This document shows positions 1 through 64,000 of a stretch of 64,000 bases of DNA, in pieces; position 1 is the first letter of the stretch; each line of letters begins with the position of its first letter. Where the stretch lies: positions 1 through 64,000 of the forward strand of contig CAIMMO010000138.1 of the NCBI GenBank assembly GCA_903842595.1, in the 5' to 3' direction. The position numbers and the translations under genes are program-made. The notes below the pieces were generated by a model. That model did not search any database, was not told the origin of the DNA, and was given only the letters and a program-made list of their open reading frames with translations. The DNA is from an uncultured Alphaproteobacteria bacterium. GTDB taxonomy: Bacteria > Pseudomonadota > Alphaproteobacteria > Caulobacterales > Hyphomonadaceae.

Positions 1-231
1 CACTTCGCGGATCATCTGGGCGCCCATGTTCTCGAACTTGTCTGCGAGTTCGATTTCCTTGGCGACGGTGACGCCATCCTTCGTAGTGCGCGGGGCGCCG
101 AAGGATTTCTCGATGATGACGTTGCGGCCTTTCGGGCCGAGCGTGACCTTCACCGCGTTGGCGAGGATATCGACGCCACGCATCATGCGTTCGCGGGCGT
201 CGGAGGAGAATTGTACGTGCTTGGCTGCCAT
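1..231 (-). CDS. groL: Chaperonin GroEL, N-terminal part only (gene runs off the window)
   Basis: The first 77 residues of the 60-kDa chaperonin subunit are present; the rest lies beyond base 1. GroEL forms the cytosolic double ring that folds proteins with ATP, capped by GroES. The start [20 protein letters not shown] and the nucleotide-binding motif TLGPKGRNV are typical, followed by the [13 protein letters not shown] segment. It lies 65 bases downstream of groES on the same strand, the standard groESL order, so it should be controlled by the CIRCE element upstream of groES. Nothing unusual is seen in the visible part. Confidence 0.97.
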
Positions 232-296
232 GTGGCTTGTTCCTAGCTAGGTGGATTGGGGGAGAGCGAACGGCCGAGAGGCCTATTTCGCGTCGC

Positions 297-605
297 TCAC
301 TTCTTGGCGGGAGCGGGCTTGTCGACGATGCCGAGGATGTCGCTCTCCTTCATGATGATGAGCTCCTCACCGTCGATGGTGACTTCCGAGCCCGACCATT
401 TTCCGAACAGGACACGGTCGCCGGCTTTCACGTCGAGCGGCGTGATCTTGCCGTCATCGCCGCGGGCGCCGGGGCCAACAGCGACGACTTTGCCTTCCTG
501 GGGCTTTTCCTTGACGGTATCGGGGATGATGATCCCGCCCTTGGTTTTCTCTTCTTCCTTGACGCGGCGGACAAGCACGCGGTCATGAAGCGGACGAAAG
601 CTCAT
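297..605 (-). CDS. groES: Co-chaperonin GroES
   Basis: This 102-residue protein has the usual GroES length (95-105). It forms the heptameric lid of the GroEL chamber in the cytosol. The N-terminus [15 protein letters not shown], the mobile-loop segment [22 protein letters not shown] and the end [10 protein letters not shown] are all diagnostic. It is the first gene of groESL. Upstream on the minus strand are a TTGACA-N17-TACCTC promoter and a CIRCE operator, so expression is probably heat-inducible through HrcA. Confidence 0.98.
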
Positions 606-665
606 GATTTGCCTCTGTTTTTTCTGTTTCGGGCCACCCCCTTGGGCGACCCTGGAACGTGTGTG

Positions 666-692
666 CTAGCAGTCTCATATCGTGAGTGCCAG
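666..692 (-). promoter_or_regulatory. CIRCE operator (HrcA site) of groESL
   Basis: An inverted repeat of two 9-base arms separated by exactly 9 bases lies between groES and its promoter. On the minus strand the arms read CTGGCACTC and GACTGCTAG; the CIRCE consensus is TTAGCACTC-N9-GAGTGCTAA, so each arm has two mismatches. Its position just after the predicted -10 element, in the groES leader, is the classical HrcA site. Confidence 0.88.
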
Positions 693-702
693 CGACTGGG
701 CG

Positions 703-732
703 GAGGTAGGCTCAGGTGACCGAGGTGTCAAG
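703..732 (-). promoter_or_regulatory. Predicted groESL promoter
   Basis: On the minus strand a TTGACA box (bases 731-726) is followed after 17 bases by TACCTC (708-703). Read as a heat-shock promoter the same bases give CTTGAC and CCTACCT, similar to alphaproteobacterial sigma-32 sites. The predicted start near base 696 falls at the edge of the CIRCE operator. Confidence 0.6.
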
Positions 733-1434
733 GGTTGGTGGGGTCGACTCGCGGAACAGCGGTCAGCTGAACGGCTCCTTTTCAAGACAATCCCGCTGGC
801 GAACCCAAGAGCCGGGCGGGTGCCGGGCGTTCCGCAGGACATGGGTTCGCGTTCGGACTGGCGTGGGTCATTCGGAATGCAGTCTCTCCGGGTCTTCACT
901 TCTGCGGAGGGCCAGGGGACGTAAGATGGCCTGCGTGGTCTGGCGTTTTTTGCATCTGGCGGAGCTAACTGCAGGCAACAGGTTGCAGATCCCGCGTCCC
1001 CGCCCCGGCAGGCGTTGGAAGGCAGCCCGCGCACCGCGGCCCGCATGTCATCCGCCTGGCGCCGTTGAGGCTGACGGCTTGCGGGCCGGCCTGTTCAGGA
1101 CCAGTTCCCGCAAAAAACGCCCGGTCTCGCTGGCTCGAGAGGCTCTTCATGCTGGCCTGGATCCATCTTGCGCCTTTGAACCTGGAACGGCGCACCCTCC
1201 AGGCGGAATGGATGCGAGCAGTATCTGACAGATCTGAAGGCGGGAGGACCCTCGTGTCGGGAAACGCGAGGCTTTTTCGGTCGAACGCTCTGCAATTGTG
1301 CGGATCGAGACCGAAAACGTGTGTCCAGAAGCGGCCGGTTTGCGAGGTCGGCAAGGAGCAGGTCGTCGTCCTAGGGGACGGCCTTTGGCCGCCTCAGGTT
1401 GCGGACTTCGGGGGAGATCGTCTGTCCGGCGGCG
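733..1434. other. Gene-poor stretch between groESL promoter and acyl-activating enzyme gene
   Basis: About 700 bases with no convincing protein gene. The open frames on both strands give arginine- and proline-rich peptides with no recognisable motif and no clear ribosome binding site. Visible structure includes nested inverted repeats at 751-835 (GCGGAAC with GTTCCGC; CGGCTC at 772-777 with GAGCCG at 809-814), a hairpin with a T-run at 911-951 on the plus strand, and an inverted repeat TTTTCGGTC (1274-1282) with GACCGAAAA (1309-1317). A noncoding RNA on the plus strand is possible; its identity is unknown. Confidence 0.5.
911..951 (+). terminator. Candidate Rho-independent terminator of an unidentified plus-strand transcript
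   Basis: GCCAG (911-915) pairs with CTGGC (940-944), with an inner ACG/CGT pair across a symmetric internal loop. It is followed immediately by G and six T residues (946-951). No protein gene ends here on the plus strand, so it would terminate an untranslated RNA starting between 733 and 910. The stem is short and interrupted. Confidence 0.35.
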
Positions 1435-3033
1435 CTACTCCGCCGCCCGAGTCCCGCTCGCCTCGTTCTGCGCGGCGATTTCGGCGGCGAGCTTCTGGAC
1501 GGCGCCGATGTCCATCTTGCCGGTGCCGAGGACTGGGATTGCGCTGACCTGGAAGATCTTGCGGGGTAGGGAGAGTTCGTTGACGCCGTGGTCCTGAGCC
1601 CAGCGCTGAAGGTCGCCGCGTTCGGCTTTCGGATAGGTAGTGAGGAGCACAATCTGCTCGCCCTTTCGCTTGTCGGGCAGAACGGCTGCGGCGTGTTCGT
1701 GTTCACGCCAGAGGCTGGAGGCGCAGTTCTCGGCGACTGCAAGCGAGACCATCTCGCCGCCGATCTTGGCGAAGCGTTTGAGCCGCCCCTTGATAGCGAG
1801 GTAACTCTCTTCGTCGGGGCTGACGATGTCGCCGGTGTCGTGCCAGCCCCCGGGCGGTGGCTGCAACTGGCCCGGCTTTGCAGCCGAGAGATAGCCTTTC
1901 ATCACATTTGGACCGCGGACGAGCATGCGGCCGCCGTGCTCGATCCCGGGTACGGGTTCGAACCGGACCTCCATGCCCGGCAGAACGCGACCGACCGTGC
2001 CGGGGCGATTGTTGCCGGGCTGGTTCACTGCAATGACGGGCGAGGCTTCGGTTGCGCCATAGCCTTCGAGCAGCTCGACGTTGAAACGACGCTTCACCAG
2101 CTGCCGCGTTTCGTCACGAACGCGCTCGGCGCCGCAGACCGCAAAGCGCAGCTTGCCCAATTCGTTGCCCGTGCAGGCACGGATGTACTGGTTGAGGAAG
2201 GTGTCGGTCGCAAAGAGGATGGTTGCGCCTGTCTCCTCGACGCGCTTGGGAATTATCTTTGTCTGGAGCGGTGAGGGGTGGAGGACGGACTTCATGCCGC
2301 TCAGCAGGGGAAGCAGAGCGCCTGCCGTCAGCCCGAAGCAGTGGAATGTGGGAAGCGGATTGTAGAGTACGTCATCGAGGCTGAGTGCTTCGGGGACGTG
2401 GGCGAGGATCTGGTGGACGTTTGCGACGATGTTGCGGTGGGAGAGGACAACGCCCTTGGGGTCGCCTTCGGTGCCCGAGGTGAAGAGGATCACTGCGGCG
2501 GAGTTCGGATCGACGTTGGAGGCGAAGGCCCATGGCGTGACCGGGCCAAGTGCGCCAGCAGCCTTCTGGCCGATGCCGAGTGAGGCGCGAACGTCCTCAA
2601 GGTAGACGAACTCGGCGTCGGACTTAAGTTCGCCCATCAGGCCTTCGAGTTCGGCCTTTTCGATAAAGGCATGGGCGGTGATGATCTTTTGCACCTGGCC
2701 AGCCTTGAGGGCGGCGCGGATGTTGCGGGCGCCGGCGCTGAAATTGATCATGGCTGGGACGCGGCCATAAGCGCTGAGCGCGAAGAAGGAGATCACGGCG
2801 CCTGCGCCGGTGGGTAGCATCACACCTATGGCCTCGCCCCGGCGGGCGTGCTTCTTCAGTGCGGAGCCAAGCGCAAAGGCCGCGCGGACGATGTCGTCAT
2901 AGGTGAGTTTCCGGTCATCGGCATCGTGCAGGATGACCTTCTTGCCCCCATATTCCTTGCGGGCCGCGAGCAAAGCGGAGAAGACGCTGGTGTCAGCGTG
3001 GCGTGGGTCGTAGGCGGAGCGCAGTGACGCCAT
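1435..3033 (-). CDS. AMP-forming acyl-activating enzyme (acyl-CoA/acyl-ACP synthetase family)
   Basis: This 532-residue protein belongs to the ANL superfamily, which activates carboxylates through an acyl-adenylate and passes them to CoA or acyl carrier protein. The P-loop LFTSGTEGDPKGVVLSHRN, the adenylate motif EGYGATEASPV, WHDTGD and the C-terminal lysine segment GTGKMD are present. The motif set resembles the synthetase half of Aas (acylglycerophosphoethanolamine acyltransferase/acyl-ACP synthetase), without the acyltransferase half. The start at 3033 is preferred because GGAGG lies 7 bases upstream; an in-frame start at 3108 lacks one. It is divergent from lipA. The acyl substrate cannot be read from the sequence. 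Confidence 0.85.
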   Translation of the reverse strand: MASLRSAYDPRHADTSVFSALLAARKEYGGKKVILHDADDRKLTYDDIVRAAFALGSALKKHARRGEAIGVMLPTGAGAVISFFALSAYGRVPAMINFSAGARNIRAALKAGQVQKIITAHAFIEKAELEGLMGELKSDAEFVYLEDVRASLGIGQKAAGALGPVTPWAFASNVDPNSAAVILFTSGTEGDPKGVVLSHRNIVANVHQILAHVPEALSLDDVLYNPLPTFHCFGLTAGALLPLLSGMKSVLHPSPLQTKIIPKRVEETGATILFATDTFLNQYIRACTGNELGKLRFAVCGAERVRDETRQLVKRRFNVELLEGYGATEASPVIAVNQPGNNRPGTVGRVLPGMEVRFEPVPGIEHGGRMLVRGPNVMKGYLSAAKPGQLQPPPGGWHDTGDIVSPDEESYLAIKGRLKRFAKIGGEMVSLAVAENCASSLWREHEHAAAVLPDKRKGEQIVLLTTYPKAERGDLQRWAQDHGVNELSLPRKIFQVSAIPVLGTGKMDIGAVQKLAAEIAAQNEASGTRAAE

Positions 3034-3175
3034 CAGAATTTCCTCCCTCTGGCGCCCGCGGCGCTCTTTGTGTCTTTGGAGTAACATACCGTCTGGCTCA
3101 GAAAGCACAAATGCGGAAAGCTGAACGGGGTAACGGTCATTTCGCTTGTGCGGAATTCAGGATAACAGGCGGCTG

Positions 3176-4138
3176 ATGCCTACGCTGGTGAACAAAAAGG
3201 ACGGGGCTGATCGCCCGCGACACCCTGAAAAACAGGGGCGTGAGGACACGCCCCTGTTGCGGAAACCGTCCTGGATTCGCGTCAAGGCGCCCACGAGCGA
3301 GGGGTATGTCGAGACCCAGCGCATCGTGCGTGAGGCGAATCTCGTCACGGTCTGCGAAGAGGCCGGGTGCCCCAATATAGGTGAGTGCTGGACCAAGAAG
3401 CACGCCACCCTGATGATCATGGGCGACACGTGCACGCGCGCCTGCTCGTTCTGCAATGTGCGCACGGGGATGCCGGGACCGCTGGATACGGACGAGCCCC
3501 GCCGCGTGGGCGAGACGGTGGCGAAGATGGGTCTTGGCCATGTCGTTATCACCTCGGTGGACCGCGACGACCTTGCCGATGGTGGGGCGGACCACTTTGC
3601 GGACGTGGTGAAGGCGATCCGCCTTGCGGCGCCGAAGGCGACGATCGAAATCCTCACGCCGGACTTTCTGCGGAAGGGCGATGCGGCCAACATCGTGATC
3701 GATGCCAAGCCCGATGTGTTCAACCACAATCTTGAGACCGTGCCGCGGCTGTATCTGAGCATCCGACCCGGCTCGCGGTATTACCATTCGCTGCGTCTGC
3801 TGGAGCGGGTGAAGGAGCGTGATCCTTCGCAGTTCACCAAGTCGGGGCTGATGGTGGGGCTGGGTGAGGCAAAGGAAGAAGTGATGCAGGTTATGGACGA
3901 CATGCGGTCGGCCGGCGTCGACTTCCTGACGATCGGGCAGTACCTGCAGCCGTCCCGCAAGCATGCGGCAGTGGACCGCTTTGTGACGCCGGAGGAGTTT
4001 GCGACGTACGAGACGATCGCGAAGTCGAAGGGCTTCCTGCTGGTGTCGGCAAGCCCGCTGACGCGGTCGAGCTATCACGCCGACGAGGATTTCGCGAAAC
4101 TGCGCGCGGCGCGCGAGGCGCAGCTGTCCGGACGCTAG
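3176..4138 (+). CDS. lipA: Lipoyl synthase (radical SAM)
   Basis: LipA inserts two sulfur atoms into protein-bound octanoyl groups to make lipoate for 2-oxoacid dehydrogenases and glycine cleavage. The 320-residue protein has the auxiliary cluster cysteines C60, C65 and C71 and the radical-SAM motif CTRACSFC (C86, C90, C93), then [12 protein letters not shown] and a C-terminal [10 protein letters not shown] region with the conserved serine. The ATG at 3176 is preferred over a TTG 30 bases upstream. Residues 1-30 form a non-conserved extension that contains a perfect 12-base-pair palindrome (3231-3258). The next gene starts one base after the stop, suggesting an operon. Confidence 0.96.
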
Positions 4139-4139
4139 C

Positions 4140-4601
4140 TTGAGCACCCATCGCGAAACGCTGGACCTGCCTTACCGGCCGGAGGATCTGTTCGATCTGG
4201 CCGCCGACGTCGGACGCTATCCGGAATTCATCAGCTGGATTCAGGTGCTGAAGGTGATCAGCGAGGAAGAGTCGCCCGAACGCGAGCAGTGCAGGGCGGA
4301 GGTGACGGTTGGTTTCAAGGGATTTCGCGAGACGTTTGTGACGGACGTGGAGGCGCGGCGGGGCGAGATGGCGATCGATGTGTCGCTGGTGCGCGGGCCT
4401 TTCAGGAAGCTGTCGAACACGTGGCGGTTCAAGCCGGGGCCGAAGGGCGCGCGGGTTGAGTTCGTGATTGCGTTCGAGTTTCGGAACTTCGTGCTGCAGG
4501 CGCTGGCGGATGTTAACAAGGGATACGCGGTGAAGCGCGTTATCGATGCGTTCGTGGCTGAGGCTGGGCGGCGGTACCAGCGAACTGATGCGAGCTGCTG
4601 A
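4140..4601 (+). CDS. RatA/COQ10-like START-domain protein
   Basis: This 153-residue protein has the COQ10/RatA pattern: a beta strand, LFDLAADVGRYPEFISW, a central VGFKGFRETFVTDV segment, and VRGPFRKLSNTWRF. Family members bind hydrophobic ligands. The mitochondrial member supports ubiquinone function; RatA in E. coli was reported to block 70S ribosome formation. Linkage to lipA (one base between stop and start) is common in alphaproteobacteria and points to a role in respiratory metabolism. The start is a TTG at 4140, the only candidate giving the usual N-terminal length. Confidence 0.88.
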   Translation: MSTHRETLDLPYRPEDLFDLAADVGRYPEFISWIQVLKVISEEESPEREQCRAEVTVGFKGFRETFVTDVEARRGEMAIDVSLVRGPFRKLSNTWRFKPGPKGARVEFVIAFEFRNFVLQALADVNKGYAVKRVIDAFVAEAGRRYQRTDASC

Positions 4602-4702
4602 GCGTCTGCTCGCTTCGCGATCCCCCTGCTTCGCAGGCCGCCGTCTCCGCCCCGACGCGTCTTCCGGGCTTCGTCGATGGAGGACTTCCCCTCGTCGATG
4701 GG

Positions 4703-5287
4703 TTAGTTGTTGCCGCCCGGAGAGGCGCCTGGATCGGGATCGGGGATTACCGCGTCGCGGGGGCTGACGTTCGGGTTCAGCGGAACGGGCAGTCGTGAGT
4801 CCGGTGTCTGGTCGGACGGGCTCGGCGCGGCGGCGCGGGGCTGGGTGAGTTTGGGATCGGGGCCACAGGAGGCGAGCGTCCAGTTGCCGCCTCCTGAGCG
4901 CGTGACGCGGCAGAGGGCGTTGGTCGTCTGGTCGCCGGTCTTCGCCGCCGTGCGGACGAGCGCGCCTTCGGCATCGTAGCGCGGGCGGTGGAAGGTGAGG
5001 CGTTTCATGCCGGCTGTCGCGGTCTCGCCCTCAGGGCCCGCGATTTCAACGAGATTGAAGCCGGCAGCCTTCCAGTCGCAGCCTGGGCGCCAAGGCGCAT
5101 CCTCGCCGTTGAGCGTGATCGTCATCTGCGGATCGTCGGCACTGAGCTTATACTGCTCGCGGCCGATGGCGCCGATCAGCGCGCAATCGTCGGTGACGAA
5201 GGCTGCTTCCTTCGGCGGAACCGCCTCGGGCGCACTTTCGCAACCTGCAAGCGCCAGAAGACCCGCGGCCAGAAACAGTCTGTTCAT
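4703..5287 (-). CDS. Predicted lipoprotein, paralogue of the upstream gene
   Basis: The 194-residue product starts MNRLFLAAGLLALAGCES, a signal peptide with the lipobox LAGC, so it is probably an outer-membrane or periplasmic lipoprotein. The body carries DCALIGAIGREQYKLS, then a Trp/Cys-containing segment and a proline-rich tail of about 50 residues ending PGGNN. The start at 5287 shares one base with the stop of the upstream gene (TGATG), so translation is probably coupled. The upstream gene carries DCAVIAAIAKEHYKFS at the same place, so the pair looks like a tandem duplication. The function is unknown. Confidence 0.72.
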   Translation of the reverse strand: MNRLFLAAGLLALAGCESAPEAVPPKEAAFVTDDCALIGAIGREQYKLSADDPQMTITLNGEDAPWRPGCDWKAAGFNLVEIAGPEGETATAGMKRLTFHRPRYDAEGALVRTAAKTGDQTTNALCRVTRSGGGNWTLASCGPDPKLTQPRAAAPSPSDQTPDSRLPVPLNPNVSPRDAVIPDPDPGASPGGNN

Positions 5288-5739
5288 CACGATACCCAGC
5301 TCGTCCTGCACTCGCCGACCGTCCAGCCTGCGAAATCCGAAATAAGGCGGCATTCATAGCCGATGCCCGCCAAGGGTCCATGCATGATTTCAGTAAGAAC
5401 GCTGGCGCCGCCTCCGCCATAGACGGGCTTCTGGAACGCCACCCACTTAAGGCTCTGGCGCGGGTCGGAGCCGGACATGGGCTGCCCATGATCCGTAAAC
5501 CTGATGCCTGGCGCGCTGAAATCACAGCGCGGCGTCCCGCCTTCGTCGCCGCCGGGTTTCAGTGGTGGCGGGGCATTCTCCGGGCTGAACTTGTAGTGTT
5601 CCTTCGCGATTGCGGCGATGACGGCGCAGTCATTGGAAAAGGTCGTTATCCTGGCTGATGCGGGCGAATCGGCGACGGGCGGCGCCGCGGCACAGGCGCT
5701 GGCCAGCAGGCCCAGGGCAATGAGATTCGCAACCCGCAT
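5287..5739 (-). CDS. Predicted exported protein or lipoprotein, paralogue of the downstream gene
   Basis: The 150-residue protein begins MRVANLIALGLLASACAAA, a signal sequence with a cysteine in the lipobox position but with Ala at -3 instead of the usual Leu, so lipidation is likely but not certain. It shares with its neighbour the motif DCAVIAAIAKEHYKFS, a conserved Cys in TPRCDFSAPG and two C-terminal Cys residues. The shared core suggests a single domain with one or two disulfides. It is divergent from the three-repeat exported protein at 5928. I do not recognise the family. Confidence 0.68.
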   Translation of the reverse strand: MRVANLIALGLLASACAAAPPVADSPASARITTFSNDCAVIAAIAKEHYKFSPENAPPPLKPGGDEGGTPRCDFSAPGIRFTDHGQPMSGSDPRQSLKWVAFQKPVYGGGGASVLTEIMHGPLAGIGYECRLISDFAGWTVGECRTSWVS

Positions 5740-5927
5740 ATCTGGCTCCGTTCTGCCGGCTTCTTGCGACCGGACCTGATCCAGAAGTCACGGCTGCTGA
5801 TAGCGGCAATAGGGCGTGGAAGGGGATCGGGTTCCTGACCGGGACGATCAGGTTGGGTTCATGTGGCCGGCGGTATGGCGGGAGAATGAAAGGCCAGGTT
5901 CGGCCGGAGCCCTGATGGGAACTGAAC

Positions 5928-6710
5928 GTGAAAAAGCTGATTGCCGCCTGCTTCCTCGCCGCCGCCGCAGTCACTGCGGTTGCTCCCGCTTCCGCGCAGC
6001 GCGGCAATGACCGTGACTTTGGCGTGTGGAGCGGCGGCTACCAGAGCGGGCTAAGCGTTGACCAGATGAAGCGCTCGCTGGCGAATGATGGCTATCGCGC
6101 CTATCGCAGCATCAGGCTTGATGGCCGGCAATATGACCTGTGGTCGAATGCCCGCTCTCGCGAGTCGTGCGTGGGTTTCACCTCCTACAATGGTCGGGTG
6201 ACGGACGTGCGCGGCTTCGCCGACAGCGAGTGCGGGCTGGTGAGCGGCGGACGCCGCGGCATCGATGAGGACGATCTGCTCGGCCTGCGTGTCGATGACG
6301 CCAAGCGCAACCTGCGCGAGTATGGCTACACCAACACGCGGAATGTTCGGATCGACGGTACGCAGTGGGATCTGTGGCAGAGCGCGCGCGGGCGCGAGTG
6401 CATTGGCTTCACGTCGTACAACAGCCGCGTCACGGATGTTCGCTCATTCCGCGGGAGCGAGTGCGAAGGTTTCGGAATTCCCGGCAGCAAGCGGATCGAT
6501 GCGCGCGACCTGCCGGGACTTAATGTCGACCAAGCCAAGCGTGCGCTGGCGAATGCAGGTTTCCGCGCCGCCGGCAGTTTTCGTGATCGCGGGAAGCAAT
6601 GGGACTTGTTCTACGAAGGTAACGCTCGCCGCGCGCGATGTGTGGGTTTCACTTCCTACAACAGCCGCGTAACCGAGGCGGACGAGTTCGACGTGCGTGA
6701 GTGCCGCTAG
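5928..6710 (+). CDS. Exported protein with three Cys-paired repeats
   Basis: This 260-residue protein has a signal peptide (MKKLIAACFLAAAAVTAVAP, cleavage after ASA near residue 23) and then three repeats at about residues 40-102, 118-179 and 197-259. Each repeat follows the same pattern: GL.VDQ.KR.L, G.QWDLW (or QYDLW), C.GFTSYN.RVT, then a final EC. The two cysteines of each repeat are 21 residues apart (81/102, 158/179, 238/259), so one disulfide per repeat is likely in the periplasm or outside. The start is a GTG; no better ATG is in frame. The family is not recognised. It lies divergent from the two lipoproteins and converges on pncC with a one-base gap. Confidence 0.82.
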   Translation: MKKLIAACFLAAAAVTAVAPASAQRGNDRDFGVWSGGYQSGLSVDQMKRSLANDGYRAYRSIRLDGRQYDLWSNARSRESCVGFTSYNGRVTDVRGFADSECGLVSGGRRGIDEDDLLGLRVDDAKRNLREYGYTNTRNVRIDGTQWDLWQSARGRECIGFTSYNSRVTDVRSFRGSECEGFGIPGSKRIDARDLPGLNVDQAKRALANAGFRAAGSFRDRGKQWDLFYEGNARRARCVGFTSYNSRVTEADEFDVRECR

Positions 6711-6711
6711 C

Positions 6712-7203
6712 TCAGGCCATCATCTTTCTAAGCATTTCGAGCGCCGTCGCGATGGTTTCGCGACGGATGCGCTCGCGGCCGATGTCGCCGTAGCGCATGG
6801 CCTGATGGAAGATCGGCTTGTTCTCGCGAGCAACGGCGAGATGGACGAGGCCGACTGGCTTGAGTGGCGTGCCGCCGCCCGGACCGGCGACGCCGGTGAC
6901 GGCGACGGCGAGATTGGCGCGGGAATTTTGCAGCGCGCCCTCTGCCATCATGCGCGCGACAGGCTCTGAGACAGCGCCAGCGTCGGCGATGAGGTCGCCG
7001 GGGACGTTGAGCATCTCTTCCTTGGCGCGGTTGGAATAGACGATGAAGCCGCGCTCGACCGTGGCGGACGAGCCGGGGATTTCAGTCAGCAGTCCGGCAA
7101 TGAGCCCGCCGGTGCAGCTTTCCGCCGTGGCAATCTTGAGCCGCTTCTGCTGCGCCTCGTCGAGCGTGAGGCGGGCGAGCATCAGGAGTTGTTCGTCGAA
7201 CAT
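6712..7203 (-). CDS. pncC: Nicotinamide-nucleotide amidase (CinA C-terminal domain)
   Basis: The 163-residue stand-alone CinA C-terminal domain deamidates NMN to nicotinate mononucleotide in pyridine-nucleotide recycling. The motifs [33 protein letters not shown] and VAVTGVAGPGGGTP are diagnostic, including the catalytic serine in AESCTGG. The competence-related N-terminal domain of full-length CinA is absent, as in E. coli PncC. It is downstream of ispDF on the same strand. Confidence 0.93.
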   Translation of the reverse strand: MFDEQLLMLARLTLDEAQQKRLKIATAESCTGGLIAGLLTEIPGSSATVERGFIVYSNRAKEEMLNVPGDLIADAGAVSEPVARMMAEGALQNSRANLAVAVTGVAGPGGGTPLKPVGLVHLAVARENKPIFHQAMRYGDIGRERIRRETIATALEMLRKMMA

Positions 7204-7483
7204 GGGCGCTTTCCTTTGCGATCAGGCTAGCTCGCCCAGCGTCGGAGGCACAATGGAAAGTCGCTTGGGCGCCCTCTACACAGCCAAGTTCAGTTCGGAA
7301 GCAGGCGGCGATCGCACTGCAGACGGCTAAGCCTAGGAGTGCACTGTTGGGCGTTCCAACCACGAACGCTGCTCGCGACACCGGATCGGTTCCGGGCCAG
7401 TTCAGGCCCAGCGCCCACGCAGGGTGGATCAGACCAATGCCAGCCAATCTGACCATAAGCGCCAGACCAAGAGGATCCGTCAT
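7082..7483 (-). CDS. Possible small membrane protein coupled to ispDF (doubtful)
   Basis: An open frame of 133 codons begins with an ATG that overlaps the ispDF stop (ATGA, 7483-7480). Its first 65 residues contain two hydrophobic stretches, around [17 protein letters not shown] and [15 protein letters not shown], as expected of a small inner-membrane protein. The remaining residues are polar and overlap the start of pncC by 122 bases in another frame, which makes the C-terminal half doubtful. Other alphaproteobacteria often have pgpA between ispDF and cinA, but no PgpA motif is seen. A decayed gene or non-coding DNA is equally possible. Confidence 0.3.
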
Positions 7484-8634
7484 CGACTGAGCAAAACGCT
7501 CGCCTGCGCGGCGATGCCTTCCTCGCGGCCGACAAAGCCGAGCTTCTCTGTTGTCGTCGCTTTCACGCTGACCGCATCCAGCGAGACGTTCATCGCTTCA
7601 GCCGTCGCGTGACGCATGGCTTCGCGGTGGGGGGAGATCTTCGGACGCTCTGCCAGGATGGTGATATCGGCGTTGGCGATGTTGTAGCCGCGGTCGTTCG
7701 CTAGCTTCACGGCATGCTGGAGGAACAGACGCGAGGCGGCGCCTTTCCACTGCGGGTCGGAGGGCGGGAAGTGGTCGCCGATGTCGCCGAGGGCGAGCGC
7801 GCCGAGGATGGCGTCGGTGAGGGCGTGCCAGGCGGCGTCTGCGTCGGAATGGCCTTCGAGTTTCTTCGTGTGCGGGATGCGGACGCCGCACAGGATGACG
7901 GCATCGCCTGGTTCGAAACCGTGGACGTCGAAGCCGGTGCCGACGCGAAGGATGGGTGAGCCAATGAGCTTTTCTGCCAGGGCGAAGTCCTCCGGATAGG
8001 TGATCTTCATGAGCGCCTGACGGCCGGGCGTCAGCGTGATCTTTGCGCCTGTTCCTTCCAGAAGGGCGAGGTCGTCCACGGCGCTGGCAGGGGCCGACGC
8101 GTAGGCGCGCGTGATCGCCTCCCAGCGGAAGGCCTGAGGGGTTTGTACGCGGACGAGCCGCTCGCGGTCGACGGTCTGGAGGGTATCGCTGCGCTTGAGG
8201 GCATCCGAGACGGGCAGGGCGGGGCAAGCCGCGTCGGTGTCGATGAGGGCGGTGAGGAGTTCTTCGATCACGTCCAGGGTCAGGCCCGGGCGGGCGGCAT
8301 CGTGGATGAGAACGTGGTCGGGATGGATGGGGTCGAGGACATCGAGGCCTGCGCGGACGGAATCCGTGCGAGTCGCTCCGCCTGCGACGACATGTATGTT
8401 CCAGCCGTGGGGTAGCATGGCCCGCACCCGATGCTGTTCTTCGACCGGAACGACCACTGCGACAGCAGCAATTTTATTGCAGCGCAGCATCGCCTCGACG
8501 CTCCAGACGAGCATGGGCTTGCCGGAAAGCTGGCGGAACTGCTTGGGCCGTGCGCCGCCCAGACGAGAGCCGGAACCGGCCGCAACGATGATCGCAGCCG
8601 CCTTTCGACCTAAATGCGCCTCATGATTGAGCAT
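7480..8634 (-). CDS. ispDF: Bifunctional IspD-IspF isoprenoid enzyme
   Basis: This 384-residue fusion catalyses two non-consecutive steps of the MEP pathway. The IspD half (about 1-225) makes CDP-methylerythritol and shows [16 protein letters not shown], the DAARPG segment and VQTPQAF. The IspF half (about 226-384) makes the cyclodiphosphate and shows the zinc ligands in [27 protein letters not shown] and the end [20 protein letters not shown]. The fusion is typical of alphaproteobacteria and is complete in both halves. It is divergent from dusB across a 90-base region holding an inverted repeat. Confidence 0.97.
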
Positions 8635-8676
8635 TCTTGACGCCTTTGCGGGGAAGCGCTCTAAGTGTCCTGATCA

Positions 8677-8699
8677 ATTTGCCCAACATTTAGGCAAAT
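8677..8699. promoter_or_regulatory. Inverted repeat in the ispDF-dusB divergent promoter region
   Basis: ATTTGCC (8677-8683) and GGCAAAT (8693-8699) form a perfect 7-base inverted repeat with a 9-base spacer, within the 90 bases between the two divergent starts. The size and spacing suit a dimeric regulator, but the sequence does not match the NtrC half-site pattern GCAC/GTGC. The regulator is unknown. Confidence 0.45.
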
Positions 8700-8724
8700 A
8701 GGAAGCGCCTGTGGAGACTGTTTC

Positions 8725-9717
8725 GTGTTCAGCGTTGGCGATGTCCAGATAGCAGCGCCGGTTTTCCTGGCGCCGATGTCCGGCGTCACGGATGCCCCCG
8801 CGCGGACGCAGGCCGACTGGTTTGGGGCACCTGCGGTCGTGACGGAGATGGTTGCCGGCGCCGAGCTGGCGCGCGAGCGTGTTGACTTCGTTCGCCGTGC
8901 TGCGCCGCACAATGGGTCCGGTCCCTTCATTATACAACTCGCGGGGCGCGAGCCTGAGTGGATGCGAATTGGCGCCGAGCTCAGCGAATCCGCCGGCGCG
9001 GATATCATCGACATCAACATGGGCTGTCCGGCGAAAAAGGTCACGGGTGGTCAGTCGGGTTGCGCACTGATGCGGGAACCGGAACTGGCGCGGCGCCTGA
9101 TCGCGGGGACGGTGGCGGGAACCAGGCGTCCCGTCACGGTGAAGATGCGGCTCGGCTGGGATGACTCGTCTCTCAATGCACCGGAGATCGCGCGCATTGC
9201 GGAAGGCGAGGGCGCGCAGATGGTTACGGTGCACGGCCGCACGCGCCAGCAATTCTATGAGGGACGTGCGAACTGGGCGCGCATCGCGGCGGTGGTGGCG
9301 AGCATCCGCCTGCCGGTGATCGCCAATGGTGATATTGTTGATGCGCGCTCGGCGGCCGAGGCGCTGAAGCAGTCGGGCGCCGCTGGCGTGATGATCGGGC
9401 GCGGCGCGACGGGGCGGCCGTGGCGGCTGGCCGAGATTTCGCACGAGCTGTTCGGTACACCGTATGTGGCGCCGACGCCGGAGCAAAAGCTCGCGTCCAT
9501 GCAGGCGCAGATCCATGCGTCCGTCGCGCTTTATGGCGAGCAGCTAGGCATTCGTGTGGTGCGCAAGCATGTCGCGGCGTTCGTCGATGCATGGTGCGAG
9601 GATCACGGCCTGCCGCCGATGGCCGAGCAGCGCGTGGCGCTGTGCCGGCTGGATGATCAGGCGGCGTTGCAGGACGGGCTGACGCAGGCCTTGTCCGGCA
9701 TGAGGGAAGCGGCATGA
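8725..9717 (+). CDS. dusB: tRNA-dihydrouridine synthase DusB (NifR3 family)
   Basis: This 330-residue FMN enzyme reduces uridines in tRNA to dihydrouridine. It shows the barrel start APMSGVTDAPART, the catalytic-cysteine motif INMGCPAKKVTGG, TVKMRLGWD, the HGRTRQQFY segment and GVMIGRGATGRPW. In alphaproteobacteria this gene, once called nifR3, leads the ntrBC operon, as here. The stop overlaps the ntrB start by four bases (ATGA). The start is a GTG at 8725. Confidence 0.95.
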   Translation: MFSVGDVQIAAPVFLAPMSGVTDAPARTQADWFGAPAVVTEMVAGAELARERVDFVRRAAPHNGSGPFIIQLAGREPEWMRIGAELSESAGADIIDINMGCPAKKVTGGQSGCALMREPELARRLIAGTVAGTRRPVTVKMRLGWDDSSLNAPEIARIAEGEGAQMVTVHGRTRQQFYEGRANWARIAAVVASIRLPVIANGDIVDARSAAEALKQSGAAGVMIGRGATGRPWRLAEISHELFGTPYVAPTPEQKLASMQAQIHASVALYGEQLGIRVVRKHVAAFVDAWCEDHGLPPMAEQRVALCRLDDQAALQDGLTQALSGMREAA

Positions 9718-10799
9718 CTGTGGCTCAGGATGGCTCGGCGCTGGTGCTGCGGGTGCTCGATGCGATGCCATTCGCTGTTATCGGGCTGACGCGGCGCGAG
9801 ACCGTGACCTTCGTCAATCCGGCCGCGGAGGCGCTGCTGCAGCGTTCGTCGGCGCTGGTGCGCGGCCGGCCGTTGACTGAACTGCTTCCGGAGGACTCGC
9901 CGCTGATGGACTTCATCACGCGGGCACGGCGCGAGGGTGGTGTCATGTCGGCGCGGTCGATCCGCATCGCCAGCCCGCACATTGCGCCAGTGGACATGGA
10001 TGTGACGGCCTCGCCAGACGGAGAGGATGGCGGGCTGGTTCTGACACTGATGCCGGTGCGGCAGGTTCAGGATGAATCCAAAAACGCCGAAGTGAATGCG
10101 TTTGCGCAGATCGCACGTATGCTGGGCCATGAGGTGAAGAACCCGTTGGCGGGGATTGTCGGGGCTGCGCAATTGCTGGCGCGGCAGGCGCGGGATGACC
10201 AGCAGGCGCTGCTGACGCTGATCCGCGATGAGGGTGGGCGCATAACGCGGATCGTGGACCGGTTCACCGCCTTCGAGACCTTCTTCTCGCCGCGGGCGCG
10301 GATCACCAACGTGCATATCGTGCTCGACAGCGTGATCGATCTTGCGAAGGCGAGCTTTGGGGCCAACACCCGGTTCGATCTGCAGTATGATCCCTCGCTG
10401 CCGGAGATCGAAGTGGACCCCGATCATCTGCACGAGGCGGCGCTGAACCTTGTGAAGAATGCGGTTGAGGCGGCGAGCACGCCTTCGCGGCAGGCGCGGG
10501 TTTCGATTTCGACGCGCTATCGCGCGGGCTTCCGGTTCGCGGGACGCGATGGACCGAGGGCGCGCGGCGCGCTCGAGATAGCGGTGACGGACAACGGGCC
10601 GGGCGTGCCTGAGCAAACCGTGCCACGTGTGTTCGAGCCGTTTTTTACAACAAAGGCAGGCGGCGCAGGCATCGGGCTCGCTGTCGTCGCCGAGATCATG
10701 CAAGCGCACGGTGGCTTTGTCGTTCTCGACAACAGTGTGAGCGGCGCTTCCCTGCGCCTGCTCTTTCCGATTGCGCGCCAAAAAGGAGCGGCCAAATGA
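9714..10799 (+). CDS. ntrB: Nitrogen regulation sensor kinase NtrB
   Basis: The 361-residue cytosolic histidine kinase/phosphatase controls NtrC in response to nitrogen through PII. A PAS domain covers roughly residues 10-115. The H-box ARMLGHEVKNPLAGIVGAAQ carries the phosphorylated His139. The ATP-binding domain shows NLVKNAVEA (N-box), DNGPGVPE (G1) and FTTKAGGAGIGLA (G2). No membrane segment is present, as usual for NtrB. It overlaps dusB and ntrC by four bases on each side, indicating one translationally coupled operon. Confidence 0.96.
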   Translation: MTVAQDGSALVLRVLDAMPFAVIGLTRRETVTFVNPAAEALLQRSSALVRGRPLTELLPEDSPLMDFITRARREGGVMSARSIRIASPHIAPVDMDVTASPDGEDGGLVLTLMPVRQVQDESKNAEVNAFAQIARMLGHEVKNPLAGIVGAAQLLARQARDDQQALLTLIRDEGGRITRIVDRFTAFETFFSPRARITNVHIVLDSVIDLAKASFGANTRFDLQYDPSLPEIEVDPDHLHEAALNLVKNAVEAASTPSRQARVSISTRYRAGFRFAGRDGPRARGALEIAVTDNGPGVPEQTVPRVFEPFFTTKAGGAGIGLAVVAEIMQAHGGFVVLDNSVSGASLRLLFPIARQKGAAK

Positions 10800-12211
10800 G
10801 CGGTCCGACAATCCTGGTCGCGGACGATGATGCAAGCGTGAGGCTCGTGATCAGCCAGACGCTCGCGCAGGAGGGCTATCATGTCAGGGCGACCAACACG
10901 ATGTCGGCACTGTGGCGCTGGATCCAGGCCGGCGAGGGCGACCTGCTGATCACCGACGTCTACATGCCGGATGAATCGATCTTCGACCTGCTGCCACAGA
11001 TCCGGCGGACGCGTCCGGAGCTGCCGATCATCGTGATCTCGGCGCAGTCAACAGTCCTGACGGCGGCGATGGCGTCGGACCATGGGGCTTATGACTATCT
11101 TCCCAAGCCGTTCGATATCGACAAGCTGGCTGAGACGGTTCGGCGTGCGCTGCAGAAGAAGCCGACGCGCGGGCAGGAGCCCACAGGTCGCCGCGCCGAG
11201 AAGGATGAGGCGCTGCCGCTCATCGGGCGGTCGAAGCCGATGCAGTCAGTCTATCGCGTGATTGCGCGGATCATGAACAATGATCTTACCGTGCTGATCG
11301 AGGGCGAGAGCGGGACGGGCAAGGATCTTGCGGCCCGCGCCATTCACCAGCTGGGCAAGCGCAAGAGTGGACCCTTTGTTGCGGTGAGCCTCGCTGCGCT
11401 TCAGCGCGACCAGGTCGAGGATGAACTGTTCGGCGGCGGGCGGGACAGCAATGGGAAGCGGCGTGGCAAGGTGAGCGAGGCAGATGGCGGCACGCTGTTC
11501 CTCGACGAGGTCGGCGATATGCCCCTCGAGGCGCAGACGCGGCTGGTGCGGTTTCTTCAGGATGGACGGTTTGCGACGTCTGGCGATGATCTCGATGTTC
11601 GGATCGTGGCGTCCACCAAGCATGACCTGCGCGCGCTCGTCGATCAGGGCCTGTTCCGGGAGGACCTCTACTATCGGCTGAACGTGGTCTCCCTGCAGTT
11701 GCCGCCGCTGCGCGAGCGCAAGGAAGACATTCCGGACTTGGCGTCCGCATTTCTGGTCAGGGCGAAGAAGGAAGGGCTTCCGGAGAAGCAGCTCGACAAG
11801 AGCGCGTACGACCTGCTGGTCGCTTATGACTGGCCGGGAAACGTGCGTGAGCTTGAGAACGTCATCCGCCGATTGTCGGCGCTGAGCCCGGAGCCGGTGA
11901 TTTCGGCGCGCGAAGTGGAGCGCGAACTGCGGTCGAACACGCGGACGGTGGCCGGGGAGCGGGAGTTCGAGCAGGAGATCGAGGCGCTGCTGTCGCGCCA
12001 CTTCATCTCGGCGCTGTCGGCCGACCCTGACAATGATCCGGATGGCGGGCAGATCTACCAGACAGTGATCGAGCAGGTAGAGCGTCCGCTGATCAAGCTG
12101 GCGCTGGCGGCGACCAACGGGAACAAGGTGCGGGCGGCGGCGCTGCTTGGGCTGAACCGGAATACGCTACGTTCGAAGATCAACGGGCTTGGCGTGGCCG
12201 AGAGCGATTGA
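10796..12211 (+). CDS. ntrC: Nitrogen regulator NtrC, lacking the GAFTGA motif
   Basis: This 471-residue response regulator has a receiver domain with Asp54 in LLITDVYMPDE and Lys in LPKPFD, a central AAA+ domain (about 140-380) with Walker A GESGTGK and Walker B GGTLFLDEVGDMP, and a C-terminal Fis-type helix-turn-helix (AAALLGLNRNTLRSKI). Where sigma-54 activators carry GAFTGA, this protein reads ELFGGGRDSNGKRRGKVSEA. Rhodobacter capsulatus NtrC also lacks the motif and works with sigma-70, so this protein may be sigma-54 independent. It is the last gene of dusB-ntrB-ntrC. Confidence 0.93.
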   Translation: MSGPTILVADDDASVRLVISQTLAQEGYHVRATNTMSALWRWIQAGEGDLLITDVYMPDESIFDLLPQIRRTRPELPIIVISAQSTVLTAAMASDHGAYDYLPKPFDIDKLAETVRRALQKKPTRGQEPTGRRAEKDEALPLIGRSKPMQSVYRVIARIMNNDLTVLIEGESGTGKDLAARAIHQLGKRKSGPFVAVSLAALQRDQVEDELFGGGRDSNGKRRGKVSEADGGTLFLDEVGDMPLEAQTRLVRFLQDGRFATSGDDLDVRIVASTKHDLRALVDQGLFREDLYYRLNVVSLQLPPLRERKEDIPDLASAFLVRAKKEGLPEKQLDKSAYDLLVAYDWPGNVRELENVIRRLSALSPEPVISAREVERELRSNTRTVAGEREFEQEIEALLSRHFISALSADPDNDPDGGQIYQTVIEQVERPLIKLALAATNGNKVRAAALLGLNRNTLRSKINGLGVAESD

Positions 12212-12433
12212 GTTCGCTCCTGAAGCGAGTTCCTGGACATAAAGCAGTTGGTCGGGCTGAATTCTGTTGCCCCCGCGCATCAGTGTGTGCTTTGCTGGTC
12301 ACACCGTGTTGCCAAGTCGCCGCACTCTTTGCAAACGCGGCAGGCGCGCGGGCTGATTGTGCGCCCAGTTGAAGAACTGTCCCGGGGGGGTCGTGTAGGG
12401 GCGGTCGGTCAGCTTGGGCTTTAGGTAGAGTTG

Positions 12434-14653
12434 ATGCCAGACACGGCGACCGCAGCGAAAGATGCGAGGACCCGGCTCGGCCGGGCTACCTCGAACATGT
12501 TCAAGCTGTTGTTCGGCCTGTCGGTCGTTATCGCGGCTGGGGCGACTTATCTTGCTGTAACAGACACGAGCCCCAACGCTGCCGCGCAGCCGGGGCTGTT
12601 CTGGCTGCTGATCGCGAACCTGGTGCTGATCGGTGGCGTCGCGACCGTTCTTGGCGTGCGCGTCTATTCGCTTGTGCGCGAGAACCGCGAGACTGATGGT
12701 GGGGCGCGGTTACGCCTGCGGATCATCTTCCTGTTCTCACTGACTGCAGCCATCCCCACGATTCTGGTTGCCGGTTTTCTGGCGGTGGCGATCAACAGGT
12801 CAGTTGATGGCTGGTTCAGCAGGCCGGTCACCAACATCGTGCAGGGCGGCAAGGATGCGGCGCGCGCGGCGCTGGATGACTTGCGCAGTGAAGTGCAGAA
12901 GGAAGCGCAAAGCATCCATTCCGACATCGCCGGGATCACGACGCAGATTTCGCTCAACGACATCGCCATCTACCTGCGGGATCGCAGCGCGATGCGGGGG
13001 CTATTTAGCCGGGTGGAACTGGTCGACAACTCAGGCGCGCTCCTGTTCCAGGTGGCGGACCCGAACGAAGCGCCGGAGTCGACTGCACCGACCGAAGGAG
13101 ACTGGGCTGCGGCGAGGGCAGGCGAGATCAACGTACGGGAAGATTCGGCCGGCGCGATTCGCGGGTTCTTCCAGGTGCCTAACTTCAACTACGTGTTCGT
13201 TCACGTCGCACGCTCGATCCCACCAAACTTGAGCGAGCGCTTCCAGCAGGCGGATGCGTCGCTCAAAGCGTTCGAGGAGGCGCAGGCGCGCCGACAGGCG
13301 CTGAGCACGGTGCTTGTGCTGAGCTATGTCGAGGCGGCCGCGCTGATGCTGCTGGGGACTGCTTGGCTGGGCATGGCGGCGGCGGCGCGGATCGCCATGC
13401 CCATCGGCGCACTGGCGGGAGCAGCGCGGGCCGTGCGCGATGGCGACCTTTCGGTGCGGCTGCTGCGGCCGCAGGTGCGCGACGAGATCGCCGATCTGGC
13501 TGATGCCTTCAACGAGATGACGGACAGGCTCGCGCGGCAGACAGGGGCGCTGGACCGGGGGAGAATTGATGCCGAAGCACGCTCGGCCTTCATCGAGGCT
13601 GTGCTGTCCGGCGTCGAGGCCGGGGTGATCAGGATTGATGGCGACCTGCATGTGACGATCGCGAATGCGTCAGCGCAGGCGCTGCTGGGGTTCGCCCACC
13701 GGCCGGGGAACGAGACGCCGCTGGCGCGGGTGGCGCCGGAGTTCGTGTCGGCGGCGCGGCGGGCGATCGAGACCGGGCAATCGGTGGACACGAGTTTCAA
13801 GCGGCCGTCTGACAACGGCACGCTGCACCTGCAGGTGCGCGCTGCGCCCGAGGCAGAGGGAGCGGGCGCAGTCATTACATTCCATGACACGACGCGGCTT
13901 GTGATGGGCCAGCGGCAGGCCGCGTGGCGGGATGTGGCGCGGCGGATCGCCCATGAGATCCGCAACCCGCTGACGCCGATCCAGCTTTCCGCCGAGCGAC
14001 TTAAGCGGCGGTTTGCCAGCCAGATCACGACGGACCGCGAGACGTTCGAACGCTGTACCGACACCATCACACGGCAGGTGGCGGACATTGGCCGAATGGT
14101 AGAGGAATTCTCCGGGTTTGCGAGGATGCCCAAGCCGACTTTCGGCAAGTTCGGGCTGGTCGACATGGTGGAGTCGGTGGCGTTCGCACAGCGCATGTCG
14201 ACGCCGTCCATCGCGGTGACGGTGACAGCGCCGCCGCATCCGGTCGAGGTGCTGGGCGATGAGCGCATGCTTGCGCAGGCGCTGACCAATATCGTGAAGA
14301 ATGCTGCAGAGGCCGTCGAACGTCAGATCGAGGGTGGCGGGCTTAGCAAGGGGTCGGTCGCAATCGATGTCTTCACGGATGCAGAAGAAGTTCAGCTGAC
14401 GATACGGGACAATGGTCCCGGGTTTCCGGTGGCCGATCGTGAGCGGCTGCTGGAACCCTATGTCACCACGCGCAAGAATGGCGTCGGGCTTGGCCTCGCC
14501 ATCGTGACGCGCATCATCGAAGATCATGGCGGACGCATCTGGCTCGGCGACAACGAGCTGGCAGCGAATGGCGCGCGGGTGGATATCCGCATGCCGATGC
14601 AACCTGGTCCAGCTGAGGAATCAATGGCGTTTGCCGGCGAAGGAGTAGCGTAA
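12434..14653 (+). CDS. ntrY: Nitrogen regulation sensor kinase NtrY
   Basis: This 739-residue membrane histidine kinase pairs with NtrX. The N-terminal part has hydrophobic segments around 22-50, 55-75, 95-120 and 285-310, with a periplasmic region between the last two. A HAMP domain follows (RAVRDGDLSVRLLRPQVRDE), then a PAS region, an H-box VARRIAHEIRNPLTPIQLSA (His near residue 507) and an ATPase domain with NIVKNAAEAVE, DNGPGFP and GVGLGLAIV. The preceding 222 bases form a separate promoter region after ntrC. The stop overlaps the ntrX start (TAATG). Confidence 0.95.
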   Translation: MPDTATAAKDARTRLGRATSNMFKLLFGLSVVIAAGATYLAVTDTSPNAAAQPGLFWLLIANLVLIGGVATVLGVRVYSLVRENRETDGGARLRLRIIFLFSLTAAIPTILVAGFLAVAINRSVDGWFSRPVTNIVQGGKDAARAALDDLRSEVQKEAQSIHSDIAGITTQISLNDIAIYLRDRSAMRGLFSRVELVDNSGALLFQVADPNEAPESTAPTEGDWAAARAGEINVREDSAGAIRGFFQVPNFNYVFVHVARSIPPNLSERFQQADASLKAFEEAQARRQALSTVLVLSYVEAAALMLLGTAWLGMAAAARIAMPIGALAGAARAVRDGDLSVRLLRPQVRDEIADLADAFNEMTDRLARQTGALDRGRIDAEARSAFIEAVLSGVEAGVIRIDGDLHVTIANASAQALLGFAHRPGNETPLARVAPEFVSAARRAIETGQSVDTSFKRPSDNGTLHLQVRAAPEAEGAGAVITFHDTTRLVMGQRQAAWRDVARRIAHEIRNPLTPIQLSAERLKRRFASQITTDRETFERCTDTITRQVADIGRMVEEFSGFARMPKPTFGKFGLVDMVESVAFAQRMSTPSIAVTVTAPPHPVEVLGDERMLAQALTNIVKNAAEAVERQIEGGGLSKGSVAIDVFTDAEEVQLTIRDNGPGFPVADRERLLEPYVTTRKNGVGLGLAIVTRIIEDHGGRIWLGDNELAANGARVDIRMPMQPGPAEESMAFAGEGVA

Positions 14654-16041
14654 TGTCTGCCGAAATTCTCGTGGTCGACGACGAGGCCGATATCCGTGAG
14701 CTGGTGGGCGGAATCCTGCAGGACGAGGGTTACACCGTCCGCACGGCGGGTAACTCCGGTGATACGCTGGCGGCCGTGCGTGCGCGGGCGCCACGGCTGG
14801 TGGTGCTTGATGTGTGGCTGAAGGGGTCCGAGCTCGACGGGCTCGGCATCCTTTCCATCCTCAAGGAGATGGACCCGTTCTTGCCGGTGGTGGTGATCTC
14901 TGGCCATGGCACGGTCGAGACGGCTGTCGAGGCGATCCGGCGCGGGGCGTATGATTATCTCGAGAAACCGTTCAAGTCAGAGAAGTTGATCGTGACGGTG
15001 CAGCGCGCGCTGGAGAATGCGGCGCTGAAGCGGGAGAATTCGCGGTTGATGGCGCGCTCGGCCTCGTCACACGAGCTGGTGGGGCGTTCCAGCGTCATGG
15101 CGCAGCTGGCGAACTCCGTGGACAAAGTGGCGGCTACGAACAGCCGGATCATGATTTCGGGGCCGCCGGGCTCGGGCAAGGACCTGGTGGCGCGACTGAT
15201 CCACGATCGGTCGCAACGCGCGAGCGGGCCGTTCGTGGTGATCAACACGGCGTCACTCGATCCTGAGCGGATCGAGGCGGAACTGTTCGGCGAGGAGACC
15301 GGCAACGGCAAGGCGCCGAAGATCGGGCTCTTCGAGCAGGCGCATGCAGGGACTGTGCTGCTGGATGAAATCTCGGATATGCCGCTGGCGGTGCAGAGCC
15401 GCATCCTGCGTGTGCTGGTCGACCAGCGTTTCAAGCGCCGCAACGGGCAGGATGATGTCTCGGTCGATGTGCGCGTGATCTCGACGACGGCGCGGGACTT
15501 GCGGGCGGAGATCGCGGCGGGGAGGTTCCGGGAAGACCTGTACTACCGCCTGAATGTGGTGCCGGTGGATGTGCCCGCGCTGGATCGGCGTCGCGAGGAT
15601 ATTCCGGATCTCGTGCGCTACTTCATCCAGCGCGTGGCGGACGCGACGGGGCTGCAACCGCGTCCGTTTGCGGACGAGGCCATTGCCGTGCTGCAGGCGA
15701 GCGAGTGGCCAGGCAATGTGCGGCAGCTGCGCAATGTGGTGGAGCGGCTGCTGATCCTGACCAATGGCGAGCCAGCTGGGCCGATCACGGCGGAGCACCT
15801 GCCGAGCGATTCCAAGGGCGGAACCGCTTCCGCGGCGGGTTCGATGCAGATGATCTCCATGTCCCTGCGTGATGCGCGGGAACATTTCGAGCGGGAGTAC
15901 CTGTCGATGCAGATCACCCGTTTTGGGGGCAACGTCTCGCGGACGGCAGCCTTCATCGGGATGGAGCGCTCGGCGCTTCACCGGAAGCTGAAGGCGCTGG
16001 GTGTCGATACCAGCCTCGGCATCAAGGAACCGCAGGGCTGA
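14653..16041 (+). CDS. ntrX: Response regulator NtrX
   Basis: The 462-residue regulator has a receiver with Asp53 in LVVLDVWLKGSE, an AAA+ core with Walker A GPPGSGK and Walker B AGTVLLDEISDMP, and a C-terminal Fis-type DNA-binding domain (NVSRTAAFIGMERSALHRKL). The GAFTGA loop is replaced by FGEETGNGKAPKIGLFEQA, so contact with sigma-54 is not expected; loss of this motif is known for NtrX proteins. NtrYX in alphaproteobacteria is linked to nitrogen, redox and envelope control. Coupled to ntrY. Confidence 0.94.
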   Translation: MSAEILVVDDEADIRELVGGILQDEGYTVRTAGNSGDTLAAVRARAPRLVVLDVWLKGSELDGLGILSILKEMDPFLPVVVISGHGTVETAVEAIRRGAYDYLEKPFKSEKLIVTVQRALENAALKRENSRLMARSASSHELVGRSSVMAQLANSVDKVAATNSRIMISGPPGSGKDLVARLIHDRSQRASGPFVVINTASLDPERIEAELFGEETGNGKAPKIGLFEQAHAGTVLLDEISDMPLAVQSRILRVLVDQRFKRRNGQDDVSVDVRVISTTARDLRAEIAAGRFREDLYYRLNVVPVDVPALDRRREDIPDLVRYFIQRVADATGLQPRPFADEAIAVLQASEWPGNVRQLRNVVERLLILTNGEPAGPITAEHLPSDSKGGTASAAGSMQMISMSLRDAREHFEREYLSMQITRFGGNVSRTAAFIGMERSALHRKLKALGVDTSLGIKEPQG

Positions 16042-16227
16042 CGACCGGCTAAACCAATAATTGCTATTCTTCGCGGCGCAGCCCCCCCAGGAGACGCCGT
16101 GTGCGTCCGGCCATGCGCAAAGCTGGACACGGCGGCGTATCGCACGGGGCGGGCAAGCCATTGCTCATTCCGCGTATGAAAGGCTAAACGTTGTGCAAGG
16201 CCCCAGCAAAGAAGGCTCGCAACATCC

Positions 16228-16473
16228 ATGTCGGCTGACAAAAAACAGAACCTGCAGGACATTTTCCTCAACGCCGTGCGGAAGGGCAAGACACCCCTGA
16301 CCGTGTTCCTTGTGAACGGCGTCAAGCTCCAGGGCATCGTGACTTGGTTCGATAACTTCTGCGTGCTGCTCAAAGGTGAAGGACGCCCGCCACAGCTGGT
16401 GTACAAGCACGCCATCTCGACCATCGCGCCGAACGCGCCGGTCAATCTCTTCGAGAATGAAGACGAGGACTGA
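16228..16473 (+). CDS. hfq: RNA chaperone Hfq
   Basis: This 81-residue Sm-like protein forms the hexamer that pairs small RNAs with mRNAs. It shows the family core [38 protein letters not shown] and the Sm2 motif [12 protein letters not shown]. It is compact with a short acidic tail, typical of alphaproteobacteria. The 186 bases upstream separate it from ntrX. hflX starts directly after the stop, an arrangement conserved in proteobacteria. Confidence 0.98.
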
Positions 16474-17790
16474 TTGCCAAGAGACCTGATCGACCGCCGG
16501 CCGCCAGAAGAGACAGCCGCGGTTGTTCTGCCCGTCATTGGTGGCGCGGATGTTGCGCGCTCCCGCCTTGAAGAAAGCATGGGCCTTGCCGAGGCGCTCG
16601 GGGTGAAGCTGGCTTTTGCCGAGCAGGTCAATATTCGCGAGCCTCATCCAGCGCGGCTTCTTGGATCCGGGCAGCTTGATGCGTTGGCGCAGCGCTTTCG
16701 CGACGAGGGCGTGACGCTGTTCATCGTCGATGGCGCACTGACGCCGGTGCAGCAGCGCAATCTGGAAACGGCACTCAAGCTCAAGGTCGTTGACCGGACT
16801 GGGCTGATCCTCGAGATCTTCGGTCTGCGCGCGCGGACGGCGGAAGGCAGGCTGCAGGTAGAGATGGCGCGGTCGCTGTATGAGCGCTCGCGCCTGGTGC
16901 GGACATGGACCCACCTTGAACGTCAACGTGGGGGCTTCGGCTTCCTCGGCGGCCCCGGCGAAAGCCAGCTGGAGACTGACAGGCGCCTGCTCGACAAGCG
17001 CATCGCCGGCTTCAAGCGCGAGCTGGAAGATGTGCGGCGCACACGGCGGCTTCAGCGCGAGGGCAGGGCGAAGCGCGGCGCGCCGGTGGCGGCTATCGTC
17101 GGGTATACCAATGCGGGCAAGTCCACGCTGTTCAACCTGCTGACATCGTCGGATGTGCTTGCTGCGGATATGCCGTTTGCGACGCTCGATCCTACTGCGC
17201 GCGAGATCGTGGCGGCGTCCGGGCGGCGGATGGCGCTGGTGGACACGGTGGGGTTCATCACGGACCTGCCGACGACCCTGGTCGCAGCTTTCCGCGCAAC
17301 GCTGGAAGAAGCGATGGAGGCGGACATGCTGATCCATGTCCGCGATATCGCACATCCCGACACCGAGTATCAGTCGAACGACGTCTACGGGATTCTCGAG
17401 CAACTGTCGGAAGAGACCGGGCTGGAGCGGCCGCCCGTTCTCGAAGTGTGGAACAAGGCAGACGCGGTAGCGCCGGCGATCCGGGACCTGTTGACGGCCC
17501 GCGCCGAGACGCACAGCCCGCCGGCGCTGCTGGTGTCGGCGCTGACCGGGCAGGGCGTGGATGAACTTTTGTTCCGGATCGAGGGGGTGCTGTTCCGCAA
17601 CCGGCGTCCGCGTCGGGTAACCATTCCTGCCTCCGACGGGCGGCTGCATGCTTGGCTGCACAACAATTGCGAGGTGTCGGCCGAGATGCTGTCGGGCGAG
17701 ACGGAGCTGACGCTCGACGTGTTCATGACCGATGAGGACGTGTCGCGGCTGGTGGCGATGTCGCCGGAGGTCCGGGTGGATAACGGCTAG
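16474..17790 (+). CDS. hflX: Ribosome-associated GTPase HflX
   Basis: HflX binds the 50S subunit and rescues or splits stalled ribosomes, mainly under heat stress. The 438-residue protein has the N-terminal HflX domain, the glycine-rich linker GGFGFLGGPGESQLETDRR, the G1 motif GYTNAGKSTLFN (near residue 208), G3 DTVGF, and G4 NKAD. The TTG start at 16474 follows the hfq TGA with no gap, so hfq and hflX are cotranscribed. It is followed by tRNA-Thr on the opposite strand. Confidence 0.95.
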   Translation: MPRDLIDRRPPEETAAVVLPVIGGADVARSRLEESMGLAEALGVKLAFAEQVNIREPHPARLLGSGQLDALAQRFRDEGVTLFIVDGALTPVQQRNLETALKLKVVDRTGLILEIFGLRARTAEGRLQVEMARSLYERSRLVRTWTHLERQRGGFGFLGGPGESQLETDRRLLDKRIAGFKRELEDVRRTRRLQREGRAKRGAPVAAIVGYTNAGKSTLFNLLTSSDVLAADMPFATLDPTAREIVAASGRRMALVDTVGFITDLPTTLVAAFRATLEEAMEADMLIHVRDIAHPDTEYQSNDVYGILEQLSEETGLERPPVLEVWNKADAVAPAIRDLLTARAETHSPPALLVSALTGQGVDELLFRIEGVLFRNRRPRRVTIPASDGRLHAWLHNNCEVSAEMLSGETELTLDVFMTDEDVSRLVAMSPEVRVDNG

Positions 17791-17802
17791 TTCTTCGCGG
17801 GA

Positions 17803-17877
<75 letters not shown>

Positions 17878-17909
17878 ATCCCGCTCAAGGAGCGTCCGCA
17901 TAACGGAAA

Positions 17910-17929
17910 CCCCTCCCATTGGGAAGGGG
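17910..17929. repeat. Short extragenic palindrome
   Basis: CCCC-T-CCC and GGG-AA-GGGG form an imperfect hairpin around ATT, just upstream of the small basic protein gene. It resembles the short GC-rich palindromes scattered between genes in many alphaproteobacteria. Only one copy of this exact form was noticed in the window. Confidence 0.35.
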
Positions 17930-17948
17930 AGGTGGTAGACAGGCGATC

Positions 17949-18113
17949 ATGTCGCGGAATAGACCCGAAAAGCCCCAGAAACCTGCGTCGCAGGCCGACA
18001 GGCGCGCCAAAAAGCTGGCTGAGGCGCTGCGCGCCAACCTGAAGCGCCGGAAGGCGGCCGGACGTGCAGAGGGGTCCGATAGCGTGGGAAAGTCGGGTTC
18101 GACCGAGGATTAG
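17949..18113 (+). CDS. Small basic protein upstream of murA
   Basis: This 54-residue lysine- and arginine-rich protein starts MSRNRPEKPQKPASQADRRA and contains an amphipathic helix-like middle (AKKLAEALRANLKRRKAAGR) followed by a Ser/Gly-rich acidic tail. Similar short basic proteins are common directly before murA in alphaproteobacteria, which supports a real gene. No signal peptide or membrane segment is visible and no function is known. An upstream in-frame start at 17919 would lie in the palindrome and is less likely. Confidence 0.65.
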   Translation: MSRNRPEKPQKPASQADRRAKKLAEALRANLKRRKAAGRAEGSDSVGKSGSTED

Positions 18114-18162
18114 GCGTCGGCGCGCCTTGTGCCGGACAATTTCGGGACCATAACCAACCCTC

Positions 18163-19437
18163 ATGGATAAGCTCTCGATTCTCGCGAATGGCCCGCTTGA
18201 GGGCCGGATCCCTATCTCCGGAGCCAAGAACTCTGCGCTTAAGCTCATGGCGGCGTCGCTGCTCTGCGAGGAGCCGCTCGTGCTGACCTCGACGCCGAAT
18301 CTGGCGGATACGCGCTTCATGGAGAAGCTGCTGCAGAGCCTGGGCGTTGTGGTCGAGTGGCCGAAGGGCGAGGCGCTGTGCCGGATGCACGCGGAAAACA
18401 TCTCCTCGACCATCGCGCCGTACGATCTCGTCCGGAAGATGCGGGCGACGTTCAACGTACTCGGGCCGCTGTTGGCGCGCGTGGGACATGCGACGGTGTC
18501 GCTGCCGGGCGGCTGCGCGATCGGCGCGCGGCCTGTGGACCTGCACCTTAAGGCGTTCGAGGCGATGGGCGCGGACATCGTCATCGAGGAAGGCTATGTG
18601 AAGGCGGCGGCGCTGCGCGGTCTTAAGGGCGCACACATTGTGTTCCCGTTTGTCTCAGTTGGCGCGACCGAGCACGCGATGCTGGCGGCTGTGTTGGCGG
18701 ATGGCGAGACCATCCTCGAGAACGCGGCGTGCGAACCGGAGATCGGAGACCTTGCGATCTGCCTGAACGCTTGCGGCGCCAGGGTTTCGGGATATGGAAC
18801 GCCCACTATTCGCATTCAGGGCGTCGCGAAGCTGACAGGCGCGCGGCATGACGTGATTGCGGACAGGATCGAAGCGGGCACGTTCGCCATCGCGGCAGCG
18901 GCGACCGGCGGAAACGTCCTGCTGGAAGGCGCGCGCGAAGAGGATCTCGGTGCGCTGATCGACTGCCTGCTTCGAGCAGGCGTTACGGTTGAGGTCGAAC
19001 CCAAGGGGTTGCGGATCAAGCGCGATCCATCCGTGCCATTGAAAGCGGTCGATGTGGTGACGGCGCCGCATCCGGGATTCCCGACGGACCTGCAGGCGCA
19101 GTTCATGGCCCTGATGTGCATCGCCGAGGGGACGAGCACGATCCGCGAGAACATCTTCGAGAACCGTTTCATGCACGCGCCGGAGTTGAGCCGCCTCGGT
19201 GCGAACATCCAGGTGCGGGCGAACGAGGCGGTGGTCCGGGGCGTGTCCCGGTTGAAGGGCGCGCAGGTGATGGCGACGGACCTGCGGGCGTCGGTGAGCC
19301 TCGTTATCGCGGCCCTGGTTGCGGAGGGGGAGACGGTGGTGAACCGGATCTACCACCTCGACCGGGGCTTCGAACGGCTCGAGGAAAAGCTCGGCCGCTG
19401 CGGCGCCAAGATCACCCGGCAGGGGGATTCGGCCTGA
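18163..19437 (+). CDS. murA: UDP-N-acetylglucosamine 1-carboxyvinyltransferase
   Basis: MurA transfers enolpyruvate from PEP to UDP-GlcNAc, the first committed step of peptidoglycan synthesis in the cytosol. The 424-residue length is normal. The substrate-binding GAKNSALKLMAASLL, the active-site cysteine in LPGGCAIGARPVDLH (C118, the fosfomycin target position), HPGFPTDLQAQ and the ENRFMHAPEL segment are all present. It leads the conserved murA-DUF2948-hisD group. Confidence 0.97.
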   Translation: MDKLSILANGPLEGRIPISGAKNSALKLMAASLLCEEPLVLTSTPNLADTRFMEKLLQSLGVVVEWPKGEALCRMHAENISSTIAPYDLVRKMRATFNVLGPLLARVGHATVSLPGGCAIGARPVDLHLKAFEAMGADIVIEEGYVKAAALRGLKGAHIVFPFVSVGATEHAMLAAVLADGETILENAACEPEIGDLAICLNACGARVSGYGTPTIRIQGVAKLTGARHDVIADRIEAGTFAIAAAATGGNVLLEGAREEDLGALIDCLLRAGVTVEVEPKGLRIKRDPSVPLKAVDVVTAPHPGFPTDLQAQFMALMCIAEGTSTIRENIFENRFMHAPELSRLGANIQVRANEAVVRGVSRLKGAQVMATDLRASVSLVIAALVAEGETVVNRIYHLDRGFERLEEKLGRCGAKITRQGDSA

Positions 19438-19533
19438 CATTGGGCTGGACGCTGTGTCGCTGGAGAAATCCAGCTTTGTGGTTTAGGGAAGGCCACCGCC
19501 GCAGGCGCTCCGCGCCAGCAGTTCGGACAGGCG

Positions 19534-19995
19534 ATGCCCATGGATAAGGAACGGGTTTTGAGCGCGCTGAAGCTCCTGGCAGAGGACGCAGATGGGCTGG
19601 CCATTATTGCGGCCGCAGCCCAGGACGGCCTCGTCAAGGTGCAGGACATCCGCTTCGACGCCCGCTCGCGCACGTTCGGGATGGAGATCAACCGCTTCCA
19701 GTGGGAACGCGCGGGCAAGCGCATGCCGTACTTCCGGTCGCGGTCGGTGCTGGCGTTTGCGGGTGTCGAGAGCGTGCGGACGCGCGGCGTGACCAAGGAT
19801 GTCGATGCGGTCTACTCGCTGATGGATATCCGGTTTGCGCCAGACGCAGAACCGCCTGCTGGCGTGGTGACGCTGGTTTTCTCGGGTGAGGCGAAGTTCG
19901 AACTCAAGGCGGAATGTCTCGACGTTACGCTAGCTGACATCGGTCCGGCGTGGCCGACGCGGCGACGGCCGGACCATGAGAAGAAACGGTCATGA
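19534..19995 (+). CDS. DUF2948 family protein
   Basis: This 153-residue protein matches the DUF2948 pattern by its position and by segments such as LKLLAEDADGLAIIAAAAQD, FGMEINRFQWE and a C-terminal LKAECLDVTLADIGPAWPT. In alphaproteobacteria it is found almost always between murA and hisD. It has no signal peptide or enzyme motif, and its function is unknown. The stop overlaps the hisD start (ATGA), so the two are coupled. An alternative ATG lies two codons downstream at 19540. Confidence 0.87.
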   Translation: MPMDKERVLSALKLLAEDADGLAIIAAAAQDGLVKVQDIRFDARSRTFGMEINRFQWERAGKRMPYFRSRSVLAFAGVESVRTRGVTKDVDAVYSLMDIRFAPDAEPPAGVVTLVFSGEAKFELKAECLDVTLADIGPAWPTRRRPDHEKKRS

Positions 19996-21290
19996 GCATT
20001 CGTCGTTTCATCGCCGCCGATAGCGGGTTCACTGAGGCGTTCGGCAAGTTCCTGTCGCTGCGCCGGGCGCAAGGCACGGAAGACGTGCACACTGCTACGG
20101 CTGCCATCGTTCGCGATGTGCGGCAGCGCGGCGGCGAGGCTGTGGCTGCGCAGACCAGCCGGTTCGACGCGGTCGAGGTGGATCCTCAAACACTGCAGGC
20201 GAAAGGCGTGGATCTGCTGGAGGCGGCGGAGCGGTGTGCGCCCGATGTGCGGGAGGCGCTGAACTTCGCAGCAGAGCGGATCGAGCGTTATCACCAGGAG
20301 CAGCGGCCGAAGGATCACAGCTTTGTCGATCCCAATGGACTGGAGCTTGGCTGGCGCTGGTCGGCTGTGGATGCGGTCGGGCTCTACGTGCCTGGTGGGC
20401 GTGCGAGCTATCCGAGTTCGGTGCTTATGAATGCGATCCCGGCGCGGGCTGCTGGCGTGGAGCGCGTCGTGATGGTGTCGCCTGTGCCCGGCGGTGTTAT
20501 CAATCCCGCTGTCGCGTATGCGGCGGTGCGTGCAGGTGTGTCGGAGTTCTATCCGATCGGCGGGGCGCAGGCTGTGGCGGCGCTGGCTTACGGTGCGGGC
20601 GACCTCAAGCCAGTCGACAAGATCGTGGGGCCGGGCAACGCGTATGTGGCAGCGGCCAAGCGCATCGTGTTTGGCGATGTGGGGATCGATACGATTGCCG
20701 GGCCATCGGAAATCACGGTGGTTGCGGACAATCAGAACAATCCGGAGTGGATCGCGGCTGACCTGTTGAGTCAGGCTGAGCATGATCCGCTGGCGCAGTC
20801 GATCCTGATCACGGACGATTCGGAATGGGCATTGCGCGTCGAGGCTGCGATTGAGCGGCAGATCGTGCAGCTGGCAACGTCGAAAACGGCGGTAGATGCG
20901 TGGCGCGACTATGGAGCGATCGTTATTGCGCCGTTGGCGAAGGCTGCGGCGATCGTCAACCAGATAGCCCCGGAGCACGTCGAGATCGCGACGAGCGATC
21001 CCGATGCGATTGCGAACGATGTCCGCCATTCGGGCGCAATCTTTCTCGGGCGGTATGCACCGGAGGCGCTCGGCGATTATGTGACCGGGTCGAACCACGT
21101 GCTGCCGACCTCTGGCGCCGCGCGATTTGCATCCGGTCTTTCGGTGCTGGACTTCATGAAGCGCACGTCGGTGCAGCGCATCAGCGAGCAAGGCTTCCGG
21201 CATCTGGCCGCCGCGGCGGAGACGCTGGCGAAATGCGAGGGGCTGCCTGCACATGGCCTATCGGTGTCGATACGGCGGGGCGCAGGATGA
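19992..21290 (+). CDS. hisD: Histidinol dehydrogenase
   Basis: HisD oxidises L-histidinol to L-histidine in two NAD-dependent steps, the end of histidine synthesis. The 432-residue protein shows [20 protein letters not shown], the [16 protein letters not shown] motif, the zinc-site segment [13 protein letters not shown], the catalytic APEHVEI, and [19 protein letters not shown]. Other his genes are not nearby, as is usual in alphaproteobacteria. It overlaps both neighbours by four or three bases. Confidence 0.97.
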
Positions 21291-21760
21291 CTGCCAACGC
21301 GCGCATCGCCTCGATCGAGATTGACGAGAAGAGCCTGGCGCCGGCCGGGCCAGATGCAGAGCATGAGCGCAAGGTTGCTATATTCGACCTTATCGAGAGC
21401 AACAGCTTCAAGGTGCTTGGCCACGAGGGCGGGCCGTACAATGTTGTGCTCTCGCTGGCGGACAACCGGCTGGTGTTCGACATCTTGGAGCAGAATGGGT
21501 CGCCGGTTCGCAAGTTGCTGCTGTCGCTGACCGCGCTGCGCCGGGTGATCAAGGACTACTTCATGATCTGCGACAGTTACTACGACGCGATCCGGAGCTC
21601 ATCGCCATCGCAGATCGAGGCGATCGATATGGGGCGGCGGGGGTTGCACAATGAGGGATCGCAGGTGCTGACCGAGAGGCTGGCGGACAAGGCGGAGGTG
21701 GACTTTGACACTGCCCGCAGGCTGTTCACCCTGGTCTGCGCGCTGCATGCCAGAAGCTGA
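21287..21760 (+). CDS. UPF0262 family protein
   Basis: This 157-residue protein begins [17 protein letters not shown] and contains the family core [33 protein letters not shown] and [20 protein letters not shown]. The family (UPF0262) is confined to alphaproteobacteria and sits next to hisD. The function is unknown. The ATG at 21287 overlaps the hisD stop (ATGA). In many relatives a small protein-tyrosine phosphatase gene follows; here infA follows directly, after a 90-base gap. Confidence 0.9.
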
Positions 21761-21850
21761 TACTCAGGGCTTTTTCAAGGGAATCGACTATTCCCCGCGA
21801 AACCGTGTATAGGGGCCTCGCCCACGACCCAGCCGCCTGTAAGGAGTTTC

Positions 21851-22069
21851 ATGGCGAAGGAAGAGCTTATCGAATTCGAAGGTACGATCGTTGAACTGCT
21901 GCCCAACGCGACGTTTCGCGTGAAGCTGGCCAACGATCATGAGATCATTGCGCATACGGCCGGAAAGATGCGGAAAAACCGCATCCGCGTCCTGACGGGA
22001 GACAAGGTGCTCGTCGAGATGACGCCCTACGACCTGACCAAAGGGCGCATCACCTACCGCTTCAAATGA
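21851..22069 (+). CDS. infA: Translation initiation factor IF-1
   Basis: The 72-residue OB-fold protein binds the A site of the 30S subunit during initiation. The sequence [20 protein letters not shown], the [17 protein letters not shown] core and the end [13 protein letters not shown] are invariant features. A good ribosome binding site (AAGGAG) precedes the ATG. The 90 bases upstream, with TATAGG about 35 bases before the start, probably hold its own promoter. Confidence 0.98.
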
Positions 22070-22097
22070 CGGCGTCCGCCTTAGGTCGCTTCAAGTG

Positions 22098-22712
22098 ATG
22101 GCGCCCCCAGGGGCCAGTCCGTGGCTCGCGCTTGCCAGCGCAAGCCCACGACGGCTTGACCTGCTGCGCCAGATCGGACTGGTTCCGGACCGGGTCGCCC
22201 CTGCTGACATCGACGAGACGCCCCTGCGCGACGAGCGGCCCCGCCAGCTCGCGCTGCGGCTTGCCGTTCAGAAGGGCGAGGCTGCGCAGGAGGGGCTTGC
22301 GGGGATGTTTGTCATCTCGGCTGATACGGTCGTGGCCGTGGGACGTCGCATCCTGCCCAAGGCCGAGACCGAGGAAGAGGCGCGGGCGTGCCTGCGTCTG
22401 CTGTCGGGTCGCAAGCATGATGTTCTTACGGGCGTCGCCGTGTTTGCGCCTGATGGCCGGCAGGTCTCGCGACTAGTGGAGGCGCGTGTCCAGCTGAAGC
22501 GGCTCTCGCACATGGATGTCGAGGGCTATGTCGGTTGTGGCGAGTGGCGCGGCAAGGCAGGCGGTTATGCGATCCAGGGCCAGGCCGGCGGTTTCGTGAC
22601 GGGGATTGCGGGGTCATACTCCGCCATCGTGGGGCTGCCGCTCTATGAAACGGCGGCGCTGCTGGAGGGCTTGGGCTTTCCGATTGCGCGGCGGTGGGAG
22701 AAACACGCGTGA
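22098..22712 (+). CDS. maf: Maf-family nucleoside triphosphate pyrophosphatase
   Basis: Maf proteins hydrolyse dTTP/UTP or modified nucleotides to monophosphates and act as house-cleaning enzymes. The 204-residue protein shows the N-terminal [16 protein letters not shown] loop, [17 protein letters not shown], and [11 protein letters not shown]. The ATG at 22098 follows a GTG one codon earlier; either may be used. It lies between infA and rng in the conserved alphaproteobacterial order and overlaps rng by four bases (GTGA). Confidence 0.93.
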
Positions 22713-23770
22713 AGGCGCGGCTCGCCATCGACGATGCGGTCGGTGAGACCCGCCGCCTTTTGCTCGATGAACAGGGCCGGGCGTTCCGATTGCATCTCGA
22801 GCGTTGGAGCGAACGCGGCGCGCGTGCTGTGCTGGGCGAGGTACGCTGGGGCCGGATACGTGCGCGTGTGCCGGGAAATCGCGGCTGGTTCATCGACCTG
22901 GGCCAGCCACCCGAAGGCTTGGTGGAGCCGACGCAGGCGCAGCGGATGATCGAAGGCGCGATGGCGGCGTTTCGCGTGAAGGCCGAGGCTTGGGCGGACA
23001 AGGGGCCGTTGTTGTCGCTGGCTGATGTGTCGCCCAAGCTCATACCGCCCGATCGCCCGGGGGTGCATGCCGCGGCGCCCGTCGACTCATTTCTCGAGGG
23101 TGTGACGGTCGACCAGACAATCACCGGAGCGGAGGCGCGCACTCTCGTGGATGCAGCGATAGACGAGGCGTCGCACGGCGTTGTGCAGCTGCAGGGCGGA
23201 GGTGACATTGCGATCGACATGGCGCGGGGCGCGGTGGTTATCGATGTCGATGGCGGGTCGCGCAAGAGCGTCGGTGATGCGGAGCGTTTTGCGCAGGAGC
23301 TTAACGTTGCGGCGGCGGAGGCGGCGGCGCGGCAGATCTCGCTCCGGTTGCTCGGTGGGCTGGTGCTGATCGATTTCGTTGGGATGAAGCAGGCCGAGAG
23401 CCGCCGCGCCGTGGTCGCGCGGTATCGCGAGGTGCTGGCCGGCTATCTCGGGCGCACCAGTGATGTGCTGGAGATGTCGCGGCTGGGCGTCGTCGAGGCG
23501 GCGGTGGCGCGGCGGGGGCGGCCGCTGTCGGATGCGCTTGGATCAGGTTCGGTGGAGCGCGCGGCGCTGGAGACGCTGCGGGCGATCGAAACGGTGGGCT
23601 GGCAGGATCGCGGATCACGTCTTGTGGCGCGGGTCAGCCCCGAGGTGGAAGCCTGGCTCGACCATGACAATATCGGCTGGCGACATGCGCTGGGCGACCG
23701 TATCGGCCAACGCTGGACGGTGGAGGCAGCGCCGGCGCATGGACCGCGGCCGGATGTGAGGAGCGGTTGA
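22709..23770 (+). CDS. rng: Short RNase E/G-family ribonuclease
   Basis: At 353 residues this is shorter than RNase G (489 in E. coli). An abbreviated S1-like region is seen near the N-terminus ([17 protein letters not shown]). The DNase-I-like catalytic core keeps both catalytic aspartates, in AVVIDVDGG and LVLIDFVGM, followed by [14 protein letters not shown]. The zinc-link motif CPxC and everything beyond it are absent, so the dimer-of-dimers interface known from RNase E is not expected. A short enzyme at this site between maf and yacG is usual in alphaproteobacteria. The GTG at 22709 overlaps the maf stop. Confidence 0.85.
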
Positions 23771-23949
23771 TGGCCTGCCCGATCTGTTCCAAGCCTGCCG
23801 AGCCAGCTTTCAGGCCTTTCTGCTCGCGCCGCTGCGCTGATGTGGACCTCTCGCGCTGGCTGAAGGGCAGCTACGCGATTCCAGGAGCACGGGCGGGGGA
23901 AGAGGCGGAAGAGGGCTTCGATCCCTCAAATTCGCCTGAAAACAACTAA
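23770..23949 (+). CDS. yacG: DNA gyrase inhibitor YacG (zinc protein)
   Basis: This 59-residue protein contains the four zinc cysteines of YacG, in [10 protein letters not shown] and [15 protein letters not shown], followed by the helix [13 protein letters not shown]. YacG binds GyrB and blocks DNA binding in E. coli. Its ATG shares one base with the rng stop, so maf-rng-yacG is one coupled unit. The acidic tail is typical. Confidence 0.93.
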
Positions 23950-24028
23950 CTGCACCGTGTCGCAAAGAGCATGGACACGGAATAGGCCTGCCACTATACA
24001 TCCCGCCTTCATCGCCGCGAGGCGGTGC

Positions 24029-24104
24029 GCCCAGGTAGCTCAGTTGGTAGAGCAGCGGATTGAAAATCCGCGTGTCGCTGGTTCGATTCCGGCCCTGGGC
24101 ACCA
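24029..24104 (+). tRNA. tRNA-Phe (anticodon GAA)
   Basis: A cloverleaf is clear: acceptor GCCCAGG with CCTGGGC, D-arm GCTCAGTTGGTAGAGC, anticodon stem GCGGA/TCCGC with loop TTGAAAA (anticodon GAA), and T-loop GGTTCGATTCC. The CCA end is encoded at 24102-24104. Confidence 0.97.
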
Positions 24105-24295
24105 TTTTCTCCACCTGCTTTGCTGGTTGCGATCGCAGGCCGCGGCTGGACGTGCTGACGATAGCGTCGGCAACCGGCGCCGTGGCAGGCGTCACAGCGA
24201 TTGGGCTGTCAGCTCTCACGGGGCCAGTGTTTTCGGCGCGGCTCGTCTTGCTGGCCGCCTGGTATGCCTATCTCTCATCATGACGTGCGTGGCGC

Positions 24296-24883
24296 CTACT
24301 CCGGCAGCAGGCCCACCCTCTGCAGCGCCCAGTACGCGCCGACCAGCGCGATCAGCCCTGCGACCGGGATCACGAAGGCTGGGCGGTAGAGGCCCGGCTT
24401 GTTGGCGGTCTTGAGCGCGAGCTGGACGGCGAAGGCGGCGAGGCCGGTTGCGACAAGCACCGCCATGTGTCCGAGTTCGACGCCGATCGTGATGCCTATC
24501 AGGCCGGAAGAGAGGTCAGCGTTCTCGAGGTAGACCTTCATAACCGAGCCGAAGCCGAGGCCGTGCAGCAGGCCGAAGGCGAAAACGACGGGCAGGCGCC
24601 AAGCTGTGCCTTTCGGCGCGAAGATCGCTTCGAGCGCGAGGATGATGATCGACACGGCGATCAACGGCTCGATGATTTCGCCGGGGCTTGAGAGGACGCC
24701 GGTGGCCGCGAGGCCGAGCGTGATGGTGTGCGCGACGGTGAAGGTCGTGACCTGCAGGATCAGCGACGGCCAGCTGCGGGCATTAAGATAGAGTGCGACC
24801 ACAAAGAGCACGTGGTCGAGGCCTTGCGGGATGATGTGCTGGAAGCCGAACTCGATAAACGTGCCGACATTGTCGAACCACAT
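24296..24883 (-). CDS. HupE/UreJ-family membrane protein
   Basis: This 195-residue protein has about six hydrophobic segments and the family histidines in HIIPQGLDHVLFVVAL, TVAHTITLGL and LLHGLGFGSV. HupE and UreJ proteins are thought to take up nickel or cobalt for hydrogenase or urease, but no such enzymes lie nearby. This shorter type is also seen as an isolated gene in proteobacteria, so a general metal-transport or envelope role is possible. A strong hairpin separates it from the next gene upstream. Confidence 0.83.
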   Translation of the reverse strand: MWFDNVGTFIEFGFQHIIPQGLDHVLFVVALYLNARSWPSLILQVTTFTVAHTITLGLAATGVLSSPGEIIEPLIAVSIIILALEAIFAPKGTAWRLPVVFAFGLLHGLGFGSVMKVYLENADLSSGLIGITIGVELGHMAVLVATGLAAFAVQLALKTANKPGLYRPAFVIPVAGLIALVGAYWALQRVGLLPE

Positions 24884-24955
24884 CGTACGCCGGCTCCCAC
24901 ACGCATCTTGCCGGGGTGGTTATCGGACGACTGGCCGCCCATTCGCAACGGCCTT

Positions 24956-25000
24956 GACGGCGCCTCCCCCTCCTGCCCGGCAGGAGAAGAAGGCGCCGTC
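24956..25000 (-). terminator. Long hairpin after the 25012-25302 gene
   Basis: GACGGCGCCT (24956-24965) pairs with AGGCGCCGTC (24991-25000), with a second stem CTCCTG/CAGGAG inside. It begins 12 bases after the stop of the small exported protein on the minus strand. There is no T-run, so it may stabilise the mRNA end or work with Rho rather than terminate alone. Confidence 0.5.
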
Positions 25001-25011
25001 GGGACTAGGTA

Positions 25012-25302
25012 TCAGCTGACCGAGTCGAAGGTCGTCTGGAGTTCTTTCAGCTTGGCATCGTCTAGCGCGCCCTGGGACATCGGGGCGACGTCCTTGAGCG
25101 TCATGGAGCCGATCTGGTCGTAGTATTCGACGATCGGGGGCAGCGCAGCCTCGAGGGCGGCCTTGGCCTTCTCGTTCTTGATGATCTCGGAAATCGGGGT
25201 TGTTTCGACAGACAGCTTGGTGCCGCCGTTCTGAGCGTGGGCCGTCATGGCGAAGGCGCCCAGCATGGCCGGGACGATGATGGAGGCAAGGCGGAGTTTC
25301 AT
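25012..25302 (-). CDS. Small exported protein of unknown function
   Basis: The 96-residue product has a clear signal peptide (MKLRLASIIVPAMLGAFAMT, cleavage after AHA near residue 23). The mature part of about 73 residues is charged and helical, including PISEIIKNEKAKAALEAAL and a C-terminal LKELQTTFDSVS. It has no cysteine, so it is a soluble periplasmic protein rather than a lipoprotein. A ribosome binding site (GGAAACTCCC before the ATG) is modest. I do not recognise the family. Confidence 0.75.
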   Translation of the reverse strand: MKLRLASIIVPAMLGAFAMTAHAQNGGTKLSVETTPISEIIKNEKAKAALEAALPPIVEYYDQIGSMTLKDVAPMSQGALDDAKLKELQTTFDSVS

Positions 25303-25436
25303 GGGGAGTTTCCTTGGCTGACCGCGGTTCGGTCGGGCGGGAAACTAACGGGTGTTGGGCCAGTCGCAAGCGGCTGTATGCAGAGCATGAGCAGAAAGAG
25401 ACCGCTTTCTTGCTAGGGGCTTATCATGAGCCTGGG

Positions 25437-25526
25437 TGGCGGAAGGGGTGGGATTCGAACCCACGGTAGAGTTTCCCCTACGACGGTTTTCAAGACCGTT
25501 GCCTTAAACCACTCGGCCACCCTTCC
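25437..25526 (-). tRNA. tRNA-Ser (anticodon UGA)
   Basis: On the minus strand: acceptor GGAAGGG, D-arm GGCCGAGTGGTTTAAGGC, anticodon loop CTTGAAA (anticodon TGA, reading TCA), a long variable arm as required for tRNA-Ser, and T-arm GTGGGTTCGAATCCCAC. CCA is encoded at 25439-25437. Confidence 0.96.
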
Positions 25527-25791
25527 TTCGCGGCCCTTCTAGGCACGGTTGGCTACAAAGAAAATAGTTTACAGCGGCGCAGGCCGGATAAGGCGCCAGC
25601 AAGCGGCAGAGCTGCGGTTTTCGGGCAAAGTGGCCCGCTAGCCTGTGGAATTCGCGCCGCGCGGCTAACCATAGCTTCAGACCCAGCCAAATTGATGAAA
25701 ATTGACGCAGTCCGGTTGCAGGGCGGGCAAGTTCCGCATGGCTAAGGTGATCCCATGCCGCCAGAAGAGCGGCTGACTTCAAGAGGGATCG

Positions 25792-26835
25792 ATGATGGCT
25801 CGACGCCTCACCTTCCGCGTTTCCACGTTCGCTGGCGCACTGCCTTTGGCGATGGCGATGAGCGTGATTGCTTCTGGACCTGCTCTGGCGCAGGCTCCGA
25901 TCGAGTATAAATCCGCGCCGAAGACGACAATGCAGCGGCTGGAGCCGCGCTCCGATATGTTGTCGCTGAGCGTGGCGCCGCACGCCCCTATCCCGAGTTT
26001 CTCGAACGCCGCGCCGGCTGGCGCGCTCGACCTGCGCGCAGGCGCGCCGAAGTCGACGTTCGGACCGACGCCCCTTGCGGCTTCTGGCACGCCCGAGCCT
26101 CTGACCGCTCGCAAGGTTGCGCCCGTGGCGGTCGCGCCGTTTGCTGGTCCTCCCTATCAGGTGGCGGGCCGCTGGTACGTGCCGGCGCACGAGCCGAACT
26201 ACAACGAGGTCGGTACTGCCTCGTGGTATGGCCCGACCTTCCATGGCAAGGCCTCTGCGTCTGGCGAACGGTTCAATGAGAATGATCTGACGGCGGCGCA
26301 CCCGACCCTTCCGATCCCCTCGCTCGTGCGCGTGACCAACCTGGAGAATGGCAAGGCTGTGGTTGTCCGGCTGAATGACCGCGGGCCATTTGTGGACGAT
26401 CGCATCATCGACCTGTCGAAGGCGGCGGGTGCTGCGCTCGACATGCACGCCAAGGGCACCGCGAAGGTTCGGGTGGAGTACGTTGGACCTGCCCCCGCCA
26501 ATGGCGGTGGCGAACCGACGGTTTCGACCCAGCCCCAGCGTGTGGATGTGGCCATGCGCTCGCTGCCGCCGATCGTGGCCAATCAGGTGGCGGTGAAGCC
26601 TGTGAGTGGTTTCTACCTGCAGGCCGGTTCGTTCTCCGATCTTGGTAATGCCCATGCCCTGCGCGGCCGTCTCGCCGGCGCCGGACCTCTCGCGATCGAG
26701 ACAGTCCAGGTGAATGGCTCCGCATTCTACCGCGTAATGCTCGGCCCCTGGGCGTCCCGCGATGATGCTGAAGCGGCCCGACGGAGCCTCGACGGACCCG
26801 TCGCGAAGGCGATTGTTGTCGTCCGGAACGGCTGA
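25792..26835 (+). CDS. rlpA: Septal ring lytic transglycosylase RlpA with SPOR domain
   Basis: This 347-residue exported protein has a signal peptide (cleavage near ALAQA, residue 34) and a proline/alanine-rich linker. A double-psi beta-barrel follows, with EVGTASWYGPTFHGKASASG, TAAHPTLPIPSLVRVTN and RLNDRGPFVDDRIIDLS, and then a C-terminal SPOR domain (GFYLQAGSFSDLGNAHALR to the end). RlpA cleaves denuded glycan strands at the septum, and SPOR binds such glycans. No lipobox cysteine is seen, so it is probably periplasmic rather than a lipoprotein. The following D,D-carboxypeptidase fits a cell-wall context. Confidence 0.94.
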   Translation: MMARRLTFRVSTFAGALPLAMAMSVIASGPALAQAPIEYKSAPKTTMQRLEPRSDMLSLSVAPHAPIPSFSNAAPAGALDLRAGAPKSTFGPTPLAASGTPEPLTARKVAPVAVAPFAGPPYQVAGRWYVPAHEPNYNEVGTASWYGPTFHGKASASGERFNENDLTAAHPTLPIPSLVRVTNLENGKAVVVRLNDRGPFVDDRIIDLSKAAGAALDMHAKGTAKVRVEYVGPAPANGGGEPTVSTQPQRVDVAMRSLPPIVANQVAVKPVSGFYLQAGSFSDLGNAHALRGRLAGAGPLAIETVQVNGSAFYRVMLGPWASRDDAEAARRSLDGPVAKAIVVVRNG

Positions 26836-26853
26836 ACCGGGCGGGGCAGGGCA

Positions 26854-26877
26854 GGGAATGCCGCTCTGCGGCTTCCC
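26854..26877 (+). terminator. Hairpin after rlpA
   Basis: GGGAA-T-GCCGC and GCGGC-TTCCC form a ten-pair stem with a single bulged T and a three-base loop, starting 19 bases after the rlpA stop. There is no T-run. It could end or protect the rlpA transcript; a TTGACG box just beyond it may start transcription of the carboxypeptidase gene. Confidence 0.4.
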
Positions 26878-26940
26878 GGCGGTTGACGCGGATGCCCGAA
26901 ACGACGTTTTGTGAGCGGATTCCCTAGGGAGTCTGTCGCC

Positions 26941-28122
26941 ATGCGTTTCATTGCTGGAACCCTTGCCGTTGCCGTGCTGGCAGCTGCATCCGCCGTCGCC
27001 CAGCCGGGGCCCGGCGTGCCGCCCGCGCCTGCGTCAACGGAGGTGTCGGCGGCCGACCCCCTAAGTACAGCGGCCACCTACGCCTACATCATGGATGGCG
27101 ACACCGGCCTGCCTCTCTACTCCAAGAGGGGCGATGAGCCGATGATCCCGGCGTCGATGTCAAAGCTGATGCTCTACTACATGGTGTTCGAGCGTATCAA
27201 AGCTGGCCGACTGGCGATGACCGACGAATTCACGGTGAGCGAACATGCGTGGCGTACCGGCGGAGCCGGCACCGACGGTTCGACCATGTTCCTGCCGCTG
27301 AACTCGAAGGTGAATGTTCAGGACCTGCTCAAGGGGGCGGTGATCGTCTCGGGCAATGACGCGTGCATCGTGCTTGCCGAAGGACTGTTTGGCAGCGAGG
27401 ACGCCTATGCGCGCCAGGCGACGACACGCGGCAAGGAACTCGGCCTAACCAATTCGACGTTCGCCAACGCGACCGGCTTGGATGATCCACGCCACCGCAT
27501 GAGCGCACACGATATCTCGCTGCTTTCGTTCAGGCTGATCAAGGACTTTCCGGAGTTCTATCCGTTGTTCTCGGAGCCGGAGTTCACCTTCAACAAGACA
27601 CGCCAATACAACCGTAATCCCCTTCTGCGGGAACTGGATGGTGCCGACGGAGTGAAGACAGGGCACTTGTCCGTTTCGGGCTATGGGCTTGTCGGTTCAG
27701 CGGTGCGTGAAGGCAAGCGGCGGATCATCGTGCTGAACGGTCTGGCCAGCGAGACGGCGCGGAAGCAGGAGGGTCCGCGCGTCATGCGGTCTGCCTTCCT
27801 TGATTTCACCTCAGCGACACTGGTTACCAAGGGCGCTCAGGTTGCGGTTGCCGATGTGTGGCTGGGCGAGCAGGCACAGGTGCCGCTGGTGGCGGCGGAA
27901 GATTATGCGGTCGGGCTGCATCTCGATGCGGTCGACAAGATCAAAGGCGAAGTTGTCTATAAGGGGCCGCTGTATGCGCCCGTCAAGGAAGGCGATGTGG
28001 TAGGCGAACTCGTGATCACGGCGCCAGGCACGCCGACAAAGCGCATTCCGGTGGCGGCGGGCGCGACAGTCAATCAACTCGGCTTTTTCGGCAAGGCGAT
28101 GCTTGGGCTGAGGGGTGACTAG
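26941..28122 (+). CDS. D-alanyl-D-alanine carboxypeptidase (PBP5/6 family)
   Basis: This 393-residue periplasmic enzyme trims pentapeptide side chains of peptidoglycan. It has a signal peptide (cleavage after AVA near residue 20), the SxxK motif SMSK (Ser72, Lys75), the SxN motif in IVSGND (near 137), and KTG in DGVKTGH (Lys239), followed by the PBP5-associated C-terminal beta domain. The ATG at 26941 has AGGGAG nine bases upstream and gives a proper signal peptide; an upstream in-frame start does not. tmk follows three bases later. Confidence 0.94.
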   Translation: MRFIAGTLAVAVLAAASAVAQPGPGVPPAPASTEVSAADPLSTAATYAYIMDGDTGLPLYSKRGDEPMIPASMSKLMLYYMVFERIKAGRLAMTDEFTVSEHAWRTGGAGTDGSTMFLPLNSKVNVQDLLKGAVIVSGNDACIVLAEGLFGSEDAYARQATTRGKELGLTNSTFANATGLDDPRHRMSAHDISLLSFRLIKDFPEFYPLFSEPEFTFNKTRQYNRNPLLRELDGADGVKTGHLSVSGYGLVGSAVREGKRRIIVLNGLASETARKQEGPRVMRSAFLDFTSATLVTKGAQVAVADVWLGEQAQVPLVAAEDYAVGLHLDAVDKIKGEVVYKGPLYAPVKEGDVVGELVITAPGTPTKRIPVAAGATVNQLGFFGKAMLGLRGD

Positions 28123-28125
28123 CTC

Positions 28126-28770
28126 TTGGCGCAACGCGGCCGGTTCATAACGCTCGAGGGCGGCGAGGGCGTGGGCAAGTCCACGCTTGCGGCCGCGATT
28201 GCCTCGCACCTGGCTGCCAATGGCGTCGAGATTGTCCGCACGCGTGAACCGGGCGGATCGCCGGGCGCGGAGACGCTGCGGCGTCTGATCCTCAATCCAC
28301 CCGACGACATCTTCGGATGGAATCCGGTCGCAGAGGCATTGCTGTTCTACGCCGCGCGCAGCGACCATCTCGATCGCACGATCCGACCGGCCCTGGCGCG
28401 CGGGGCCTGGGTGATTTGCGATCGCTTTTCGGACTCGACGCGGGCCTATCAGGTTGCGGCAGGAGGCGTCGCGCCGGAGCATTTCGATGCGCTTGAGAGA
28501 ATGTGCGTTGGCGCAGATGGCCCGGATCTCACGCTCGTACTTGATCTACCGATGGACATTGCGCGTACACGGATGAAGTCGCGGTCGGCCGCGCGGGATG
28601 CAATCGAGTCCCGCGACCTCGACTATCACGCCGCGGTGCATCGCGCCTTCCTCGACATCGCGCATGCCAATCCGCAACGTTGTCTTGTGCTGGATGCTTC
28701 CGCTTCGCCAGAGTTTTTGGCGCTGAATGCGTTGGCGGAAATCACGCGACGCTTTCCGGAGGTCCGTTGA
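28126..28770 (+). CDS. tmk: Thymidylate kinase
   Basis: The 214-residue enzyme phosphorylates dTMP to dTDP. It shows the P-loop EGGEGVGKSTL, TREPGGSPGAE, and the DR motif CDRFSDSTRAYQ, followed by the LID region RTRMKSRSAARDA. The start is TTG at 28126, three bases after the preceding stop. The stop shares one base with the holB start, a common tmk-holB coupling. Confidence 0.95.
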   Translation: MAQRGRFITLEGGEGVGKSTLAAAIASHLAANGVEIVRTREPGGSPGAETLRRLILNPPDDIFGWNPVAEALLFYAARSDHLDRTIRPALARGAWVICDRFSDSTRAYQVAAGGVAPEHFDALERMCVGADGPDLTLVLDLPMDIARTRMKSRSAARDAIESRDLDYHAAVHRAFLDIAHANPQRCLVLDASASPEFLALNALAEITRRFPEVR

Positions 28771-29738
28771 TGGAGCTCCAGCCGGATGATTTCGGACCCG
28801 TGTTTGGCCATGAGGCGGCGCGCCGGGAGTTCTTTGAGGCGCTCGCGGCTGGCCGCATGCATCATGGCTGGCTGCTGCGCGGTTCGCGCGGTGTCGGCAA
28901 GGCGCGGCTCGCGCTGCGGCTGGCCCTGAATCTTTTGGGCGATCGCACAGACCTTTCCGCCTCGCCCGACCCTGCGCTGACGCGGCTGGCGCTTGCCGGC
29001 AGTCATCCGGACCTGCGCGTGATCCGCCGCCCGTTCGACGACAGGGGCAAGCAGAAATCAGAAATCCCGGTCGACAGCGTACGCGAGCTTGCGCAGTTCT
29101 TCTCGCTGCGTCCTGCGCTTGGCGGCTGGCGCGTGGCGATCATTGACGCTGTCGATGAGATGAACCGATTCGGCGCCAACGCTGTGCTGAAGACGCTTGA
29201 GGAGCCGCCCGGCAAGGCCGTTTTGTTCCTGATCTCGCATGGCGAACAGGCGTTGTTGCCGACGATACGCAGCCGTTGCCGCGTGCTGCGCTGTGGCGCG
29301 CTGACCGAGCGCGACGATCTGGCTGTGTTGGCGCAGGCAGGCCACACGGGCGCAAGGGCCGAGTCCGTCGCAGCGCTGGCGCCAGGCAGACCGGGACGTG
29401 CGATCGCGTTGATGCAGGGTGATGGCGACGCAGCGGGCGCAGCGATCGACTCGCTGTTGCGCGCGGATGGCGTTGATGCGGCGGCGCTGCAAGGCGCGCT
29501 GTCTCAGGCGGCGCGCAGCGAAGGCGCGCTGGCCATGTCGCTGGAGCATCTGCGCGGATATCTGCAGAGGCGGGCTATGCGTGAGAGCGATCCGGTGCTT
29601 GCGGGCGATCTGGCGGATGCAGCGCTCACCGTGGTGCGTATTAGCGCCGAGGCGTCGGCGTTGAATCAGGATCGCGCGCAGACGGTGGCTGCGACGCTCC
29701 AGGCCGTGTCTGGCCGGCTCGGCAATGCGGGGGTCTGA
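28770..29738 (+). CDS. holB: DNA polymerase III delta-prime subunit
   Basis: Delta-prime is the rigid stator of the clamp loader. The 322-residue protein has the AAA+ core with HGWLLRGSRGVGKARLAL, VDEMNRFGANAVLKTLEEPP and the sensor-1 segment TIRSRCRVLR. The Walker A ends GKA rather than GKS/T, so ATP is probably not bound; delta-prime is generally ATP-inactive. No zinc cysteine cluster is visible. The ATG at 28770 overlaps the tmk stop (TGATG), a better choice than upstream in-frame starts inside tmk. Confidence 0.92.
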   Translation: MELQPDDFGPVFGHEAARREFFEALAAGRMHHGWLLRGSRGVGKARLALRLALNLLGDRTDLSASPDPALTRLALAGSHPDLRVIRRPFDDRGKQKSEIPVDSVRELAQFFSLRPALGGWRVAIIDAVDEMNRFGANAVLKTLEEPPGKAVLFLISHGEQALLPTIRSRCRVLRCGALTERDDLAVLAQAGHTGARAESVAALAPGRPGRAIALMQGDGDAAGAAIDSLLRADGVDAAALQGALSQAARSEGALAMSLEHLRGYLQRRAMRESDPVLAGDLADAALTVVRISAEASALNQDRAQTVAATLQAVSGRLGNAGV

Positions 29739-29741
29739 CAC

Positions 29742-30515
29742 TTGCTGTTCGACACGCATGTGAACCTACACGCCGAGCAGTTCGCGCACGACTTGCAGGA
29801 TGTGCTGTTGCGGGCGCGAGCGGCGGGCGTCACACGCATGGTGACGATCTGCGACCGGCTTGACCGCTATCCCGCCGTGAAGGCGATTGCGGCGGCGAAC
29901 GATGACATCCACTGCACAGTTGGCGTGCATCCGCACTATGCGAAGGACTTCTGGTCGCTGCAGGCTGGAACGCTGGTCGAGGAAGCGCGCGATGCGAAGG
30001 TCGTCGGCATTGGCGAAACGGGGCTGGACCAGCACTACGGCTACAGCGACATCGTCCTCCAGGAACGGAGCTTCATCGAACATATCGCTGCGGCGCGTGA
30101 GACCCAGTTGCCCCTGGTTGTTCATACGCGCGAGGCCGATGACCTGACCGGCGACATTCTCGAGCGTGAATACAGGCGTGGCGCGTTTCCCATCCTGATG
30201 CACTGCTATACGAGTGGCGAGCGGCTCGCGATGCGGGCGATGGATCTTGGGGCGTGGTTCTCGGTCTCGGGTATCCTGTCGTTCAAGAACGCGACCGACG
30301 TTCGGGGCGTCATATCGAAGATCCCGTTGCACAAGCTGATCCTCGAAACCGATTGCCCCTACCTTGCGCCGATCCCGCATCGCGGCCGTCGCAATGAGCC
30401 GGCCTATGTCGCGGATGTGTGCCGCGCGTTCGCCGCTCATCGCGGCCTAGAAGTTGAGGACGCTGCCCGGCTGACGACAGAGAACGCCTTAGCGCTGTTC
30501 AGGCGGATCCAATGA
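29742..30515 (+). CDS. tatD: TatD-family metal-dependent hydrolase
   Basis: The 257-residue protein has the TatD TIM-barrel pattern: GVHPHYAK, VVGIGETGLDQHY, LPLVVHTREADDL, LMHCYTSGE, and LETDCPYLAPIPHRGRRNEP. TatD enzymes are 3'-5' exonucleases or deoxyribonucleases. The first metal motif is DTHVNLH where the family consensus is H-x-H, so the second histidine is Asn8. Position after holB matches the holB-tatD order seen in many bacteria. The start is TTG at 29742; the stop overlaps the next gene (ATGA). Confidence 0.93.
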   Translation: MLFDTHVNLHAEQFAHDLQDVLLRARAAGVTRMVTICDRLDRYPAVKAIAAANDDIHCTVGVHPHYAKDFWSLQAGTLVEEARDAKVVGIGETGLDQHYGYSDIVLQERSFIEHIAAARETQLPLVVHTREADDLTGDILEREYRRGAFPILMHCYTSGERLAMRAMDLGAWFSVSGILSFKNATDVRGVISKIPLHKLILETDCPYLAPIPHRGRRNEPAYVADVCRAFAAHRGLEVEDAARLTTENALALFRRIQ

Positions 30516-31342
30516 GCGCGTCGGCGACGAAGGGCAGGTTGCAGGTTCGTATCCTCGGGTGCGGTTCGTCCGGCGGCGTCCCGCGGATCGGCAATGACTG
30601 GGGCGTCTGCGATCCTGCGGAGCCGCGCAACCGACGGACGCGCTGTTCGGCCTTGGTCCGTTACTGGTCGCCTGGGGCGGCAGAGCCAACGCTGGTGCTG
30701 ATCGACACATCGCCGGATCTGCGTGAGCAGTTGCTGGCGGCACAGGTTACGCGGCTGGACGCGGTCGTCCTCACACATGAACACGCTGACCAGTGCCATG
30801 GCATCGACGATCTGCGCGCGCTCGTGCTCCGCGCGATGAAGCGCATCCCGCTGCACATGGACGCCGAGACGGCTCGCGTCGTCGGAGACCGGTTCAGATA
30901 CTGCTTCGAGGGGGCGGGCGCGTACCCTGCGATCCTCGACCGGCACGACACTCTGGTAGCGGGGCAGGCGGTCAGGCTCGGAGGTCTGGGTGGCGACCTG
31001 GAGATGCTGGCGCTGACGCAGGACCATGGTGGGATCAGTTCGCTGGGATTTCGGATTGGGACGTTTGGCTACTGCAACGATGTAGTACGGTTGCCGGAGG
31101 TGACGCTCGAGCGGTTGTACGGGCTCGATACGCTGGTGGTCGATGCGCTGCGCTACAGACCGCACCCGACGCATGCGAGCGTTGCGGAGGCGCTTGCCTG
31201 GATCGAGCGGCTCAAGCCGCGGCGCGCCGTGCTGACGAACCTGCATGTCGATCTGGACTACGCCAAGCTGCGGTCCGAGCTGCCAGCGGGCGTGGAGCCC
31301 GCCTATGACGGGATGGAGCTGGAGATGCCGCTACATGGCTGA
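30512..31342 (+). CDS. PhnP-like metallo-beta-lactamase-fold phosphodiesterase
   Basis: The 276-residue protein belongs to the PhnP branch of the metallo-beta-lactamase fold, with LGCGSSGGVPRIGNDWGVCD, the metal motif LTHEHADQCHGIDDLR, and VDALRYRPHPTHAS followed by LTNLHVDLDY. PhnP itself cleaves cyclic ribose phosphates in phosphonate use, but no phn genes are near. The usual HxHxDH motif reads HEHADQ, with the last His replaced by Gln, which would alter one metal site. Coupled to tatD by ATGA. Confidence 0.9.
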   Translation: MSASATKGRLQVRILGCGSSGGVPRIGNDWGVCDPAEPRNRRTRCSALVRYWSPGAAEPTLVLIDTSPDLREQLLAAQVTRLDAVVLTHEHADQCHGIDDLRALVLRAMKRIPLHMDAETARVVGDRFRYCFEGAGAYPAILDRHDTLVAGQAVRLGGLGGDLEMLALTQDHGGISSLGFRIGTFGYCNDVVRLPEVTLERLYGLDTLVVDALRYRPHPTHASVAEALAWIERLKPRRAVLTNLHVDLDYAKLRSELPAGVEPAYDGMELEMPLHG

Positions 31343-31364
31343 TTTCAATATCAATCTAATTGCC

Positions 31365-31380
31365 CATAATGTTGATTATG
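31365..31380. promoter_or_regulatory. AT-rich palindrome before mazG
   Basis: CATAAT-GTTG-ATTATG is a perfect palindrome of 6-base arms with a 4-base spacer in a short AT-rich stretch (31343-31385) that stands out from the GC-rich surroundings. It lies 28 bases before the mazG start. It could be an operator or part of a promoter; the regulator is unknown. Confidence 0.4.
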
Positions 31381-31407
31381 CGACTGACGCAATGAGGGGT
31401 GTAGGGC

Positions 31408-32289
31408 GTGGCTGAGACGGACAAGGTTTCCGCGGGCGGCAACGCCCGCGTCGAGGGAGGGTCCTCCCTCCCCTCGTCAGGCGACGCGTTTCGCGATCTG
31501 GTGGCGTTAATGGCTCGGCTGCGGGATCCGGTTGGGGGGTGTCCGTGGGACGTGGCGCAGACCTTCCGGACGATCGCGCCGTATACGATCGAGGAGGCCT
31601 ATGAGGTGGCCGACGCGATCGAACGGAATGACATGGGTGAGCTACAGGGCGAACTTGGCGATTTGCTGTTTCAGTCTGTGTTCCACGCGCGCATGGCTGA
31701 AGAGGCCGGACACTTCGATATCGACGACGTCGTGCGCGGACTGGTCGAGAAGATGATCGAGCGGCATCCGCACGTGTTTGGGTCGGCCACGATCTCAGAC
31801 GCGGATATGCAGGCCGGTGCCTGGGAGACGATGAAAGCGGCTGAACGGGCGAGGAAGTCTCAAGATGGAATGCCGAGCGCCATAGACGGGGTTGCGCTGG
31901 GTTTGCCGGCCCTGATGCGGGCCGAGAAGCTGGCCAAGCGCGCCGCCAGGGTCGGGTTCGACTGGCCTTCGCCGGAACCGGTTTTCCACAAGCTTCAGGA
32001 AGAAATCCGGGAACTCGAGGAAGCGATCGCTGCGCCGGTGCGCAACGAGGCGCATGTGGCCGAGGAGTTGGGCGACATCCTGTTCGTGGTTGCCAACCTG
32101 TGCCGGAAGCTCGCAGTGGATCCGGAGGAAGCTTTGCGTGGCGCCAATTCAAAGTTTGGCAAGCGTTTCCGTGCTATGGAGACGCTGGCGCGCGCACGAG
32201 GTCAGGACTTCGCGATGCTTTCGCTCGACGAGCAGGAAGCGCTGTGGACCGATGTCAAGACGGGCGAGCGTTCGCCCGGCGCGGCGTAG
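31408..32289 (+). CDS. mazG: Nucleoside triphosphate pyrophosphohydrolase MazG
   Basis: MazG hydrolyses NTPs and dNTPs to monophosphates. The 293-residue protein has two MazG repeats: the first with CPWDVAQTFRTIAPYTIEEA and GELGDLLFQSVFHARMAEE, the second with KLQEEIRELEEAIA and EELGDILFVVANLCRKL. The start is a GTG. Residues 1-27 are a non-conserved extension encoded by tandem palindromes (31431-31468). Its 3' end overlaps the converging MocA-like gene by 35 bases. Confidence 0.93.
   Translation: MAETDKVSAGGNARVEGGSSLPSSGDAFRDLVALMARLRDPVGGCPWDVAQTFRTIAPYTIEEAYEVADAIERNDMGELQGELGDLLFQSVFHARMAEEAGHFDIDDVVRGLVEKMIERHPHVFGSATISDADMQAGAWETMKAAERARKSQDGMPSAIDGVALGLPALMRAEKLAKRAARVGFDWPSPEPVFHKLQEEIRELEEAIAAPVRNEAHVAEELGDILFVVANLCRKLAVDPEEALRGANSKFGKRFRAMETLARARGQDFAMLSLDEQEALWTDVKTGERSPGAA
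31431..31468 (+). repeat. Tandem palindromes inside the mazG N-terminal extension
   Basis: CGCGGGCG-GCAA-CGCCCGCG (31431-31450) is a perfect 8-pair stem with a GCAA loop. It is followed by GGGAGG-GT-CCTCCC (31455-31468). Both lie in frame in the first 20 codons of mazG and code for residues outside the conserved domain. Confidence 0.7.
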
Positions 32290-32986
32290 GCGGCGCTTGC
32301 TCGGCTGCCGCTGCCAGTGGTTTCGATGACGTTGTGCAAGGCGTCGCTCGTTCCGGGGTGATCTGCTGCTGTGGATACCTGGCACGCACCGCTAGCTGGC
32401 GGCGCGCAAAGTCCAGCTCCTCTCGCGTGTCGACGTCGAGCAGTATTGGCGGTGGCGCGTTGAGGCCGAGAACGCGAAACCCACCCTGCCCGATGATCTT
32501 CTTTGCGCCGTCGTCTCCCTCCAGCTGGCTGAGTTGGTCGAAGCACGCTGCACCGAACGCTGTTGGGGGATGCACGCGCCCAGGCGCGCCGGCGTGGACG
32601 ATGTCGACGTCGCCAAGTTTCGCCGTAAGTGCTTCTATCAGCCATGGCTCGATGAACGCCATGTCGCCCATACAGACGACGATAGCATCTGGCTTGAACT
32701 GAAGCGCGACCTGCACGCCCACGGCGATGGAGTGGCCGAGGCCGTGCTTGGGCTTCTTGTTGAGTGCGATTACGAACCTGCCGGCAAGGCTGTTGCGAAT
32801 GCTGTGGTGATCTGGCGGACAAACAGCGACGCGCGCCAGCACTTGCAGGCTGGCGATGACGTCGGCTGAATGGTCGATGAGGGGCTTGTGCCCAAGGCGC
32901 GCCATCAGCTTGTCGCGTCTGCCATAGCGGCGTGACAGGCCGGATGCCAGCAGCATGACGACGACGCGGTTCAGGGGCACGCTCAT
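32255..32986 (-). CDS. MocA/MobA-like nucleotidyltransferase (molybdenum cofactor)
   Basis: This 243-residue protein has the NTP-transferase start VVVMLLASGLSRRYGRRDKL and the segments IVVCMGDMAFIEP and HPPTAFGAACFDQL, matching cytidylyl- or guanylyltransferases that attach CMP or GMP to molybdopterin. MocA partners work with XdhC-type proteins on xanthine- or CO-dehydrogenase-like enzymes. The upstream gene is XdhC-like and overlaps it by four bases (ATGA). A proline/alanine-rich tail of about 30 residues extends into the 3' end of mazG. Confidence 0.8.
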   Translation of the reverse strand: MSVPLNRVVVMLLASGLSRRYGRRDKLMARLGHKPLIDHSADVIASLQVLARVAVCPPDHHSIRNSLAGRFVIALNKKPKHGLGHSIAVGVQVALQFKPDAIVVCMGDMAFIEPWLIEALTAKLGDVDIVHAGAPGRVHPPTAFGAACFDQLSQLEGDDGAKKIIGQGGFRVLGLNAPPPILLDVDTREELDFARRQLAVRARYPQQQITPERATPCTTSSKPLAAAAEQAPPTPRRANARPS

Positions 32987-34005
32987 CGCGATCCTCCGCG
33001 CTCGTTCCAGACCTTCACGATCTCTGAGAGCGCTGAGACGGCAAGCGAACGCGGGTCCTGTGACGGAAAAAGACCGATCGGACCGGTCAGGCGCGTGATG
33101 TCATCGGGCCCGGCGCCGAGTGCGCGGAGGGTTTCGATGCGGCGCTGGTGCGTCTGGCGCGAGCCAAGTGCGCCGACATAGAAGGCCGGGCTGCGCAGCG
33201 CATCTAGCAGGATCGGCGCTTCCCATTCGTGTTCGTGAAAGAGACACGCGATGGCTGTGTTTGCGTCGAGTGGAAGCGACGGCGCCGCCGTCGGCACTGT
33301 GAGCCGGATGAGGTCATCGGCGTGAGATCGGCAGAAGTCGAGTGTCGCCTGTTCCTGGCTGGCGACGACTAGTTCGACGTTAGAAGTGCGCGCCATCTGG
33401 CTCATGGCGACGATTTCCCATCCGCGTCCAGCAAGGACGATCCTCAAGCGTGGGTCGTACCGGCGGACAAACTCGCCTGCCCGGCCGCGTTCGCTCACTT
33501 CGAGTAGCCGAAGGCTGCTGCGGCTGGATTTGGGATCGAAGCCGAGTGCAAAGGGTGTGCGTGATCGGCCGAGCGCGATCGCCTTTTGGAGCAGCTCACG
33601 GCCTGGCGAGGCATCGACATGAAGATCGAGGCCGCCGCCACATGGCAGGCGCACATCGAGATAGGGCGAGCCGCTGCCGTAGCGAAGCGTTCGGTTCGAG
33701 CCTTCACGAAGCGCGGTCTGGGCTTCCTCGGTCAGAGCCTGCTCCAGGCAGCCGCCCGAGATGCTGCCAGCGAACCGACGGTCGCCCGCGACGGCCAGCT
33801 GGGCGCCGAGCGGCCGCGAAAATGGTCCATCGAGGCCAACGATCGTGACGAGCGCCGCAGGTCGTCCGGCCGCCAACTCTGCTTCGGCGAAGACAAGCAC
33901 GTCATGATCGCTCGCAAGGCCGGGAGGTAGGGCGTCTTCCGCCATGTCAGCAGGCGCTCCGTGGGCCGCCAGCCTGTCTGGCGACTTCAATCCATCCCAA
34001 CCCAT
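32983..34005 (-). CDS. XdhC-family molybdoenzyme maturation protein
   Basis: The 340-residue protein shows the XdhC/CoxI pattern: an N-terminal domain with FAGSISGGCLEQAL and LPCGGGLDLHVD, and a C-terminal Rossmann domain with RIVLAGRGWEIVAMSQMA, ACLFHEHEWEAPIL and FYVGALGSRQTHQRR. XdhC binds and sulfurates molybdenum cofactor for xanthine-dehydrogenase-type enzymes. An alternative start at 33945 would remove 20 residues. With the MocA-like gene it forms a two-gene operon; the molybdoenzyme it serves is not in the window. Confidence 0.88.
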   Translation of the reverse strand: MGWDGLKSPDRLAAHGAPADMAEDALPPGLASDHDVLVFAEAELAAGRPAALVTIVGLDGPFSRPLGAQLAVAGDRRFAGSISGGCLEQALTEEAQTALREGSNRTLRYGSGSPYLDVRLPCGGGLDLHVDASPGRELLQKAIALGRSRTPFALGFDPKSSRSSLRLLEVSERGRAGEFVRRYDPRLRIVLAGRGWEIVAMSQMARTSNVELVVASQEQATLDFCRSHADDLIRLTVPTAAPSLPLDANTAIACLFHEHEWEAPILLDALRSPAFYVGALGSRQTHQRRIETLRALGAGPDDITRLTGPIGLFPSQDPRSLAVSALSEIVKVWNERGGSR

Positions 34006-34109
34006 CTGCCGGACCTTGCCTCAGATACGGGTTAGGCCCTAGCGCTAATGCATGGATTCGTACCGGCCCAACGCGTGCGGGTCAACGTAACGGTACCGCG
34101 AGGATTCAC

Positions 34110-34910
34110 ATGCAGGCAGGTGTTCAGCAGTATGCCGAGGGTCGGATCCTCGCCGAAGCCGAGGGCGCGATCGGCTGGCTTACATTCAACCAGCCAGAAC
34201 GACTAAATGCCGTCCGACGGGACATGTGGGACGCTATCCCTGCGGCCGTCGCGGCGCTGATGGCTGATCCGGCCGTGCGTTGCATCGTGCTGCGCGGCGC
34301 CGGCGAGCGGGCATTCATTTCAGGCGCCGACATCGCCGAGTTCGACGTTCAGCGGAATGATTCGGCATCGAACCGGCAGTTTACGGCTGCCGTTAGCGCA
34401 GCCACGGCCTCTCTGCTCGCTGCGCCTTTGCCAGTGGTCGCGATGATCAGGGGGTTCTGCATCGGCGGCGGCATGGTGATCGCCAGCGCATGCGACATCC
34501 GCATCTGTACCGAAGGCGCGCGCTTTGGCGTGCCGGCGGGTCGCCTCGGCCTGGGGTACGAGTTGGAGAATCTGCAGCGCCTCCAGGGGATCGTCGGGTC
34601 AGGCATCGCGCTCGACATGATCGCAACGGCGCGGCAACTCACAAGCGCCGAAGCCTGGCGGCTGGGGCTGGTGAACCATGTCGTGTCCGAAGCCCTGCTC
34701 GACACGACAATTCGTACGCTTGCCGACCAGATCGCCGCAACGGCGCCGATGACGTATGCGGCCGCCAAGCTTTCCAGCCGCGCCGCCAGCGATCCGGCGC
34801 TCCGGCCAGCTGCGCAGGCCGCAATCGATGCCTGCTTCGATAGTCAAGACTTCCGCGAGGGCCGCGCCGCCTTTCATGAGCGCCGCGACCCCGTTTTCAA
34901 AGGCAGATAG
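34110..34910 (+). CDS. Enoyl-CoA hydratase/isomerase family protein
   Basis: This 266-residue crotonase-fold protein has NQPERLNAVRRDMW, the oxyanion-hole segment GERAFISGADIAEF and the second glycine motif IRGFCIGGGMVIASACDIR. The catalytic glutamates of classic enoyl-CoA hydratase (E144/E164) are not obvious; the aligned region reads FGVPAGRLGLGYELENLQRL, so another crotonase activity (isomerase, hydrolase or decarboxylase) is possible. It starts a run of same-strand acyl-CoA genes, two bases before the next gene. Confidence 0.85.
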   Translation: MQAGVQQYAEGRILAEAEGAIGWLTFNQPERLNAVRRDMWDAIPAAVAALMADPAVRCIVLRGAGERAFISGADIAEFDVQRNDSASNRQFTAAVSAATASLLAAPLPVVAMIRGFCIGGGMVIASACDIRICTEGARFGVPAGRLGLGYELENLQRLQGIVGSGIALDMIATARQLTSAEAWRLGLVNHVVSEALLDTTIRTLADQIAATAPMTYAAAKLSSRAASDPALRPAAQAAIDACFDSQDFREGRAAFHERRDPVFKGR

Positions 34911-34912
34911 GC

Positions 34913-36463
34913 ATGCCGACCTTCGACGATCTGATGGCGCAACCGTTTGCAACCATGCCGGATCTTATCCGCGCCCATGCTGCCAGCCGACCGGATCATC
35001 CGGCGGTGGTCGATGGCGATCGCATGCTGACGTTTGCGGGGCTCGATGCGCTGATCGATCGGGCTGCGGTGGCTCTGCAGCGGGACGGCGTACGGAGGTT
35101 GGATACGGTAGCCATCTGTAGTCCGTCTTCGATCGAGTATGTGGCGATCTTTGTCGCCGCCCTGCGCGTTGGAGCTGCCGCCTGCCCGCTTGCACCATCT
35201 TCGACCGCCGATCAGTTGGCGATGATGGTGAAGGACTGCGGCGCCAGGTTGGTCTTCGTTGATGATGCAGCCTCGCTTGCGCTTGGGTCTGTCGCTGAGC
35301 CTCCTGCTGCGCAGCGCATTGCGCTTGAAGGTAGCCGCAATCAGACATTTGCGGCGTGGCTTGCGCCTGAGGAAGCTAAGCCGGCGCCCGTCGAGATTTC
35401 TCCTGACCAGCCGTTTAACATCATCTATTCGTCGGGCACGACGGGAGCACCCAAGGGCATCGTCCAGCCGCACAAGATGCGATGGGGCCATGTGAGGCGT
35501 GCCGAGACGCTCGGCTATGGGCCAGATGCAATCACGGTGGTGTCGACCCCGCTATACTCGAACACGACGCTGGTGAGCTTGATCCCGGCTCTGATGCGTG
35601 GCGGGACGGTTGTGCTGATGCGCAAGTTCGACGCGCGTGGCTTTCTCGCGTTGTCACAGCAGCTTCGCGCCACGCATGCCATGCTGGTGCCGGTGCAGTA
35701 TCGGCGGCTGATGGACCTGTCGGACTTCGATAGTTTCGATCTGTCATCCTATCGCATGAAGACCTGTACCAGCGCCCCGTTTCCAGCAGACCTGAAGGCA
35801 GACATCCTGAAGCGTTGGCCGGGTGGGCTCGTCGAGATCTACGGCATGACAGAAGGTGGTGGATCGTGCCTGCTGCGTGCGCATGAGTTTCCGCACAAGC
35901 TGCACACGGTTGGCCAGCCAGCGCCAGGGCACGACATCCGGATCATCGGCGAGGATTGCAAGGAGCTACCGCACGGCGAGACCGGAGAAGTTGTCGGCAG
36001 GTCGATCTCGATCATGACGGGCTATCACAACCAGCCGAAGAAGACGGCCGACGCTGAATGGTACAGCCCCGAGGGCGAGCGCTTCATCCGGACTGGTGAT
36101 GTGGCCCGGTTCGACGAGGACGGGTTTCTGGTGCTCAGCGACCGTAAGAAGGACATGATCATCACGGGCGGCTTCAACGTCTACCCCAGCGACCTCGAGG
36201 CCGAGCTGGCGAAGCATCCGGCTGTCGCGGAATCCGCCGTGGTCGGCATCCCATCACGCGAATGGGGCGAGACGCCAGCGGCGTTCATTGTGTTGCGGGC
36301 GGGCGAGACGGCGACGGCCGAGGCGCTGAAGACGTGGCTCAATGGTCGCGTCGGCAAGACGCAGCGGCTGACCTACGCGGTCTTGGTGGAGACGTTGCCG
36401 CGATCCTCGATTGGCAAGGTGCTAAAGCGACAGCTGCGGGATGAATACAAGCCGCCGGCCTGA
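34913..36463 (+). CDS. Acyl-CoA synthetase (AMP-forming), first copy
   Basis: This 516-residue ANL enzyme shows the P-loop NIIYSSGTTGAPKGI, the adenylate motif EIYGMTEGGGS, FIRTGDVARFDEDGF, the hinge LSDRKKDMIITGG and the C-terminal catalytic lysine in SSIGKVLK. It should activate a carboxylic acid to its CoA ester in the cytosol. The substrate is unclear; the order hydratase, synthetase, synthetase, hydroxyacid oxidase suggests use of an aromatic, branched or hydroxylated acid. The upstream hydratase ends two bases before its start. Confidence 0.9.
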   Translation: MPTFDDLMAQPFATMPDLIRAHAASRPDHPAVVDGDRMLTFAGLDALIDRAAVALQRDGVRRLDTVAICSPSSIEYVAIFVAALRVGAAACPLAPSSTADQLAMMVKDCGARLVFVDDAASLALGSVAEPPAAQRIALEGSRNQTFAAWLAPEEAKPAPVEISPDQPFNIIYSSGTTGAPKGIVQPHKMRWGHVRRAETLGYGPDAITVVSTPLYSNTTLVSLIPALMRGGTVVLMRKFDARGFLALSQQLRATHAMLVPVQYRRLMDLSDFDSFDLSSYRMKTCTSAPFPADLKADILKRWPGGLVEIYGMTEGGGSCLLRAHEFPHKLHTVGQPAPGHDIRIIGEDCKELPHGETGEVVGRSISIMTGYHNQPKKTADAEWYSPEGERFIRTGDVARFDEDGFLVLSDRKKDMIITGGFNVYPSDLEAELAKHPAVAESAVVGIPSREWGETPAAFIVLRAGETATAEALKTWLNGRVGKTQRLTYAVLVETLPRSSIGKVLKRQLRDEYKPPA

Positions 36464-36552
36464 GGCGGGCCACAGCGCGATTGCCGCATGGCGTCTCCCC
36501 GACATATCCTGTGGTCGAGCGGGGCCATAACCCGGGCGAGGAAGCGTAACCG

Positions 36553-38124
36553 ATGACCACCAGGCTGACCGACGAACAGTTGATTGCTCAGGGCATGACG
36601 GTCGCTGCTCACGCGCGTCGCATGCCGGATCGGCTGGCAATCATCTCTCCGTCAGGCAACCTCACCTGGAAGCAACTGAACGAGCAGGCCAACCGGATGG
36701 TGCGCCTGTTTCGCAGGCGGGGGTTGCAGGTTGGCGATGGAGTGGCGCTGCTGGCGCACAACGGGCCGGAGTTTGCCATCGTATGGGCCGCGACGCAGCG
36801 CGCAGGCCTGCGGCTCACGGCTGTGAACTGGCATCAGACGCCGGAGGTGATCGCCTATGTCGTGGACAATTGTGATGCACGGGCACTGATTGCAAGCGGA
36901 CGGTTCGTGGCGGGGGCGACAGCGGCGGCGGTGCTGTCGGACAAGCTTGTCGTAAAACTCGCCTACGCCGGTGCGATCGAGGGCTTTGATGATTTTGAAG
37001 CGGGGCTGGCGTCCGAGTGTGGCGATGACATCACAGATGCCGAGCCAGGCTCGACCATGCTTTACACGTCAGGAACAACCGGCCGGCCGAAAGGCGTCTA
37101 TCGCCGGACGCGGCCAGTGGTGTCTCAGCTCACCGGGATCTGCAACGAAACGGCGAAGTGGAACCCTGCCGAAGACATCTCGCTACTGACGGGGCCGCTG
37201 TATCATGCCGCGCCGCTGGGCATCAATTTCGTGATCCCTATCAATGCTGGCGTCACGACGCTGCTGATGGACAAGTGGGATGCGGAGGAAACGCTGCGGC
37301 TCATCCAGCAGCACAAGGCGACGCATACGCATGTGGTGCCGACGATGATGCACCGCATGCTGCAACTGCCGGAGGAGACACGGCAGAAGTACGATGTCTC
37401 GTCGATGCGTTGGATGATCCACGGCGCGGCGCCCTGCCCTGCGCATGTAAAGCAGGCGATGATGGAGTGGTTCGGGCCGGTTCTCTACGAGTACTATTCC
37501 TCGACCGAAGGCGGCGGCGTGTTCGTCAGTCCGCACGAGTGGTTGCGCAAGCCCGGCACGGTCGGAAAGGCCGTGCCTGGGGTAGAGATCAAGCTACTGG
37601 ATATTGACGGTAACCCTGTGCCGCAGGGCCAGGAAGGTTTGATCTACGTGAAGGCGCCGGCAACGGGGCGTTTCGAATACTACAAGGAACAAGGCAAGAC
37701 AGACGCAAGCTATCGCGGCGACTGGTTCACGCTTGGCGATGTGGGCTGGCTTGATACAGACGGCGACCTGTTCCTTACCGGCCGCACGGCGGAGCTGATC
37801 ATCTCGGGCGGTGTCAACATATATCCTGTCGAGATCGACGAGGTGCTGATCCGGCATCCGCTGATCGCAGACGCAGCCGTGGTTGGAGTGCCCAACGAGG
37901 ATTGGGGCGAGGAGATCAAGGCGGTGGTTGAATTGAAACCCGGTGTCGCTCGCTCTGATGAGACGGCGCAGTCGATCATGGACTTCGCTAAGGATCGCCT
38001 GCCAGGCTTCCAGCGGCCGCGGACGATAGACTACGTCGACACGTTGCCGCGCAACGCCGCTGGAAAGGTACTGCGGGCGCAGGTTCGCGCGCCGTACTGG
38101 GCCGGCCGCTCGAAGAGCATCTGA
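36553..38124 (+). CDS. Acyl-CoA synthetase (AMP-forming), second copy
   Basis: A second ANL enzyme of 523 residues, clearly different from its neighbour: P-loop [18 protein letters not shown], adenylate motif [25 protein letters not shown], hinge [13 protein letters not shown] and lysine NAAGKVLR. The extended YRRTRP segment after the P-loop is typical of a subgroup of long-chain or cholesterol-type ligases, but the substrate is not clear. It shares one base with the next gene (TGATG), so they are coupled. Eighty-nine bases separate it from the first copy. Confidence 0.9.
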
Positions 38125-39272
38125 TGGCGCGCAAGGCCGCGTCGATGTCGGACTCTCGCGAGCTGGCCAGGCGACGCGTGCCGCACTTCCTGTTCGAGTA
38201 TGTGGACGGAGGCTCGTACGACGAGGTCACGCTTGGGCGGAACCAGAGCGACCTGCAAGAGATCGCGTTGCGCCAGCGCGTGATGCGCGATGTTTCTCAG
38301 CTCGATCTATCAACGATGCTGCTCGGGCAGAAATCGCGGCTGCCTGTAGCGCTGGCTCCAATCGGACTTGCCGGCTTGCTTGCGCGCCGGGGCGAGGTTC
38401 AGGCTGCACGGGCGGCGCGCGACTACGGCGTGCCGTTCACACTGTCGACGGTGTCCGCCTGCAGCCTCGAGGAAGTGACGCGGGCTGTGGCTGAGCCTTT
38501 CTGGTTTCAGCTCTACATGATCCGTGACCGCGGGTTCATGCGTGACCTGATTGCGCGGGCGCAGGCGGCCAATTGCTCCGCGCTGATGTTTACCGTCGAC
38601 ATGCCAGTTCCGGGCGCGCGGTATCGCGACTATCGCTCTGGCCTCGCCGGCGCGAGTGGGATTTCCGGATCACTCCACCGGATTGGTCAGGCGATGCAAC
38701 GGCCTGACTGGGCGTGGGATGTCGGGCTGATGGGCCGACCACACAAGCTGGGTAATGTGGCCCCGGTGCTTGGCAAGCGATCTGGCCTTGAGGATTTCTT
38801 CAGCTGGATGCGCACGAACTTCGACCCAAGCGTGACATGGCGCGACCTCGAATGGGTTCGCTCCGAGTGGAAAGGGCCGCTCGTACTGAAGGGCGTGCTC
38901 GACGCCAACGACGCACGCGCGGCCGTGCAGTCTGGCGCTGATGGTGTTGTCGTGTCCAACCATGGCGGGCGGCAGCTGGACGGCGTCTTGTCCAGCACGC
39001 GTGCATTGCCCGAGATCGTACGGGCAGTTGGCGGACAGACGACCATCCTTGCGGATGGAGGAATCCGATCAGGGCTCGACGTAATGCGGATGCTGGCTCT
39101 TGGCGCCAATGGCGTGCTGATCGGACGGGCGTGGGCTTATGCTCTTGCTGCGCGCGGCGGGACCGGCGTCGGGCACGTGCTGCAGCTCCTAGAAGCCGAG
39201 ATGCGCGTGGCGATGGCGCTTACCGGGGTCACCCGGATCGCAGGCATCACGTCGGATATTCTCTCGCGCTGA
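38124..39272 (+). CDS. FMN-dependent 2-hydroxyacid oxidase (LldD family)
   Basis: This 382-residue barrel enzyme oxidises L-2-hydroxyacids (L-lactate, glycolate, mandelate or similar) to 2-oxoacids. It shows the N-terminal [31 protein letters not shown], and the catalytic histidine in [13 protein letters not shown], followed by [19 protein letters not shown]. It lacks a membrane anchor. Coupled to the acyl-CoA synthetase, so the cluster may handle 2-hydroxyacids or their CoA esters. It converges on the transporter gene. Confidence 0.92.
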
Positions 39273-39283
39273 TCCCGACGGCG

Positions 39284-40702
39284 TTAGTCTGCGTCCTGTT
39301 CGATCGGTTGCGCGGCGAGCGGCATCGGTCGCCCATCGAGCGCAGTCTTCAGCTTGCCCCTGTCCAGCGCGCCCTCCCAGCGGCTCACCACCACTGTTGC
39401 AACGGCGTTTCCGATAAAATTCGTCAGGGCGCGGCACTCTGACAGGAACCGGTCTACACCAAGGATGATCGCCATGCCCTCGATCGGAATGGACGGGAAG
39501 ACCGCCAGGGTCGCCGCCAGGGTGATGAACCCTGCGCCGGTCACGCCGGCAGCTCCCTTGGAGCTCAGCATCGCCACGAGCAGCAGGATGATCTGTTGGT
39601 CCAGGCCCAGATGCGTGTTCGTCGCTTGCGCGATGAACAGGGCGGCAAGCGTCATGTAGATGTTGGTGCCGTCGAGGTTGAACGAATAGCCGGTCGGCAC
39701 GACCAGGCCGACGACCGGGCGAGCACACCCTGCCCGCTCCATCTTCTCCATCAGCGCCGGCAATGCGGACTCGGACGACGATGTTCCAAGCACAAGGAAT
39801 AGCTCGTCCTTGAGATATCGGATCAGCTTGAAGATGCTGAACCCGGCCCAGGCGGCGACTGCCCCCAGGATCACGACCACAAAGACGAGCGATGTCAGCC
39901 AGACCGCGCCAATCAGCTTTGCCAAGAAGAGGATGGCGCCGAGTCCCTGGTCTGCGATAATGAACGCGAATGCGCCGAACGCGCCGATTGGGGCAGCCCG
40001 CATCAGGATCGCCACCATCTTGAAGACCGCCGTGCTGAACGATGTCAGCACGTCGACAGCCAGCTTACCGCGCTCGCCGATCGCCGCGAGCGAGATACCG
40101 AAGACAATCGCTAGGAAAAGCACCGGCAGGATGTTTGCGCCAGTAAACGCGCCGACGAAGGTCGATGGCACGACATCGCTGATGAAGCCCATCACGGTCA
40201 GGGTGTGCGACTGTTCCTCATAGCCGTGCACGCGGTTGACGGCCGCCGGGTCGAGCGAGGCCGGATCGATGTTCATGTTTAGGCCGGGCTGGAACACGTT
40301 GGCCACGACCAGGCCGACGACCAGCGCGAGCGTCGAGAAGAACAGGAAGTATGCGAAGGCCTTGAACACCACGCGGCCAAGCTTGCCGAGGTCGGTCATC
40401 CCCGCGATGCCGATCACGATGGTGAGGAACACGACCGGCGCGATGATCATCTTCACGACCTTGATGAACAGGTCGCCGAGGGGCTTGAGGTATTGCGCAA
40501 CCCACTGGTTCTCTGCGATCGGCGTTGCCGTGGTCACGGACATGCCGGTGGCGGGGTCGACTGACAGCAGGTAGCTGTTCAGGGGAAACAGGAACCCGAT
40601 CAGGCCGCCGAGGAAGATCGCGAACAACACCTGGAAGTACAGTTCAGCGTAGAACGGGCCCTTCCGGCGTGGTCCATCCGCCGGCGTCTCCAGCACCGCC
40701 AT
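39284..40702 (-). CDS. Dicarboxylate/amino acid:cation symporter (DctA/GltP family)
   Basis: The 472-residue inner-membrane protein has the family signatures: the serine-rich re-entrant loop [38 protein letters not shown], and eight helices with a long N-terminal half. It imports C4-dicarboxylates or acidic amino acids with H+ or Na+. The ATG at 40702 has GGAGGTG at a good distance; a start 48 bases upstream is less likely. It converges on the acyl-CoA cluster and might supply its substrate, but this is inference from position. Confidence 0.92.
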
Positions 40703-40820
40703 GTCGTCACCTCCGCCCTGGGCCGAGCGCCCTGCGTTGCGGCGCATCACTTCGCTTTAGCCAAAGTAATAGTGGCATCGCGTCCGTGCGCCAGCCCAAA
40801 TCGAGGTTGGCAGCCACGCC

Positions 40821-41774
40821 CTAGGTCGCACTGGCTGCCCTTTCGGCAGCAGCGTCCTCTTCGCCCCGATACTTGGCGCCCGGGATGCGGCCCGGCAGGT
40901 GGATCAGCAGGGGCGCGGCAACGAAGATCGATGAATAGGTGCCAATGATAATGCCGAACACGATCGAGACGGCAAATCCAAACAGCACTGGCCCGCCCAG
41001 AAACGCCATCGACGCCGCCGCCAGCATGGTCGCCAGCGAGGTGATCAGCGTTCGCGACAGCGTTGACGTGATCGAGATGTCGATGACGCGGGTTATCTGC
41101 AGCTTGCGGTACTTCTTCAGCATTTCGCGGATGCGGTCATAGACCACGACCGTGTCGTTGATCGAATAGCCTGCCACAGTCAGTACACCGGCCACGATCG
41201 TCAGGTCGAAGGCCATCTGCGTAATCGAGAAAAGGCCGATGACCGCATAGACGTCATGAAGCGTCGTGAGGAACGCGCCCGTCCCGAATTTCACTTCAAA
41301 GCGGAACCAGACATACATTCCGATTGCTAACACCGCGAGCAGACAGGCGAGGACGCCCTTGCCGAAAAGCTCGCCGCTGACCTTCCCGCTGACATTGTCC
41401 GTCTTGAGGATCTTGGCGCCAGCGCCCAGTGCGGTTTCCAACTTCTTTGCAGTCTCTTCGACGGTCGAATCTTCCTCCAGCGGAACACGAATAACGACTG
41501 TGCCGTCGCTTGTGGGCGTCACGGAGCTTTCGGTGAAGCCCTGCGCCGCTACGGCAGCCCGCACGACGTCCACTTCGAATGGTGTCTCGCGGGAGGCTTC
41601 GATCTGCACCCCGCCCGTGAAGTCGAGGCCCATATTGAGGCCTTGGGTCATCAGGGACCAGGTCGTGACGACCGTGATGATGGCCGTGACGATGAAGCCG
41701 ACCCAGCGAATCTTCATGAACGGGAGCGGCTCAGCTTCCTTCGCCGGGGCCTTGTTCGGTTTATCCCACCACAT
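40821..41774 (-). CDS. secF: Protein translocase subunit SecF
   Basis: SecF with SecD uses the proton gradient to pull exported proteins across the inner membrane. The 317-residue protein shows a first helix, the GLDFTGGVQIE motif, a small periplasmic domain, and five further helices with VAGYSINDTVVVYDRIRE and SMAFLGGPVLFG. SecD, which normally lies directly upstream of secF, is absent: upstream is a divergent EF-hand gene. The short extra N-terminus (MWWDKPNKAPAKE) is not unusual. Confidence 0.95.
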   Translation of the reverse strand: MWWDKPNKAPAKEAEPLPFMKIRWVGFIVTAIITVVTTWSLMTQGLNMGLDFTGGVQIEASRETPFEVDVVRAAVAAQGFTESSVTPTSDGTVVIRVPLEEDSTVEETAKKLETALGAGAKILKTDNVSGKVSGELFGKGVLACLLAVLAIGMYVWFRFEVKFGTGAFLTTLHDVYAVIGLFSITQMAFDLTIVAGVLTVAGYSINDTVVVYDRIREMLKKYRKLQITRVIDISITSTLSRTLITSLATMLAAASMAFLGGPVLFGFAVSIVFGIIIGTYSSIFVAAPLLIHLPGRIPGAKYRGEEDAAAERAASAT

Positions 41775-42009
41775 GCGTCTCTTGCCTGCATCTCGAAAAG
41801 CCGGTCCGGGGGCCTTGCGGAACCCCGGGTCAAGCCCCTTGCGCTACCAGTTGGGCGTGCGTAGCGCCATAAAAAAGGTCTGCTCTCCAGGCTGCGCCAA
41901 GGACAGTTTGCGACATTCCGGGTCCTGGAGGGGGTAGTTCTGCGACATCATGGCTTCATCACCGTCCATTCGAGGGACGAATCAAACGACCTTAATGGAG
42001 CCTCTTCCG

Positions 42010-42594
42010 ATGAAACTTGCACTTTATGTCCTCGGTGCGTCTGCCGTCGGGGCGATCGCGCTGGTCAGTGTCGCGATTGCCCAGCCACCCGGACGCGGTC
42101 CGGGTGGGGCTGGTGGCTTCGCCCTGCTGCAATACGACGGCAATGGCGACGGCCGGGTCACCCGGTCCGAGTTTGACGCAGATCAGAGGGCACGCTTCGA
42201 GCGCATCGACGCCAACAAGGACGGCTCGGCCACGTCCGCGGAGTTCAAGGCCAGGCGTGAAGCTCAGGCGGACCAATTCAGAGTCGCAGCGATGACAGAG
42301 CGCTTTAACGCGCTTGACGCGGACAAGAACGACCAGCTGAGCCGCGTTGAGTTCGCCGCCCGTCCCGTCACTGGGGATCGTAACGGGCGTCGCGACGGAC
42401 GCGGCCCCGGTCGTGACGGTCATGGACAGCACGGCAAGAGTCCAGTCAAGCGCGCGGACACAAACGCCGACGGGACCGTGACTTTGGGTGAGTTTTCCGC
42501 CAGCGGGGCGAAGTTATTTGCCACAGCTGACGTCAACAAGGACGGCGCGGTAACGATCACCGAACTGCAGTCGCTGCGGCCGGCTCGTCCCTGA
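42010..42594 (+). CDS. Exported EF-hand calcium-binding protein
   Basis: This 194-residue protein has a signal peptide (MKLALYVLGASAVGAIALVS, cleavage after IAQ) and five EF-hand loops at about 43-54, 67-78, 103-114, 150-161 and 174-185, for example DGNGDGRVTRSE and DTNADGTVTLGE. A glycine/histidine/arginine-rich linker (about 120-147) splits the first three from the last two. The third loop, DADKNDQLSRVE, has Asn where a glycine is usual and may bind weakly. The start at 42010 is chosen because it opens the signal peptide. It lies before a two-component system on the same strand. Confidence 0.88.
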   Translation: MKLALYVLGASAVGAIALVSVAIAQPPGRGPGGAGGFALLQYDGNGDGRVTRSEFDADQRARFERIDANKDGSATSAEFKARREAQADQFRVAAMTERFNALDADKNDQLSRVEFAARPVTGDRNGRRDGRGPGRDGHGQHGKSPVKRADTNADGTVTLGEFSASGAKLFATADVNKDGAVTITELQSLRPARP

Positions 42595-42716
42595 GTGCGG
42601 ATGGGACGGCGCTCCCCTCTCCTTACCCCGGAGTGCTGTCGCCTTTCTCGCGTGCGCCTGTTGCATCGGACATTGCCGATGCAGCAGGCTGCGTTCGTTT
42701 TGAACTGGACGTGCAG

Positions 42717-43430
42717 ATGAGCCAGAGCCTGTTGATCGTCGAGGATGAGGCTTCCATCCGGGAGCCGCTCGTCAAGTATTTCGTGACTCATCAGTTTCGC
42801 GTGAAGGCCGCCGCCAATGCAGTGGAGGCGCGGACAATGCTGGCGGCGCATACCTTCGATCTTGTCATCGCCGACATCATGATGCCGGGCGAAGACGGGC
42901 TGAGCCTTTGCCGGCATATCTGCGCCACGAGCAACCTGCCGGTCATCCTGCTGACAGCGCGCGCTGAAGAACTGGATCGCATCCTGGGTTTGGAAGTCGG
43001 AGCCGACGACTATGTCACCAAGCCCTTCAGCCCGCGCGAACTGCTGGCGCGCGTCAAGGCTGTCATCCGCCGCGCCAACAGCCTGCCGCCTCGTCAGGCG
43101 ACGCCTGAGACAACGACCTACGCGTTCGGGAACTGGCTGCTGAAGACTGGCCAGCGCGAGCTCGTGGATCTCGACGGAGTGACGGTTCCCCTATCTTCGG
43201 GCGAGTACAGCCTCCTCCTCGCGCTCATCGAACGCCCGCGGCTGGTTTTGAACCGCGATCAGTTGCTTGATCTCACGCAGGGCCGCGAAGCGACGCTGTT
43301 TGACCGTTCGATCGACAACCAGATCAGCCGCCTGCGCCGGAAGATCGAGGAAGACCCCAAGACCCCGAAGTTCATCAAGACTGTCTGGGGTGGGGGCTAT
43401 AGCTTCGCCGCCGAGGTCCGCAAGCTGTGA
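42717..43430 (+). CDS. OmpR-family response regulator
   Basis: This 237-residue regulator has a receiver domain with phospho-Asp53 (IADIMMPGEDG), TAR and KPF switch residues, and a C-terminal winged helix (LSSGEYSLLLALIERP to YSFAAEVRKL). It should be phosphorylated by the adjacent kinase, which overlaps it by four bases (GTGA). The ATG at 42717 gives the standard N-terminus; longer versions are unlikely. Target genes are unknown, but the upstream EF-hand gene is a natural candidate. Confidence 0.93.
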   Translation: MSQSLLIVEDEASIREPLVKYFVTHQFRVKAAANAVEARTMLAAHTFDLVIADIMMPGEDGLSLCRHICATSNLPVILLTARAEELDRILGLEVGADDYVTKPFSPRELLARVKAVIRRANSLPPRQATPETTTYAFGNWLLKTGQRELVDLDGVTVPLSSGEYSLLLALIERPRLVLNRDQLLDLTQGREATLFDRSIDNQISRLRRKIEEDPKTPKFIKTVWGGGYSFAAEVRKL

Positions 43431-44866
43431 AGATGCTGCTCCCACGAAGCCTTTCGGGTCAGCTTGCCGTCGTAATGGCCTGCGCGCTGCTTGTTGCGAG
43501 CGTCGTCAATATCGTGCTGGTTCTTGGGGAGCGCCAGCGCGCCGCGTTTATCGAGCAGACAGGCGGTCCGATTGCCCGTTTTGCGGATGCTGCCGCCACG
43601 ATCGTTGCGCGCGCCCCGGCCAGCGGTCGTCAGTCTTTCGAGTTCTCGCGCCGATCGCGCTTCATGCTGCAGCAGACCAACCCGATCGCCGACTTCGGCC
43701 TGTCGCGCGATCAGGGCGTCGAGAACCGGCTTGCGACTGCACTGCGCGAGAATGGGGTTGCAAGCCCGGTTGTACGCGCCTCGGTTCGCCTCGTCATGCG
43801 ACCCGACGGCATTAGCAGGCAGTTGTCGGAACTGATGCGAGACGATACGCGCGGACCTTTGCCGCGGCAACCTGGCCCGCCGAGACGGTCCGGCGAGCCA
43901 TCGCTCGAAGTTGTGCTCTCTGTGCAGTTGCCGGACGGCCGCTGGCTCAGCAGCCTGACCCACCAACCCGAACCGGCGCGCGGCGACGCGTTCCTGATTG
44001 GCGCCAGCACCATCACCACATTCGTCTTCGTGCTGGGTGCCGCCCTCTGGATTGTAGGTCGGCTATCGCGACCGTTGAGAGAACTTGCGACCGCTGCCGC
44101 ACAGGTCGGCGAAACGGGCGAGCCCCAACAGGTCGTTGCCCGAGGACCGGGCGATGTACAGCAGACCATTCACGCCTTCAACGCGATGAGCAGGCGCGTA
44201 AGCCAGTTGCTACGGGAGAAGGACGTCATGCTGGGTGCTCTCGGTCATGACCTTCGGACCCCCCTTTCCTCCCTGCGTATTCGGCTGGAAACCATGGAGC
44301 CCGAAGCGGAGCGGGAAAAAGCGATCCGCACGATTGAAGAAACGACAGTACTCTTGGACGACATCCTCGATCTGTCGCGACACGGGCGGTCGCGCGAGCT
44401 GGAGAAGCCGATGGATATCTCTACGCTCGCCCAGGATGTCGCCGAGGACTATGCGGAGACCGGCGCGCCGGTGACGATTGGCGACATGCGCAAAGCGGTC
44501 GCTGTTTGCCGTCCGGTTCTCTTCCGCCGCGCGCTTCGTAACCTGATCGACAACGCCGTCGCGTATGGCGGCAATGCACGTATCACTGTGGAGTGCGACA
44601 ACGACCAAGCCTGCCTGCATATCGACGATGACGGGCCGGGCATGACGGCTCTTGAGCTTTCCTCGGCGGCTGAGCCCTTCTTTCGAGGCGAAACATCGCG
44701 CAACCGTTCGACGGGCGGAGCCGGGCTTGGAATCACGCTCGCGGAGGCGATCGCACGCGCTCATCACGGCGCTCTTTTCCTGCGGAATCGGACTCCGCAC
44801 GGCCTTCGGGCGACGATCCGAATTCCGCTCGCACTCAAACGCGCGCCAGCGCAGGCCGCATCATAG
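43427..44866 (+). CDS. Sensor histidine kinase
   Basis: The 479-residue inner-membrane kinase has a first helix at about 10-30, a periplasmic region to about 200, a second helix (ASTITTFVFVLGAALWIVG), a HAMP domain, the H-box LGALGHDLRTPLSSLRIRLE (His274), and an ATPase domain with RNLIDNAVAYG, DDDGPGM and TGGAGLGITLA. This is the usual EnvZ-like layout. The signal sensed by the periplasmic region is unknown; that region carries a run of basic and proline residues. The start is GTG at 43427. Confidence 0.93.
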   Translation: MKMLLPRSLSGQLAVVMACALLVASVVNIVLVLGERQRAAFIEQTGGPIARFADAAATIVARAPASGRQSFEFSRRSRFMLQQTNPIADFGLSRDQGVENRLATALRENGVASPVVRASVRLVMRPDGISRQLSELMRDDTRGPLPRQPGPPRRSGEPSLEVVLSVQLPDGRWLSSLTHQPEPARGDAFLIGASTITTFVFVLGAALWIVGRLSRPLRELATAAAQVGETGEPQQVVARGPGDVQQTIHAFNAMSRRVSQLLREKDVMLGALGHDLRTPLSSLRIRLETMEPEAEREKAIRTIEETTVLLDDILDLSRHGRSRELEKPMDISTLAQDVAEDYAETGAPVTIGDMRKAVAVCRPVLFRRALRNLIDNAVAYGGNARITVECDNDQACLHIDDDGPGMTALELSSAAEPFFRGETSRNRSTGGAGLGITLAEAIARAHHGALFLRNRTPHGLRATIRIPLALKRAPAQAAS

Positions 44867-44954
44867 GCCAGCTTCAGCTCAGCTATCACTAAGCGCTGCA
44901 AGTGAACTTCGACAACGATTATGCGCCGCCCTGACATTGGTCGGGCCGGCACTT

Positions 44955-45368
44955 CTATTTTCCGGCGGCCTTAGCCCGTCTCGCCGTGCATTTCACGCAC
45001 AGGCATCTGTCCTTGCCGATGAACGCGTCGAAATACTCCTTCCCGTAGTCGTAGGTGATTTCTTCGCCCGGCTGGATTTCTCTAAGCGACTTCACGAAGA
45101 TCCGGCCGCCATAGATGTAGATAACGCCATTAGGTTTGCAGGAATGGTTGGCGTAGCGGCCGACATTTGATCGGGGCGAACCATCGAGCGTGTGCGTCTT
45201 CGAGAGATCGTAGAGATAGCGCGGCCTGCCGGGCATCGCGTCTGCCTCGGCGTTGGTGATGATCTTGCCCGTGTACTCAAATATCCGGACCCCTTTGGGG
45301 ATCACCTCTGTCGAAAAGAGGCCAAGGCCTGTCGTCGACCGGCCTACACGGAAGGGCTTGCTGGACAT
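44955..45368 (-). CDS. SET-domain protein (predicted lysine methyltransferase)
   Basis: This 137-residue protein is almost a bare SET domain. It shows TTGLGLFSTEVIPKG, RYANHSCKPN (residues 71-80), the catalytic GEEITYDYG (tyrosine at 106/108) and a post-SET-like cysteine cluster CLCVKC (122-127) that could bind zinc with a cysteine in the NHSC loop. SET proteins transfer a methyl group from SAM to lysine; bacterial targets are mostly unknown. It converges on the two-component kinase, with an 88-base gap. No pre-SET or targeting domain is present. Confidence 0.9.
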   Translation of the reverse strand: MSSKPFRVGRSTTGLGLFSTEVIPKGVRIFEYTGKIITNAEADAMPGRPRYLYDLSKTHTLDGSPRSNVGRYANHSCKPNGVIYIYGGRIFVKSLREIQPGEEITYDYGKEYFDAFIGKDRCLCVKCTARRAKAAGK

Positions 45369-45512
45369 GGCGCGGGGTTAGCGGGGGATTCGGCATTGTT
45401 CAATCCTGCGCCGGGCCATAATCGACGGGTATTTGCATGGTTTGGGAACGCTCCCATCCGGAGCCCGTTTTTGTCCGTACAGGCAAGAGCAGATTGCGCC
45501 GAGAGAAGCTCC

Positions 45513-46286
45513 ATGACCCACGCCAAGCCCTTGCTTCGCACTGTCGCGATCGCGGGCGCCGCCATGTTTGCCATTGCGGTGCCGGTCACTCAGTTTGCCA
45601 TGGGTGTGACGCCAACAGGCCAGACCGACCTCGTGCGCGATGGCGACACCACGCTGGAGGCGGCTGGCTATGCCTTTTCGATCTGGGGTCTGATCTACGC
45701 CGGTATGCTCGCCTACGCGATCTATCAGGCGCTGCCGTCGACGAGGGAAACTCCGGGATTGCGCACTCTGGGCTGGCCGTCCGTTGCTGCAATGGCCGGT
45801 TGCGGTCTTTGGCTCATTGCTGCCGTATACGACATCAAGCTGGCGACCATGGTGATCATCATCGGATCGGCCGCCGCTCTCTGCATACCTCTTTTGCGCC
45901 GATACCCTGCGCAGAACCGGATCGACTTCTGGCTAGTCGCCGCGCCGCTATCGATGTTGGCCGGATGGCTCACAGTCGCTTCGGCCATCAACACGCTGAC
46001 TGTGCTAACCGGATGGGGATTCATCAATGCCAGCACGGCCCCAGGTTGGGCAGCGGGCGGCGTGATCGTCGTGGCGCTTGTGGCCGCCGCCATCGCAGCC
46101 GCATCCAGGAACTGGATCTACCCGCTGCCGGTCGCCTGGGGCCTGGCCGCCGTTTGGGTCGCCGAACAGACTGACCGACCAAACGTCGCGATCCTGGCCG
46201 CCGCCGGGGCGGCTGTGCTGGTGGCGACAGCGATCTGGGTAGGGACGCATCGCCGCGTGATGTTGCCACTGCCCCGTCAGCAATGA
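45513..46286 (+). CDS. TspO-like multi-helix membrane protein
   Basis: The 257-residue protein has about seven hydrophobic segments and the pattern GYAFSIWGLIYAGMLAYAIY, resembling tryptophan-rich sensory (TspO/MBR) proteins, which bind porphyrins or steroids. It is longer than canonical TspO (about 160 residues), so it belongs to a larger relative group. The start at 45513 (SD AGAAGCTCC) begins just before the first helix. No lipobox is present. It lies upstream of the uvrA promoter, with no evidence of a link. Confidence 0.62.
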   Translation: MTHAKPLLRTVAIAGAAMFAIAVPVTQFAMGVTPTGQTDLVRDGDTTLEAAGYAFSIWGLIYAGMLAYAIYQALPSTRETPGLRTLGWPSVAAMAGCGLWLIAAVYDIKLATMVIIIGSAAALCIPLLRRYPAQNRIDFWLVAAPLSMLAGWLTVASAINTLTVLTGWGFINASTAPGWAAGGVIVVALVAAAIAAASRNWIYPLPVAWGLAAVWVAEQTDRPNVAILAAAGAAVLVATAIWVGTHRRVMLPLPRQQ

Positions 46287-46373
46287 CGCTGTGACGGGCT
46301 TGCGGGCGGGCGAGCCGAGTCCATATTCGTGGTTCAGGTGAATGTGCGGGCAGCCGGGGCGACAACGGAGCGT

Positions 46374-46388
46374 GTTCCGTTTATGTTC
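46374..46388 (+). promoter_or_regulatory. LexA-type SOS box of uvrA
   Basis: GTTC-CGTTTAT-GTTC is an exact match to the alphaproteobacterial LexA site GTTC-N7-GTTC (a direct repeat, unlike the gammaproteobacterial palindrome). It lies 70 bases before the uvrA start, so uvrA is probably SOS-controlled. Confidence 0.85.
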
Positions 46389-46458
46389 TTTGCCGTATAG
46401 TCGACTCAGCGCACGTCCACCGGCAAGACAGTCCGAACAACGTTCCCCGGGTTAAGCC

Positions 46459-49404
46459 ATGTCCTCCGAGCCTAATGCCATCCGCGTGCGCGGCGCACGC
46501 GAACACAATCTCAAGAATATCGACGTGGATATTCCACGGAACGAGTTGGTTGTGATTACTGGCCTTAGCGGCTCGGGCAAATCGTCTCTCGCCTTCGACA
46601 CGATCTATGCCGAGGGGCAGCGCCGCTATGTGGAATCGCTGTCCGCCTACGCCCGCCAATTCCTGGAGTTGATGCAGAAGCCCGATGTCGAGCGGATCGA
46701 GGGGTTGTCGCCTGCGATCTCGATTGAGCAGAAAACAACTTCGCGGAATCCGCGCTCGACGGTCGGAACGGTCACCGAAGTCTATGACTACATGCGCCTG
46801 CTCTGGGCGCGCGTTGGTGTTCCCTATTCTCCCGTCACGGGACTACCGATCGAAAGCCAGACCGTCAGCCAGATGGTCGACAAGGCCATGGCTCTGGGCG
46901 ACGGCGCGAAGTTCCACCTGCTCGCGCCCATGATCCGCGGGCGCAAGGGCGAGTACCGCAAGGAGTTCGCCGAACTGCTGAAGCGTGGCTTCGCGCGCGT
47001 GAAGGTAGATGGCGAATACTACGAACTTGAGGATCCGCCGAAACTCGACAAGAAGCTGAAGCATGACATCGATGTCGTCGTGGACAGGATCGTGATCCGC
47101 GCCGGGTTGGAACAGCGGTTGGCCGAGAGCTTCGAGGCCGCGCTTGGTCTTGCGGACGGTATCGCCGTCGCTGAGTTCGCGGAGAAAGGTCCGGAGACCA
47201 AGCGGCTCACCTTCTCCGCCAAATTCGCCTGCCCTGTCTCCGGTTTCACGATCCCTGAGATCGAGCCGCGCCTGTTTTCTTTCAACAACCCTTTCGGCGC
47301 CTGCCCTGCCTGCGACGGCCTGGGTGAACAGCTGAAGATTGATCCGGCGCTGGTGGTGCCCGAGATCGAAAAGAGCCTGAACGATGGCGCAATTGCACCT
47401 TGGGGCAAGTCTGCCTCGCCGCTGCAGGACCAGACGCTGAAGGCGCTGGCGAAAAAGTACAAGTTCTCGCTCACCGTCCCGTGGTCCAAGCTTCCGGAAG
47501 CTGCTCAGAGAGTTATTCTAAACGGCACTGGCGAGGACGAAGTCGACTTCGTGTTCGATGACGGCATGCGTCGCTACGAGGTAACCAAGCCGTTCGAAGG
47601 CGTGGTTGGAAATCTTGAGCGCCGCTTCCGCGAGACCGACAGCGCCTGGATGCGCGAGGAGATCGGCCGCTACCAGTCTGCCGCTCCCTGCCCCGCCTGC
47701 ATGGGCGAGCGTCTGCGGCCGGAAGCGCTGAGCGTGAAGATCAACAACTACACGATCTCCGACTCGGCTGCCCTCTCGATCAAGGCAGCGCGCGACTGGT
47801 TCGAGGCGTTGCCCAAGAAGCTCACCAAGAAGCAGAACGAGATCGCTGTCCGCATCCTCAAGGAGATCCGGGACCGACTGCAGTTCCTGAACGATGTAGG
47901 TCTCGAGTACCTGACGCTCTCGCGCGGGTCAGGCACGCTCTCTGGTGGCGAGAGCCAACGGATCCGACTCGCGTCGCAGATCGGGTCCGGGCTCTCCGGC
48001 GTTCTTTATGTGCTTGATGAGCCGTCCATCGGCCTGCACCAGCGCGACAATGAGCGCCTGCTCGAAACGTTGCGCCGTCTGCGCGATCTCGGCAACTCCG
48101 TTATCGTGGTAGAGCACGACGAGGATGCGATCCTGACGGCCGATCATGTCATCGACATGGGTCCTCGCGCCGGTGTCCTTGGCGGTGAAGTTATCGCTTT
48201 CGGCAAGCCTGAAGACTTGATGGCGAACCCGCAGAGCATCACCGGCAAGTATCTTTCCGGTGAGGAAGAGATCGCCGTCCCTGACAAGCGCCGCTGGGCC
48301 GACAAGAAGAAGATGATCCGCGTCATCGGCGCAACGGGCAACAACCTCAAGAACGTGACGGCGGAAATTCCGCTCGGCATCTTCACTTGCATCACGGGCG
48401 TTTCGGGCGGTGGCAAGTCAACGCTCGTGATCGAGACGCTCTACAAGGCCCTGGCCCGCCGTCTCAACGGCGCAAGCGACAGCCCAGCCCCACACCAGAA
48501 GCTCGAGGGCATCGAACACCTAGACAAGATCATCGACATCGACCAATCGCCCATCGGCCGCACGCCGCGTTCCAACCCAGCGACATATACGGGCGCGTTC
48601 GGGCCAATCCGCGACTGGTATACCGGTCTGCCGGAGTCGAAGGCGCGCGGCTATCAGGCCGGCCGCTTCTCCTTCAACGTGAAGGGGGGGCGCTGCGAGG
48701 CGTGCCAGGGCGACGGCGTCGTGAAGATCGAGATGCACTTCCTGCCAGACGTCTACGTCACCTGCGACGTCTGCAAGGGCAAGCGTTACAACCGTGAGAC
48801 ACTTGAAGTGCTCTACAAGGGCAAGTCGATCGCCGACGTCCTTGACATGACTGTGGAGGAAGCGCGCGTATTCTTCGGCGCCGTGCCCGGCATTCGCGGC
48901 AAGATGGAAACGCTGTGCCGCGTGGGCCTGGGCTATGTGAAGGTCGGCCAGCAGGCTACCACGCTTTCGGGTGGCGAAGCCCAGCGCGTGAAGCTTGCTA
49001 AGGAACTCTCCAAGCGCGCCACCGGCCGCACGCTCTACATTCTCGACGAACCCACAACCGGCCTGCACTTCGATGACGTACGCACGCTGATGGAGGTTCT
49101 GCAGGAACTTGTCGACGCTGGAAACACGGTGGTGGTGATCGAGCACAATCTCGACGTGATCAAGGTTGCCGACTGGATCGTCGACATGGGTCCGGACGGC
49201 GGCGACGGAGGCGGCGAAGTTGTCGCTGTCGGCACGCCTGAAGACGTTTCGAAGAACAAGAAGAGCTGGACCGGAAAGTTCCTGGTGGAGACGTTCAGGC
49301 GGCAAGCCGAGCGGCGTGAGCGTCAGGCGAAGCGGGCCAAGATGAAGCCAGCTGTCACGGCTGCTGTTAAGTCGAAGAAATCGGCTCAGCAAGCAGCGGA
49401 ATAG
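46459..49404 (+). CDS. uvrA: Excinuclease ABC subunit A
   Basis: UvrA dimers find bulky DNA lesions and load UvrB in nucleotide excision repair. The 981-residue protein has both ABC modules: Walker [15 protein letters not shown] and [15 protein letters not shown], signatures [12 protein letters not shown] and [15 protein letters not shown], and zinc-finger cysteines ([27 protein letters not shown]). The C-terminal lysine-rich tail of about 40 residues is usual in alphaproteobacteria. It is preceded by an SOS box and ends before a converging membrane-protein gene. Confidence 0.98.
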
Positions 49405-49408
49405 GCGC

Positions 49409-50290
49409 CTACTTCGCCACGAAGTCCACCGGCCGCAGGCCCCTGTACAGGATCGCACCCAGCACGATCGACGGGATGCCGACTATCGCCGCGACGAAAG
49501 TGACGGCGGCGTTGAAGGCGATCAGTAAGAAGCCTGCATTTCCCTCTGAGGTTATCGGGCGAAGGATGGCGACGCCGATCTCGACGACCAGGCTGTCGAT
49601 GACATAGGCGGGTAGCCAGGTCAGCATGATCGCAGCGAACATGCGAAGGATGTTGCCGCGCGACCAACTCCAGCTCTGGAACATCACGATGCGGCGCTCG
49701 CCGATTGTCGCGGCGTTGACCATGAAGAGCCGCGTGAACAGGTAGATCGCAGCCGCGAACACCAGCATGATGAGAAGCAGGAATGCCGCCGTCCCGCCCG
49801 GCCCGAGCGCCTGGGTCAATGCCGCATTCAGTGCTTGAGGATCCTCCAGCAGCACAGCGAGATCGTCGGGCGTTGCAGCCAGACGTGACAGGACCGTCGC
49901 TGTCACAATCATGAATACCAGCGTGGCCAGCGGAATTATCATGCACGCATACGCCGCGACGATTGCGAGCAGACGAAGCTCGTCTGCTCCGAAACTGAGG
50001 CCGAGTGGCCCCGTGAACTCGTTCCGGACCGCCTTGCGCAACACGGCTGCGGCAAAAACGAGGCTTCCCAGCACGGCGGGCATGGCGACAGCCAGATTCC
50101 CAAGACTGCCGCCGAACGCGGATTGGGCGCCTGCACCGCCCCCCGAAATCGCCGCTAGCAGGAAACCGACCTGGGAAACCAGCGCCATTGCAGCTGCAGC
50201 GGGCACGAATATGCGCAAGTTGTCGCGCAGGAACAGCCATGCGTCGCGCACACAGGTGATGATCGGCAGCTTGCCCGCAGCGTCGGCCAT
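49409..50290 (-). CDS. Integral membrane protein of unknown function
   Basis: The 293-residue protein has about six hydrophobic segments, including IFVPAAAAMALVSQVGFLLA, LLAIVAAYACMIIPLATLV and GTAAFLLLIMLVFAAAIYLF. It has a Trp-containing amphipathic segment FQSWSWSRGN and a C-terminal ILYRGLRP. The start at 50290 is supported by GGAGG six to seven bases upstream. No transporter signature was recognised; the layout resembles glycerophosphoryl-diester or YciC-type membrane proteins only in a general way. Same strand as the gene at 50357, 66 bases apart. Confidence 0.72.
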   Translation of the reverse strand: MADAAGKLPIITCVRDAWLFLRDNLRIFVPAAAAMALVSQVGFLLAAISGGGAGAQSAFGGSLGNLAVAMPAVLGSLVFAAAVLRKAVRNEFTGPLGLSFGADELRLLAIVAAYACMIIPLATLVFMIVTATVLSRLAATPDDLAVLLEDPQALNAALTQALGPGGTAAFLLLIMLVFAAAIYLFTRLFMVNAATIGERRIVMFQSWSWSRGNILRMFAAIMLTWLPAYVIDSLVVEIGVAILRPITSEGNAGFLLIAFNAAVTFVAAIVGIPSIVLGAILYRGLRPVDFVAK

Positions 50291-50356
50291 CCAGCCCTCC
50301 AAAGGAGTCCTGCCCCTAGTTCAATTGACGAGAAGCGGCAACAGCGGCGAGCGCCG

Positions 50357-51487
50357 CTACCGGCCGAGGGCGTATTCAAAGGTCACGATATGGACTTTCG
50401 GCAGGCGGCAGGCGGGCGGCTGGAGGGTTCCCTCGATCCGCCAGCGCCAGGAGGACTGAACGGCTTCAGTCGCCCTTACAAAGTCGGGATGGGGCGCCCA
50501 TGCCATCAGGCGTGGGTTCTGGAGCGCGCCGTTTTGCGCCACCTCGGCCGCATAGGTCACCGACCCGGCCAGGTCCTTGAATTTTAGTATGAAGGGAAAC
50601 CCGGGCGAGTCCGCGCGCGCAAGGGCGATCCGGCAACGCGGCAGGCTCGCGTCGCCCGGCGCCGGATAGAGCAGTTCATTCATGGGGGCGCGGCCTGTGC
50701 TGATTGACGCGCGCCGGTCGGCCAATTCGCGCTGACGAGAGCCGAGCCCGCCATAGATTGCATCGGCCCACGACGTGGCTGCGTAGTATTCGGTCGCGAG
50801 ACGGACACGGCCCGCGCCATCAGAGGTCGCTGCTATCTGGTCATGCACCTCGCCCGCGATGTCGTACAGCGCGTTGTAGGCTTCGAGAGACTTCGTGCGC
50901 ATGAATCTGGCCATCGCCGCGCCGCGTCGCGCCTCGAAGCGGGCTGCGATGCTGCCTGCTTCCAGATCATCCAGGAACCGGATGGCGTACATGGCGGCGC
51001 TTTCCGCTTGCGCCCAGTCTCCGGCCGCCCATGCCTCTGCAAGAAGCGCGTGCGCTGCGCGCGGCGAGATGAGGTCGCGCCCCGGCGCCGTTGCGCGTTT
51101 ATAGAGTGACTGCATCAAGTTGGCGCGTGCCTGTGGGGACGCCGCCGCCTCTAGAGTGGCCCAGTCGTGCAGAACGCGGGACACGGCCGGCGCAGGATCC
51201 GGATGCGGTAGTGCATTGCCCTGCTCAACCAGGAAGCGCGAGTACATCAGCGCTGACGCGGGCTCTCCCGCCAGCATAGCGACCCATGCGAACTCCCGCG
51301 CCACCAGAGCTGCGGAGGGAGATGCCAGATCCACCGTCGGCCAGGTCTGCCCGGCCACCACCATCGCGCCGCGGTAGTCACCTGCCTGAACCGCGGCGTT
51401 GAAGCTGCGAATGTCGGCTTTGGCGGTGGGCGCCGCGAGGAGGGTCGCCAGCACGGAGAGAACCCGGAAAGTGGGTACAAAATGCAT
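50357..51487 (-). CDS. Exported protein with helical N-domain and TonB-C-like C-domain
   Basis: This 376-residue protein has a signal peptide (cleavage after TAKA near residue 24), an alanine-rich helical middle of about 230 residues that resembles TPR-type helical repeats, and a C-terminal part with GSVTYAAEVAQNGALQNPRL and FVRATEAVQSSWRWRIEG. That last segment follows the TonB C-terminal pattern (beta strand, variable Gly-x-Val turn, helix, WRW/WRY, final strand). It lacks the membrane anchor and proline linker of TonB itself. The role is unknown; it may contact an outer-membrane receptor or peptidoglycan. Confidence 0.7.
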   Translation of the reverse strand: MHFVPTFRVLSVLATLLAAPTAKADIRSFNAAVQAGDYRGAMVVAGQTWPTVDLASPSAALVAREFAWVAMLAGEPASALMYSRFLVEQGNALPHPDPAPAVSRVLHDWATLEAAASPQARANLMQSLYKRATAPGRDLISPRAAHALLAEAWAAGDWAQAESAAMYAIRFLDDLEAGSIAARFEARRGAAMARFMRTKSLEAYNALYDIAGEVHDQIAATSDGAGRVRLATEYYAATSWADAIYGGLGSRQRELADRRASISTGRAPMNELLYPAPGDASLPRCRIALARADSPGFPFILKFKDLAGSVTYAAEVAQNGALQNPRLMAWAPHPDFVRATEAVQSSWRWRIEGTLQPPACRLPKVHIVTFEYALGR

Positions 51488-51581
51488 AAACTGGCTCTAG
51501 CACTATTGCCGCGGCGCCCCAGCGGGATTTTGCAGTGTTGGCGCGTTTCCCTGAGCGCCCCACATGGCCTATATCGGCCGG

Positions 51582-53009
51582 ATGACAATCGAGCCCATTC
51601 ACATCATCGGCGGCGGCATGGCGGGGTCGGAGGCGGCCTGGCAGGCTGCAAACCTTGGCGTTCCCGTGGTCATCCACGAGATGCGCCCAGTCCGGAAAAC
51701 TGATGCCCACCACACGGACGGGCTCGCAGAGCTTGTGTGCTCCAACTCATTTCGGTCGGATGACTGGGAGTACAATGCCGTCGGGCTGCTGCACGAGGAA
51801 ATGCGCCGGGCCGCGGGTCTCATCATCGGCATGGGCGATCGTCATCGCGTGCCTGCGGGCTCGGCTCTTGCCGTCGACCGCGACGCCTTCTCCGCTGACG
51901 TGACGGCGGCACTTGAGCAGCATCCGCTGGTTACCGTCGAACGCGGTGAGGTTGATGGCTGGCCTCCTGCTGCGTGGTCCAGCGTGATCATCGCCACAGG
52001 GCCGTTGACATCTGACACGCTGGCGAGAGCCATTCTTGCCAAGACCGGCGAGGATTCGCTCGCCTTCTTCGATGCAATCGCGCCGATCGTGCATGTCGAG
52101 TCGATCGACATGAGCAAGGCCTGGAAACAGTCGCGCTATGACAAGCCTGGTCCGGGCGGCGACGGCGCCGAAGCCTACATCAATTGCCCGATGACGAAGG
52201 ACGAATACGAGGCCTTCATCGCGGCCCTGCTTGCGGCCCCAAAGACAGAGTTCAAAGAGTGGGAGGGCACGCCGTACTTCGAAGGATGCCTGCCCATCGA
52301 AGTGATGGCCGAGCGCGGCGCGGAGACGCTACGCTACGGCCCCATGAAGCCCGTCGGTCTGACCAATCCGCATGATCCCGGCGTGAAGGCCTGGGCCGTG
52401 GTCCAGCTGCGACAGGACAACAAGCTTGCCACGCTGTGGAACATGGTCGGCTTCCAGACCAAGCTGAAGCACGGGGCGCAGCAAGAGATCTTCCGCATGA
52501 TCCCGGGCCTTGCCGATGCACAGTTTGCGCGACTGGGAGGCATCCACCGCAACACATTCATCAACTCCCCTGCCCTGCTAGATGCGCAGCTGCGCCTCAA
52601 GTCAGATGCCCGCGTACGCTTCGCTGGCCAGGTGACAGGTGTCGAAGGCTATGTGGAAAGCGCCGCAATGGGCCTGGTTGCCGGGCGCATGGCCGCTGCC
52701 GAGCGGCTTGGCCGCCGCGTAGAGGCGCCGCCCGCTACCACCGCGCTCGGAGCACTGGTCAACCACATCACCGGCGGACACCTCCTTGGAGAGAGCGGAG
52801 TTGCCAAGCGTGGCTCGTTCCAGCCAATGAACGTTAACTATGGCCTGCTGCCTGACATTGGCCCGGTTGATCTCAAGGGCCCGGACGGCAAGCGCCTGAA
52901 GGGAGCTGACAGGGGACGCGCGCGCAAGCGGCTGATGTCTGTGCGCGCGCTGAATGATCTTGGCGGCTGGCTACAGGATCAGAAATCGCCCGAGCCCGTT
53001 TCAGTCTAG
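51582..53009 (+). CDS. trmFO: tRNA uracil-54 methyltransferase (folate/FAD-dependent)
   Basis: TrmFO makes 5-methyluridine at position 54 of tRNA using methylene-tetrahydrofolate and FADH2. The protein shows the FAD motif [39 protein letters not shown], the conserved CSNSFRSDD, and [14 protein letters not shown], and it ends in the [10 protein letters not shown] region. The start at 51582 (475 residues) matches the family N-terminus; an ATG at 51564 would add six residues. It overlaps the converging membrane-protein gene by four bases. Confidence 0.95.
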
Positions 53010-53752
53010 TCGACGCGCTCCCCTCGCATCGCTTTCTCGAACACCTCACGACCGCCCATCTTGTCGAGCGCCTTGCGGAAGTCGCTGTCGAAGCCGAAGG
53101 CATCCCTTGCGTTTGTGACGACGCCATAAACTGCTCGAAACAGGATGAGTGCGAGCACGCCAATCATCGGCTGCCCGAGGGCGAACAGCGCAAAAGCTCC
53201 GCCAAAGATAGCGAGATGAAGAACGATGATGCGCCCGTAAGGCGCGAACATCTCGGCCATAGGGTTCGTGGTCCGCCACTCGCCCTTGAGCACGAACTCC
53301 CAGAAAAAGACAAGCACCTGGAACGCGATGATCGCGTAGATGAAATACTCCACGTGCAGCCCGCTGGTCATGCCGAACTGGAACATGCCGGGGATGTCGA
53401 GCGTGAAGGTCGATTGGTCGGCGAGCGTCCCGTTGCCGAACCCGGTGAATGCAATCAGAAATGTGCCGTGCACGAAGCAGAACAGACCGTAGTGGAAGAC
53501 AAAAAACGCCGACATCAAGAGCCCGACAATCAAGCCGAGCGCGCCGTAGCTCGCGCCGGAGATAACGATGCGCGGTAGCGTCAGAACACCCGCGATGAGG
53601 TTCTCCATCCAGTACAGCATCACCAGCGGAACGGCGTTCCAGCCGAACGCCAGCACGCCGAAAATCGGAAACAGGTCGACCGCGAGGCCGAGAAGGACAA
53701 GCGGCTGGCTCAACGCCCGCAGCCAACTGGCCGGATTGAAAAGCTTGTTCAC
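53006..53752 (-). CDS. DUF6498-type membrane protein
   Basis: The 248-residue protein has about six helices and the recurring pattern [20 protein letters not shown], then [20 protein letters not shown]. This is the hallmark of the DUF6498 family of bacterial membrane proteins. The function is unknown. Histidines in the second and third helices could bind a metal or haem, but this is not shown. The last helix is followed by a charged C-terminal tail. It shares its last bases with the trmFO 3' end. Confidence 0.8.
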
Positions 53753-53845
53753 GTCCGCCCGCCCGCTGCGACTCCACCCCGGAATAACAAACAGGTTTGC
53801 TGCTCGCTTGGCCAGCAGGATATGCGCCCGTAGATGAAATCGATC

Positions 53846-54538
53846 CTAAAGTCGTCGCCCCAGCGCGGCCCGGAAAATCCGCCAGCGCTTGCTGAGCGGC
53901 CCATTCTCACTTGCGGCGGCAAGGTGCAGCGCGGCAGGCCACAGCATCGCGGGCGTTTGTCGCAACCCGGCTTTCGCGGCTTCCCACCGTGCCTCTGCGC
54001 CGTCGAGCTCCGCCGCCAGACCGACGCGCGCCGCCCCCGCCTCCGCCAGGGCTTCCAGCCCCGCCCTCTCAGCATCCGGCGCCAGGGCCAGTCCCGCCAG
54101 CCGCATCAGGGTGCTTTCAACCGCGAGATGTCGTTCCTCATGCGCGCCGCCAGCCTGATGCCCGCCTGCCTGCAGGTGATCGTCGAGCACGTCGTCATAG
54201 GCGTCCACCATAGCGTTCATCGGCCCCAGCAGGTCGGCGCGGTTCTTGAGGACACGCGCCAGCTCCTCGGCCAGGTCATGCCGCCGTAAGGGCGCCCCTC
54301 CCGCCAATTGCGCGAGCGTCTCCCGCCACCACTGCAGCCGGATCTTTCCGAGCATCGCGTCCTTGGCGTGCAGGGCGCGCTGTAACTCCTGATTAAGCAG
54401 GTAGATCGCGACGAGGCGTTCGCGCGAGCCCGCAGGGGCGTAACGCGTGGCCAGCCAGCGGTCCTCGTCCGTCCGCTTCAGACGGGCGTCAAAATCGTCA
54501 GCGCTTGCAAGGTTTGGCGGATTGGCCGTATCGCTCAT
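53846..54538 (-). CDS. Squalene/phytoene synthase-family protein (NDUFAF6-like)
   Basis: This 230-residue protein resembles the N-terminal part of phytoene synthases: RWLATRYAPAGSRERLVAIY, then GKIRLQWWRETLAQ and AMVDAYDDVLDD. The classic first Asp-rich motif DxxxD of prenyl synthases is altered, as in NDUFAF6, the mitochondrial complex I assembly factor of the same fold. So an enzymatic role is doubtful and a respiratory-assembly role is possible. The start at 54538 is preferred. It is divergent from sodB. Confidence 0.82.
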   Translation of the reverse strand: MSDTANPPNLASADDFDARLKRTDEDRWLATRYAPAGSRERLVAIYLLNQELQRALHAKDAMLGKIRLQWWRETLAQLAGGAPLRRHDLAEELARVLKNRADLLGPMNAMVDAYDDVLDDHLQAGGHQAGGAHEERHLAVESTLMRLAGLALAPDAERAGLEALAEAGAARVGLAAELDGAEARWEAAKAGLRQTPAMLWPAALHLAAASENGPLSKRWRIFRAALGRRL

Positions 54539-54609
54539 GTTCAAATTCGGCAATTCGGCCCTATCTGAGGGTCTGGACGACAACACACGACAAACAAAGA
54601 GGGTTTCCC

Positions 54610-55212
54610 ATGGCTTTCACGCTTCCCGCCCTGCCTTACGCGCGCGACGCGCTGGCGCCACATATTTCGGAGCAGACCCTCAATTTTCACTACGGCAAGC
54701 ACCACCAAGCCTATTTGGACAACCTGAACAAGCTGGTCGCCGGCACGCCGCTGGAAAACGCACCGCTCGAGGAAGTCGTCAAGCAGAGCTGGGCCGAGAA
54801 AAAGATGCCCACCTTCAACAACTCCGGCCAGGTCTGGAATCACACCTTCTACTGGCACTCGATGAAGCCAGGCGGCGGCGGCAAGCCGACGGGCCTGGTC
54901 GCCGACCGGATTAACAAGGACTTCGGTTCTTACGACGAGTTCAAACGTCTCTTTGCAGAAGCTGGCGCGACCCAGTTCGGATCCGGCTGGGCCTGGCTGG
55001 TTCTGAAGGACGGCAAGCTTGCCATCACCAAGACGCCGAATGCCGAAACCCCGCTGACCGAGGCCGGCGTTACCCCCCTGCTCACGATGGACGTTTGGGA
55101 GCACGCCTACTACCTCGACACCCAGAACGCCCGGCCGAAGTACATCAACACCTTCATCGACGAACTGGTGAACTGGGACTTTGCGAACCAGGGCCTTTCG
55201 GACGCGAAATAA
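54610..55212 (+). CDS. sodB: Iron superoxide dismutase
   Basis: The 200-residue enzyme converts superoxide to oxygen and peroxide. Metal ligands are His27 (NFHYGKHHQAYL), His78 (QVWNHTFYW), Asp161 and His165 (MDVWEHAYYLD). Gln74 in NNSGQVWNH marks the iron-type enzyme (manganese types have Gly here). No signal peptide is seen, so it is cytosolic. A strong hairpin follows 32 bases after the stop. Confidence 0.96.
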   Translation: MAFTLPALPYARDALAPHISEQTLNFHYGKHHQAYLDNLNKLVAGTPLENAPLEEVVKQSWAEKKMPTFNNSGQVWNHTFYWHSMKPGGGGKPTGLVADRINKDFGSYDEFKRLFAEAGATQFGSGWAWLVLKDGKLAITKTPNAETPLTEAGVTPLLTMDVWEHAYYLDTQNARPKYINTFIDELVNWDFANQGLSDAK

Positions 55213-55244
55213 GATCAGCCTGAACCGATTCGAAGCTACTTTTG

Positions 55245-55274
55245 CGGCGCAGTGCAGCAGTTTGCACTGCGCCG
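55245..55274 (+). terminator. Hairpin terminator after sodB
   Basis: CGGCGCAGTGCA and TGCACTGCGCCG form a perfect 12-pair stem with a six-base loop, starting 32 bases after the sodB stop. The T-run is weak (GATTAGCTGTTT). It is likely to end the sodB transcript, or to protect it. Confidence 0.6.
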
Positions 55275-55359
55275 ATTAGCTGTTTCGAGACTCTTCCGTG
55301 GCGTACTGTCACCTCAAGCAGCCGGCGGATCGCCGGCCGTTTTCAGGTCGTGCGGCGCG

Positions 55360-56157
55360 ATGATTTCAAATCTTCAGAGCACGGAAACAGACGCGACGCG
55401 GAGGCCTACGCCGGCCAGCGCGAGCCTGCTCGAAGCTGCAATTGAACGCGGCGGACTTCACCCGTTTTTCCATGCGAAGTTTTCCCTTCACGATCGCAAG
55501 CTTGTCGGCGCAGAGGCGCTGGCGCGGATTGCCACGCCACAGTCTGGTCTCGTGTCCCCTGCGGCCTATGTCGAACTCGCGGAACGCAGCGAGCGCATCG
55601 ACGCGCTGACCTACGTGATGGCGCGTGCTGTCGCGGCGCACGCTGCAGGGTTCAATGGCCTGCCCTGCTCGATCAACATCAGCCCGATGTCGCTCGAGCG
55701 TCCCGCTTTCGCAGACAAAGTCGCGCAGGCGATCGGCGACAGCGGCCTCGACTGCAAGCAGTTCGTGCTCGAGGTGACGGAGTCGCGTGTGCTCGAATAC
55801 GGCGCCAACGCATTCCGGACGATGACGGCCTTGCGCGCACACGGTTTCGGTCTCGCCATCGATGATTTCGGCGCGGGGCCCAGCAATATCGACCGGCTGC
55901 GGAACTACCCCTTCACCGAGGTCAAGATCGATCCGGCGTTCACGCGCCTCGCGATGAGCGAGCCCTACGCGAAGGCAGCACTTGTTAGCTGCGTCCGGCT
56001 TGCGCACGACCACGGTCTTGGCGTGGTTGCCGAGGGGATCGAGACGCAGGAGATGCTTGACCTGATGACCTGGCTGAAGGTCGACCAGCTGCAGGGCTTC
56101 CTGCTATCGCGCCCGATGCAGCCTGCGGACTTCAAGGGCATGCTGCAGCAAGGCTGA
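55360..56157 (+). CDS. EAL-domain cyclic-di-GMP phosphodiesterase (stand-alone)
   Basis: This 265-residue protein is one EAL domain without sensor or membrane part. The catalytic set appears intact: E52-A-L, N106 (INISP), E138 (EVTES), D168-D169 (IDDFGAG), K189 (VKID), E225 (VAEGIE) and Q245 (QGFLLSRPM). It should cleave cyclic-di-GMP to pGpG. The usual QPI near residue 37 reads HAK, a minor change in the substrate-binding strand. The start at 55360 avoids the hairpin after sodB. Confidence 0.86.
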   Translation: MISNLQSTETDATRRPTPASASLLEAAIERGGLHPFFHAKFSLHDRKLVGAEALARIATPQSGLVSPAAYVELAERSERIDALTYVMARAVAAHAAGFNGLPCSINISPMSLERPAFADKVAQAIGDSGLDCKQFVLEVTESRVLEYGANAFRTMTALRAHGFGLAIDDFGAGPSNIDRLRNYPFTEVKIDPAFTRLAMSEPYAKAALVSCVRLAHDHGLGVVAEGIETQEMLDLMTWLKVDQLQGFLLSRPMQPADFKGMLQQG

Positions 56158-56233
56158 GGCGGCGCTCAATCCACCCGTCGTACCGTTGAATTTCCGTCTC
56201 TCCCGCGCAATGCTCGGCCGAGAGGAAACAGCC

Positions 56234-57088
56234 ATGGCCTATGACGTCTACAAGACCATCACGGTCAGCCCGCTCTCGCCCCATCTTGGGGCGGAAATCT
56301 CCGGGGTGGACCTGTCGAAGCCGTTGAGCAATGCGCAGTTCGACGACATCCATCAGGCGTTTTTGAAACATCACGTCGTTTTCTTCCGCGATCAGGCTCT
56401 GACGCCCGAGCAGCACCTCGCCTTTGGCCGCCGGTGGGGCACGCTCAACGTCCATCCCTATGTGAAGAGCATGGTTGGGTATCCGGAGATCCTTGAGATC
56501 ATCAAAGAGCCATCCGAGAAGATTAACTTCGGCGGCGGTTGGCACTCCGACATGAGCTTCCTCGAGGAGCCGGCGCTGGGTTCCATCCTCCATGCGATTG
56601 AGGTGCCGGACGTCGGCGGCGACACAATGTTCGCGAGCCAGTACGCCGCGTGGGACGTTCTCTCGCCTGGCCTGCGGAAGACCTTGGAAAGCCTCCGTGC
56701 CATCCACTCCGCCGCAGAGGAGTATGGTACGGGCGGTGCGTCCTCGAAGAAGCGCGCGTCGATGGATTCGGAAGTCGTCGGCGATGAAGTACCCGAGTAC
56801 GAGCACCCCGTGGTGCGGACTCACCCGGAAACAGGCCGCAAGGGTCTCTACATCAACCCCGCCTTCACGCTCCGCTTCGCTGGTTGGACCAGGAAGGAGT
56901 CACGACCGCTCCTCGAATACCTTTTCGAAGTGTGCCGGCGAGAGCCCTTCACCTGCCGCTTCCGCTGGCGGCCTGGCTCACTCGCGATGTGGGACAACCG
57001 CTGCGTTTGGCACTTCGCGCTGAACGACTATCACGGCCAGCGCAGGCACATGCGGCGGGTCACCGTGAATGGCGACAAGGTGCGGTAG
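56234..57088 (+). CDS. TauD/TfdA-family 2-oxoglutarate dioxygenase
   Basis: The 284-residue enzyme couples oxidation of an unknown substrate to decarboxylation of 2-oxoglutarate. The iron triad is visible: HxD in GGWHSDMSF (His104, Asp106) and the distal His in NRCVWHFALNDY, with the 2-oxoglutarate Arg in RRHMRRVTV. Family members act on taurine, aryloxyalkanoates or alkyl sulfates; the substrate is not clear. AGAGGA lies nine bases before the ATG at 56234. It abuts the converging HAD gene. Confidence 0.92.
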   Translation: MAYDVYKTITVSPLSPHLGAEISGVDLSKPLSNAQFDDIHQAFLKHHVVFFRDQALTPEQHLAFGRRWGTLNVHPYVKSMVGYPEILEIIKEPSEKINFGGGWHSDMSFLEEPALGSILHAIEVPDVGGDTMFASQYAAWDVLSPGLRKTLESLRAIHSAAEEYGTGGASSKKRASMDSEVVGDEVPEYEHPVVRTHPETGRKGLYINPAFTLRFAGWTRKESRPLLEYLFEVCRREPFTCRFRWRPGSLAMWDNRCVWHFALNDYHGQRRHMRRVTVNGDKVR

Positions 57089-57949
57089 CTACCACCCCAG
57101 TTCCGGCATCGCCCACTTGGCTCTGACGCCATCAGCATCCAGCACGGTCTGCGCTGACGCCAGGAATGCATCGCCCTGCCCCATCGCATCGCCGTGGATC
57201 CCGCCGCCGATAAACAGGGCGTCGTACCCCTGCCTGTTGGCGCCGAGTACGTCCGTGATCGGGCCGTCGCCGATTGCCAGAACACGCTCAGGCGGGATGG
57301 AGCGGCCTACAATTGCCTCGGCCTTATCGATCGCCAGCCGGTAGATCGGATCATCGGGCTTGCCGGGGCGGATCACCTTGCCGCCCTCCTGCTCGTAGAT
57401 TGCCGCCAACGAGCCGGCTGACCAGATCAGACGGTCACCCTGTCGGAACTGGACATCAGGATTGGCGCACAGCATCGGTAGCCCGTGCGCCGCCAACCGC
57501 ATCAGCTCGCCGCGGTAGGGCTCAGGCGTGCCGTTCGGATAGTCGCGAAGACTGGTGCAGCAGATTACCTTCGCGACCGCGGGGTCATCGGAGAATTCCA
57601 GCGGCAGACCGGCATAGACCCCAAAATCCTGATCCAGCCCGATGCGATAGACTGGCCCCGGAGCGAAACCCTTCAGTTCGTTACGAGTTGCGTCGCCTGA
57701 CGCGACTATATCATCGAAGCAATCCATCGGCACGCCGAATTGCGGGAAGAGCCGCGTCACGCGATCCTTCGGCACCGGGGCATTTGTGACGAGAATTACG
57801 GGCCCCTGCTCCGCCCGGAATTTCTTCAGGGCCTCGCAAGCGGTGACGAATGCGCTGCGACCATTGTGGATCACGCCCCACACGTCGCAGAGCACCGCAT
57901 CATAGTGGGAAGCAACGGCCGAAAGCCCCGACAGCAGCGAAACGCTCAC
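57089..57949 (-). CDS. HAD-superfamily hydrolase (class IIA, TIGR01459-like)
   Basis: This 286-residue phosphatase-like protein has the type IIA signature CDVWGVIHNG (nucleophile Asp22), then LVTNAPVPK, GKPDDPIYRLAIDKA and the metal motif VLAIGDGPITDVLGA. The Trp in the DxWGV motif is typical of this alphaproteobacterial group. The substrate is unknown. It lies three bases downstream of tipF on the same strand, so they are probably one unit. Confidence 0.9.
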   Translation of the reverse strand: MSVSLLSGLSAVASHYDAVLCDVWGVIHNGRSAFVTACEALKKFRAEQGPVILVTNAPVPKDRVTRLFPQFGVPMDCFDDIVASGDATRNELKGFAPGPVYRIGLDQDFGVYAGLPLEFSDDPAVAKVICCTSLRDYPNGTPEPYRGELMRLAAHGLPMLCANPDVQFRQGDRLIWSAGSLAAIYEQEGGKVIRPGKPDDPIYRLAIDKAEAIVGRSIPPERVLAIGDGPITDVLGANRQGYDALFIGGGIHGDAMGQGDAFLASAQTVLDADGVRAKWAMPELGW

Positions 57950-57952
57950 GTC

Positions 57953-59191
57953 CTACATCGCCTGCGGAGCGACACGACGCATGAAGTCCGGCGGCGGTGC
58001 GGTCTCGTCCTGCAGCGAGCCTTTGATCGGGCGCGGCGCCCCGAAAACGTGGCCCTGGCCATAGGGGATTTCGAATTCCAGGATCTCGATCACGGACTTC
58101 TCGATCTCGACCTTCTCCGCGATGAGGTCGATGCCATAACGCACGAACAGCGCCGGCACATCCTCAGCTGCGATGTCGCGCGAAATCGCCGAGACCGGGC
58201 GCTCGCCGCCCGGGGTCAGCTCCTCGAGCAGCCGCTCGCCGTTGATCTTCACGAACTTGACGCCAGCGGCCTGCAGCTCCGGCAGGTCGAGATTCAGACC
58301 CATACCCTTGTCGAGCGAGAAGCGGAAGCCGAGCTCTTTCAACCGGCCCATGTTCCGAGCCGCGATGTCCGAACGCTGCTGGAACGAACGGACGCTGATC
58401 TCGAAGATCATGGCATGCGCCAGGTCGCGATTCTCGCGCATGAATTCGATGAAGCTGGAGAAGAACTGGTCGTCCTCGAGCGATGCCATCGAGACGTTGC
58501 AGAACACGCCAATACGGCGGTCGCGCTCCGACAGGCGACGCACGATCTGCACGCAGCGGAACAGCAGCATATTGTCGATTACGCCCAACAGGTTGGCCTT
58601 CTCGGCCGCCGCCAGGAACTCAGTCGGCATGATCACCTTGCCGTCGGCGCGTCGCAGGCGGGTGAAGCCTTCGTAGAAGCAGGTTCTGCGCTGAGGCAGG
58701 TTCACAATCGGCTGCAGGTGCAGGTCCACGCGATTCTCGCGTAGCGCCTCTTTCACCGCATCAAGTACCGACGCGCCGTCCATGGGCACGTCATTGGTGT
58801 GCGCCCGAACCGTGCTGAGCCGGGTCTCGAACTTCTTCGAAAGGTTCTGGATCATCCCTTCGAGGCCGCGCATCTCCTGGACGATCGACTCGCGGCGGGC
58901 GGCCACTTCCTGTTCAAAAGCTTTCTTGAGGTCCGTGGACTGCTGTTCCGCATGCGCGACGCGGCCGGTCAGCTTCCTGATCTCCTGCCGAAGCTCGAAG
59001 ATTTCGGCTTCCGCACCGCCGCCCATGCGGGACACAGCCATGTGAATCTGGATCATCGCCAGCGCGCTGGTCGCGCCGATGATTGCCGCCGTGACCGGCG
59101 GGACGATGCCATTTACGCTCAGCGCCACCGCGCCGAGAGCCGACGCAGTAACGTACACGAGCGCCAGCATGATGTGCGCGACAACAGGCAT
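57953..59191 (-). CDS. tipF: TipF-like polarity protein with degenerate EAL domain
   Basis: The 412-residue protein has two N-terminal helices (about 5-26 and 31-52), a coiled-coil region (about 60-130, EIFELRQEIRKLTGRVAHAE) and a C-terminal EAL-like domain (about 145-395). The EAL motif reads YEGFTRLR and the DDFG motif reads LDKGMGL, so phosphodiesterase activity is not expected. This arrangement matches Caulobacter TipF, which binds cyclic-di-GMP at the new pole and recruits flagellar proteins. The assignment rests on architecture and motif decay; TipN was not seen in the window. Confidence 0.75.
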   Translation of the reverse strand: MPVVAHIMLALVYVTASALGAVALSVNGIVPPVTAAIIGATSALAMIQIHMAVSRMGGGAEAEIFELRQEIRKLTGRVAHAEQQSTDLKKAFEQEVAARRESIVQEMRGLEGMIQNLSKKFETRLSTVRAHTNDVPMDGASVLDAVKEALRENRVDLHLQPIVNLPQRRTCFYEGFTRLRRADGKVIMPTEFLAAAEKANLLGVIDNMLLFRCVQIVRRLSERDRRIGVFCNVSMASLEDDQFFSSFIEFMRENRDLAHAMIFEISVRSFQQRSDIAARNMGRLKELGFRFSLDKGMGLNLDLPELQAAGVKFVKINGERLLEELTPGGERPVSAISRDIAAEDVPALFVRYGIDLIAEKVEIEKSVIEILEFEIPYGQGHVFGAPRPIKGSLQDETAPPPDFMRRVAPQAM

Positions 59192-59470
59192 TTTAACCGG
59201 AGCAGCCCCTCAGGTTGCGGACGTGCGCTTCCACGTCTCGTTTGTGTTGGCATCCGGAGCGAATGACAAGCCATGAACGTCGCGACGCAGTCGGGCGGCT
59301 GCACTTTGGAACAATCTGTCCCTTCCGCGCCAGTTCGCGTCTACCAGTCTTTCCTGGTCGAAACTTCATTCAACCTGCTTTCGCAACTATCTCGACCTCG
59401 TACATGCTTTTGTGGACTTTGCGTCACACGCTTCAGGTCTTGGGTTTAACCGGTCTTTCGGAAGTAGACA

Positions 59471-59634
59471 TGTGGTCGGGTCGTGCCGCTATATCGCCAC
59501 AATCGAACGCGCCGGCCCTCGGGGGCTTCCGAGGAAGCAAAGGGTTGGCGACGGGGGCGAACGGGGAGCGCGGGGGTTTTGACTCGGGTCAGAACCTCCG
59601 CCTGCTGTTTGAGGAAGTGCAATCCTCTGTTTTT
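59471..59634 (+). ncRNA. Candidate structured small RNA
   Basis: Four stems follow one another on the plus strand: TGTGG/CCACA (59471-59475/59497-59501), CCTCGG/CCGAGG (59517-59522/59529-59534), a 14-pair stem (59570-59583/59588-59601, two G-T wobbles, TCGG loop) and GAGGA/TCCTC (59611-59615/59623-59627) followed by TGTTTTT, the pattern of a Rho-independent terminator. No plus-strand protein gene ends here. The 5' end and promoter are not located. It does not match tmRNA, RNase P or SRP RNA motifs known to me. Confidence 0.45.
59611..59634 (+). terminator. Rho-independent terminator of the candidate small RNA
   Basis: GAGGA-AGTGCAA-TCCTC forms a five-pair stem followed by TGTTTTT. It faces the plus strand, opposite to both flanking genes. 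It ends three bases before the minus-strand gene stop. Confidence 0.5.
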
Positions 59635-59636
59635 GT

Positions 59637-60584
59637 TCATTTTTGACGCGACTCCCGAACGATCGCTTTCTCTCCCGACATGTCGATCACGGCGCCCGGC
59701 AGGCCGATCCTGGGTGCTGAGGGTTCGCTGGCTGACAGCATCTCTCGCCAGGCTGCAGCTGCAAGCGGGTGTGTGTCCGGCGGATCCGCGGGAAGCAGAA
59801 CACTGGCCGAAATCTTTGCCTGCGAAAGCGCCTGCACAACGACTGGCAAGTCGATGCACGACGATAGCGATCCGAGCAGTCGTTCCGACCCAGCCAAAAC
59901 CACCGCTCCCGGTTCCTTGACCTCCCGGGCGGCGGCAATGATGTCCGCTGGCAGCGCTAAACATCCCGACAGGATGAGCGAGCGCCCCTCAAAATCGATG
60001 CGGTAGACGCGCCCCATCCCCCGCTCGACCCCGCCAAATCCACGAACACTTACCACGCCTGAATCAAAGACCAGCCTGCCGTACGCGCCCTGATCCTCAC
60101 CCTCTACGCCTGCTGCCAGACGCGCCTGCGGGGTCGCCGAAACGATCAGGTTTACGCCATCCACCACCGACAGCATCCCCGCCGGCCCATACACTTTCAA
60201 TGGCTCCCGCCGCCCTGCCAGTGCCCCCGCCACTGCCGGCAGTCCCTCGACCGTCTTCAATGCGAGATCGGGCAGAAGCAATGCGTCGATATTGGCATGC
60301 ATAAGACCCAGCCGTTCGATTCCCTCAGCGGCCCCTTGGCCCGCACCGAAAATGAACGTCAGGCCTCCGGCCTCCACAACCACACACGGGCCTGCAGCAC
60401 ATACCGTCGCCCGAAACGCCTCTGCGGGCGGCAGGCGCGGAGCAGAAGCATCCTGCTGGGCTCGATGGTCGCGCTTGAACGCGTTGACCGCCGCGTCGGG
60501 ACGGTTGGACAGGAACCACCATCCGCCAGCTGCCGCTGAGATTGCAACTGCACCGAACAGGAGTATGTCTCGCCTCAGCTTCAC
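59637..60584 (-). CDS. Membrane-anchored protein with ligand-free metallo-beta-lactamase-like fold
   Basis: The 315-residue protein starts with one hydrophobic helix (about 8-25) and no clear cleavage site. The remainder follows the RNase Z/AtsA pattern: GGLTFIFGAGQGAAEGIERL, IDALLLPDLALKTVEGLPAV and LKVYGPAGMLSVVDGV. In active enzymes the second segment carries HxHxDH before GLP; here all these histidines are absent (LLLPDLALKTVEGLP). It is therefore a probable pseudoenzyme exposed to the periplasm. It lies 12 bases downstream of the FAH-family gene. Confidence 0.7.
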   Translation of the reverse strand: MKLRRDILLFGAVAISAAAGGWWFLSNRPDAAVNAFKRDHRAQQDASAPRLPPAEAFRATVCAAGPCVVVEAGGLTFIFGAGQGAAEGIERLGLMHANIDALLLPDLALKTVEGLPAVAGALAGRREPLKVYGPAGMLSVVDGVNLIVSATPQARLAAGVEGEDQGAYGRLVFDSGVVSVRGFGGVERGMGRVYRIDFEGRSLILSGCLALPADIIAAAREVKEPGAVVLAGSERLLGSLSSCIDLPVVVQALSQAKISASVLLPADPPDTHPLAAAAWREMLSASEPSAPRIGLPGAVIDMSGEKAIVRESRQK

Positions 60585-60596
60585 GCGCCGGTCGCC

Positions 60597-61466
60597 CTAG
60601 CCGATCCGCGTCTGTGCGGTTTCCTGAGTGATTACCGCCTCGATCGCACCCAGGCGTTCGACCTCCACACGCACCCTGTCGCCCACCTTGAGAAACTTCG
60701 GCGGCGTGAATGCTGCTCCCACGCCCGCAGGCGTGCCCGTGAAGATCAGGTCGCCCGGCTCGAGGGCGAACGCCTTTGTCAGGTGTTCGATCTGCGCTGG
60801 TACATCGAAAATCATCTCTCCGGTGTTGCCGGCCTGGCGCAGCTCGTCATTGACCCAGCATTTCAGGCTCATGTTCGAGACATCGCCCGCCTCGTCCGGC
60901 GTCGTGATCCACGGGCCGACGGGCGCGTGCGTATCGAACCCCTTGCCCATAATCATGGTCGGCGTCGCGCGCTGCCAATCGCGGACGGAATAGTCGCAAC
61001 CGGTCATGTAGCCTGCGATTATTTCGTGCGCGCGCTCGCGCGGAACATGCCGGCCGTACTTTCCGATTACGACCACGAGTTCAACCTCGTAGTCGAGCGC
61101 TGTCGACACCGCGGGCATCAGGACGGGATCAAACGGGCCGTGCAGTGCGCTGGACTGCTTGTTGAACCACATCTGCGTCGTCGGGGGGTCGCGGCCGGTT
61201 TCCTTTGCGTGATCACGATAGTTGAGGCCAATGCCGAGAATCTTACCCGGACGCCGCAGCGGCGCCGTTAGCCGCGCTGATTTCAGGGGGATGCGCGACG
61301 ACGAGCGCGCGGCCTGTTCGATTGCCTCGATACCGCCAGGGCCAGCCGCCAGAATATCCACAGGCAAGTACGACCTGCCAGCCACAGTACTGATATCGGC
61401 AATCTCGTCGCCGAGAACCAAACCTGGCCGCCGACCGTCAGTGGCTTCGAAAACACACAGTCGCAT
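60597..61466 (-). CDS. Fumarylacetoacetate hydrolase-family protein
   Basis: The 289-residue enzyme shows the FAH fold: ILGIGLNYRDHAKETG, the metal-ligand region ALDYEVELVVVIGK, AGYMTGCDYSVRDWQRA, MGKGFDTHAPVGPW and LIFTGTPAGVGAAF. Family members hydrolyse C-C bonds in aromatic-degradation products or hydrate/decarboxylate oxoacids; the exact substrate is unknown. It should be cytosolic. It is transcribed with the pseudoenzyme at 59637. Confidence 0.92.
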   Translation of the reverse strand: MRLCVFEATDGRRPGLVLGDEIADISTVAGRSYLPVDILAAGPGGIEAIEQAARSSSRIPLKSARLTAPLRRPGKILGIGLNYRDHAKETGRDPPTTQMWFNKQSSALHGPFDPVLMPAVSTALDYEVELVVVIGKYGRHVPRERAHEIIAGYMTGCDYSVRDWQRATPTMIMGKGFDTHAPVGPWITTPDEAGDVSNMSLKCWVNDELRQAGNTGEMIFDVPAQIEHLTKAFALEPGDLIFTGTPAGVGAAFTPPKFLKVGDRVRVEVERLGAIEAVITQETAQTRIG

Positions 61467-61555
61467 GAGTCATCCTGTTCTAACCTGCCCGGGAGATTGG
61501 ACCCAACCGGCTTGTATGGATAGGTAGGCGAAGTTCAGTTCGGGAAGCGTACCTC

Positions 61556-63220
61556 ATGTCGATCGCCGCTGAAGTCCAGCGCATCCGCGATGTCTTCGGT
61601 CCCGGAACGGATATCAGGGTTCCGCCCTTCCAGCGGGCCTATGCCTGGGAAGATCCCGAGGTGGAGATCCTGATCCAGGATCTGCTTGAGGCGTTTCGTA
61701 CGCGTACAGTCTATTTCCTCGGCGCCATCGTCGTAATCCGCCCGCGCAATCGGGGGCCGTCCGATGTGGTGGACGGGCAGCAGCGCCTGACCACGCTCAC
61801 CATCATGCTTGCCGTGATGCGCGACCTTGCCAAGACCAAGGAAGAGGAAGGCCTGATCCATTCGATGATCGGCCATGAAGCGCTCAATGTCTTCGGCGCA
61901 TCCCATCGCTGGCGCGTCACCCTAAATCCGACTGATACGCCGTTCTACCGCCGCTTCGTGCAGGAACGCGGCGCGACGCGCGAGGACGAAGGCGTTCGCG
62001 AGGCGGCTTGTGACCTCGGCTCGGAGAGCCAGCTGCGCCTCAGCGCCGCGATCAGCCAGATGCGGGACTACCTCTCCGACATGGCGGACGAGGAGCGCTC
62101 GCGTTTCGTGATGTGGCTGCTGGACCAGGTAACTGTTGTTCGCGTTCGCGTGGCGGAATTTGCGGTGGCGCAGAAAGTGTTCTCTTCGCTCAACCATCGC
62201 GGCAAACCGCTATCGGATCACGACATACTCAAGAGCGCGCTCTTTGAACGCGCCGAACTCTCTCCTGCCGAAGCTGTCGCGCAGGGACGCAAGTGGGATG
62301 CCTTCACAGCGCGCCTGGGCGATCGAGGCTTCGGCGATCTGTGGAAACAGATCCGCGCTCTCTATGATCGCGAAGGCGTCGGCGAACTGGTCTCAGGCGT
62401 CATCGCAGGCATCCTGCAGAAGACACCTTCGATCCGGGACTTCCTCGACAATCGGCTGAAGCGCTTCGTTGATGCCTATGACGCCATCATCAACGGTAAG
62501 ACCGACAACCTCAACCTCAGCGAGGAAGCGCTGCGTCGGATCGTGTTTCTGCGTTCGATACACCACGAGAGCTGGCGCGCCCCCGCAATCCGCTTCCTCG
62601 CAGAACATCCCTACGATCGAGATACGGCCGACCGCTTTTTCTGGGCGCTCGACCGCCTCGCCTACGCCATGCAGTATTCGGTCAAGGATCGTGACTATCG
62701 CCACAAACGCTACCGGCGCCTGCTGGATGCGATGGACGCAAATGTTGCGCTCTTCGACGAAGGCTCGCCGCTGCAGCTGACCAAGCGTGAACGCGAGGAC
62801 TTCGTCGAGCGCTTGCGCGGGCGCTTCCCTAATTTCAAGCAGCGAAAGGCCCTGCTGATGCGCGTCTCGGCGGCGGTCGATGGCGGTGAGGCGCTGGCGC
62901 CGGATACGGATTGCACCGTCGAGCACATCCTGCCGCGAGCGCCCAGCAAGGGCTCTGAATGGTATGAGGAATGGTCTCGCGTGAGAGACCGGGATGAGCT
63001 GACGGAATGCATCGGCAACTTCACCCTGCTCACCCATGATGAAAACCAGGAAGCTGACCGAAAGCCCTTCCTCGAGAAGCTTCAGATCTACTTCCGCACG
63101 GGCAAGGCGTCCTATACCCTCAGCAGCGACCTGCAGGGCCGCACCCGCTGGACGCCGGACGATGTCCGCACGCGCCGTGACGCCCTGATCCAGAACCTCG
63201 CAAAGGACTGGGGGCTCTGA
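61556..63220 (+). CDS. GmrSD-like DUF262/DUF1524 nuclease
   Basis: This 554-residue fusion has an N-terminal DUF262 (GmrS-like) domain with VPPFQRAYAWE (23-32) and the DGQQRLTTL motif (73-81), and a C-terminal DUF1524 (GmrD-like) HNH domain with DCTVEHILPRAPS and CIGNFTLLTHDEN. In GmrSD and BrxU, the first domain binds nucleotides and the second cleaves modified DNA. So it may be a type IV restriction-like defence enzyme, but DUF262 proteins also exist without known defence roles. It is a single gene without neighbours of a defence type. Confidence 0.85.
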   Translation: MSIAAEVQRIRDVFGPGTDIRVPPFQRAYAWEDPEVEILIQDLLEAFRTRTVYFLGAIVVIRPRNRGPSDVVDGQQRLTTLTIMLAVMRDLAKTKEEEGLIHSMIGHEALNVFGASHRWRVTLNPTDTPFYRRFVQERGATREDEGVREAACDLGSESQLRLSAAISQMRDYLSDMADEERSRFVMWLLDQVTVVRVRVAEFAVAQKVFSSLNHRGKPLSDHDILKSALFERAELSPAEAVAQGRKWDAFTARLGDRGFGDLWKQIRALYDREGVGELVSGVIAGILQKTPSIRDFLDNRLKRFVDAYDAIINGKTDNLNLSEEALRRIVFLRSIHHESWRAPAIRFLAEHPYDRDTADRFFWALDRLAYAMQYSVKDRDYRHKRYRRLLDAMDANVALFDEGSPLQLTKREREDFVERLRGRFPNFKQRKALLMRVSAAVDGGEALAPDTDCTVEHILPRAPSKGSEWYEEWSRVRDRDELTECIGNFTLLTHDENQEADRKPFLEKLQIYFRTGKASYTLSSDLQGRTRWTPDDVRTRRDALIQNLAKDWGL

Positions 63221-63237
63221 GGCGTCATCGCCCCGTG

Positions 63238-63259
63238 CGTTGACGTTAGACACTCAACG
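63238..63259. promoter_or_regulatory. Inverted repeat before the serine hydrolase gene
   Basis: CGTTGA (63238-63243) and TCAACG (63254-63259) form a perfect 6-base inverted repeat with a 10-base spacer, about 70 bases before the start of the next gene. It could be an operator; TTGACG inside it also looks like a -35 box. Confidence 0.3.
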
Positions 63260-63327
63260 TTGGAAACCTGTCGCCAACAAACAGTGCCGGATCCGCCCTA
63301 AGAGGCGAATCCACGGGAGAGACACAC

Positions 63328-64000
63328 ATGATCCGCAGAGGCTTCACCCTGCTGACCGCGACCGCGCTCGTGGGTGCGATGGCTGCTTCGTCCTGCTCGA
63401 CTGTGCAGGCCGCATTCGCACCGCCCTCGCACCATTCCATGGAGGCGCGCGCCCTCGGCATGCCGAGCGCCAATCCGGAGGCCGTTGGCTTCTCCACCGC
63501 CGGGCTAGATGCGTTGCAAGCCGAGTTCCGTGCGCTCGTCGATCAGAAGAAACTGGCCGGCGTCACGACGCTCGTCGCGCGCCACGGCAAGGTCGTGCAC
63601 ATGGATACCTATGGCGCGGCCAACGCGATGACCGGCGCCGCTCTGAAGTCTGACAGCATTTTCCGCATCGCCTCGATGACCAAGCCTATCACCGGGGTGG
63701 CGATGATGCAGCTTTGGGAACAAGGCAAGTGGAAGCTCTCCGACCCAGTCTCGAAATTCATCCCTGAGTTCGCCAACCTGAAGGTAAAGAGCACCAATGG
63801 CGCGCTCGTTGCGCAGAACTCGCCGATGACGATGGCGCAGCTGATGAGCCATACGGCGGGCTTTGGGGTCAGCGCCGTCTACAACGACGCCGGTCTTGGC
63901 GATACCGATCTGCAGGGCATGATCGGCCGGCTGGCGAATCTGCCGCTCGAAACCCAACCCGGCACAGCCTGGGACTACGGCCCGAGCGTCAACATCCAAG
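63328..64000 (+). CDS. Serine beta-lactamase-fold hydrolase, N-terminal part (runs off the window)
   Basis: About 224 residues are visible. A signal peptide is present (MIRRGFTLLTATALVGAMAA), with a cysteine in SSCST that could be a lipobox. The SxxK motif is in RIASMTKPITGVAM, and a Tyr motif follows in WDYGPSVN, as in class C-like esterases and D-aminopeptidases (EstB type). GGAGAG precedes the ATG at 63328. The C-terminal half is outside the window, so antibiotic resistance, esterase or peptidase activity cannot be told apart. Confidence 0.9.
   Translation, partial: MIRRGFTLLTATALVGAMAASSCSTVQAAFAPPSHHSMEARALGMPSANPEAVGFSTAGLDALQAEFRALVDQKKLAGVTTLVARHGKVVHMDTYGAANAMTGAALKSDSIFRIASMTKPITGVAMMQLWEQGKWKLSDPVSKFIPEFANLKVKSTNGALVAQNSPMTMAQLMSHTAGFGVSAVYNDAGLGDTDLQGMIGRLANLPLETQPGTAWDYGPSVNIQ

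Follow-up and report, generated by a model that had tools for sequence, protein, structure and literature searches.

The window, by which we mean the whole 64 kb stretch of DNA that was analysed, encodes a real, conserved and exported protein that is built from three tandem repeat units and is new as a family, probably ordinary as a fold class. When its sequence profiles and predicted fold are taken together, the most economical reading is that each unit is a divergent PepSY/BLIP-like module, although membership of the PepSY_2 family fails the curated cut-off. For a gene family without an NCBIfam model, the analysis points to a likely fold class and to a surface that can be tested, and it would add a triple-module, cysteine-paired variety to the BLIP/PepSY/BamE superfamily, whose mode of action is still called poorly understood (PMC10653890). 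The three-unit protein by itself opens no new kind of biology. The features of the locus are collected in Table 1.

Table 1. Features of the three-unit gene and its surroundings, in window coordinates
Feature	Position	Strand	Remarks
Lipoprotein-like gene A	4703..5287	-	194 aa from ATG at 5287
Lipoprotein-like gene B	5287..5739	-	150 aa, divergent neighbour
Upstream element TGAC-N6-GATCA-N6-GTTCATG	5836..5863		conserved direct repeat
Three-unit protein gene	5928..6710	+	260 aa, GTG start, stop at 6708-6710
Signal peptide, residues 1-24	5928..5999	+	by eye on alignment A2
Unit 1, residues 37-102	6036..6233	+	Cys81 + Cys102
Unit 2, residues 110-179	6255..6464	+	Cys158 + Cys179; also modelled alone
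Unit 3, residues 190-259	6495..6704	+	Cys238 + Cys259

A first-pass annotation made from the sequence had proposed an open reading frame for an exported protein here, and the frame is present with exactly the proposed ends. Export is supported by the signal peptide, whose A-x-A-Q end is invariant in 8/8 aligned proteins; inspection by eye revealed neither a membrane anchor nor a lipobox. Pairwise dN/dS values of the gene range from 0.09 to 0.34 (28 pairs), and these ratios are rough because dS is at least 0.86 in 27 of the pairs. The stop codons of the three-unit gene and of the convergent cinA, which together occupy 6708-6714, are separated by one base (6711).

Each unit is about 65 residues long, and the three units of the window protein share 50-61% identity with one another (BLASTP E 1e-19 to 3e-25). 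The first-pass annotation had described in every repeat two cysteines 21 residues apart, a CxGFTSYN core and a QWDLW-type motif, and all of this was borne out. Besides Cys8 in the signal peptide, the cysteines form three pairs with that spacing, the core reads C[VI]GFTSYN in 3/3 units, and the second motif is QYDLW, QWDLW and QWDLF (Q[Y/W]DL[W/F]). When six cysteines were placed randomly in a mature chain of 236 residues, three equal spacings arose in 40 of 200,000 trials, and the earlier observation of a constant spacing is thus exact. The spacing is kept in 24/24 units of the eight genomes that carry the gene, and every mature chain has exactly six cysteines. Fourteen positions are invariant in all 24 units (unit-model numbering): G10, V13, L20, G24, G35, Q37, D39, L40, R47, C49, G51, F52, S54 and C70. 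The linkers between the units are glycine-rich in the aligned relatives. Mean identity is 64% (84 pairs) for units that occupy equivalent positions in different genomes, compared with 53% (24 pairs) for units of a single protein, and therefore the triplication probably predates the split of the carrier genomes. Unit alignments A1 and A3 contain 21 of the 24 units, the three units of the near-identical G001 being omitted.

The unit had been said to match no recognised family. This stands in so far as the window protein has no NCBIfam match, no Pfam model covers the whole unit or passes its cut-off with the window protein, and no domain of assigned role was matched with full confidence. It does not stand for the fold class, which is probably BLIP/PepSY/BamE-like, nor in view of the link to PepSY_2 at profile level and of the similarity to part of PASTA. 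The window protein scores 14.4 bits against PepSY_2 (PF13670), below the cut-off of 24.3 bits; one relative (L003) scores 25.0 bits with its signal peptide and 18.4 without it. An hhalign comparison of the 24-unit profile with PepSY_2 gave a score of 27.0 over 36 columns (the helix and strands 1-2) and an E value of 2.8e-5, which refers to one chosen comparison and, multiplied by 24,736 Pfam families, becomes about 0.7, so that by itself it would not be enough in a blind Pfam search. The score was reached by 0/200 column shuffles (mean 9.1, maximum 17.9) and not by the reversed profile (7.9), and the link persisted in 5/5 subsamples of 12 sequences (E 1.3e-5 to 2.4e-4). The PepSY_2 profile comprised 25 sequences, since of 26 chosen (24/30 loci and 2/7 loci) one was dropped for stops, and the signal-peptide part was removed; an earlier attempt with five PepSY_2 rows had found nothing. 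The other profiles were built from 28/30 (PepSY), 20/29 (PASTA) and 10/12 (BamE) loci. With these, no comparable link was obtained between the unit and classical PepSY (PF03413; E 0.066, 18/200 shuffles as good) or BamE/SmpA_OmlA (PF04355) of the same genus (E 0.67, 173/200 shuffles as good), and the BLIP model (PF07467) had no Pfam match at E <= 1 to the eight mature proteins. PHROG 31385, a 75-position phage family of unknown function, gave a short weak match to the whole window protein (E 4.3e-5) that lies in unit 2; against single units it matched 7 of 21 at E <= 1 (best 0.0062).

A structure prediction for a single unit, which the first-pass annotation had suggested, was obtained for unit 2 from the 21-unit alignment with a pLDDT of 89.9 and a pTM of 0.74. 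The model consists of a short helix, a loop, a helix, four strands and a helical turn (H5-8, H13-22, E25-33, E36-43, E49-55, E58-65, H67-70), and this predicted layout is that of the BLIP/PepSY/BamE-like fold. A helix followed by four strands also appears in all three units of the full-length model (pLDDT 74.6, pTM 0.48), where only unit 2 is listed with the short first helix. Published descriptions give a BLIP domain a helix-loop-helix that packs against an antiparallel sheet of four strands (PMC6121496), and a PepSY domain a single helix with four strands (PMC10653890). The first ten rows of the VIA-align search with the unit have Z scores of 5.0-6.3 and r.m.s.d.s of 3.0-4.2 Å over 60-65 residues; all Z scores of the unit are below 8, a level that VIA-align calls common for mere arrangement, and too low to prove homology. 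These rows are an SCP-domain protein (residues 52-115), the DUF4309 protein YjgB, three BLIP entries, a putative Streptococcus mutans BLIP, SAV1118, BamE from B. henselae, OsmE and chain E of a BAM complex, which we take to be BamE. Six of the ten were assigned to the BLIP/PepSY/BamE-like class by title, and the other four, the SCP-domain protein, YjgB, SAV1118 and OsmE, are presumed members. An unrelated protein in row 11 (Z 4.8) is close enough to row 10 to count as tied with it, and another BLIP entry appears in row 48 (Z 3.7).

Foldseek returned nothing for the unit at E <= 0.001; its top rows are unrelated adenylyl cyclase chains (E 0.087 and up), and BLIP is found at rank 25 (E 0.67). 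With the full-length model its best row is the C-terminal domain of YpeB (E 1e-4), which superposes poorly (TM 0.16-0.18, r.m.s.d. 17.8) and is followed by unrelated proteins; the best VIA-align rows for that model are YjgB and BLIP (Z 5.9). A search of viral folds gave no row at E <= 0.001. For comparison, BVU2987 was assigned to the BLIP/PepSY superfamily at Z scores of 5.5-6.5 to BLIP and 5.2 to YpmB (PMC2954215). The unit probably belongs to the BLIP/PepSY/BamE-like fold class, for which the model and VIA-align provide fair support and which Foldseek does not favour.

Among the known members of this class, PepSY and PepSY_2 proteins (PF03413 and PF13670), such as YpeB from Bacillus, are extracytoplasmic and share with the unit one helix and four antiparallel strands, and the three tandem PepSY domains of YpeB (PMC10653890) parallel the three units. 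Nevertheless, the 25 compared PepSY_2 stretches lack the cysteine pair and the QWDLW and CxGFTSY motifs of the unit, and neither a peptidase nor a SleB-like gene was recognised by eye among the open reading frames of the window. BLIP is secreted and consists of tandem helix-loop-helix and four-stranded modules, like the three-unit protein (PMC6121496), but it has two units instead of three. The three BLIP entries align to the unit with Z scores of 5.6-5.8; identity to BLIP in the structural alignments of the unit and the full-length model is 4-9%. The target of BLIP is class A beta-lactamase, whereas the window protein carries no sign of such a target. BamE and OsmE, which are single-domain lipoproteins, are envelope proteins of the same fold class (Z 5.0-5.2). 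BamE itself is encoded elsewhere in 12 of the 15 genomes of the genus (it was not found in G000, G011 and G012).

Orthologues with three units each occur in eight of the 15 genomes of the window's genus. At E <= 1 the genus search matched 13 genomes, eight strongly (best E < 1e-30) and five weakly (0.33-0.57). Weak second matches in G000 (contig C143) and G001 (C10) lie on the strand opposite to gene-like open reading frames and were judged to be spurious; a further weak second match occurs in G004 (C65; L074). Outside the genus, an order-level sample gave matches in two of 299 genomes, both of them within the genus, and a class-level sample in four of 385, namely the window's own genome and three fragments, in each case among the best 20 or 16 candidates per genome. 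The fragments have 32-37 codons and E values of 0.006-0.009, about four matches being expected by chance at E <= 0.01, and one contains a stop. A match in G033 (E 5.7e-5) within a 995-codon frame was rejected because its translated part is without cysteine. A scan of GTDB-220 with two DLW-containing patterns, which reaches relatives that carry the DLW motif, yielded seven loci from 34 pattern matches (five Hyphomonadaceae, one Alphaproteobacteria and one labelled 'bacterium'). These loci are not independent of the genus search, because by length and place they are the same contigs as in G001, G004, G005, G006, G007, G009 and G013. No relative was found among 35 pattern matches in viral contigs, in plasmids or, by tblastn, in phage records, and PADLOC reported nothing. 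Judged from sequence, the three-unit protein appears to have no convincing occurrence outside the genus among the genomes and databases searched. In an unrooted tree of cinA and ispDF (13 genomes; G006 and G012 omitted), G003 and G011, which lack the gene, are placed next to G000 and G001, which carry it; for a tree without an outgroup, this suggests that the gene may have been gained and later lost.

At seven loci of carriers the gene order is the same: the divergent lipoprotein-like pair, the three-unit gene, the convergent cinA, and then lipA and coq10, with the contig extending to ispDF, dusB and ntrB/C in six of them. These neighbour names are our reading of the sequences. The first-pass annotation had placed two paralogous lipoproteins beside the gene, and this is supported for two lipoprotein-like genes: genes A and B, which overlap and lie on the strand opposite to the three-unit gene, are paralogous (31% identity, E 6e-14) and their products both contain several cysteines; by eye the lipobox is canonical (LAGC) in one and imperfect in the other. 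Neither has a Pfam or NCBIfam match at E <= 10. The pair adjoins the three-unit gene in 8/8 carriers (the window and seven loci). It also stands next to cinA in the non-carriers G003 and G010, and at least gene B does so in G011, up to the contig end; in G002, G008 and G014 coq10 is next to cinA and no significant lipoprotein match was found at that locus. Judged at the cinA locus only, the pair is thus present in ten of the 14 genomes of the genus that were judged (all but G012), in addition to G011 with at least gene B. The three-unit protein is 51-64% identical to that of the window at these loci, compared with 71-96% for cinA, lipA, coq10 and ispDF, when the near-identical L043 is left aside; the lipoprotein-like genes also diverge fast (58-75%).

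Upstream of the gene, the TCA-N8-TCA part of the element in Table 1 is found 76-85 bases before the start codon in 8/8 carriers, and the rest of the gap is variable. It is absent from the gap between the lipoprotein genes and cinA in 3/3 genomes that have the lipoprotein genes but not the three-unit gene. The 64 kb contain 16 TCA-N8-TCA sites in both orientations, and a search of 4600-7300 gave no sigma-70-type promoter site. OmpR-type regulators read direct repeats with such spacing, and the TGA-N8-TGA spacing of CenR sites equals that of the element (PMC9275681). We do not claim control by CenR: 28 of 31 CenR sites are co-directional with their gene (PMC9275681), whereas the element points opposite to the three-unit gene; its flanking bases differ; and a study of CenR-linked promoters in S. 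meliloti describes inverted repeats instead (PMC9561847).

As to function, we propose that the gene would yield an exported protein, periplasmic or secreted, that is soluble and has three BLIP/PepSY-like modules in tandem, each with a helix on a four-stranded antiparallel sheet. An intra-unit disulfide could form between C49, where strand 3 starts, and C70, which lies in the turn that follows strand 4, as is suggested by their conservation in 24/24 units, the even number of cysteines and export, and it would pin the end of each module. Strand alternation, which we used in place of coordinates, predicts that V31, W38, L40, V/I50, F52, V59 and F65 point towards the helix and that N30, Q37, D39, W41, G51, T53, Y55 and T60 form an open face. 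In the open-face columns Q37, D39 and G51 are kept in 24 of 24 units, T53 in 22, W41 in 21 (Phe in three) and Y55 in 19, and conservation of the predicted face is about equal to that of the core. The face of the sheet with which BLIP grips beta-lactamase is likewise polar and aromatic (PMC2954215). For these two reasons we propose a binder in which three similar open faces, joined by linkers, would bind an envelope partner in order to hold it or to inhibit it, in the manner of BLIP and, as has been proposed, of PepSY proteins. We give this reading an even chance; binding, the binding face and inhibition are inferred. TseB binds PBP2A via its PepSY domain (PMC10653890). PepSY proteins do not always act through these domains, however, and an inhibitory role is therefore a weak prior: the account of CopD in the same source places its PBP contacts in the membrane and cytoplasmic parts and not in the PepSY part (PMC10653890), and the N-terminal domain of YpeB is reported as the best inhibitor of SleB in vitro (PMC6660665). 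Three similar faces make fishing for a partner practical. We regard as improbable the fullest version of the proposal, in which disulfide-locked PepSY/BLIP-like modules would form a new family confined to the genus, would have been triplicated before the split of the eight genomes and set into a conserved locus, and would inhibit or hold an envelope enzyme at three sites; production of the protein may in that case be controlled by an OmpR-type envelope regulator through the conserved 11-base repeat upstream.

Other readings account for parts of the same evidence. The repeats might be a structural or adhesive surface string, whose modules would serve as stable spacers or associate with one another and would have no specific enzyme partner. 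Three similar units with disulfide-type spacing and glycine-rich linkers in the relatives, confinement to one genus in the searches made, and divergence faster than that of cinA, lipA, coq10 and ispDF at the same loci would all suit such a string, but the invariant polar Q37 and D39 (24/24) on the presumed open face exceed the needs of a spacer, and the protein is just three units long and by eye lacks an anchor or lipobox; we consider it unlikely. The constant company of the lipoprotein-like pair, which adjoins the gene in every carrier, raises the prospect of one envelope module, for example with the two divergent cysteine-containing lipoproteins as an outer-membrane receptor or target. Yet the pair also occurs without the three-unit gene, and linkage by descent at one place would produce the same pattern. 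Shared control is unsupported as well, because the upstream element is missing from the lipoprotein-cinA gap of three non-carriers, and the idea of a joint module seems distinctly doubtful.

It is quite unlikely, too, that the unit is a degenerate PASTA domain (PF03793) and the protein a soluble string of PASTA domains with muropeptides or peptidoglycan as its ligand. PASTA domains are tandem repeats, and the start of the unit, LxGxxVxxAxxxLxxxG, resembles profile positions 5-24, while the remaining two thirds of the unit have no match. A Pfam PASTA match at E <= 1 occurs in 8/8 proteins, and four of the eight orthologues pass the whole-protein cut-off (27-30 against 23.2 bits), but the best stretches are all confined to profile positions 3-28 of 64, none falls below 0.01 alone, and the window protein stays under the cut-off with 20.4 bits (20.9 for the mature chain). 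The hhalign comparison gave an E value of 1.2e-4 over 20 columns, with 5/200 shuffles as good (maximum 132, apparently degenerate), and a profile search of the PDB lists PASTA chains of PknB and PonA2 at E 0.17-1.7. The unit model has four strands after the helix, and PASTA of PonA2 is described as a helix with a three-stranded sheet; for PknB two more short strands are described, in the order beta'-alpha1-beta1-beta2-beta''-beta3 (PMC6151718). A separate protein from a genome of the same class (G756; L155, 1237-2025) has 262 residues, looks exported, and shows three PASTA matches over the cut-off in a similar size and layout.
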